DNA of 26,608 bases from a virus, in IMG/VR virus record IMGVR_UViG_3300037225_000069, positions 1 to 26,608 of that record; one strand, 5' to 3'. How positions within the stretch are numbered: position 1 is the first letter of the stretch; the number at the start of each line of letters is the position of its first letter. The position numbers and the translations under genes are program-made. The notes under the pieces were generated by a model. It did no database searches. It was not told the origin of the DNA and saw only the letters and a list, made by a program, of their open reading frames with translations. Below, in pieces: positions 1 through 26,608 of this stretch.

Positions 1-161
1 TCCGTTGACTGAAGCAAGGTATTGCCATGGTACAGGTACACCGTGGTATGCTCCCCCGCCGCTAGACGGCAATAGTGAGCAAATACATGCCATGCATCAG
101 ACTCATTGCAATGGTTTGCAATGCATCCCCGGTTTCCAACACTTACAGCATAATCTTTCAT
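1..161 (-). CDS. Small hypothetical protein, cut by the left edge
   Basis: Reading leftward from ATG at 159-161, the frame stays open for 53 codons to the window edge, so the C-terminus is missing. The start has a very strong Shine-Dalgarno, GGAGGGGG, five bases upstream. An in-frame ATG at 192-194 would add 11 residues but has no good ribosome site. The visible protein begins MKDYAVSVGNRG and is rich in His, Cys and aromatic residues. No family is recognised. It lies downstream of the VWA-like gene on the same strand, with a gap of about 160 bases, so it may be the last gene of that operon or a separate unit. Confidence 0.6.
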   Translation of the reverse strand, partial: MKDYAVSVGNRGCIANHCNESDAWHVFAHYCRLAAGEHTTVYLYHGNTLLQST

Positions 162-294
162 TGATTCCCCCTCCATGCTTGCTAATGCTTGCATAATGCC
201 GTTTCTTGCCCTTGCAATGCCTCAAGGTGCGATTGCTAGGGTCCCGCTGATACTCCCCCATGGCAGAATTGACCTTGCCCCCATGGGATAACGC

Positions 295-317
295 GGGGGA
301 GCGGTATACACTCCCCC
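295..317. repeat. GC-rich hairpin after the VWA-like gene
   Basis: GGGGGAG at 295-301 is perfectly complementary to CTCCCCC at 311-317, with a 9-base loop. It lies just past the stop of the minus-strand VWA-like gene at 325. No run of T follows on either strand, so it does not meet the usual rule for an intrinsic terminator. It could stabilise the 3' end of the mRNA or be a by-product of the G-rich ribosome sites in this region. Confidence 0.35.
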
Positions 318-324
318 TGATAGC

Positions 325-1476
325 TTACCTGTCTACCGGGACCGTTTCGCCAAACGGCGCAACAGCTGCGGTATCGGTTGATAGCCATAGCACGGGGAAG
401 TTTGGAGCGGTATCCGGGAATGTGCCGTCAAGGTCACTAATGCAAACGGCACAGCACGCGGTCCCTTCATCCTCAATTGCCTTTAGTACAGGCCGGAAGT
501 CAGTCCCGCCCCCGCCCTTTGGTTGCCATGTTAACGGGTCCCCCCGTTCCAAACGTTGCACGTGAGCAACTTTGGTATCAGCAAAGTACAGGGTAACCCC
601 GGCAGGATCACACTCGTCTATCGTGCTTTGGACTATGCCGCAAGCATAGGCTAGTGACGTTTGATCGATACTCCCGGATGTGTCAATGAATACCGCAATA
701 TCTCCCAGCGCTTTGGACTCAAGCGCAGGCAGATACAATCCTTGACTGATATACCGGGCATTAGGGCGGGACCATGAATAATCCCCGGTTGACCGCTCAC
801 TAAAGAATCTGAGCAATAGGGAGCGGATATCGATTAGAGGCTTTATAGCAGCCTCAATTGTGCGGGCAAGTCCCCCCGGCAACTTGCCTTGCATTTTCGC
901 GGCATTCATAGCTTGACTTGCTTTTTGTTTCCATTCCTGCTCAGTGGGAGCGGGGTCCCCGTCACTATCGGGACCTATAGGCGCGTCCCTCACTTCCCCC
1001 AATGGGTCAGGGGTCCCCTTACCCTGTCCCTGTTGCGGTGTACCTTGCCCTTGCCCGTTACCGGGGTCCGGCTTATCCTCTTCCCCTTGCCGTGCATATA
1101 TCCACTCTGAAGACTTGCCTGCCTCATCCCCGGATGGATATAACGCACCTTGCGGCAAGGTAAAACCGCTCTCGGATAGCTCCCGGTTGATTGACTTGTC
1201 GCAGGCGATATTCCAGTTCTTAGAGTCCCGCCCGCCCCTGCGCCATGGGTGACCGCAGGCACAGTGCATGACTTCGTGAGCGATTAGGGCGGTGGTTTGG
1301 TCATGCGTCAAGGTATCAATAAACGTGGGATTGTATCCCAGCGAACGGCCATTGACCCATGCCGTATCGGTTGACGGGTCACACTCCATTTTCAGTGATA
1401 ACGCAAGGGACCCGAAGAATGGCTGCTCTAATACAAGCGCTGTGCGGGCAGCGGTGACTTTACTCTGAGCGGACAT
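325..1476 (-). CDS. HExxH / VWA-like domain protein (DUF2201-type)
   Basis: A protein of 383 residues. The N-terminal part is a putative metallopeptidase domain with HEVMH at residues 67-71, a further His at 76, and a following WNIACD segment (88-93), as in DUF2201 N-terminal domains. Residues 132-180 form a Gly/Gln/Pro/Asp-rich linker. The C-terminal part is VWA-like, with a MIDAS-type DTSGS at 265-269 and a later GGGGTDF. Proteins of this kind are paired with MoxR AAA+ ATPases and are thought to act as chaperone or metal-insertion partners. The stop of the upstream DUF3150 gene overlaps this ATG by one base (TAATG), and GGGGGT precedes the start, so the two are translationally coupled. The role in the phage is not known. 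Confidence 0.85.
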   Translation of the reverse strand: MSAQSKVTAARTALVLEQPFFGSLALSLKMECDPSTDTAWVNGRSLGYNPTFIDTLTHDQTTALIAHEVMHCACGHPWRRGGRDSKNWNIACDKSINRELSESGFTLPQGALYPSGDEAGKSSEWIYARQGEEDKPDPGNGQGQGTPQQGQGKGTPDPLGEVRDAPIGPDSDGDPAPTEQEWKQKASQAMNAAKMQGKLPGGLARTIEAAIKPLIDIRSLLLRFFSERSTGDYSWSRPNARYISQGLYLPALESKALGDIAVFIDTSGSIDQTSLAYACGIVQSTIDECDPAGVTLYFADTKVAHVQRLERGDPLTWQPKGGGGTDFRPVLKAIEDEGTACCAVCISDLDGTFPDTAPNFPVLWLSTDTAAVAPFGETVPVDR

Positions 1477-2345
1477 TACTTACCCCCGTATAAATTGCCG
1501 TAAGTTGCGGTCATTGCGTCAAGAATGGCCTGCGCTTCAGTTGCCACGTCAACACGAACGGCGGGATTATCGCGGATGGTTTGGGGTTCACTGGCTGCTA
1601 ATAGCTCAGTTTGACGGCGCAGGGCCTCAAGTTTGGTATCATCCGCAAGGTTCAACCGTGTGAGGATATCGCACAATTCGCGGGCGTTACCGATGAGGGA
1701 ATCCCGGAAGATTCCAGCGGGGTCTGCAAGTTTGCCCTGTATCTTTGATACCGTGTCATAAAGACGTTGCACGGCATCCTGCTGCGCCTCAGAGAATGCT
1801 TGCTTGACCCTTTGCTCAGTCCGGGCAGCTATAGCTTCGATCTCCCCCGCCGCAAGGGTAACGCGGAAGTCAGTCCCGCAAGGTACAGGCGCATATTCTA
1901 CGCTCCATGCATACCGTGACCTTACATCGGAAGGGTAATCGGTATCAGAGTACATACCGTTTAGGATTACCCTTGCCTGCTCTTGTAATGCCGGATAATC
2001 GCGGGCAAAGTCCGCGAGCAAGGAATCTGCCGTATGCATCCCCGCCCGTACCATATCGGTATACGGTTGATAATTCTTGACTGGAAGGATTCTCCATCCG
2101 TCATCGCTCCATGCGAGAGTTTGGGCATAATGCTTGACTCTCAAGTCCGCAATGTGCGAAACAAGCGCTTTGTATGCAGGCGCATCTCCCGGCAGCAGGC
2201 ACTTATTGTATCGTCCCGCGTCGATTGTAGTGTTGTGAGCGGTTGCGGTCTCTTGTGATACCTTGCGGTCATACTTGCGAGCGCTCCATGCGGAGATGCG
2301 CAAGGAAACAAGCATTGCCCGTGTATGCATATCTGAATTCGTCAT
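1476..2345 (-). CDS. DUF3150-like protein
   Basis: About 289 residues. The N-terminal segment LVSLRISAWSARK (about residues 12-24) and the general layout, an alpha-helical charged protein lying between a MoxR ATPase and a VWA-like protein, match the DUF3150 family. That family has no established biochemical function. The start chosen is ATG at 2343-2345, with GGAG nine bases upstream. ATG at 2358-2360 and TTG at 2394-2396 are in frame but have poorer ribosome sites. It is the middle gene of a three-gene operon, 53 bases after the MoxR stop if the chosen start is right, and its stop overlaps the next gene by one base. Confidence 0.7.
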   Translation of the reverse strand: MTNSDMHTRAMLVSLRISAWSARKYDRKVSQETATAHNTTIDAGRYNKCLLPGDAPAYKALVSHIADLRVKHYAQTLAWSDDGWRILPVKNYQPYTDMVRAGMHTADSLLADFARDYPALQEQARVILNGMYSDTDYPSDVRSRYAWSVEYAPVPCGTDFRVTLAAGEIEAIAARTEQRVKQAFSEAQQDAVQRLYDTVSKIQGKLADPAGIFRDSLIGNARELCDILTRLNLADDTKLEALRRQTELLAASEPQTIRDNPAVRVDVATEAQAILDAMTATYGNLYGGK

Positions 2346-2398
2346 TTTCGTTTGCTCCATTCCTGAATTCCGGTATACGTTCCGGTAACGGTGCAAGG

Positions 2399-3430
2399 TT
2401 AACGGCCTGAAATAAGTTGGCCAAACTCCCCGGAATTCATTCTCACGAATGAATCTGTATACTGGATTTTCTCATCCCGCCTTATAGCGTCCCGCACCAT
2501 AAGAACGGCAAACTCCCCCCGCCCGGCTTCAGTGACCATCCGGTTAGCATAGGTTGCAATACGGGCAAAGTTAGTTTCGTTTGCACGTGCCGCGAGTCCA
2601 ACTGATACCGCGTACAATTCCGATGGTTTGGTAGGAATTGCAGCCTTATCGGGATTCATTAGAATCGCGTCAAGGTTAACAAGTGACTTGACCATGGAGC
2701 GGAATGTCAAATACTCCAAACTTGCGCCTTCTCCAACCGCTCCCGCCATGGCTATGGCTTCGATATCGGCGGGGAGATTAAGCGCTTCGAGTTTGGCAAG
2801 ATGTGCCCATGTACGGGGGACCGGACTGTTAGTCAAGTCCGCAGTTGCCTCAAACTTGGCTAACAGTTCCGGGCGGAACCTTAGAAAAGCAATGAGTGTT
2901 GCGGGGATGCCGTTCGAGAATGCCCATTGACTCCATGAGCCAATATCGGGTTCCAGTTCCACGATTGACACAAAACGGGATTTTACAGGTTCAAGGATAC
3001 CGGATACTCCAGCGCGGTCAATGCGCCGGTTAGTTGCGCCGATAAACGTAATGCAATCGGGCAATACCTTGCCGTTTATTTGACGGGCAAGGAATAGCTG
3101 CATACATGCGGCCTGTACAGCGGGGGAAGCCTGTCCAAGATCGTCAAAAAACCAAACAGTTTGACGGGTAGCATTGAGAGCCGTTGCAAGGTTGCCAAAC
3201 GGCAGGAATGTTGCGGTCCCGCTCGCCATTCCCCAAGGGAGTCCCTTATAATCTGTAGGGTCACAAACGGCGGGATGTTCGATGAGCAAGTCATAGGAAA
3301 GTGACGCGGATACACTTTCCACTATATCGGACTTGCCGCATCCCGGCATTCCGGTAATGAGCAAGGGCAAACGGGCGGGGACCATTGACTTTAGAACTGT
3401 TTGCAACTGAGCAGCATTGATAACGGGCAT
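2399..3430 (-). CDS. MoxR-type AAA+ ATPase
   Basis: A protein of 343 residues. Walker A is GMPGCGKS at residues 27-34 and Walker B is WFFDDLGQA at 93-101. The sensor-1-like stretch FIGATNR is at 129-135 and a probable arginine-finger segment (EPVKSRF) is at 147-153. This set is typical of MoxR ATPases, which couple ATP hydrolysis to remodelling of a partner, usually through a VWA-domain adaptor. Such an adaptor is encoded two genes downstream. GGAG lies eight bases before the ATG. It is the first gene of the minus-strand operon. The second acidic Walker B residue is Asp instead of the commoner Glu, a change I expect in phage-type members. Confidence 0.9.
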   Translation of the reverse strand: MPVINAAQLQTVLKSMVPARLPLLITGMPGCGKSDIVESVSASLSYDLLIEHPAVCDPTDYKGLPWGMASGTATFLPFGNLATALNATRQTVWFFDDLGQASPAVQAACMQLFLARQINGKVLPDCITFIGATNRRIDRAGVSGILEPVKSRFVSIVELEPDIGSWSQWAFSNGIPATLIAFLRFRPELLAKFEATADLTNSPVPRTWAHLAKLEALNLPADIEAIAMAGAVGEGASLEYLTFRSMVKSLVNLDAILMNPDKAAIPTKPSELYAVSVGLAARANETNFARIATYANRMVTEAGRGEFAVLMVRDAIRRDEKIQYTDSFVRMNSGEFGQLISGR

Positions 3431-3474
3431 GAGAAGCGCTCCATTGATGGATTAAACACATATACAACACTATT

Positions 3475-3504
3475 ACGTTAGTCGATACGGCAAACCATTG
3501 TCAA
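3475..3504 (-). promoter_or_regulatory. Possible promoter for the MoxR operon
   Basis: On the minus strand a perfect TTGACA (-35) occupies 3504-3499. At 18 bases spacing a weak -10, TAACGT, sits at 3480-3475 and matches the consensus only at positions 1, 2 and 6. The MoxR start is about 45 bases further on. The -35 is convincing and the -10 is not. Confidence 0.35.
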
Positions 3505-3595
3505 GGGGAAAATGCATGGAACGTGATTATTTATAAACTATTGCCTATAAAGGGTCTACAGGAACACTGTACAGGTATGGAGCGGGACCGTTAGA

Positions 3596-3667
3596 GCGAT
3601 AGGAATAAATAGACTCATCTATATATGTAGGAATGTGCGGGGAACCTTGACGCGCAAGGAATAAATA
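3596..3667. repeat. Imperfect 16-base direct repeat
   Basis: Two 16-base copies start at 3596 and 3652. They share gcg, then differ at two bases, then share aggaataaata (14 of 16 identical). Each copy is followed within about 20 bases by a related TATATA-containing stretch. The spacing of 56 bases suggests paired protein-binding sites, but this is inference. Confidence 0.4.
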
Positions 3668-3702
3668 ACTGCTCAGACTGATACATATATAAAGGGTATC
3701 GG

Positions 3703-3716
3703 CGGGGATATCCCCG
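3703..3716. repeat. 14-base perfect palindrome
   Basis: CGGGGATATCCCCG reads the same on both strands. It is the longest perfect uninterrupted palindrome I saw in the intergenic region, and could be a dimeric operator. Confidence 0.35.
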
Positions 3717-4071
3717 GCATGGCGGGGACCGTCACAGCGGGGGGGTAATGAATTAAGCAACACGCGCAGGATGATTGTTACTAATTAGTCAATACCGGGG
3801 ATGAAAGGGCGAAAATCGCGTATTTGCCCGTAGCGCAACTGTTAGGCAATAGGTAAGGGTATCGGCCCATAATTCTTCCTAAGACGCAGGGAAGGGCATT
3901 ACAGCGCGATTACAGGGCATTTACCTATTAGTACATACTTGAGATAGAACACTAATAGAATCAACACGTTACCAGCAAAAGTCGTACGATTAAAGTTTAT
4001 TAGCGTATCTCTCGTAGAATGATATACATAGCTATTTACTCACTGGTAAACATTAACTGAAAGGTAACGGA

Positions 4072-4088
4072 ATACCCTATGGGGGTAT
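4072..4088 (+). terminator. Weak terminator-like hairpin
   Basis: ATACCC (4072-4077) pairs with GGGTAT (4083-4088) across a 5-base loop. GC and then TTTT follow. The stem is short and the T run is only four, and no plus-strand gene lies upstream to be terminated, so the function is doubtful. Confidence 0.2.
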
Positions 4089-4160
4089 GCTTTTAAGTAC
4101 CCTTTCCCGCCCGAAACGGTCCCCCATGGCCGATAGGATAAAACATGAACTCATCTAACA

Positions 4161-4208
4161 GGGACACTACAGGGAAGACGGGGGACTTCCCCCGCTGTGC
4201 GGGGTCCC
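4161..4208. repeat. Nested GC-rich inverted repeat
   Basis: An inner perfect 7-base inverted repeat, CGGGGGA (4179-4185) and TCCCCCG (4188-4194), is enclosed by GGGAC (4161-4165) and GTCCC (4204-4208). It could fold as a cruciform or an RNA hairpin. No gene can be tied to it. Confidence 0.3.
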
Positions 4209-4482
4209 TCATCCCGCCAGGATTATTTTCCCGCTCTCACGATCAACCGCTCGCCATTCCCCCGGAATTATTTTCCCCGATTATTCCCGGAATTCCCCCG
4301 ATACCCGCTCGCAACTGTACACGGGTCACTATTGAGATTATTCCAGAGCATTGACGCCTTCAGCGCTCCCCCGCGAACACTTAAGCGCTATCAATGGGCA
4401 GGCGCAATTAAACGCATAGAGAGCGTTTTATAGGGCATTGCGGGGGGTATCGCGTGCTAGTCACTTTACGCGTATGAGAGTC

Positions 4483-4516
4483 CATTTATAGGGGATATAT
4501 GGGCATTTATAGGGGG
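4483..4516. repeat. 12-base direct repeat catttatagggg
   Basis: Two exact copies of catttatagggg start at 4483 and 4504, 21 bases apart, which is two helical turns. A related tttatagggcatt occurs at about 4427-4439. The spacing fits binding on one face of the DNA. Confidence 0.4.
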
Positions 4517-4698
4517 TAACACACTAAATCTACAGAATTAATGGGGTACATGAGACAGGGGGGATTGAATAGTCTTCAGTTGCCCGCAGTTGGCCGTATC
4601 AGGCCATGCGGAAGTTGTCCGGGGTGGTGCCTGCCGCGATTGTCTATGACGCCTTGGAGTCCTGTGCAGGGGTTTAGGGACTGGATAAGGCGCAGGAT

Positions 4699-4741
4699 AA
4701 TTTAGAAAAATAAAAATAGAAAAAATTTAGGAAAATAAAAA
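4699..4741. repeat. A-rich 18-base tandem repeat
   Basis: Two copies of an A-rich 18-mer, aatttag(a/g)aaaataaaaa, lie at 4699-4716 and 4724-4741 with one mismatch. They sit directly upstream of the promoter at 4776. Such A-tract DNA is often bent, and can act as an UP element for RNA polymerase or as a melting region of an origin. Confidence 0.5.
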
Positions 4742-4744
4742 AGT

Positions 4745-4799
4745 AGCGCAGAAAAAAATAAATTCGATTTTGCGCTTGACAAGTCGGTTGGTATGCGCT
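4745..4799. promoter_or_regulatory. Operator-like half-sites AGCGCA / TGCGCT
   Basis: AGCGCA at 4745-4750 is the reverse complement of TGCGCT at 4771-4776, and a second TGCGCT lies at 4794-4799. The two TGCGCT copies each share their last T with the first base of the -35 and the -10 hexamer, respectively. Repeated short sites over the promoter of a ribbon-helix-helix gene suggest autoregulation. This is inferred from layout only. Confidence 0.45.
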
Positions 4800-4804
4800 A
4801 CAAC
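4776..4804 (+). promoter_or_regulatory. Promoter, probably giving a leaderless mRNA
   Basis: A perfect -35 TTGACA (4776-4781) is followed by 17 bases and TACAAC (4799-4804), a 4-of-6 match to the -10 consensus. The expected transcription start is about 4811, which is the A of the preferred ATG of the next gene. There is no Shine-Dalgarno before that ATG or before the earlier in-frame ATG at 4793, which lies inside the promoter. Confidence 0.6.
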
Positions 4805-4810
4805 GTAGTC

Positions 4811-5314
4811 ATGGACGCTACAAAGCCAACATCATTGAGAATTCCAGATGAAATAATTGCGTTCGCTGAGGAAATAGCGAAGGCTAAAGAATGGAGTCGT
4901 GCCAAGGTTTTGGTGCGGTCGATAGAGTGTGGTCTGCCGCTGGTAGGAAATAGGACATTAAAGGGCTACCAGCAGAATCACGATCAAGCCGAGGCGAATT
5001 TAATTAAGGTGGAGGGGAATAATGCGGAAATTGCGACCGGGGGTAGCGCGGGCGTGGCGGCGGATAAAGGTTTGGCGGGAAATAAACGCGGCGTTCAAAA
5101 AGGCGCTGCCGTGGATCGTGGCAAACTTTTACGCGGAGACGCCGGTACAGCGGTTATTGAGGGAGCGTTCACAGAAAACCCAATAGCTGCGCCTCAGATG
5201 TGCGCGTATACGGAGTACGACATGGAGACGGGCGAAACGTACAGATGCGGCAGGACGGTTCATGGGCCGAAGGTTAAGCATACGAGGGGGAGAGGGTGTA
5301 ATGAGCGGAATTAA
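4811..5314 (+). CDS. Ribbon-helix-helix-like DNA-binding protein with C-terminal Cys/His motif
   Basis: 167 residues from ATG 4811. The earlier in-frame ATG at 4793 falls between the -35 and -10. The first 45 residues read as a ribbon-helix-helix domain: a short strand (PTSLRIPDE), then two helices (IIAFAEEIAKAKEW, SRAKVLVRSIECGL). A Gly/Ala/Lys-rich middle follows. The C-terminus has Cys-x14-Cys followed by two His, in the segment CAYTEYDMETGETYRCG...HGPKVKH, a likely small zinc-binding module. The first gene of a long cluster is a natural place for a repressor. The end overlaps the DUF2283 gene by 14 bases. Confidence 0.6.
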   Translation: MDATKPTSLRIPDEIIAFAEEIAKAKEWSRAKVLVRSIECGLPLVGNRTLKGYQQNHDQAEANLIKVEGNNAEIATGGSAGVAADKGLAGNKRGVQKGAAVDRGKLLRGDAGTAVIEGAFTENPIAAPQMCAYTEYDMETGETYRCGRTVHGPKVKHTRGRGCNERN

Positions 5315-5552
5315 AATTGTTGAATTTGAGACTCATGCTAAAGTAAGTTTCGATGCGGATGTAGCATATATCTACATCCAACCACAACGCGCTGGAGAAA
5401 ATGGTGCTGTGAAATCATCTGTGGAAATGGAAAACATTGTGCTTGACTTTGATACGGACGGTAGATTGTTTGGAATTGAATTTCTAAACACTGAGAACGT
5501 ACCTAAATTTATCCTCGATGCAAAAGTTAGTAAAGATTACGGTGTGGAGTAA
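5301..5552 (+). CDS. DUF2283-family protein
   Basis: 83 residues from ATG 5301, preceded by GAGAGGG four bases upstream. A longer in-frame start at 5262 lies inside the previous gene and has no ribosome site. The pattern of YIYI near the start, then IVLDFDTDGRLFGIEFLN, is the DUF2283 signature. DUF2283 proteins are small all-beta proteins of unknown function, often found beside toxin-antitoxin or phage genes. It overlaps the preceding gene by 14 bases and ends three bases before the next. Confidence 0.75.
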   Translation: MSGIKIVEFETHAKVSFDADVAYIYIQPQRAGENGAVKSSVEMENIVLDFDTDGRLFGIEFLNTENVPKFILDAKVSKDYGVE

Positions 5553-5555
5553 GAA

Positions 5556-5894
5556 ATGATTTCACGGCGCGGATTTTTGAGTTTATTGGGCGGCTTTGCG
5601 GCGGCTGAGGTTGCGCGGAAGATTTACGTGCTACCGCCTAGAGGGTGGGTATTTCCGGGAGGGGTTATTTATCCGGGGGAGGCGCTGTTTTGTTTGCCGT
5701 CAGACGGGTGGTCGTATCGGTACACGTACCGGAATATCGTGACTGGCCACGTTTCGGATGCGACTCCTGAAATTGCAAAGTTGGCGCACACGTTTATTTA
5801 TCCTGATATGGACGTGGTGGATATTTACCGGCAGATGCGGGATGGGAGTCTTGATTACCGGGAGACGGTGGGAGCGTGGGGGACGAATGGCTAA
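5556..5894 (+). CDS. Small protein with twin-arginine-like signal
   Basis: 112 residues. The N-terminus SRRGFLSLLGGFAAA has the twin-arginine pattern S-R-R-x-F-L, a short hydrophobic core and small residues. No clear AxA cleavage site follows, so it may be a membrane anchor or may not be processed. The mature part is rich in aromatic residues and starts YVLPPRGW. GGAG sits six bases before the ATG. A second protein with such a signal occurs next to terL at 21840. No function is recognised. Export of a phage protein by Tat would be unusual, and a chance resemblance cannot be excluded. Confidence 0.6.
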   Translation: MISRRGFLSLLGGFAAAEVARKIYVLPPRGWVFPGGVIYPGEALFCLPSDGWSYRYTYRNIVTGHVSDATPEIAKLAHTFIYPDMDVVDIYRQMRDGSLDYRETVGAWGTNG

Positions 5895-6075
5895 ACCATT
5901 GCGGGACTGGGAAAACTGGGTGCTTGCGCAAGAATTGCGTAATTGGATGCGATTTCATCACGCTGGAACGAATGAGCCGGTTGATATGCACAGCCAGATA
6001 CTTTGTGAGGCGATTGCGAGAATCTTGGAGAGGTTGCCAGCGAATACCAATAAAGGGGAAGAGGAGAAAGTATGA
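5887..6075 (+). CDS. Small hypothetical protein
   Basis: 62 residues starting MAKPLRDWENW at ATG 5887, preceded by a G-rich stretch with GGAG and GGGGG. It overlaps the Tat-signal gene by 8 bases and the next gene by 4 (ATGA). It is predicted to be mostly helical and has no recognised motif. A longer frame from 5758 is mostly inside the previous gene and is not favoured. Confidence 0.55.
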   Translation: MAKPLRDWENWVLAQELRNWMRFHHAGTNEPVDMHSQILCEAIARILERLPANTNKGEEEKV

Positions 6076-6431
6076 CCACCAACCTTAGCACCATCGCTCT
6101 ATGGGTGGGCATTGTGGGAACGACTTCGGGAGTATATTTCTCGATACACTCAGAGCTATCCTCAGACCGGCAGGCACAAGCGTTGGCACAGAAGGCGGAG
6201 ATTGAGCGCACTGCACAAGCTCAGAAGGATTGGGGATTACTACTTCACAGGCTATCTAATGACGAGTCTGCAATTGCGTTTCTAGAGACACAGATGCCCA
6301 AAGATAAGCGTGAGATGCTTAAAGCTATTTCACAGGCACAGATTCAAGCTCAAGTTCAGGAGCAGCAAACTCCACTGAGGGTAACGAAGGGGATGCACAA
6401 TCGGGCGGAGAAATGGGAGAGGAAAAAATGA
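6072..6431 (+). CDS. Single-span membrane protein with coiled coil
   Basis: 119 residues. One membrane segment spans about residues 7-24 (IALWVGIVGTTSGVYFSI). A charged, Gln/Ala-rich helical tail follows from about 28 to 100 and could form a coiled coil. The layout resembles small phage inner-membrane proteins such as holin-associated or spanin-like proteins, but no endolysin lies nearby, so lysis is not claimed. It overlaps the previous stop by ATGA and is likely translationally coupled. Confidence 0.6.
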   Translation: MTTNLSTIALWVGIVGTTSGVYFSIHSELSSDRQAQALAQKAEIERTAQAQKDWGLLLHRLSNDESAIAFLETQMPKDKREMLKAISQAQIQAQVQEQQTPLRVTKGMHNRAEKWERKK

Positions 6432-6694
6432 GAATTTCAGCGATTGAGAAACTTAAGGCATCGTTAGGCGGGTATTTCTGGCTTCCATGTCCGATGTGCG
6501 GCAAGATGTTTGGAGGGCATGAGAAGGGTGAAACAATGTGGAACAAGAAGGATATTTTTAGCGGTAAAATGACGTGCGCTGATCCCGCGTGTATGAAAAA
6601 AGTAAAGGAGCATAATTCCCCGATAGAGCAACAAAGGGAAACGGAAAGAATTGAATCATTGCGTATATTTATGGAGGTAAGGGGAGGAAAATGA
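6428..6694 (+). CDS. Small Cys-rich (zinc-ribbon-like) protein
   Basis: 88 residues from ATG 6428, with GAGAGG five bases upstream. An in-frame ATG at 6413 has a worse site. CPMCG near residue 23 and CADPAC near residue 55 form two Cys pairs, a likely zinc ribbon. The C-terminal third is charged and helical. Function unknown. Overlaps the next gene by ATGA. Confidence 0.6.
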   Translation: MRISAIEKLKASLGGYFWLPCPMCGKMFGGHEKGETMWNKKDIFSGKMTCADPACMKKVKEHNSPIEQQRETERIESLRIFMEVRGGK

Positions 6695-6909
6695 TTATTA
6701 CTTTTGCAAAAATAGAGGCGAGATGGAGAGCGGCTGCAGACCGTGCATTTGCTTCTAAATGCGTGGCTGATATTAAACGTCACCGTGACCATATCGATGA
6801 GGTTCCTGTTGCGGCGCAGGACTGGACCGAATTCATCATCTACGGGTCTGTAATGGCCGTGTTTGCAACCGCTGTATTCTACTGGTGTAAGAAGGAAGGC
6901 TGGCTATGA
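6691..6909 (+). CDS. Small C-tail-anchored membrane protein
   Basis: 72 residues. A charged amphipathic N-terminal half is followed by one membrane segment near the C-terminus (FIIYGSVMAVFATAVFYWC, about 48-66) and a short basic end. GGGGAGG lies just before the ATG. It overlaps the genes on both sides by four bases. No family recognised. Confidence 0.6.
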   Translation: MIITFAKIEARWRAAADRAFASKCVADIKRHRDHIDEVPVAAQDWTEFIIYGSVMAVFATAVFYWCKKEGWL

Positions 6910-7139
6910 GCGAAACGATTGAGCATGGAATACCGATTCCGAAAGAAAAGAAGGTCGGCGAGGGGCTGGAGATAATCTTCCCTGAATTGATCGCCCTGCA
7001 ACCTAGCGATTCGTTTGTAATTCCCGAAGCGAAGTTTCCGACGTATATTGAGATCGCAATGTGGGGGATTGACCACGGCCATGAGCATGAGGTAAGGAGA
7101 CTCGACAACGGCGATTACCGGGTCTGGAGGGTGAAATGA
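6906..7139 (+). CDS. Hypothetical small soluble protein
   Basis: 77 residues with no membrane segment and no recognised motif. It ends with a basic, aromatic stretch (DNGDYRVWRVK). It is joined to its neighbours by ATGA overlaps on both sides, which supports real translation. Confidence 0.55.
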   Translation: MSETIEHGIPIPKEKKVGEGLEIIFPELIALQPSDSFVIPEAKFPTYIEIAMWGIDHGHEHEVRRLDNGDYRVWRVK

Positions 7140-7816
7140 GCGGATGGTATGACGGCGGCTCAGAGGAAGAGGCCAACATGATGAAGGAGACTGGAATCCT
7201 GTTTACGCCGGACAATATCAGAGCTATCCGCGAAGGCCGTAAAGTCCAAACGCGGCGCGTGATTAAGCCGCAACCTATGACTGGTCCGATATGGGGAGAT
7301 GTTGAAGAGTCGGAGGATTATCCATACGAGTGGTTTCAGTGGTTTAATGGCGGCGAAAAGAGTCCAACATTTACATGTCCACACGGTATACCCGGCGATA
7401 AACTCTACATCAAAGAGGGCGTAATCATTGATAAAGCGTTCGATCCTCCAGAGCTTGCCGGTTACTACATGGATGGGGCTAGGTCTACTCTGCCGGGACA
7501 GAAGCGCCTGACGGCCATGTTTATGGCAAAGCACTACGCGCGAACTTGGCTGGAGCTTACTGATGTGCGTGTGCAGCGTTTGCAGGACATCAGCGAAGAG
7601 GACGCCAAGGCGGAAGGCGTTAAGCAGCGCAGTATATCGACATGGTGGAACTACTTTGAGGATTGCTATCTATCCAGCGCTCAACAATCTTTCTCTTCAT
7701 TATGGCAATCCATCAACGGTAAAAACAAACCGGGGGAAGATTGGGATGCGTGGGACGCAAATCCCTTCGTGTGGGCGCTGACGTTCAAGCTGTGCGCCGT
7801 GGGAGAAGTGAAGTGA
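7136..7816 (+). CDS. ASCH-like domain phage protein
   Basis: 226 residues. ILFTPDNIRAIREGRKVQTRR, then GDKLYIKE, ELTDVRVQRLQDISEEDA and a C-terminal WDANPFVWALTF match a widespread phage protein type related to the ASCH superfamily. ASCH domains have a PUA-like beta-barrel fold and are thought to bind RNA or modified bases. The ATG overlaps the previous stop (ATGA) and has GGAGGG upstream. ATG codons 14-15 codons further in, after GAGGAAGAGG, are possible alternative starts. The stop overlaps the next gene as TGATG. Confidence 0.75.
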   Translation: MSGWYDGGSEEEANMMKETGILFTPDNIRAIREGRKVQTRRVIKPQPMTGPIWGDVEESEDYPYEWFQWFNGGEKSPTFTCPHGIPGDKLYIKEGVIIDKAFDPPELAGYYMDGARSTLPGQKRLTAMFMAKHYARTWLELTDVRVQRLQDISEEDAKAEGVKQRSISTWWNYFEDCYLSSAQQSFSSLWQSINGKNKPGEDWDAWDANPFVWALTFKLCAVGEVK

Positions 7817-8016
7817 TGGACGGCTTGAGCAAAATGCGCCCTCGCGCTCAGATGGTAGCGTTCTTTATTTCACAGGGATGCGACCGTGAAGAAATCAAGG
7901 AGCGCATGGGAATCAGCGAAGACAGTCTCAAGAAATACTTCTCTGAGATATTCCATACCGTACAAGCTAAGAACCAGATTCAGGCGATGTGGCGCATACG
8001 AACGCTGATCTTTTGA
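7816..8016 (+). CDS. Stand-alone LuxR-type helix-turn-helix protein
   Basis: 66 residues from ATG 7816, overlapping the previous stop as TGATG. The central part, DREEIKERMGISEDSLKKYF, followed by a helix ending in NQIQAM, fits the GerE/LuxR helix-turn-helix with its usual closing helix. There is no sensor domain, so it is a bare DNA-binding module, probably a regulator of phage genes. Target unknown. Confidence 0.7.
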   Translation: MDGLSKMRPRAQMVAFFISQGCDREEIKERMGISEDSLKKYFSEIFHTVQAKNQIQAMWRIRTLIF

Positions 8017-8033
8017 GAATAAGGGAGAGGAAT

Positions 8034-8561
8034 ATGGGACTGAATCCAAGTAACGGAATTGCGGCGAGAACGAATCTAGAAGCGCATGTTTTCCCGAATC
8101 TGGCACGAAGAACCTGTAATGGTGCGGCAGAGAACTATCCTGAAACCAAACTTAAGCCTGTGTTTGAGGAAGTCGATGCGGCGGTTCGGGCGGAATTGAT
8201 TGAGGCTGGTATCTTAGACCCCGACAACATAGACCACGGTAATTACATGGAGAACGAGTGTACAAGGAAGGCGGGGAACGGTTGCTATAAAGAAGTTCCG
8301 TGCTCAATCTTTGCCGCAAAGCACGGATGGGTATTCGAGCGGCGCTGGTACTACTATGCCGCCAAAGGGCCAGGAATCCCTCCAGACAAGGCGGAAGAGT
8401 TTCATGAGACTTGGGGCACACAGGTTCGCGTGGAAGGGCACTGTGGCTGTCCTTCACCCTTGGAATACTGTCATGGGTTTGCTGTTGGGATTTACCACAT
8501 CGACACACAGGAAGGGCTTAACGCTTTTGTGAAACTGCTGGCGTCGATCTACAGAGCATAA
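8034..8561 (+). CDS. Cys-rich hypothetical phage protein
   Basis: 175 residues from ATG 8034, with GGGAGAGG five bases upstream. Seven Cys lie in three groups (around NECTRKAGNGCYKEVPC, GHCGCPSP and EYCHG), suggesting metal binding. It ends with a helical segment. No known family is recognised. A 17-base gap separates it from the HTH gene. Confidence 0.6.
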   Translation: MGLNPSNGIAARTNLEAHVFPNLARRTCNGAAENYPETKLKPVFEEVDAAVRAELIEAGILDPDNIDHGNYMENECTRKAGNGCYKEVPCSIFAAKHGWVFERRWYYYAAKGPGIPPDKAEEFHETWGTQVRVEGHCGCPSPLEYCHGFAVGIYHIDTQEGLNAFVKLLASIYRA

Positions 8562-8570
8562 GGGAGCGGA

Positions 8571-8801
8571 ATGAACATTGAAGAGGAACTCGCGACGTGT
8601 AAGGCTAACCTTTCTGGTCATCAGGATCGCTCTATGCGGTACATAGTTGACTTAGATAACCAAAGAGAAAGAATACAGGAATTGAAGAATGTAGTTTCGA
8701 TTGCGTATCATGCCTTGCGCAGTTATCAGTACGGCAACAGTTCTACCGATTTGGCGCAGGAAATTGCAGATCAATGCTATAAGGCGCTGGAGGATAAGTA
8801 A
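8571..8801 (+). CDS. Small coiled-coil protein
   Basis: 76 residues, largely helical and charged, with GGGAGCGG just before the ATG. Residues 1-40 have heptad-like spacing of Leu and Ile. The stop overlaps the ATG of the Acb2/Tad1-type gene by one base (TAATG). Function unknown. Confidence 0.55.
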   Translation: MNIEEELATCKANLSGHQDRSMRYIVDLDNQRERIQELKNVVSIAYHALRSYQYGNSSTDLAQEIADQCYKALEDK

Positions 8802-9274
8802 TGGGCATTGACCGAGCGACAGGCAAAGACTTCACGATTGAGGATAGGTGCATGAAGCATACACCTGAGTATCCTGACGGCTCTTGGCTTCATCTTGTCG
8901 ATGGGAAAGTAGAGATCGCGACAGGATATTTTTCTAAGGAGTACCCTGATAAACCATCGCCCTACTTTAACAGCGGTCCACCGTTTGTGTTTATGGAAAC
9001 TGCTGAGTGGCCTTGGGACTTTACCAAAGAAAAGGAGCAAACAATGATTGCACAATCGATTCTAGATAACTGGTTCACCTATCACGCTCCTAACCATGAG
9101 CAATTGGTAGCCTACGAAAAACTGCGCAGCGATGCCCGGATTTTCGCCAACACCATTAACGAACTGGTCCCCGATGGGCCAGACAAAACTGTTGCGATTC
9201 GTAAGCTGAGAGAATGTACAATGACAGCCAATGCTGCCATTGCATGTAACCAAGGAATCACACGCGAACCGTAA
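8801..9274 (+). CDS. Acb2/Tad1-type cyclic-nucleotide sponge with N-terminal extension
   Basis: 157 residues. The C-terminal 76 residues (82-157) carry the Acb2/Tad1 hairpin-domain pattern: an aromatic FTYHAP start, YEKLRSDARIFANTI, VPDGPDKTVAIRKLRE and TANAAIACNQ. Acb2 proteins sequester cyclic di- and trinucleotides and thereby block CBASS, with related activity against Thoeris. The first 81 residues are an unrecognised extension rich in aromatic and acidic residues. The internal, in-frame ATG at 9044 has an ideal ribosome site, so a short Acb2-like protein may also be made, or may be the main product. Overlaps the previous stop by one base. Confidence 0.75.
   Translation: MGIDRATGKDFTIEDRCMKHTPEYPDGSWLHLVDGKVEIATGYFSKEYPDKPSPYFNSGPPFVFMETAEWPWDFTKEKEQTMIAQSILDNWFTYHAPNHEQLVAYEKLRSDARIFANTINELVPDGPDKTVAIRKLRECTMTANAAIACNQGITREP
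9032..9046 (+). promoter_or_regulatory. Internal ribosome binding site and in-frame start
   Basis: AAGGAG at 9032-9037, a 6-base spacer, then ATG at 9044-9046, in frame with the gene starting at 8801. The predicted product is 76 residues and consists only of the sponge domain. This site is stronger than the one for the outer start. Confidence 0.6.
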
Positions 9275-9300
9275 TACTAAAAGAAGGGGAGTGTCGGACA

Positions 9301-9678
9301 ATGGCGAAGTTCCGTAAAAAACCGGTAGTTATCGAAGCTACTCAATGGTTTAAGAATGGCGATCACCCAAACGACTATGGCAATGAAGTTATTGGATTCG
9401 AGAATAATCAACCGCGAACATGGACTGGAGTAGATGCGCGGGAAATGGGTTGGGAAGGTCAGGTGGTTCGTTATTTTCGGCGTCCAGATATGTCAGGTGA
9501 AACGCTATGCAAACATTGCAGCGTAAGGATGCACGAGCATGGATGGATCGACACACTTGAAGGTGGTCATATCGTTTGCCCCGGCGATTGGGTAATTACC
9601 GGGGTGGTTGGAGAGAAGTATCCCTGCAAAGATCAAATCTTTAAGGCTACCTACGAGCCGGTTAGCGATTCTCAATGA
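9301..9678 (+). CDS. PGDYG-type phage protein
   Basis: 125 residues. It opens MAKFRKKPVVIEATQW, has WIDTLEGGHIVCPGDWVITGV in the last third and ends in KATYEP. This is a very common small phage protein of the PGDYG type, of unknown function. Two CxxC-like Cys (CKHC) and two His sit in the middle and may bind metal. GGGGAG lies upstream. It overlaps the next gene by ATGA. Confidence 0.7.
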   Translation: MAKFRKKPVVIEATQWFKNGDHPNDYGNEVIGFENNQPRTWTGVDAREMGWEGQVVRYFRRPDMSGETLCKHCSVRMHEHGWIDTLEGGHIVCPGDWVITGVVGEKYPCKDQIFKATYEPVSDSQ

Positions 9679-9812
9679 ACGCCAAGAAGATACAGGCCGT
9701 GGTGGATCGGATGCGAATGTTCTTCATCGCTGGCAGGTTCGATGTAGTCGGCCGGGCGATGGTGGAGAAGTGGGCCAAGGAAATTGAAGAGGCATTGAAG
9801 GAGAATCCATGA
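9675..9812 (+). CDS. Very small hypothetical protein (45 aa)
   Basis: 45 residues, starting MNAKKIQAVVDRMRM and ending ALKENP. It is linked by ATGA overlaps to the genes before and after, with no other reading frame filling the space. This is the main support for it. Mostly helical and amphipathic. No family recognised. Confidence 0.6.
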   Translation: MNAKKIQAVVDRMRMFFIAGRFDVVGRAMVEKWAKEIEEALKENP

Positions 9813-10042
9813 GCAGAAAGAAAAGAGTAGTAACTATCGCGTCGAAAGACAAGTTGTTGCTTGAGACTCTAACCGATGAAGCGAAAGCAGTACTCCGGCA
9901 TAAGCCTCTGAAAAACCGCCAACTCCTAAAAATGCTTAACAGCAACGAACAAGACTCTATGCCAGATTCGGCGCAAGTGAGGATGTTGGCGCTTGACGCG
10001 CTCTATCTGCGCGGATTCAAAATCTTTGATGAAGTTCTTTAG
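9809..10042 (+). CDS. Small basic hypothetical protein
   Basis: 77 residues, with a basic N-terminus (MSRKKRVV) and a helical body. AAGGAG lies upstream of the ATG, which overlaps the previous stop. The end (LALDALYLRGFKIF) could pack as a small helical domain. No family recognised. A binding role for nucleic acid is only a guess from charge. Confidence 0.5.
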   Translation: MSRKKRVVTIASKDKLLLETLTDEAKAVLRHKPLKNRQLLKMLNSNEQDSMPDSAQVRMLALDALYLRGFKIFDEVL

Positions 10043-10052
10043 GAGAACTCGA

Positions 10053-10217
10053 ATGAAAGAGAAGCCTATTGTAGTACCGGAAGCAGGTCTGGATGTGGCA
10101 TACCGGGACAGCTACCATGATTTGTCGATGGATGCTGTTAAGTCGATTCTGGAAACGTTTCTGCGCTGGCAGAAAGAGCACTACACGGTAACACCGAAAA
10201 GAAAGGTATCCAAATGA
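10053..10217 (+). CDS. Short protein, paralog of the next gene's N-terminus
   Basis: 54 residues from ATG 10053, with AGGAG seven bases upstream. The line VVPEAGLDVAYR, then VKSILETFLRWQKEH, matches VVPEEMLDAAT and VNAILKAAIRWQSEH at the start of the following gene. The two therefore share a domain of about 45 residues and probably arose by tandem duplication. Function unknown. Overlaps the next gene by ATGA. Confidence 0.6.
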   Translation: MKEKPIVVPEAGLDVAYRDSYHDLSMDAVKSILETFLRWQKEHYTVTPKRKVSK

Positions 10218-10963
10218 GCGAGAAGCGATATGTGGTACCGGAAGAGATGCTAGATGCGGCGACTGCGGTGATTAACGCTGATATGAGCGCCGCACTACGG
10301 AGCGATATGCGCTGGCCGGGGGTGAATGCAATACTTAAAGCTGCAATTCGCTGGCAGTCGGAACATCCACAGGTTCCAACAGAAGAGCAAATGGATGCAT
10401 TGACGAACGATCTTCCATATCAGGACTCTGGAAATGGAGGGATATTTCGCGTTGTCATCGACAGGTGGCAGCGCCACATGTACGATGCCCCGGAGCCGGT
10501 ATTCGATGCAACTCTCGGCGGGGCGCTGATGGGGCGCACGTTTACCAGAGAGCAAGCCGACGCCATGAAGTACATCATCGACACGTCGGTACATGATTTC
10601 GCCCACGAGCTAGACGCCACGGCTGACGGAGAAGAGCCTACAAAATTAGGCAATAAGTATAGGCATTTGGAGCCGGAAGTACCGAGTACCGATTTTGGCG
10701 AGGAATGGAACGCTTGTACGGTAGAAATCAATCGTGTTGGCGGAGTGAGAAAGGCTGCTGAGATTCTTCGTGCTTATAGCACTCCTGAGCCGACCAAAAG
10801 GATGTGCCCACTCTGCCAAGGATCGGGAACAGACGACCACGCCAATGAGCCTTCCAATCCTTTCCAGAGTCGTTTTGCAGAGTGTGGATACTGTAAAGGG
10901 AAAGGAATGATTATTATCCACCGTGGGGAACAGGAAGGAAAAAAGAGCGCAGAAAAACATTGA
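10214..10963 (+). CDS. Hypothetical protein with DnaJ-like zinc motifs
   Basis: 249 residues. Residues 5-55 repeat the domain found in the preceding small gene. The middle is unrecognised. Near the C-terminus, CPLCQGSGT and CGYCKGKG form a pair of CxxCxGxG motifs, as in the zinc-binding part of DnaJ, where each pair helps hold one zinc. It ends in a Lys-rich tail. Probably a metal-binding phage protein, but no activity is claimed. The TTG of the methyltransferase overlaps its stop. Confidence 0.6.
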   Translation: MSEKRYVVPEEMLDAATAVINADMSAALRSDMRWPGVNAILKAAIRWQSEHPQVPTEEQMDALTNDLPYQDSGNGGIFRVVIDRWQRHMYDAPEPVFDATLGGALMGRTFTREQADAMKYIIDTSVHDFAHELDATADGEEPTKLGNKYRHLEPEVPSTDFGEEWNACTVEINRVGGVRKAAEILRAYSTPEPTKRMCPLCQGSGTDDHANEPSNPFQSRFAECGYCKGKGMIIIHRGEQEGKKSAEKH

Positions 10964-11646
10964 CATATCCTGCGCCGCATGAGAGAGTTTCCACAGTGAA
11001 ACCTTACTTCTTTGACGAAAAGGCCAACGTAAAGATTTTTAATTGCGACTGGCGGGAACTGGACGATGAAACACTACGCAGCCATTTGCTCCTTTGCGAT
11101 CCTCCTTATGGCATTTCTGAGGCGAAAGGAAAGAACAAGTCCAGAACGAAACTGGCAAAGGCAAAGGATTACGGTACGAGCGATTGGGACGATCAACCAC
11201 CATCAGATTTTGACCTGATTCGCTTGCGGGACTTGACGAAGTATCAGATCATCTTTGGCGGTAACTACTTTGTGCTTCCGCCGTCAAAGTGCTGGCTGGT
11301 ATGGGACAAAGTAAACGGAGCAAATGATTTCGCAGATTGCGAGTTGGCATGGACGAATCTGGACAAGGCGGTTCGTATTTTTCACTACATGTGGAACGGT
11401 ATGCTGAAAGAGAACCCAGAGTATCGATTCCATCCAACACAGAAGCCGCTAAGTTTAGGAAAATGGGCGATAACACAATGCCCAAATGACGTGGAATCAG
11501 TTCTTGATCCGTACATGGGAAGCGGTACTTTTATCGTTTCGGCTAAAGCATTAGGGTTATCAGCTGTCGGAGTGGAGCGCGAGGAGAAATACGCGGAATC
11601 AGCAGCGAAACGATTACAACAGGAAGTATTTGATTGGGGGCAATGA
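10960..11646 (+). CDS. DNA adenine/cytosine-N methyltransferase, beta class
   Basis: 228 residues. The catalytic motif IV, DPPY, is at 47-50 and the AdoMet-binding motif I, DPYMGSGT, is at 183-190. This order (IV before I) defines the beta class, and DPPY suggests N6-adenine as the target, although N4-cytosine is possible. No restriction enzyme is adjacent, so it is an orphan enzyme that may protect phage DNA or act in regulation. The start is a TTG overlapping the previous stop by four bases. GTG at 10996 is a reasonable alternative and would remove 12 residues. Confidence 0.85.
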   Translation: MTYPAPHERVSTVKPYFFDEKANVKIFNCDWRELDDETLRSHLLLCDPPYGISEAKGKNKSRTKLAKAKDYGTSDWDDQPPSDFDLIRLRDLTKYQIIFGGNYFVLPPSKCWLVWDKVNGANDFADCELAWTNLDKAVRIFHYMWNGMLKENPEYRFHPTQKPLSLGKWAITQCPNDVESVLDPYMGSGTFIVSAKALGLSAVGVEREEKYAESAAKRLQQEVFDWGQ

Positions 11647-11843
11647 TGTACGACCAACATGATTTTCAAATCGACGTTTTGAGACGCTTGGATGCAATTG
11701 AAGCTCGCCTCAACATGCCGCCGCGCTTAGGTCCTCACCCGGAAACAGAAGAAGAGTGCAGAGAACGAGAGCGGCAAGTGGATGAATTAGTAGAGGCCGC
11801 AGGAAGAAAGTTCAAGGAGCCAAACAATGTACCTACACTGTAA
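11643..11843 (+). CDS. Small charged helical protein
   Basis: About 66 residues from ATG 11643, which overlaps the methyltransferase stop. ATG 11646 is equally possible. GGGGG precedes. FQIDVLRRLDAIEARL and the later Glu/Arg-rich stretch suggest a coiled coil. No family recognised. It overlaps the next gene by 17 bases. Confidence 0.5.
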   Translation: MMYDQHDFQIDVLRRLDAIEARLNMPPRLGPHPETEEECRERERQVDELVEAAGRKFKEPNNVPTL

Positions 11844-12393
11844 GAAATGCCTCACCAGTCGCACAGGAGACGTACTAGGTGCGTCATGTCAAACTTCGGG
11901 GTGTGATGGCCTCATTGAAGAGGAGCCAGCCTTCAGCACGCTCGTAGACACGCTTCCTGAGCCTATGACGTGCGGCAGGAGATTCGATACCTATGTTGGT
12001 AACATCCCCGTCCACAGCGACCGCGAGGAAGGTAAGGATAGTTGGCAAAAGTTCAAGTCAAATGGAGATAGAGTGTGTAGCTATTGCGGCTCTCTTCATT
12101 GGAAAGACTTTTTCCGGCTTGTGAAAGAATCGGCGGAAGCTCCAGAAGATGCCAAGTATGGAGATGTAGTGTCGATTGAGCCGAGCGACAAGAACTATAA
12201 GGTTTATGTTCATCGGCGCGGAGTAAGAAACGCTCACGAGGGCGGAATAAAATTCTACAAACAGCATATTCCGCGCAAAGAAGATGGAACCTTGGATATA
12301 ACGGCGGAGCAGGAAGAGGAATACGGTAAAGCCGTTAGAGCATCAAGTGTAAGGTTTCAGAAGTATATGTCGGAGATGTATCCGAGGAAGTAA
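11827..12393 (+). CDS. Phage protein with zinc-ribbon motifs
   Basis: 188 residues, with AAGGAG seven bases before the ATG. Two Cys clusters are visible: CKKC followed by CQTSGC (residues 5-26), and CSYCGSLH at about 84-91. The later segment YGDVVSIEPSDKNYKVYVHR and KFYKQH is typical of a common phage family of unknown function. Probably metal binding and soluble. Real on the strength of its length, ribosome site and conserved-looking motifs. Confidence 0.65.
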   Translation: MYLHCKKCLTSRTGDVLGASCQTSGCDGLIEEEPAFSTLVDTLPEPMTCGRRFDTYVGNIPVHSDREEGKDSWQKFKSNGDRVCSYCGSLHWKDFFRLVKESAEAPEDAKYGDVVSIEPSDKNYKVYVHRRGVRNAHEGGIKFYKQHIPRKEDGTLDITAEQEEEYGKAVRASSVRFQKYMSEMYPRK

Positions 12394-12421
12394 GTAATAC
12401 GTCTTTGGGAGAGGACAAATC

Positions 12422-13264
12422 ATGTACACAAAGCATACTACAGTCACACCAGAAGAAGCCCGTCTTTGGCTTGATACCAAGCGCAGCAAGAATCGTCCAA
12501 TTTCAGAGAATGCCGTGGCTAAATACGCCCAAGAGATGTCCGCTGGTCGTTGGGTGGATAATGGGAAAGGGTTGGTATTCGGAACCAGTGGGCAACTACT
12601 CGATGGTCAACACAGGTTGACCGCATGTGTTCGCGTCGGAAAACCCTTTGTGACGACGATTACTTGGGGTGTTCCAGATGAGTATTTTGACACCATCGAC
12701 GACTGCAACACCCGATCACTTGCTGACGTTTTGCACATCAAAGGTGAAGCTAGTTCTGGATTGCTTTCTGCGGGACTAAGGTTTCTCTGGATTTATGCAA
12801 GGGGAGAGATTCAGAGACGTGACCTTCGGCGTGGGCAGATCGCCACGAAGCCGCTGCTTGAGGCGACCTTGGACAAGAATCGCGGGATCATAAGTTCCGT
12901 GAAATTCTACGGTATGCTCAAGGCGCGTCCCGGAGGTCTGTTGGTTCCGGCTGGTATGGCAATCGGACTCCACTATATTTTCTCTTTAGTGGATGAGAAG
13001 AAAGCTGATGAGTTCTTCACTCGCCTTCAATCCGGCTTGGAGTTGAAGGAAGATGATCCTATCTATATCCTTCGCGCTCGCCTGATTGCAGGACAAAGGG
13101 AAGCATCTACAAAGCTGACTCCTCCAGCTATGTATTACTATGTTGTGGTTTCGTGGAACGCTTATGCGAGTGGAACCTATATGAAGCGTCTGGTGTTTAA
13201 TCCAGATGCTCCGCCACCTGAGATCGATAATGTACCTAAAAAGGTGATGAAAGACCTACTCTAA
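12422..13264 (+). CDS. ParB/sulfiredoxin-like phage protein
   Basis: 280 residues, with GGGAGAGG upstream. The segment NRPISENAVAKYAQEM, then FGTSGQLLDGQHRLTAC (53-69), is the ParB/Srx-like core seen in many phage proteins. In ParB the related fold binds and hydrolyses CTP, and in other members it is a nuclease or kinase-like enzyme. I cannot say which applies here. The remainder is helical. Not part of a parAB pair, so plasmid-type partition is unlikely. Confidence 0.65.
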   Translation: MYTKHTTVTPEEARLWLDTKRSKNRPISENAVAKYAQEMSAGRWVDNGKGLVFGTSGQLLDGQHRLTACVRVGKPFVTTITWGVPDEYFDTIDDCNTRSLADVLHIKGEASSGLLSAGLRFLWIYARGEIQRRDLRRGQIATKPLLEATLDKNRGIISSVKFYGMLKARPGGLLVPAGMAIGLHYIFSLVDEKKADEFFTRLQSGLELKEDDPIYILRARLIAGQREASTKLTPPAMYYYVVVSWNAYASGTYMKRLVFNPDAPPPEIDNVPKKVMKDLL

Positions 13265-13274
13265 GGAGGCAATA

Positions 13275-13538
13275 ATGGGAATTAGGATTGTTGTACCCGC
13301 ATCTGTAAGAGGTGGATTCTTCAAGGAAGTAGGCAACTGGACATTCGGGCTTATGGCTCACAGTCTTCAAAGCGATCAGGTTTGGGTATTCCTGATTTCT
13401 CACTACTCTCCTAAAAAGCGCCGCAGCATTCGCTTTGGCTATCGCACGAAGGGTGAAGCAACGCCAAAATATTCTTCGTGGTTTGAGTGGGGTTGGCATT
13501 GGCCGTGGAAGTATCGCCTAACATCAGGGAGGCAGTAA
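13275..13538 (+). CDS. Small aromatic-rich hypothetical protein
   Basis: 87 residues with AAGGAGG six bases before the ATG. Rich in Trp, Phe and Tyr (WFEWGWHWPWKYRL near the end) and basic. It has no membrane segment long enough to be sure of. Its stop overlaps the next ATG by one base (TAATG). No family recognised. Confidence 0.55.
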   Translation: MGIRIVVPASVRGGFFKEVGNWTFGLMAHSLQSDQVWVFLISHYSPKKRRSIRFGYRTKGEATPKYSSWFEWGWHWPWKYRLTSGRQ

Positions 13539-13726
13539 TGGCGACCGAGACAATTCTTTACATTGTGCAGATCAAGAAAAGTGGCCACTGGCGGCGAACG
13601 TACTGGACCAGACAGGCAAGGCCAGTGTCTAAAAGGTACGCAAAACTAGCGCTAGAACGGGCACCGCTACGATACCCAGAAGAGGAGTACCGTTTGGCCC
13701 CGGCAAAGCCAGTGGAGGAGAAATGA
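13538..13726 (+). CDS. Small basic hypothetical protein
   Basis: 62 residues from ATG 13538, which overlaps the previous stop, with GGGAGGCAG upstream. Rich in Arg and Tyr (GHWRRTYWTRQARPVSKRY). An earlier in-frame start lies inside the previous gene. Overlaps the next gene by ATGA. Function unknown. Confidence 0.55.
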   Translation: MATETILYIVQIKKSGHWRRTYWTRQARPVSKRYAKLALERAPLRYPEEEYRLAPAKPVEEK

Positions 13727-13914
13727 GCACTGATAGGACTCCGGTATGTAGCTGTCGGAACGAAGGGAAGGCATGGGAAAAGGACGGAGTAACTTATATT
13801 TCATGGGACCCCGGATGCCGTGTGCATGAACGTCCGTTAAGTCATGTATCGCAGCCGTTGAGCGCAGAAACGATAGTGGGGAACTGGCAAGAGAGGGAGA
13901 AGGTGGACGAATGA
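13723..13914 (+). CDS. Small Cys-containing hypothetical protein
   Basis: 63 residues, with GGAGGAGAA before the ATG. CSCRN near residue 9 and a later GCRVHERP supply three Cys and one His, so a single zinc site is possible. ATGA overlaps at both ends. No family recognised. Confidence 0.55.
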   Translation: MSTDRTPVCSCRNEGKAWEKDGVTYISWDPGCRVHERPLSHVSQPLSAETIVGNWQEREKVDE

Positions 13915-14051
13915 GCTACAATATTTTCAGGTCAAAATCCGATGGCTCTATGATTGGATTCACGCATCTTCGCAGAAACATCTCTGGTTATTGGTACTGG
14001 CAGTTCTGGTTGTTTGGTATTCACTTGGTAATTAGCAATGTGGAAGATTGA
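13911..14051 (+). CDS. Very small aromatic protein (46 aa)
   Basis: 46 residues, starting MSYNIFRSKSDGS. The segment GYWYWQFWLFGIHLVI (27-42) is strongly hydrophobic and aromatic and could insert in or lie on a membrane. Starts at an ATGA overlap, with GAGGGAGAAGGTGG upstream. Too short for family assignment, but well supported by position. Confidence 0.55.
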   Translation: MSYNIFRSKSDGSMIGFTHLRRNISGYWYWQFWLFGIHLVISNVED

Positions 14052-14063
14052 GGAGAAGAACAA

Positions 14064-14498
14064 ATGACTCCATCACAACTCCATATTCTCCAGCACTCGC
14101 TAGGCTGTAACCAATTCGGTCTGAATGACCATCCTGAAACCAAGCCGGGTCCAGAGAATTATCCATACTATCGCAACCACTTTTGCGCTGGAGCTAAGGA
14201 TGAGGAGACGTGCAAAGAATTAGTAGCGCTAGGATACATGCAACAGCACGCCACTACTCAATGGCTTCCGTATTTCAACTGCTCAGTGACTAAGGCTGGC
14301 ATTGCGGCAATGAAAGAAGCAAGTCCCAAGCCACCAAAGGTTACGCGCAGCCAGCAGAGGATGAGGGACTACAGAGACTTTGCGGATGCTTTTGACTGTA
14401 CATTTAAGGATTTTCTTAAAATAGAACGGACTGATTGGTATAAAGCCATGAAGTCTGGAGAGAGCAACCTTCGGACACTGGAGGATTACCTACGATGA
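14064..14498 (+). CDS. Conserved-type phage hypothetical protein
   Basis: 144 residues starting MTPSQLHILQHSLG. This type of start followed by YYRNHFCAG and CKELVALGYM is often seen in phage proteins of unknown function. The C-terminal 50 residues are basic and helical (VTRSQQRMRDYRDF). GAGGAGAAG precedes the ATG. Overlaps DUF1643 by ATGA. Confidence 0.6.
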   Translation: MTPSQLHILQHSLGCNQFGLNDHPETKPGPENYPYYRNHFCAGAKDEETCKELVALGYMQQHATTQWLPYFNCSVTKAGIAAMKEASPKPPKVTRSQQRMRDYRDFADAFDCTFKDFLKIERTDWYKAMKSGESNLRTLEDYLR

Positions 14499-15022
14499 AT
14501 AATCTCTTCGAGGAAACCAACAGCAGCGGAGCGGAAATATCCAATGACGGCATGTACCGATATACGCTTACTCGCCAGTGGTCTGACGGTCCCTGCGTGG
14601 GATGGCTCATGTTCAATCCTTCGACGGCTGATGCCAACCAAAATGATGCCACAATTAGGAAATGTATCGGATTCTCTAAGCGATGGGGCTACGGGCGCAT
14701 GGTTGTAGTGAATCTATATGCTATCCGGTCACGAGACCCTAAGACTGTAACGCGCATGGGCTACGCGGCGGCGATTGGACCGATGAACGATTACTGGATT
14801 ATCCAGACAATCAAGGATTGTAGCGAACTTATCTGTGCATGGGGATGCGCTCAGTACGACTTATACATAAAGTCGAGGATAGATTTTGTCTTGAGGGTAG
14901 ACTTATCTGAGGACGGAGCCACGATAGTTCCCGTAAGATGCCTTGGACTGCGCAAAGACAGGCATCCGAAGCACCCTCTTATGCTTTCATACGAAACCGA
15001 GAGAGAGGATTTTCACGTATGA
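14495..15022 (+). CDS. DUF1643-family protein
   Basis: 175 residues. The signature RYTLTRQW, VGWLMFNPSTADA, DATIRKCIGFSKRWGYG and VVVNLYAIRSRDP is DUF1643. The C-terminal part, CLGLRKDRHPKHPLML, is also typical. The family occurs widely in bacteria and phages, and its biochemical function is not established. Translationally coupled to both neighbours through ATGA overlaps. Confidence 0.85.
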   Translation: MNNLFEETNSSGAEISNDGMYRYTLTRQWSDGPCVGWLMFNPSTADANQNDATIRKCIGFSKRWGYGRMVVVNLYAIRSRDPKTVTRMGYAAAIGPMNDYWIIQTIKDCSELICAWGCAQYDLYIKSRIDFVLRVDLSEDGATIVPVRCLGLRKDRHPKHPLMLSYETEREDFHV

Positions 15023-15225
15023 GTTATCATGATTTATCTGACTGCACACTGATGGCAGATGAACGGCAAGCGGAGGCTATGAGAATAGCCGATATGCTCA
15101 TAGATTCATTGTCGAAGATGAGCCAAAAGGAACGCGAATTTGTTCTGTTGATGGGAAGCGCACACGTCAATGTTTCAACGAAGCAAATCTTTTGGATGCG
15201 CGATCTGCGAGACAAGTATTTGTGA
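15019..15225 (+). CDS. Small helical hypothetical protein
   Basis: 68 residues from ATG 15019 (ATGA overlap, with GAGAGAGG upstream). Helical, with the middle MLIDSLSKMSQKEREFVLLM and end TKQIFWMRDLRDKYL. No motif recognised. The stop overlaps the next start as TGATG. A longer frame from 14938 lies inside DUF1643 and is not favoured. Confidence 0.55.
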   Translation: MSYHDLSDCTLMADERQAEAMRIADMLIDSLSKMSQKEREFVLLMGSAHVNVSTKQIFWMRDLRDKYL

Positions 15226-15404
15226 TGCCTCCCATCTGGATACTAGAGGAGTCTCTTGACGGCGGGAAGACGTGGCGTGTGAGCAGTCCTTGGCAGGTAT
15301 GGAAGAAAAAAGAGACAGCCGACAGGAAACTAGAAACCTTAAAAGGTTGGCGCTGGAAATATAGGATAACGGAATACCGTGCGGTAGTGGGAGAGATAAA
15401 ATGA
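15225..15404 (+). CDS. Very small hypothetical protein (59 aa)
   Basis: 59 residues, MPPIWILEESLDGGKTW at the start. Overlaps the previous stop by one base and the next start by four. The pattern of Trp, Leu-Glu and a later YRITEYRAV suggests a small beta-type domain like those seen in phage early regions. No assigned function. Confidence 0.55.
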   Translation: MPPIWILEESLDGGKTWRVSSPWQVWKKKETADRKLETLKGWRWKYRITEYRAVVGEIK

Positions 15405-15604
15405 CAATCAAAGACGCCAAAGAGTGCATAAAGAACAAGTATCCGAAGGCGACGGCAATCTATAGTGCGGCAGAAAAAGGAGTATTTATCCACGAGACAC
15501 GCTATATTTTGTCGCGCATTATTGGACCGCACTTTGCCGCCAGTTCTACCACAACCGCATGGAAAGAAACTGCTTTGATGGTTTTTAAGGGAGAGGAATT
15601 ATGA
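15401..15604 (+). CDS. Small hypothetical protein
   Basis: 67 residues, MTIKDAKECIKNKYPKA at the start. GGGAGAGAT lies upstream. Linked by ATGA overlaps at both ends. Alternating helix and strand are expected; no recognised family. Confidence 0.55.
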   Translation: MTIKDAKECIKNKYPKATAIYSAAEKGVFIHETRYILSRIIGPHFAASSTTTAWKETALMVFKGEEL

Positions 15605-16242
15605 GAGACGACGAAAAGGTAGTCATGTACGACTCACCCGAAGCGGCTACTCGCGTAGATATGCCCGGATGGAAATCGCGACTAGGACACTTCTATCCCG
15701 GAGACAACAAGAGTAGTGAGCATGGCGCACGGTGGTCAGGATGCACGCACCAAAAATGCGCTTGCGGAAAGATTATGAGGCAAGGAGAAACACGCTGCGA
15801 TTCCTGCCAAGCGAAGATCGACTGTGACAAGTATTACGCTCTTCCTATCGCCGATTGGGACGGAGATACGCCAACCTGCGACGATGACAGAGATAAGTAT
15901 TTTTGGGATAAAGAGCAACTCCTTGACGAAATGTACTGGCAGTTGGAAGAGGCCACAAAGCGCGGCGAGGAACCTGAGATGCACGTCGTTATCTGTGAAC
16001 CTCACTACCTGCATCAACTCGACGGCAGCGAGTGGGAAGACGATCTGGCGGATGAAGGCGAACTGTCAGATAAAGTAGGAGCCGCTATAGACGCTCTTAA
16101 CGTCGTCCTGAAGGCGGAAGGACCATCGTGCTGGTATCCCGGCAAGCAGAGGATAAATATGGAGCCGCTGTGGAAGGAATTAAAGGATGATTTAGTCAAA
16201 GAGAAGGAAGAAGCAGGTAAAGCATCGGAGGAAATTCAATGA
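15601..16242 (+). CDS. Acidic Cys/His-rich phage protein
   Basis: 213 residues with a strong GGGAGAGG site. A Cys cluster (CTHQKCACGK, then CDSCQ, about residues 48-69) looks like a zinc ribbon. The rest is very acidic, especially the C-terminal half. No enzyme motif was seen. Starts at an ATGA overlap and ends at another that leads into the frameshifted gene at 16239. Confidence 0.6.
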   Translation: MRDDEKVVMYDSPEAATRVDMPGWKSRLGHFYPGDNKSSEHGARWSGCTHQKCACGKIMRQGETRCDSCQAKIDCDKYYALPIADWDGDTPTCDDDRDKYFWDKEQLLDEMYWQLEEATKRGEEPEMHVVICEPHYLHQLDGSEWEDDLADEGELSDKVGAAIDALNVVLKAEGPSCWYPGKQRINMEPLWKELKDDLVKEKEEAGKASEEIQ

Positions 16243-16413
16243 CGCCGCAGGAAGATCAAACTCAAAGAATCCGGCCTCTGTCAAGATTGCGACGTGGAGC
16301 AGGCGCAGGTATTGAGAACCCTATGTACAGGGTGCCTACAAGATCGTAGAAAACGGGAGCAAGCACGATACTCAAAGAAAAAGATGCTTGACAGGGCGCA
16401 AGAAAACACTTAA
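16239..16413 (+). pseudogene. Small zinc-finger-like gene with apparent +1 frame problem
   Basis: ATG 16239 sits in the usual ATGA overlap, but its own frame gives an unlikely 36-residue product. The frame one base on, directly after the upstream stop, encodes KIKLKESGLCQDC, CTGC and a basic tail QDRRKREQARYSKKK up to a stop at 16411-16413. This is a typical small Cys-pair plus basic-helix protein of phages. That frame has no start codon near its N-terminus. If the A at 16242 were absent, ATG would join it exactly. So it is a one-base insertion, a sequencing error or a programmed slip. Confidence 0.5.
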
Positions 16414-16423
16414 GGTGAAAAAT

Positions 16424-16636
16424 ATGACGACCGGATTGGAAATACGTATAGAACACGAAGACCTAATCAAAGCGGAAGCCAAGAAACGTTTCCCATCTCT
16501 CGACCCGGATTGGGCTGTCAAGCGCTGGCTGGACATAATGTACGACAATTCCAAGAAAACTGCGGAAGTGATTGTTGCGATGATGCCTGAAGTGATGAGA
16601 GCAACAAGGAGGACTAATGGCTCGACCAAAGCGTGA
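16424..16636 (+). CDS. Small basic-acidic helical hypothetical protein
   Basis: 70 residues from ATG 16424, preceded by AAGGTGAAAA. Mixed charged helices, with KAEAKKRFP in the first third. Its last 20 bases overlap the XRE gene. No family recognised. It follows the frameshifted gene by 10 bases. Confidence 0.5.
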   Translation: MTTGLEIRIEHEDLIKAEAKKRFPSLDPDWAVKRWLDIMYDNSKKTAEVIVAMMPEVMRATRRTNGSTKA

Positions 16637-16898
16637 TCCAAGCGCAGACAAAGAAAAACTTAGGTATGGACGCGAATGGCATAAGTTCAGAGAATCCAAC
16701 AACTTATCGCAGAAGTTCCTATCGGAATTGATTGGAGTGAGCCGCAGGACAATACAATCCGTCGAGGCTGGTGGTATCATTCCGCAAGAAGCTACTTTGG
16801 CTAAGTTTGAGCAACTGCGAACTAAGTACGAGGCCGAAGGCAAGTCAGGCGGACGGCGTAAACCAAAGAAAGCAAAGAAGGAAGAAGGAGAATTTTGA
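16617..16898 (+). CDS. XRE-family helix-turn-helix protein
   Basis: 93 residues with GGAGG four bases before the ATG. Residues 22-55 (FRESNN, LSQKFLSELIGVSRRTIQSV, EAG) form a Cro/C1-type helix-turn-helix. The C-terminus is a highly basic Lys/Arg/Gly tail. Probably a DNA-binding regulator or accessory protein. It lies in the middle of the cluster, away from the divergent promoter, so it is not obviously the phage switch. The stop overlaps the next start by TGATG. Confidence 0.8.
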   Translation: MARPKRDPSADKEKLRYGREWHKFRESNNLSQKFLSELIGVSRRTIQSVEAGGIIPQEATLAKFEQLRTKYEAEGKSGGRRKPKKAKKEEGEF

Positions 16899-17368
16899 TG
16901 GCAGAAGTGACGAATTACACGAATCCGCTTGGCGGTAACGAAGTTGTAGCCGATGTCCTTGCACAAATCAAGAAGCGACTTTCTACCGATTGCAATTTGA
17001 GAGCAACGGACGGATACAGCGGTGGATACGCAGGAACAGTCACGATCAAGCTGAAACTGCACGCCGTCAGGATTTCAGAAGTCGAGATGGAAGTTCCAAT
17101 CTCCCAATCTCCAGAAGTTAAGGCTCCCGAATCTGATGCCTTCCCGCCAGAGGACGTAGAACCTGTCGAGATTGACGAAGAGATTGAGATTCCACTGGAG
17201 CCAAACTTGGACGAGGTTCGCGAACGGACAGTTGAGAACAACTTGGAGCCGGATGAGAAACCGGAGCCAGTTGAGGGAGAGGATAAGGGCGATGAGCCTG
17301 AATCGGGCGCACGGACAAAGCGGAAGTATACTCGCAGAACGGCTGTTGTCGCTGCGGTAACAGAATAG
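16898..17368 (+). CDS. Acidic phage protein of unknown function
   Basis: 156 residues from ATG 16898. The N-terminal third (NPLGGNEVVADVLAQIKKRL, then TVTIKLKLHAV) looks like a small alpha/beta domain that recurs in phage genomes. Residues 70-135 are a Glu/Pro-rich disordered stretch, and the last 20 are basic (RTKRKYTRRT). GAAGAAGGAG gives the ribosome site. Function unknown. Confidence 0.6.
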   Translation: MAEVTNYTNPLGGNEVVADVLAQIKKRLSTDCNLRATDGYSGGYAGTVTIKLKLHAVRISEVEMEVPISQSPEVKAPESDAFPPEDVEPVEIDEEIEIPLEPNLDEVRERTVENNLEPDEKPEPVEGEDKGDEPESGARTKRKYTRRTAVVAAVTE

Positions 17369-17388
17369 AATTTTCGACAAAAGACCCT

Positions 17389-17475
17389 TCCGGGGTGCCC
17401 GCCGTGCAGATGCAAGCTGGAAGTTCGGCTTGAGGCAACGACAATGAGACCTATAAGTAACCGGACAACGGCGGG
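17389..17475 (+). ncRNA. Candidate structured leader RNA with possible pseudoknot
   Basis: The 119-base gap 17369-17487 can pair CCCGCCGT (17398-17405) with ACGGCGGG (17468-17475). A hairpin, 17413-17420 with 17425-17432, has eight pairs (two G-U) and a 4-base loop. TCCGG (17389-17393) can also pair with CCGGA (17461-17465), crossing the first helix to make a pseudoknot. The 3' strand of the first helix runs into the Shine-Dalgarno GGGAGAGG (17473-17480) of the next gene, so folding could hide it. No known riboswitch class was recognised. Confidence 0.4.
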
Positions 17476-17487
17476 AGAGGAATCAAC

Positions 17488-17628
17488 ATGACGCCTGAAG
17501 AAAAGCAGAAGGAATGTGAGCGTATTTGTGGCGAGGCTGGTAAGCGCGGGATGCACAAAATTGCACCTGAGCTTTGCCCTATCAAGAAAGACGAATGGCT
17601 TAACCCAAAAAGGAAACCCCAGCAATGA
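17488..17628 (+). CDS. Very small Cys-containing protein (46 aa)
   Basis: 46 residues starting MTPEEKQKECERICG. It has three Cys and a basic end (NPKRKPQQ). GGGAGAGG lies seven bases before the ATG. It follows the structured leader and overlaps the next gene by ATGA. No family recognised. A possible target of leader-controlled translation. Confidence 0.6.
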   Translation: MTPEEKQKECERICGEAGKRGMHKIAPELCPIKKDEWLNPKRKPQQ

Positions 17629-18011
17629 CTGAAGATCAGGAAGAACGGCTTGTGCTATCCTTTGAGTTAATTGTGAAAGCCATTGAGGGTCTACGTGAAG
17701 AAGCCAAACGAGCAGGAGAACGATACTGGCCAAGTCAGAGAGAACAAAAGGAAGTCGTCGTTAGTCGTGTCGAATCCGCCGAAGACAGAGAACGAAAGCT
17801 CCAAGGGACATGGCGAAGAACAGCAGGGGAAGCCATCGACCCAAGCATCGACGAAGAACCAGAAGGTTTTGTCGGAGAGCGAACCAGAAAATGGCTCCGA
17901 GACCACCCCAAAGAAGTCAAGAAAACCGAAGTCCCTGATGCCAGTTCCGAAACTCCCGTCAGAGAAGAAGAGGGCGGAACAGGCACTGCAAAGGTTGAAG
18001 ATCAAGCCTGA
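17625..18011 (+). CDS. Charged helical phage protein
   Basis: 128 residues, starting MTEDQEERLVLSFELIVKAI. An N-terminal helix is followed by YWPSQREQKEVVVSRV and a charged, probably disordered C-terminal half. Position and style resemble phage proteins found just upstream of terminase genes. Its last ~317 bases are also read in another frame by the next gene. Starts at an ATGA overlap. Confidence 0.55.
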   Translation: MTEDQEERLVLSFELIVKAIEGLREEAKRAGERYWPSQREQKEVVVSRVESAEDRERKLQGTWRRTAGEAIDPSIDEEPEGFVGERTRKWLRDHPKEVKKTEVPDASSETPVREEEGGTGTAKVEDQA

Positions 18012-18582
18012 ATCGTTAGCTTCGGCTCCCCAAATCACTCCATTGCTCAAGAACGCCGAGGGCGGGTTAAAATCCGTTCTCGGCGCAATGCGTTTTGCGG
18101 CGCAGGATGAGGTTATAGGAGCGTTCCTAAAGAAATATGACAGCATACCCATAGGCGACCGTGAGCGTGTGCCGTGGGAGGCTGTAGCTCTTGCGGCAAA
18201 GGTGAATATGACTCATCTGTTAGGGTCAATCACCTTAGCTCTAGCCTCACAATCGGCCAACACAAGCAGAATCATAGCTGTTACAAATCACCCCAAGATC
18301 ACAAGAGCCAGAGTTAAGTGGGGGAAAATGGCGTCAGGGGAGCGCGACAGGACGCAACTGGATATTATGGTTGGCGCGTTACCATCTGCCAAGGGTCCAA
18401 CGTTCATTGGTAAGGCGGTATTTGGAAGTGGTGGGAGCGGGGGTGGGGATAAGGAAGATGATGAGCCAAGCACTCCTGCGGCTGTATTTGATAGCAGCGA
18501 TAGCTATGATGAACTGTTCCCAAGTGCCAATGAGGTACAAGACAAACTTGTGCCGATTAGACAGAAATTGCTGGAGGGGTAA
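17695..18582 (+). CDS. Possible terminase small subunit or packaging accessory
   Basis: About 295 residues from GTG 17695, with GAGGG five bases upstream. The start is uncertain: TTG 17683, GTG 17767 and ATG 17938 are in frame. The first ~85 residues are Ser/Lys/Glu-rich. The well-ordered part (about 105-230) includes AAQDEVIGAFLKKYDSIP, PWEAVALAAKVNMTHLLG and SITLALASQS, a helical DNA-binding-like layout. Residues 240-270 are Gly/Asp-rich. It lies three genes before terL, a usual place for the small subunit. The TerS assignment is positional inference only. Confidence 0.5.
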   Translation: MKKPNEQENDTGQVRENKRKSSLVVSNPPKTENESSKGHGEEQQGKPSTQASTKNQKVLSESEPENGSETTPKKSRKPKSLMPVPKLPSEKKRAEQALQRLKIKPESLASAPQITPLLKNAEGGLKSVLGAMRFAAQDEVIGAFLKKYDSIPIGDRERVPWEAVALAAKVNMTHLLGSITLALASQSANTSRIIAVTNHPKITRARVKWGKMASGERDRTQLDIMVGALPSAKGPTFIGKAVFGSGGSGGGDKEDDEPSTPAAVFDSSDSYDELFPSANEVQDKLVPIRQKLLEG

Positions 18583-19442
18583 TGGCTGAGCTTACTTATG
18601 AAGAATTAGTCGGCCCTGAAGTTGTGCAGGATGAGGAACTAGAAGCTGGAGCAAAATTAGCTGCCCACGATCTATATTTGCGCCTTCAAGGCACATTCTC
18701 TCCACCCGCATACATTACTCTGGAAGAGGTCAGAGACGCCACAGGATTCGATGGCCACAGGACAGCAGACGCAATCGCTGTGAGCCTGTACCGCAGCCGT
18801 GGCAAGGCTATTTGGGGTTTTGAAATGAAGGTCTCACGCTCCGACTGGCTACATGAATTAAAGCAACCGGAAAAAGCCGAATCGATTATGCGGTATTGCG
18901 ACTACTGGGCACTGGTAGTGCCAAACAAAGACATCGTAAAGCCCGGTGAACTCCCTGCAACTTGGGGTATGTACGTTGCTCAAAAGAACAGGCTGAAATG
19001 CGTTGTTCCTTGTCCGAAACTTGATCCGTTGCCGATGTCAATGACGATGCTGACAGCGTTGATTTACGCCGTTTCAAACAAGCAATCAAAAGCCGACGCT
19101 GCGGCTCTCAGTGCTGCGAAAGACGAAGGATACAAGCTAGGTTCAGCGCGAATAAAAGACGCCTATTACGAAAACAGCTACAACGAGCTATACAAAAAAG
19201 TAGAAGAATTTGAGAAGGCGTCAGGACTGAATATCCAATATGGTTGGCAGAAAGCAGATAAAATAGGCGCGGTAGTCAAGATGCTTTTGGACGGAAATGC
19301 ACCGCTTAAAAGGATACTTGACACAGCAAAGTATAATCTCAGCAAGACAGAAGATTTGAAGACTGAGATAGAGAAGCAGATCAAAGTTCTTGAAAGTGCA
19401 ATGGTAGGCTCCATAAAGAAAGAGGACGAAGAAGATGATTAG
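18582..19442 (+). CDS. PD-(D/E)XK-type nuclease-like protein
   Basis: 286 residues. A restriction-like nuclease core is suggested by Asp63 (RTADAIAVSLY), Glu81-x-Lys83 (GFEMKVSRSDW) and the following ELKQPEKAESIMRYCDYWALVVP. This arrangement, D...ExK, is the PD-(D/E)XK pattern. It is close to a group sometimes labelled MmcB-like. The C-terminal 100 residues are helical and charged. GGAGGGG precedes the ATG. Its place before terL suggests DNA processing. Activity not shown. Confidence 0.7.
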   Translation: MAELTYEELVGPEVVQDEELEAGAKLAAHDLYLRLQGTFSPPAYITLEEVRDATGFDGHRTADAIAVSLYRSRGKAIWGFEMKVSRSDWLHELKQPEKAESIMRYCDYWALVVPNKDIVKPGELPATWGMYVAQKNRLKCVVPCPKLDPLPMSMTMLTALIYAVSNKQSKADAAALSAAKDEGYKLGSARIKDAYYENSYNELYKKVEEFEKASGLNIQYGWQKADKIGAVVKMLLDGNAPLKRILDTAKYNLSKTEDLKTEIEKQIKVLESAMVGSIKKEDEEDD

Positions 19443-19680
19443 GTTCATCGATCTTGGCAAGCAAATAGCTCTGGATGAGAACGATCCAGAATGGCCGCGA
19501 GAATTCTGCTTTTACGATACATTGCAGGCTTCATTCATATCTTTCGATGGACAGCAGATATTTGATAGCGTTGAGGATTTATTGGAGCAGATGGATGATT
19601 CAGATGCTACCTATCTGAGGCGCGTTACCAGCATAATTCCGGCATGGGTGCCGAGAGGCAAGCCAACAATAAATAGGTGA
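19435..19680 (+). CDS. Small acidic phage hypothetical protein
   Basis: 81 residues starting MIRFIDLGKQIALDE. Acidic, with aromatic strands (FCFYDTLQASFISF). It overlaps the nuclease-like gene by 8 bases and precedes terL by three. Proteins with this start are familiar immediately before phage terminase genes. Function unknown. Confidence 0.6.
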   Translation: MIRFIDLGKQIALDENDPEWPREFCFYDTLQASFISFDGQQIFDSVEDLLEQMDDSDATYLRRVTSIIPAWVPRGKPTINR

Positions 19681-19683
19681 GAT

Positions 19684-21843
19684 ATGTATAGCCGCAAAGT
19701 TATCGAGCAAAGACTAAACCTGTTTGCGGCCCAGAACGGGTGGATGCCTCAATATCACGCCCTTGAAGAAGTAGAAAAGTTCAAGGAGATGATGAATTCT
19801 ATTGTCAAGTTTGATAGCAACTCCAAGAGTACATGGATCAAATCAATTGCGCCTATGACAGCTAAGCGCAAGGCGGATATAAAGAGATTTATAGAAAATG
19901 AGATGGTGCTCTGTGGCCTCGATAGTAATTACTGGGAGAGCCGCTTCGCTTATGTGTGTAACGAGGCAGGACAGATTTACAAATATCAGCCGAGGCTATC
20001 GCAGCGCATTCTTGACGCAGTAATTTCCGATTTCGATGAGCAGCAAGTATCTATTGAATTGCTCATTTTGAAAGGTCGTCAACTAGGAGTTACATCTTGG
20101 ACGGCATTGAAATTTATCCGCCGTATGCTGTTTATCCCCCATACGCAGGCTGTCATGGCATCCGTCAAGGCGGAATCATCGCAGTTGATCGGGCGCATTC
20201 TGGATACATCTTATGATCGTTGTCCATATTGGCTAGTTCCTCTTAGGACTCCTAAAAAGTCATTTTCTAATGGTTCTATTCTTTCTGTGCAATCTGGTAT
20301 GCAGGCTACCGGCATCGCACAGGGCTGGACCCCGACCTGTATCCACATTTCCGAGATCGCAGACATCCCCGACGCCAAGAAGGTCATCGAAGAAGGTCTA
20401 TTACGCGCCACTCACTCATCTAAGAACCTATTCATGGTGTTTGAAGGTACAGGCGGCGGTAACACAGGATGGTTAGCGGATACGTGGAGAACAAGAAAAG
20501 AAAGTTGGCCAAAAGGTCAATCTCGCCTTTGCCCTATATTCATTCCATGGCCGATGTGTCCAGAGATTTATCCTCAACCAGACTGGATTCGTAAGTATCC
20601 TATTGAAAATAGCTGGAGACCGAATGAGACAACACGCAAGCATGTAACGCGCTGTGAGTCCTATGTTCGTAATACTCCCTATCTTGCCAAGGTAGCTGGA
20701 GCTAATTGGCGTATGCCGATTGAGCAGCAATGGTTCTGGGAATTCAACTATCTTGAAGCTGTAGGGAACCATAGCCAGAAAACATGGCTTGCCCAGATGC
20801 CAGCAGACGACTACGAAGCTCTTACCGGCGTCCATGACACAGTGTTCGATCCTGAAGTGATGGCTGAGGTAGAGGATAATGTTTATGAAATCATTACCGA
20901 AAGATCGACAGGAATAGAAGCCAAAGTACGTAGGGAACCAATGCAAGCCTACGCAATTACCGGACATTCAATAGATGAATCCTTTTATCCTGACGAGTCA
21001 ATTATAGACAGGCAAAAGTCAGTCCTCTCGATTTCATGGAAGTCGCATCGCGGCGAGGAATACAACTGGGACATGATTCCACTGCTCCCGATCAATGAAG
21101 AAATTGAAAAGGATACTTTTGATAAGCTATTAGTCTACGAACCACCAAAAGCAGGATATGACTATGCTTGTGGTGTAGATACGGCTGATGGTCTCGATAA
21201 AGAAGACGAAGAAAGAGCCTGTGCTTCGATCTCCAAGATTGGTACTGGATCGAACTACGATCAGCAGGCTTGTGAGCTTACCAGCCGCAGGATGAATCCC
21301 GCTCAAATGGTCCCGTTTGTGGCTTGCATGGCAACATGGTATGGCCAGAAGACAAAGGATCAAAGAGGGGTAAAATTTGCTATTGAGCAGATCAGGGGAC
21401 CGGGAGATACCTGTCAGAACCAATTGAAGATTATGGGGTTTAACTACCACCATGCCCCAAGGCGCTACGACTCGAAGAAGATTAAGGACGATTCCAAGCA
21501 TAAAGAAGGTTGGTACTCAACCTCATGGAGCGTACCTATTCTCATGACGCGCTTTGTGGAGGCTGTGAACGGAGGATGGTACATCCCTAAATCCAAATGG
21601 TTGATTGAGGAATGTAAAACTCTGGAAAGGCATATCACAGGAAGCAAATCCAAGATGGAGCACAGGAGTGGACAGTTTGACGATAGAGTGAGAGCTTCAG
21701 CACAGAGCTATTTCACAACTCATGACTTGGATGATCTTGCTCAAAGATCACAGAAAAGGTATGCTTTACCTAAGAAGCGGAAGGCTGACCCAAACCAAGG
21801 GCGCTGCAACTTGAACTCAATATCAGTGGGAGAGGATGAATGA
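19684..21843 (+). CDS. terL: Terminase large subunit
   Basis: 719 residues. The ATPase half has a Walker A-like LKGRQLGVTS at 129-138 and a Walker B-like CIHISEIAD at 219-227, with Glu224 as likely catalytic residue and GTGGGN (255-260) as a likely coupling motif. The nuclease half has an RNase H-like fold with acids Asp499 (GVDTADG), Glu568 (FAIEQ) and Asp666/Asp667 (QFDDR). The protein pumps DNA into the prohead and cuts the concatemer. ATG 19684 has AGGTGAGAT upstream. The stop overlaps the Tat-signal paralog (ATGA). It is long for the family, partly owing to an N-terminal extension of about 90 residues. Confidence 0.9.
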   Translation: MYSRKVIEQRLNLFAAQNGWMPQYHALEEVEKFKEMMNSIVKFDSNSKSTWIKSIAPMTAKRKADIKRFIENEMVLCGLDSNYWESRFAYVCNEAGQIYKYQPRLSQRILDAVISDFDEQQVSIELLILKGRQLGVTSWTALKFIRRMLFIPHTQAVMASVKAESSQLIGRILDTSYDRCPYWLVPLRTPKKSFSNGSILSVQSGMQATGIAQGWTPTCIHISEIADIPDAKKVIEEGLLRATHSSKNLFMVFEGTGGGNTGWLADTWRTRKESWPKGQSRLCPIFIPWPMCPEIYPQPDWIRKYPIENSWRPNETTRKHVTRCESYVRNTPYLAKVAGANWRMPIEQQWFWEFNYLEAVGNHSQKTWLAQMPADDYEALTGVHDTVFDPEVMAEVEDNVYEIITERSTGIEAKVRREPMQAYAITGHSIDESFYPDESIIDRQKSVLSISWKSHRGEEYNWDMIPLLPINEEIEKDTFDKLLVYEPPKAGYDYACGVDTADGLDKEDEERACASISKIGTGSNYDQQACELTSRRMNPAQMVPFVACMATWYGQKTKDQRGVKFAIEQIRGPGDTCQNQLKIMGFNYHHAPRRYDSKKIKDDSKHKEGWYSTSWSVPILMTRFVEAVNGGWYIPKSKWLIEECKTLERHITGSKSKMEHRSGQFDDRVRASAQSYFTTHDLDDLAQRSQKRYALPKKRKADPNQGRCNLNSISVGEDE

Positions 21844-22562
21844 GCATGAACAGACGGTCATTTTTTAAGTTTTTAGGTATTGGTGCAGCTACGGCTGCGG
21901 TCGTTCCAAAGATGCTGTCAGAAACGCATAATAGTAATCGTCTTTGGGATATGCTTCCAGATGAAGTAAAAAGTTCACCGAACGGTGGTGCGATAGGAGG
22001 AATTGTATTTTTCGAGCAACCACGCGAAGGATACGACTACAGCATCGGAGTCCAAACTGGCGATGGTATATATCAAAATCCGTCAGTAGTTTCCGTAATG
22101 CGCGTAGGAAACGGAGACGAACCAGACGAACAAGTTGCCGAGTATACTTCACTAAATCAGGGTGGGAAACTGGCAACCAATATCGCCTACATAGCCCATA
22201 AATATGGGGAGAAATGCAAAGACTCCAGAGGACCGCTGATTGTGATCGAGCAGGTACAAGCACCAGGCGATACAGTACAGGATTTATTGAAGATCATGGG
22301 ATTCACGCGGTTCTATAAAGCCGTGAACGCCAAGGGGATAAAAAGAGACGGGTGGTATACGACAAGATTCAGTGGTCCGATGATGATGGATCGTTTCACG
22401 GCAGCAGTAGAAGAAGGTTGGTATAAGCCGAAATCTATATCGCTGCACATAGGAATGACGACATCAGAAGAAAGCTGTTTTAATCATCCTTCATATATGA
22501 GAGCAGCGGCCCAATCGTATGTAGGATTCCACGCATTTGAAGAGGATAAGAGAAATGTCTAA
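21840..22562 (+). CDS. Tat-signal paralog of the terL nuclease domain, apparent catalytic loss
   Basis: 240 residues. Residues 1-24 form a twin-arginine signal: NRRSFFKFLG, then a hydrophobic GAATAAVV. From about 58 to 230 the protein aligns with the nuclease half of terL just upstream: GYDYSIGVQTGDG against GYDYACGVDTADG, IEQVQAPGDT against IEQIRGPGDT, LKIMGF in both, and the GWY and RAAAQSYV / RASAQSYF segments. The first catalytic Asp is Gln72, the Glu is kept (Glu137), and the paired Asp motif is replaced by NHPSYM. So the nuclease is likely inactive. It starts at the terL stop (ATGA); ATG 21846 is an alternative. Exported, membrane-held or structural roles are all open. Confidence 0.75.
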   Translation: MSMNRRSFFKFLGIGAATAAVVPKMLSETHNSNRLWDMLPDEVKSSPNGGAIGGIVFFEQPREGYDYSIGVQTGDGIYQNPSVVSVMRVGNGDEPDEQVAEYTSLNQGGKLATNIAYIAHKYGEKCKDSRGPLIVIEQVQAPGDTVQDLLKIMGFTRFYKAVNAKGIKRDGWYTTRFSGPMMMDRFTAAVEEGWYKPKSISLHIGMTTSEESCFNHPSYMRAAAQSYVGFHAFEEDKRNV

Positions 22563-23211
22563 ATGGCGTAAAGTAGAGAAGCGTCTTCCAGACACAGATC
22601 GTCAAGTCATTGCCCTATCCGGCTCCTGTTCCTATCTAGCCAGTTACCGAGATGGTGAGTGGTGGTTAACCTACACCATCACGTTAGGAGACGTTTCTAG
22701 ATGGATGGAGATTCCCGGTGAGCCAAAGGACTTTGCTTACTGGTGGAAGCGCATCTGTGAATGGTGGGGACGCAGGAAAGACAATGCGCAACAGGCAAGC
22801 GACTATCTAACGGGCTGGACAAGCCGCAATGCCCAACTGGACAAGAAGATTGTCTACTTCACCAATGCAGCGGGTGAGATTCGTATGGGCCTACCTGAGA
22901 ATTTCCCTGCGTCGAAAGGATTCAGTAAGGTAGTCTGCAACAACGCTCATGAAGCGGAGGTTTGGTCAGATCGTTTACGCCAGTACAATTGTTCCAAAGA
23001 GCGCATGAAGGACGAGGAAAGAGAACAAATTGAGGGTCAATACGCCAAGGAAATACGAGGGAATATCCATCATCTGATGGCAAACTCTCACAGCAAATAC
23101 GGCAAGGTTTACATGGAACGCTACCTTGAGCGCATGGATAAAGCGGAGGGTAGAAGGAGAATGACGAGAGAAGAATACAATCACAACGAGGCTCATGAAC
23201 AAGGGCACTAA
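22555..23211 (+). CDS. DUF551-like domain fused to phage structural-type protein
   Basis: 218 residues from ATG 22555. The N-terminal ~65 residues (WRKVEKRLPDTDRQVIAL, then WMEIPGEP) follow the DUF551 pattern. The second part, KIVYFTNAAGEIRMGLPENF, then KVVCNNAHEAEVWSDRLR and a helical basic tail ending HNEAHEQGH, is a type of protein seen near terminase and portal genes. The join is unusual. AGAGGATAAGAGAA precedes the start, which overlaps the previous gene by 8 bases. Function unknown. Confidence 0.6.
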   Translation: MSKWRKVEKRLPDTDRQVIALSGSCSYLASYRDGEWWLTYTITLGDVSRWMEIPGEPKDFAYWWKRICEWWGRRKDNAQQASDYLTGWTSRNAQLDKKIVYFTNAAGEIRMGLPENFPASKGFSKVVCNNAHEAEVWSDRLRQYNCSKERMKDEEREQIEGQYAKEIRGNIHHLMANSHSKYGKVYMERYLERMDKAEGRRRMTREEYNHNEAHEQGH

Positions 23212-23223
23212 CTGGGAGAGGAA

Positions 23224-23658
23224 ATGAAATTCTTCACGATTGAGGTAAGTAGAAAAGATACGATCAAAGGATTGTTCCTTCGGACTCCGTGGTTCACTTT
23301 TGCAATCTATCCATCAGTGCAATCACCTGAAGAGAAAATATCTGACAAGCCTCTACCCACTCCAATTTGGCAAACGGCAGAAGGCATAACAAACAGAACA
23401 GACCCGTTGCTGATGGATAGGCAGCAGCGCCACGAAAATACCGTTCGCATCTTTATGGAGAGGAAAGGTTTCAAGAGGAAGGAAGTCGATCTTCCACTCA
23501 CGGATGAGCGTATGAATAAAATTGGAAGAATGACGTACAATGCTTACAAAGCATTCTCGGATAGGATTAGAAAATCGTATCCTGAGCGATACTTGAATCC
23601 GTTTCTTGCCGGTGCTGTGGAAGCAGGCGAGACCGTCCAGATAAATCGCAAGGAATAA
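23224..23658 (+). CDS. Hypothetical protein, first of a tandem paralog pair
   Basis: 144 residues with GGGAGAGG just before the ATG. N-terminus MKFFTIEVSRK. The C-terminal half, DPLLMDRQQRHENTV, MERKGFKRKEV, PLTDERMNKIGRM, closely matches the next gene, NPLLMTRREAHESTV, MERKGFDRKEI, PLTDERYKEIGRT. The conserved half is helical and charged. Located between terL and the portal, it may be a head-assembly or packaging factor, but this is positional only. Confidence 0.6.
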   Translation: MKFFTIEVSRKDTIKGLFLRTPWFTFAIYPSVQSPEEKISDKPLPTPIWQTAEGITNRTDPLLMDRQQRHENTVRIFMERKGFKRKEVDLPLTDERMNKIGRMTYNAYKAFSDRIRKSYPERYLNPFLAGAVEAGETVQINRKE

Positions 23659-23741
23659 AAACTGTATACGCTAGGAACGATTTGGTTTATGATCCGCATA
23701 GTCAAGTTCATGGGCACTGGACTTGCGAACTGGGAGATGAA

Positions 23742-24182
23742 GTGAAAATCTTTGGCATTGAGATAATCAATACACGCATACTCCATGCGCTATTTGGATG
23801 GTCTCTCCTGTTGCCTTCTAAGAAAGAACCAACCAGACCGTTTGAGGGAAAAGTCACATCGAATGAATCGGACGACGAAGTATGGGCCGATCCGTTAGAG
23901 ATCGCTGACGACTCTATCCTCCACCAAGCCAATCCTCTCCTGATGACAAGACGAGAGGCTCATGAGAGCACAGTTCGGTATTGGATGGAGCGCAAAGGGT
24001 TCGACAGGAAAGAGATCGAAAAACCATTGACAGATGAGCGATACAAGGAAATCGGAAGAACGCCATTTGGAAAGTATTTCGCGGCGCAGGAAACCTACCG
24101 TAAAAACGTGTTTAAAGATGAACGATTTAAGGATATTTCTCTTCCTATTGTAGATGCGAGGGAAATTGGTATAGACGGTTAA
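23742..24182 (+). CDS. Hypothetical protein, second of a tandem paralog pair
   Basis: 146 residues from GTG 23742, with GGGAG five bases upstream. I chose this start because MKIFGIEI then lines up with MKFFTIEV of the paralog, and the lengths are almost equal (146 and 144). TTG 23682 is the longer alternative and lacks this match. The C-terminal half is the same conserved helical block as its neighbour. The acidic linker differs. Function unknown. Confidence 0.6.
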   Translation: MKIFGIEIINTRILHALFGWSLLLPSKKEPTRPFEGKVTSNESDDEVWADPLEIADDSILHQANPLLMTRREAHESTVRYWMERKGFDRKEIEKPLTDERYKEIGRTPFGKYFAAQETYRKNVFKDERFKDISLPIVDAREIGIDG

Positions 24183-24198
24183 GGAGATTTGCTTTAGA

Positions 24199-24333
24199 AT
24201 GCATTTAGTCCACGGCAGAGACGCTGACGTGGCGTACCGGGAGGAAAGCGATCATGAGTGTATTCTGATCCGAACATGGAAACGGTGCATTGGCAGGTAC
24301 CAGACTTCTCCGCCTCTCCTAACGCTAGAATAG
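24199..24333 (+). CDS. Possible 44-aa gene overlapping the portal start
   Basis: ATG 24199 opens 44 codons, with AGGAG 12 bases upstream. It starts MHLVHGRDADVAYREESDHE and runs through the GTG start of the portal in another frame. It fills the only gap between genes here, which fits the tight packing, but the ribosome spacing is long. Alternatively it is untranslated leader for the portal. Confidence 0.3.
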   Translation: MHLVHGRDADVAYREESDHECILIRTWKRCIGRYQTSPPLLTLE

Positions 24334-26354
24334 CTTGGATTGAGAGCCAAATCCAAGAGAGCGAGGGATGGCTAGAGGGCCAAAAGTCATACAAGAATCT
24401 TTCAGCTAACCTACGTGTTTTCAACGGTATATTCAAAGATAAATCCAAATCTCTACTCGTCACAAATGGCCTTCGGTATGCGGTAAATAAGTTCGTCACG
24501 ACACTTGCCGAAGTACGTGAAATCGCCTCTTATGGGAGTGACGTTAAAGCATACAAGCCGATGGCTGAGATGCTTACCAAAGTATCAAAGGCAGTTTATT
24601 TAGAGTCTGACTTTCCAATTCAAATCCTCAAGGTTCTGCAATACGCCACGGTAATGGGTATAGGATACCTGTGGCCTAAAGTACGGGCGACAGAGTACGG
24701 ATATGGTCCCAGAGAGATGGTTTTTGATGCGCTAGGACTCTTGGACGTAATGCCTGTTCAGATTCCTGCTCGTTCAAATGATGTGCAGGATGCGTATGCC
24801 GTAACGATCTACGACTACATGCCTATTGCTGAAGCTCATGGAAGGTTTCCATTATTTCAAGGAAAACTCCAGACGGTAGGCATGAATAACTATAAGTCGA
24901 TGATTCAGGCACAGCGTCAAGACTTTGCGGCATCCTACAGATATGGAGAATTACAAGATCAAGGCAAGTCGTTCGGTAATCTGTACTCAGAGATAAGATA
25001 CACATTCATTAGGGACTTGAGAATTAACAATACAGGCTTTGAGTTGCCTATGGGCGATCCGGGGACGACATGGTTTTACAAAGTTCCGAGTGTGGGTCAA
25101 GAAATATTTGGAGGGATCAGGAATGGTAAACCTTACATGCGCCCTGCAATGGCTGAGGACTGCAGGGTGTACCCAAACTTACGCCTCATCATTTCATCTG
25201 CAGGGTTGGACAGGCCAATGTACGACGGGCCAGCTTTTGACTGGGACTCGAAAATCCCAGTAATCCAGTACACGGTAGACGACGTTCCCTGGGAGCCGGG
25301 AGGAAGATCGCTAGTTGGGGATGTAGCGTCTATCGAGACAACGATTAGGAAGCATGAGCGGAAGGTAGATCAAGTCATTACCGCTCGCCTTAACCCTCCA
25401 ATGGGATATGACCTTGATAACAATGGGGGTTCAAAGATTGAGCACTTTGATATTTTTGAAGAGGATGTACGTCTTGGACTAGCGGGAGGAGAACCAAAAA
25501 AGAGTTTCCAATCTTTACTTCCTGATGAAGTAAATGTAGGAAATGAGAACTGGACATTTTTGAAATACCTGCGCGAAGCTCTGTTGGCCGAGCTTGGATT
25601 GAACGATGTAGGGAATCTAGCCAACGTAAAGATCAACATGAATAGCGACGATGCCACCAAGCAAATAGAATCGATAGGTCCTATTGGCAAAGGCATTGCC
25701 ATGCGTCTTGAGAAGTCGAACAAGCGCGTAGGAGAACGAGTTAAGTTCCTTATTCCTCAATGGTTTGATACGTGCAGACTCATTGAGTATGTGGGAGAGG
25801 ATCACATTGCACGCGAGGTGTTTGACTACAATCCTGACGACATGGTTCCAAGCCATCTTCCAGATGAGTTGCTGAATGGGAACTATCCAGAAACTCCATC
25901 GATGTATGACAAGCTAACAAGAGCCAAGTGGCTGGTCAAAAAACTCCGGCTTATTTCCGTGCCGAGCATGTTGCTTAAGATCACGGCTGCCCAGGAGCAG
26001 CTCAAATATCTCCAACTCAAAAGGACACCTGACTGCCCATTGAGTTGGGAAACCTGCTTTGAGAAGCTGGACATCCAGAACCCCAAGCAGGAGATGGAAA
26101 AGTATTTCAAGGAGCAGACTGAGCTAACCAAGGCCAAACTTATTGGAATGGCTCTGGCGCAAGAGGAAATGAAGAAGTTAGGTATACAACCTCCAGAGGA
26201 AGGCGGTGGAGGTAAGGGCGGAGGAAAAGGTGGAGGCAAGGGAGGTGGAGGATTACATGCTGGTGGTAGACCTCCTTCTGGGCAAAGCTCACCGAAACTA
26301 GCCCAAAAGGGCGCAGCAGGCGGCGCTCCCCGTACAGTTGTAAAAGAAAGCTAA
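24258..26354 (+). CDS. Portal-like protein
   Basis: 698 residues from GTG 24258, with GGAGGAAA 10 bases upstream. ATG 24276 has no ribosome site. Size, position after terL and its companions, and the layout of a mixed alpha/beta body (wing and stem regions with KPYMRPAMAEDCRVYP and IPVIQYTVDDVPWEPGG) followed by helical crown-like segments point to the dodecameric portal through which DNA enters the head. The P22-type group is a guess. The C-terminal 60 residues are Gly/Lys repeats (GGGGKGGGKGGG) and Pro/Ser, probably disordered. No motif proves the assignment. Confidence 0.7.
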   Translation: MYSDPNMETVHWQVPDFSASPNARIAWIESQIQESEGWLEGQKSYKNLSANLRVFNGIFKDKSKSLLVTNGLRYAVNKFVTTLAEVREIASYGSDVKAYKPMAEMLTKVSKAVYLESDFPIQILKVLQYATVMGIGYLWPKVRATEYGYGPREMVFDALGLLDVMPVQIPARSNDVQDAYAVTIYDYMPIAEAHGRFPLFQGKLQTVGMNNYKSMIQAQRQDFAASYRYGELQDQGKSFGNLYSEIRYTFIRDLRINNTGFELPMGDPGTTWFYKVPSVGQEIFGGIRNGKPYMRPAMAEDCRVYPNLRLIISSAGLDRPMYDGPAFDWDSKIPVIQYTVDDVPWEPGGRSLVGDVASIETTIRKHERKVDQVITARLNPPMGYDLDNNGGSKIEHFDIFEEDVRLGLAGGEPKKSFQSLLPDEVNVGNENWTFLKYLREALLAELGLNDVGNLANVKINMNSDDATKQIESIGPIGKGIAMRLEKSNKRVGERVKFLIPQWFDTCRLIEYVGEDHIAREVFDYNPDDMVPSHLPDELLNGNYPETPSMYDKLTRAKWLVKKLRLISVPSMLLKITAAQEQLKYLQLKRTPDCPLSWETCFEKLDIQNPKQEMEKYFKEQTELTKAKLIGMALAQEEMKKLGIQPPEEGGGGKGGGKGGGKGGGGLHAGGRPPSGQSSPKLAQKGAAGGAPRTVVKES

Positions 26355-26360
26355 GCTATT

Positions 26361-26415
26361 AAGTTCAAAAGGATGAGGTGAATCAATGGCAGTAAAGATA
26401 AAAGTTCAAAAGGAT
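26361..26415 (+). repeat. 14-base direct repeat at the start of the last gene
   Basis: aagttcaaaaggat occurs at 26361-26374, in the gap after the portal, and again at 26402-26415, inside the next gene. The copies are 41 bases apart. It probably arose by local duplication. A regulatory role is not supported. Confidence 0.4.
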
Positions 26416-26608
26416 TACCTACTCACTGAAGCAAGCATCGAATTGCCTGCTCAAGTAAGCCAAATCGATGAGATTCTCAAAGCGAGCAAGTCTAACGGGA
26501 AAATGATTGTACTCTACAACGAAGGTTGCGTCCAAGGTATCAATATCGAGCAGCGGAGTAAACTAAGCGAGCCTCAATCAGCAAAGGTTCGCGAAATTCT
26601 CAAAATTG
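26385..26608 (+). CDS. Phage protein, cut by the right edge
   Basis: ATG 26385 with GGATGAGG about six bases upstream. 74 codons are visible with no stop. The start MAVKIKVQKDYLLTEASIEL and the later GKMIVLYNEGCVQGINIEQR look like a small phage protein often found next to the portal. Head-related function is inferred from position only. The C-terminus lies outside the window. Confidence 0.6.

Follow-up and report, generated by a model that had tools for sequence, protein, structure and literature searches.

An Acb2-type sponge gene that may retain its own start inside a longer open reading frame of a metagenomic virus

Introduction

CBASS-like defences use cyclic nucleotide signals, and the phage protein Acb2 acts as a sponge for them. 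The layout of its helices has been published (PMC12043709, PMC10419184), and Tyr8 of the T4 protein was found to be required for cyclic dinucleotide binding (PMC12657218). In Tad1, an N-terminal beta part precedes two helices, and sequence located ahead of the hairpin can accompany a different ligand range (PMC12043709).

A gene of this kind was examined in the 26,608-base metagenomic virus record IMGVR_UViG_3300037225_000069, the whole of which is referred to here as the window. The gene is an open reading frame (ORF) of 157 aa on the forward strand (coordinates 8801-9274), in which an 81-residue N-terminal extension (coordinates 8801-9043, forward strand) is followed by an Acb2-type hairpin domain, and its codon score is in frame throughout. 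An initial annotation had proposed that this one gene could yield both a long form, from the outer start at 8801, and a short form, from an internal ATG at 9044.

Results

In a Pfam profile search, residues 93-149 of the long ORF (coordinates 9077-9247, forward strand) matched positions 1-58 of the Acb2_Tad1_hairpin model, PF24729, with 42.9 bits against a curated Pfam cut-off of 27 bits. The 76 aa short form (coordinates 9044-9274, forward strand) scored 45.0 bits by itself, bearing out the Acb2 pattern that had been noticed in the last 76 residues. Acb2 of T4 (Vs.4) covered the same model positions, 1-58, with 71.4 bits. The Tad1 protein of SBSphiJ7, a Bacillus phage, covered just positions 24-54 and lacked the Acb2 N-terminal segment (positions 1-23), which is complete in the window protein as it is in T4 Acb2. 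This coverage resolves the assignment of the hairpin domain, as judged from its sequence, towards Acb2 and away from Tad1. It is very improbable that the long protein is Tad1-like, with the extension serving as the Tad1 N-terminal beta-sheet and cADPR isomers as the ligands. Although Tad1 too has an N-terminal beta part before its two helices (PMC12043709), and the model of the long form puts two short strands at residues 29-40, the extension lies outside the complete Acb2 segment, which is missing from SBSphiJ7 Tad1 with its match to positions 24-54 only, and no sequence similarity was found between the extension and the N-terminus of SBSphiJ7 Tad1.

Tyr94 (coordinates 9080-9082, forward strand) is the equivalent of T4 Acb2 Tyr8, the residue involved in cyclic dinucleotide binding. 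Arg109 (coordinates 9125-9127, forward strand), located 15 residues after Tyr94, is nearly invariant in the family and occupies the place of T4 Acb2 Lys23 and of the Lys conserved in p26, a founding Acb2. Lys23, the basic residue 15 past Tyr8 in T4, presumably has a ligand-binding role. The position of T4 Phe82 is taken by Ala148 in the window protein and, as p26 likewise has Ala here, this is no argument against membership of the Acb2 group.

The AlphaFold2 model of the short form, built with 82 sequences, had a mean pLDDT of 91.5 and helices at residues 4-10, 21-41 and 46-68, giving a predicted arrangement, a short helix and a pair of long antiparallel ones, that equals the layout of Acb2. 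In a structural comparison, T4 Vs.4 (7uq2; Z 6.2) and Acb2 8h2x (Z 5.0) were listed amid unrelated helical bundles and were not prominent. Foldseek searches with the full-length and short-form models returned no significant match, Acb2 included, an outcome to be expected of so small a helical hairpin, and hhalign alignments to T4 Acb2 and to Tad1, each as a single sequence, gave too weak a signal for use. The product would, we infer, bind cyclic nucleotides and counter host defence. The short form is a full stand-alone Acb2-type sponge ORF that begins where the family canonically starts, and it probably acts as the principal sponge.

The extension, which the initial annotation had called unrecognised, was indeed found to have no relative in the collections searched. 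There was no match in Pfam, PHROGs or PADLOC. Only chance-level matches were obtained when IMG/VR was scanned, both with the extension itself and with a degenerate EWPWDF pattern, when phages were searched by tblastn, and when 396 genomes from the phylum of Acidicapsa and all fetched loci were searched. The extension is coding sequence, as its codon score was high in frame (+25.5 bits) and negative in the other two frames (-30.5 and -48.8 bits), where the genes of the window phage average 13.7 bits per 81 codons, and its GC3 resembles that of the neighbouring genes. Its predicted fold is of low confidence (pLDDT about 55-75), with a possible beta hairpin of two short strands near residues 29-40.

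Several candidate identities for the extension were rejected, namely the YQSHK domain, the profile of which scores -0.4 bits, Tad2, which had been considered by eye and gave no Pfam match even at E 10, and the product of the gene immediately upstream of the hairpin gene in phage Tunturi_1, which the extension does not match. A frameshift error at the junction between extension and hairpin domain was not needed as an explanation, because the reading frame runs unbroken across it with in-frame codon usage.

The outer start, ATG 8801, is preceded by the Shine-Dalgarno (SD) sequence GGAGG (coordinates 8789-8793, forward strand; spacing 7), and the stop codon of a small upstream gene of 76 aa (coordinates 8571-8801, forward strand) overlaps it in the sequence TAATG, a context suited to translational coupling. 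A search for relatives of the gene upstream of this (coordinates 7989-8561) found none, hence no close relative of the window virus was available for comparison. The downstream neighbour (coordinates 9301-9678, forward strand) encodes a PHROG 419-type protein (KFRKKPVVIEA...GDWVITGV...YPCK), and a protein of this type is also found at most 2.5 kb from the hairpin gene in loci L035, L063, L041 and L033.

A set of 82 distinct relatives of the hairpin domain was assembled from IMG/VR and species genomes. A few of these may be false, and one, L095, was rejected as a methyltransferase-like protein by eye. The nearest sequence family is that of the small phage proteins of PHROG 1454 / 31113, such as Tunturi_1 gp101, which share the motif DNWFTYH...MTANAAIAC. 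Tunturi_1, which infects an Acidobacteria host, carries its hairpin gene as a stand-alone gene of 71 aa, and also provided the best phage match found for the window terminase (27.5% identity over 88%). Conservation among homologues had been named in the initial annotation as one point on which its proposal could fail, and none of the relatives found has the window's extension or its outer start.

The internal ATG at 9044 is preceded by AAGGAG (coordinates 9032-9037, forward strand) at a spacing of 6. Among 140 in-frame internal ATGs of the window's genes, only 3 have an SD sequence of at least 5 nt, ATG 9044 being one of them. When SD energy was combined with accessibility, ATG 9044 came 3rd among the 105 internal ATGs scored and 6th of 27 when compared with start sites including gene starts, and with a score of -3.0 it was stronger than the outer start at 8801 (+0.2). 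The top-ranked internal ATG in the window, at 5301, may be a mis-set gene start, suggesting that high scores of this kind tend to mark real starts. In 66 of the 82 distinct relatives an ATG or GTG is located 4-12 residues ahead of the DNWFTYH motif, with an SD sequence of at least 4 nt in 48 of those 66, and ATG 9044 stands 7 residues ahead of the same motif. As its position matches the start of most stand-alone relatives and its SD and accessibility rank is high, ATG 9044 was most likely inherited as the start codon of an acb2-like gene that once stood alone and to which an upstream ORF was joined in frame. The suggestion that it is a credible second start was thus upheld by its spacing, its rank and its agreement with the start of the relatives.

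Lys-Glu codons easily encode internal SD-like sites, which weighs against a nested start, and it can be argued that a single fused protein is made from 8801 only, with 9044 an SD-like site that arose by chance in a linker of Lys and Glu. The GGAGG sequence at spacing 7 and the stop-start overlap at the outer start would suit this reading, as would two fusions in other loci (L001 and L104, below) that have no internal start at their junction. However, ATG 9044 lies exactly at the family start position and exceeds the outer start in SD and accessibility, and production from 8801 only is accordingly regarded as improbable.

Other partners of the hairpin domain were found among the relatives. In L001 (coordinates 971-1501) and L104 (coordinates 1081-1806), a YQSHK-type domain (PHROG 872/11049) is fused ahead of the hairpin, and no internal start was found at either junction. 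In L102, L103, L139 and L148 the YQSHK-type and hairpin genes are separate neighbours. The YQSHK domain, a common phage domain of unknown function, was thus seen both fused to the hairpin gene and adjoining it, which on sequence grounds suggests a functional link between the two. In L004 (coordinates 1349-2119), a RyR domain (PF02026, 43.7 bits) lies behind the Acb2-type hairpin in one phage ORF. According to a recent report, phage RyR proteins break down cADPR signals or sequester them (PMC13232231), and the L004 protein, with two known anti-signal modules, is a candidate dual CBASS/Thoeris evasion protein.

In L085 (coordinates 2249-2692), an in-frame upstream ORF of 81 codons that is unrelated to that of the window runs on without a stop, and AAGGAGG precedes the canonical start. 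The GC content of this stretch is 34%. Judged by its sequence, L085 appears to be a second in-frame nested case with the arrangement seen in the window. Two stretches of hairpin domain are seemingly present in one ORF of L007 (coordinates 1505-2002), and in L262, L263 and L264, three genomes from the phylum of Acidicapsa, a hairpin-like domain occurs in open frames of ~400 codons with a conserved longer part after it. The hairpin family appears to tolerate N-terminal additions, every one different, with that of the window unique so far.

Discussion

The explanation that we favour, and hold to be moderately probable, is that the window carries an acb2-type gene with its ancestral start at 9044 kept inside a longer ORF, from which short and long forms are both made. 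An upstream ORF of 81 codons would have become continuous in frame with the acb2-type gene, giving the longer ORF, and the ancestral start, ATG 9044 with its AAGGAG, would have been retained inside it. The fusion could have been created by a single base change, for example loss of a stop at codon 9038, or by an assembly error. Ribosomes initiating at 9044 would give a typical Acb2 sponge of 76 residues, presumably a hexamer, and those initiating at 8801, coupled to the upstream gene, would produce a 157-residue form in which the extra N-terminal part may lie beside the ligand pocket. The long form is probably also made, and we infer that both forms are produced. Of the original proposal of one gene with two forms, the credible internal start therefore stands, but conservation of the long form, or selection for it, is unsupported, as the extension and outer start occur in no relative found, and the mixed hexamers or different ligands that it raised are speculative.

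It is possible, but rather unlikely, that two separate genes lie here, the 81-codon ORF and an acb2-like gene standing alone. The stop between them would then be missing through a mutation private to this virus or a mistake in sequencing or assembly, and the long form would be irrelevant. Most relatives are indeed stand-alone and start at the spot of 9044, the extension is common to none of them, and any of the last codons ahead of 9044 (AAA GAA AAG GAG CAA) could become a stop by a single base change. However, the continuous frame, with codon usage in frame across the junction, makes a frameshift unnecessary, and fusions to the hairpin domain do exist in L001, L104 and L004, which favours the nested gene. 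More doubtful still is an elaboration of the nested gene in which short and long sponges from the two starts co-assemble and the pocket-side extension shifts the range of trapped signals or shields the sponge from guards such as Panoptes.

Genes for CD-NTases (SMODS) were found in 6 of 149 sampled genomes from the phylum of Acidicapsa. CBASS is thus a possible target in a host from that phylum, to which the host of the window phage may belong. The locus is a case of an Acb2-type sponge in a phage whose terminase links it to phages of Acidobacteria. Directly after the terminase gene (coordinates 19684-21843), the window encodes a 240-residue protein (coordinates 21840-22562, forward strand) whose N-terminus is weakly TAT-like and which is 35% identical to residues 462-684 of the terminase, with the GVDTADG motif reading GVQTGDG. 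On this identity it appears to be a duplicated relative of the C-terminal (nuclease) part of the terminase. Elsewhere (coordinates 325-3430, reverse strand), genes for an AAA ATPase and a DUF2201 metallopeptidase/VWA protein form a MoxR/VWA-like set with an unknown gene in the middle.

The hairpin domain occurs fused to various partners, namely an orphan part of 81 residues in the window, RyR in L004 and YQSHK in L001 and L104, and if both starts in the window are used, this would be a simple way for phages to tune a sponge from one gene. L001, L104 and L004 resemble the window in having the hairpin domain and another part in one ORF. However, their partner domains differ from that of the window, and the junctions of L001 and L104 are without the internal start. 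The proteins of PHROG 1454 / 31113 are mostly stand-alone, whereas the window adds an extension in frame. Tad1 of SBSphiJ7 shares with the window protein the hairpin part of PF24729 and the presence of sequence N-terminal to it, but lacks the Acb2 N-terminal segment, and the two extensions have no sequence similarity. Closest in type is Acb2 itself (T4 Vs.4 and that of Pseudomonas phage p26), with which the window protein shares a full-length PF24729 match, the binding Tyr with a basic residue, a small stand-alone start and, in the model of its short form, a predicted Acb2-like fold of a short helix and a helical hairpin. It is distant from Acb2 in sequence, has Ala in place of T4 Phe82, as p26 does, and in its long form adds 81 residues.

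Follow-up and report, generated by a model that had tools for sequence, protein, structure and literature searches.

Gene content of the region behind terL

The stretch of DNA analysed here, which we call the window, is the full length of the 26.6-kb IMG/VR virus record IMGVR_UViG_3300037225_000069 (26,608 nucleotides). Besides the genes listed below, it carries genes for a methyltransferase, a DUF2201 metallopeptidase/VWA-like protein and an AAA ATPase; related contigs of the same phage lineage are referred to by L numbers.

19684-21843, plus strand: terL, full-length, 719 aa, with D499, E568, D666 and D667 (PHROG terminase matches; invariant acids)
21840-22562, plus strand: pseudo-nuclease gene with a Tat-type leader, 240 aa (open reading frame; BLASTP against terL; orthologues on eight other contigs)
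21846-21923, plus strand: conserved Tat-type leader, MNRRSFFKFLGIGAATAAVVPKMLSE (17 related leaders with both Arg invariant; profile scores)
21993-22559, plus strand: RNase H-like terminase nuclease domain lacking an intact catalytic triad (AlphaFold2 model; Foldseek and VIA matches to T4 gp17; alignment with 31 TerLs)
22053-22055, plus strand: Gln72, at the place of the motif-I catalytic Asp (TerL D499; alignment)
22248-22250, plus strand: Glu137, at the place of the motif-II Glu (TerL E568; alignment), kept in 7/7 copies
22546-22562, plus strand: 3' end of the pseudo-nuclease gene, AAGAGAAATGTCTAA, which encodes the KRNV tail and is also the ribosome site and start of C1 (gene ends compared at ten loci)
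22555-23211, plus strand: C1, with a weak DUF551-like part and a NAQLxKKI..GEIRMGLPE part (weak DUF551 match; lineage-wide presence)
24258-26354, plus strand: portal gene (P22_portal match below the gathering score; residues ~406-460 match Tat-fused fragments)

The ATG of the pseudo-nuclease gene overlaps the terL stop codon (ATGA), and a second ATG at 21846, downstream of GAGAGGA, a plausible ribosome site, would give a protein of 238 aa that begins MNRRSFFKFLG. A sequence-only reading had described the open reading frame right after terL as a second copy of the terminase nuclease domain with a twin-arginine signal instead of the ATPase half. As far as it could be checked, that description held throughout. 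The coordinates proved exact, and BLASTP aligns residues 36-235 of the encoded protein with residues 462-684 of the window's own TerL (35% identity, E 2e-37). The twin-arginine motif is present and the ATPase domain is missing, as the protein has 240 aa only and homology to TerL begins at residue 462.

Fold and catalytic residues

An AlphaFold2 model of the pseudo-nuclease, built with 38 aligned sequences as input, has a pLDDT of 80.7 overall and of >90 over most of the domain, the leader being of low confidence. Foldseek against the PDB ranks the nuclease domains of T4 gp17 and RB49 gp17 first (E 3e-7), VIA-align matches the model to T4 gp17 with Z 21.2 over 189 residues, and the named structural matches in BFVD are nearly all terminases; PDB sequence searches returned no useful match. 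For the nuclease domain of the window's own TerL, the model reaches Z 20.5 against T4 gp17. The alignment and the two structure predictions, which had been proposed as a check, thus agree on a terminase nuclease fold common to the copy and TerL, and the composition of the window protein, in which a Tat-type leader precedes an entire RNase H-like terminase nuclease domain, is well supported.

D499, E568, D666 and D667 are invariant in the 31/31 TerL nuclease domains aligned. As first read from the sequence, Gln72 replaces Asp499 in the pseudo-nuclease, the acids of the FDD motif are lost (TerL Asp666 and Asp667 find no counterpart in the alignment with the 31 TerLs) and Glu137, which aligns with Glu568, is kept, here and in the other six copies that we found. 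Conservation in the copies does not extend to E643, E648 and H660, which are likewise invariant in TerL. The motif-I residue is changed in 6/7 copies (Q in the window, E in four, Y in L027; D in L083), no copy keeps the motif-III DD pair, of which one Asp remains in L083, and the full set of acids from motifs I, II and III is found in 0/7. In the TerL model, a beta-hairpin (209-214, 217-222) lies just before the motif-III helix; it is absent from the pseudo-nuclease model, so that the motif-III region has been shortened, beyond mere mutation, and the hairpin region is missing in all seven copies. Judging from the loss of catalytic acids in every copy, the pseudo-nuclease is very probably non-catalytic. 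The earlier proposal of an inactive copy stands with a qualification for L083, which keeps the motif-I Asp and one motif-III Asp, so that inactivation appears clearest at motif III. Homologues with all catalytic acids and no leader had been named as evidence against that proposal; among the homologues of the copy, none was found to have the full set of acids, and none to be leaderless.

The leader

The twin-arginine motif of the window protein is followed by a hydrophobic region (MNRRSFFKFLGIG). Arg3 and Arg4 are kept in 17/17 distinct leaders (34/34 Arg) and never replaced by Lys, compared with 48 Arg and 32 Lys in comparable R/K columns of the domain; F6 and K8 occur in 16/17 leaders, and I12, G13, A17, V19 and P21 are invariant. 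The leader motif agrees with SRRxFLK, the consensus for bacterial Tat signals (PMC13323110). The Tat motif noted in the sequence-only reading is real; of the curated profiles, TIGR01409 is passed by the orthologue in L050 (18.2) and by four sister proteins with other cargos (18.4-24.9), but the window leader scores 16.0 against this model (cut-off 16.7) and 18.2 bits against PF10518 (cut-off 22.7), slightly below both. With a best 19-mer hydropathy of 1.43, the short, mild hydrophobic stretch would resemble a Tat signal more than a transmembrane helix. Because Pro21 follows the VA pair and residue 25 is variable, cleavage is uncertain in several members, and some leader proteins may stay anchored. 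These features suggest that the pseudo-nuclease is targeted to the Tat pathway and may be exported by it.

A degenerate leader pattern matched 17 of 2.9 million viral contigs, all of them in the window's phage lineage as judged by terL, C1/portal or contig identity. L007, L019 and L055 carry a second, weaker type of leader on a cysteine-rich protein, whose relatives in L078, L094 and L075 occur without a leader. Elsewhere in the window, the open reading frame at 5556-5894 (plus strand) begins like a Tat signal (MISRRGFLSLLGGFAAAEVARKIYVLPPRGW), but its leader is of another type and its cargo is unrelated; no family match was found for it.

Orthologues, origin and selection

Seven distinct copies of the pseudo-nuclease are present on nine contigs, the window's orthologues being those of L094 (64%), L050, L075/L101, L084, L083 (the same as L091 and L098) and L027/L102. 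They were found by searches seeded with terL, the leader pattern and alignments; the window protein alone, used as a query in the viral contigs, gave zero matches, the search patterns having fallen on variable stretches. A search of plasmids gave no match, and the sole match in one scan of bacterial genomes was terL-type, on an actinobacterial MAG contig. The phage database contained only a distant terL relative, in phages of Tunturiibacter (Acidobacteriota), whose 27.5% identity is too distant for host assignment; the gene between terL and portal in the Tunturiibacter phage has no similarity to C1. The open-access literature searched describes neither a terminase domain linked to Tat nor an inactive paralogue of the terminase nuclease, in line with the earlier impression that such a fusion had gone unreported.

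A maximum-likelihood tree of 61 nuclease domains groups all seven copies with 100/99 support, as a single clade that arises on a long stem from within the TerLs; the tool flags long branches meeting there. This arrangement points to one old duplication and not to repeated fresh ones. The tree of the copies and that of terL disagree: window and L041 share 92% identity in the terL nuclease, but the L041 leader bears a different cargo, which implies that the gene has been exchanged or lost between lineages. Pairwise Nei-Gojobori dN/dS, taken from unsaturated dS only, lies near 0.1-0.3 in the domain and at 0.03-0.2 in the leader. The pseudo-nuclease is thus under purifying selection, and chance is excluded. 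We rejected the explanation of the copy as part of a split terL, as an artefact of assembly or as a pseudogene, since a full terL adjoins it and the orthologues are intact on independent contigs. Signal peptides are usually more variable than the mature part of the protein. Here, in contrast, identity between copies is higher in the leader (60-92%) than in the domain (43-68%), even though leader DNA has diverged (median identity 72%), which indicates that the leader is under unusual constraint.

Other cargos and the slot before C1

The sequence-only reading had suggested looking for other phages with a Tat signal on the nuclease fold. These exist, and the same leader is also found on other packaging and head cargos. 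In L026, L032/L033 and L078 it precedes a portal fragment that corresponds to roughly residues 406-460 of the portal in the window. Matches to portals reach E values of 1e-9 to 1e-10 for the pieces from L026 and L032; the shorter piece from L078 reaches 1e-5 with portals and 1e-7 with the L026/L032 pieces. In L012, L052, L078 and L079 it precedes a decoration-like domain with RYxYV and PGxYxFIQ motifs, which occur in the same order in a ~290-aa head-region protein of these phages. The comparison of the two (hmmsearch E 0.016; hhalign probability of 74-84% across 15-22 columns) lends moderate support to a link between the decoration-like cargo and the head-region protein. A GSGY-containing cargo follows the leader in L041 and L078; that it might be a piece of a head protein is a suggestion only, with no statistical support (hhalign probability 0.7%). 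Short cargos with no assignment occur in L006 and L097. Since terL (2489-4711) and portal (7200-9325) of L006 are broken by frame changes and stops, through decay or sequencing errors, its gene models are unreliable and we do not rely on its 73-aa Tat cargo. The spacer of the L083 nuclease copy (TPEVYPEASAPITFEMLQRAYGET) recurs in the decoration-type proteins (E 9e-4), a sign that cargo types may have recombined with each other. The pseudo-nuclease is old and maintained, and it is one member of an exchangeable leader-cargo family.

The slot of the Tat genes is optional; in most cases it lies between terL and portal, immediately 5' of the conserved gene C1. They lie directly before C1 in the window, L006, L026, L032/33, L041, L050, L052, L078, L079, L083, L084, L094, L101 and L102, and in most of these loci the stop of the Tat gene overlaps the start of C1. 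The KRNA, KRNV or KRND C-termini common to different Tat cargos are the in-frame reading of the C1 ribosome site and ATG. Within the lineage, C1 is missing from five outgroup contigs only, and many lineage contigs have C1 without a Tat gene, which makes the slot optional. In L012, the position between terL and C1 (8153-9385) is taken by a 410-aa second TerL copy that consists of the ATPase half only and has HISE changed to FLSD, and the Tat gene is located upstream of terL instead. L004 (5559-5783), L005 (4863-5087) and L066 (9602-9826) have a leaderless portal-like piece in the slot before C1, the same protein in the three contigs, with a weak match (E 0.002). The slot thus repeatedly acquires pieces of the packaging motor.

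Other peculiarities were seen around terL and C1. C1 resembles a fusion, its NAQLxKKI..GEIRMGLPE part occurring alone in L041, L026 and L012. Window genes 23224-23658 and 23682-24182 are adjacent paralogues (35% identical, E 4e-22), a further sign of local duplication between terL and portal. The terL frames of L003, L022, L046, L050, L052, L053-L055, L058 and L059 reach up to 1345 aa with large inserts, and that of L050 begins with an intein-like CLDPDTKVLTADLRWV stretch.

Discussion

The explanation that we favour, with a probability of roughly 0.4, is that the pseudo-nuclease belongs to a phage-specific family in which a conserved Tat-type leader is joined to non-catalytic pieces of the phage's own packaging and head machinery, and that these act as decoys or competitors. 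The nuclease domain would fold in the cytoplasm and be taken by its RR leader, in the folded state, to the Tat translocase, to be held at, or passed through, the inner membrane. There it would work by binding and not by cutting, as a decoy or competitor for whatever recognises the nuclease domain of the motor. This could be a host sensor of TerL or portal such as Avs or, alternatively, the target could be the motor or portal of a competing phage. Avs1-4 recognise the phage terminase large subunit and portal (PMC12931631), and we prefer a decoy or competitor because the cargos include pieces of precisely these two proteins, because close relatives carry different cargos, a pattern seen in conflict systems, and because the slot need not be occupied. 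Among the regulator, decoy and structural part considered from the outset, it would be the best fit to the cargo set. Some of the evidence runs against it: the decoration-like and unassigned cargos do not fit a model in which Avs is the only target, and the window leader is slightly under the curated Tat cut-offs. Known Avs sensors are, in addition, cytoplasmic, so that an exported decoy is not an obvious design. Since Tat can carry folded proteins along with bound partners (PMC4273604), it is conceivable that a bound partner is removed by co-export. A fuller version of the idea, which we regard as possible and somewhat doubtful, is a leader-and-cargo system in which one Tat signal serves exchangeable, inactivated pieces of TerL nuclease, portal and head proteins. 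Delivered to the membrane as mimics, these would weaken rival phages or the immunity that senses the motor, and might take bound partners out with them through Tat co-export.

Another candidate role is that of a membrane-tethered cofactor of packaging or assembly, its leader anchoring the dead domain at the inner membrane, where, as the head is assembled, it would dock or pace the motor, the portal or the product of C1. The position between terL and portal, the coupling to the lineage-conserved C1, the head and packaging origin of the cargos and purifying selection are all consistent with such a role. However, many lineage contigs have C1, terL and portal but no Tat gene in the optional slot, and the cargos are not equivalent, so that this is not an essential assembly step; we regard a cofactor as rather unlikely. 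Constraint on the leader beyond the RR pair (I12, G13, A17, V19 and P21) might instead point to a virion or assembly component with a phage-specific docking peptide, unrelated to Tat, that places different head-protein pieces in the particle, in keeping with cargos drawn from head and packaging proteins; we consider this improbable, since the motif fits the SRRxFLK consensus (PMC13323110), sisters pass the curated Tat model and Arg is never swapped for Lys.

Tat does export folded domains (PMC6708511, PMC13323110), and an RNase H-like pseudo-nuclease could still bind DNA, so one may think of a periplasmic factor for superinfection exclusion or DNA sensing that binds incoming phage DNA or ejected proteins. 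A precedent is T4 RI, a phage protein that resides in the periplasm and is believed to sense the DNA of superinfecting phages (PMC8385771). We give this reading little chance, because the domain is close to neutral in net charge (-5 to +5 in the different copies) and no more positive than TerL, and the portal and decoration-like cargos offer no reason for DNA binding. Finally, a copy lying directly behind terL, in a region with other duplicated or fused genes (the 23224-24182 paralogues and the C1 fusion), could be a decaying tandem duplication with no function. Seven intact copies of one old origin, about 43-70% identical in the domain, with dN/dS of about 0.1-0.3 and overlapping starts and stops kept, already largely refute this and leave it a negligible likelihood.

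Phage packaging proteins act in the cytoplasm or in the virion, and a family of inactive fragments of them that is maintained and bears an export signal would represent a phage accessory system of a new kind. If our preferred reading, a decoy or competitor, is true, this is perhaps the first terminase- or portal-derived decoy; it would connect motor-sensing immunity with protein export, and the phage leader is offered as a candidate user of the host Tat system.

With phage decoys and inhibitors of motor-sensing immunity (Avs1-4, PMC12931631), the family would have in common catalytically empty pieces of the recognised proteins and an optional, variable slot. The likeness is one of functional analogy only. 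For the Tat leader, we know of no counterpart among such decoys and inhibitors. Polymorphic toxin systems (PMC3482391) likewise combine a constant N-terminal trafficking part with exchanged C-terminal parts, but those of the present family are inactive or structural phage fragments and not toxins, no immunity gene is evident, the domain is a terminase pseudo-nuclease, and the neighbouring C1 occurs lineage-wide without a Tat gene. The N-terminal (N/D)RRxFFKxLGIG motif and the short hydrophobic stretch are common to Tat substrates (TIGR01409/PF10518); unlike these, one leader serves unrelated cargos within a single phage lineage and is more conserved than they are, the window copy scores just under the curated cut-offs, and no cofactor-binding enzyme is attached. 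Sequence homology, fold and the motif-II Glu with its surroundings are shared with the C-terminal nuclease domain of TerL (T4 gp17, RB49 gp17, G20c, P74-26), from which the pseudo-nuclease differs in that it has no ATPase half, has usually replaced the motif-I Asp, has lost the motif-III Asp pair and hairpin, has gained a Tat-type leader, and coexists beside a full TerL.
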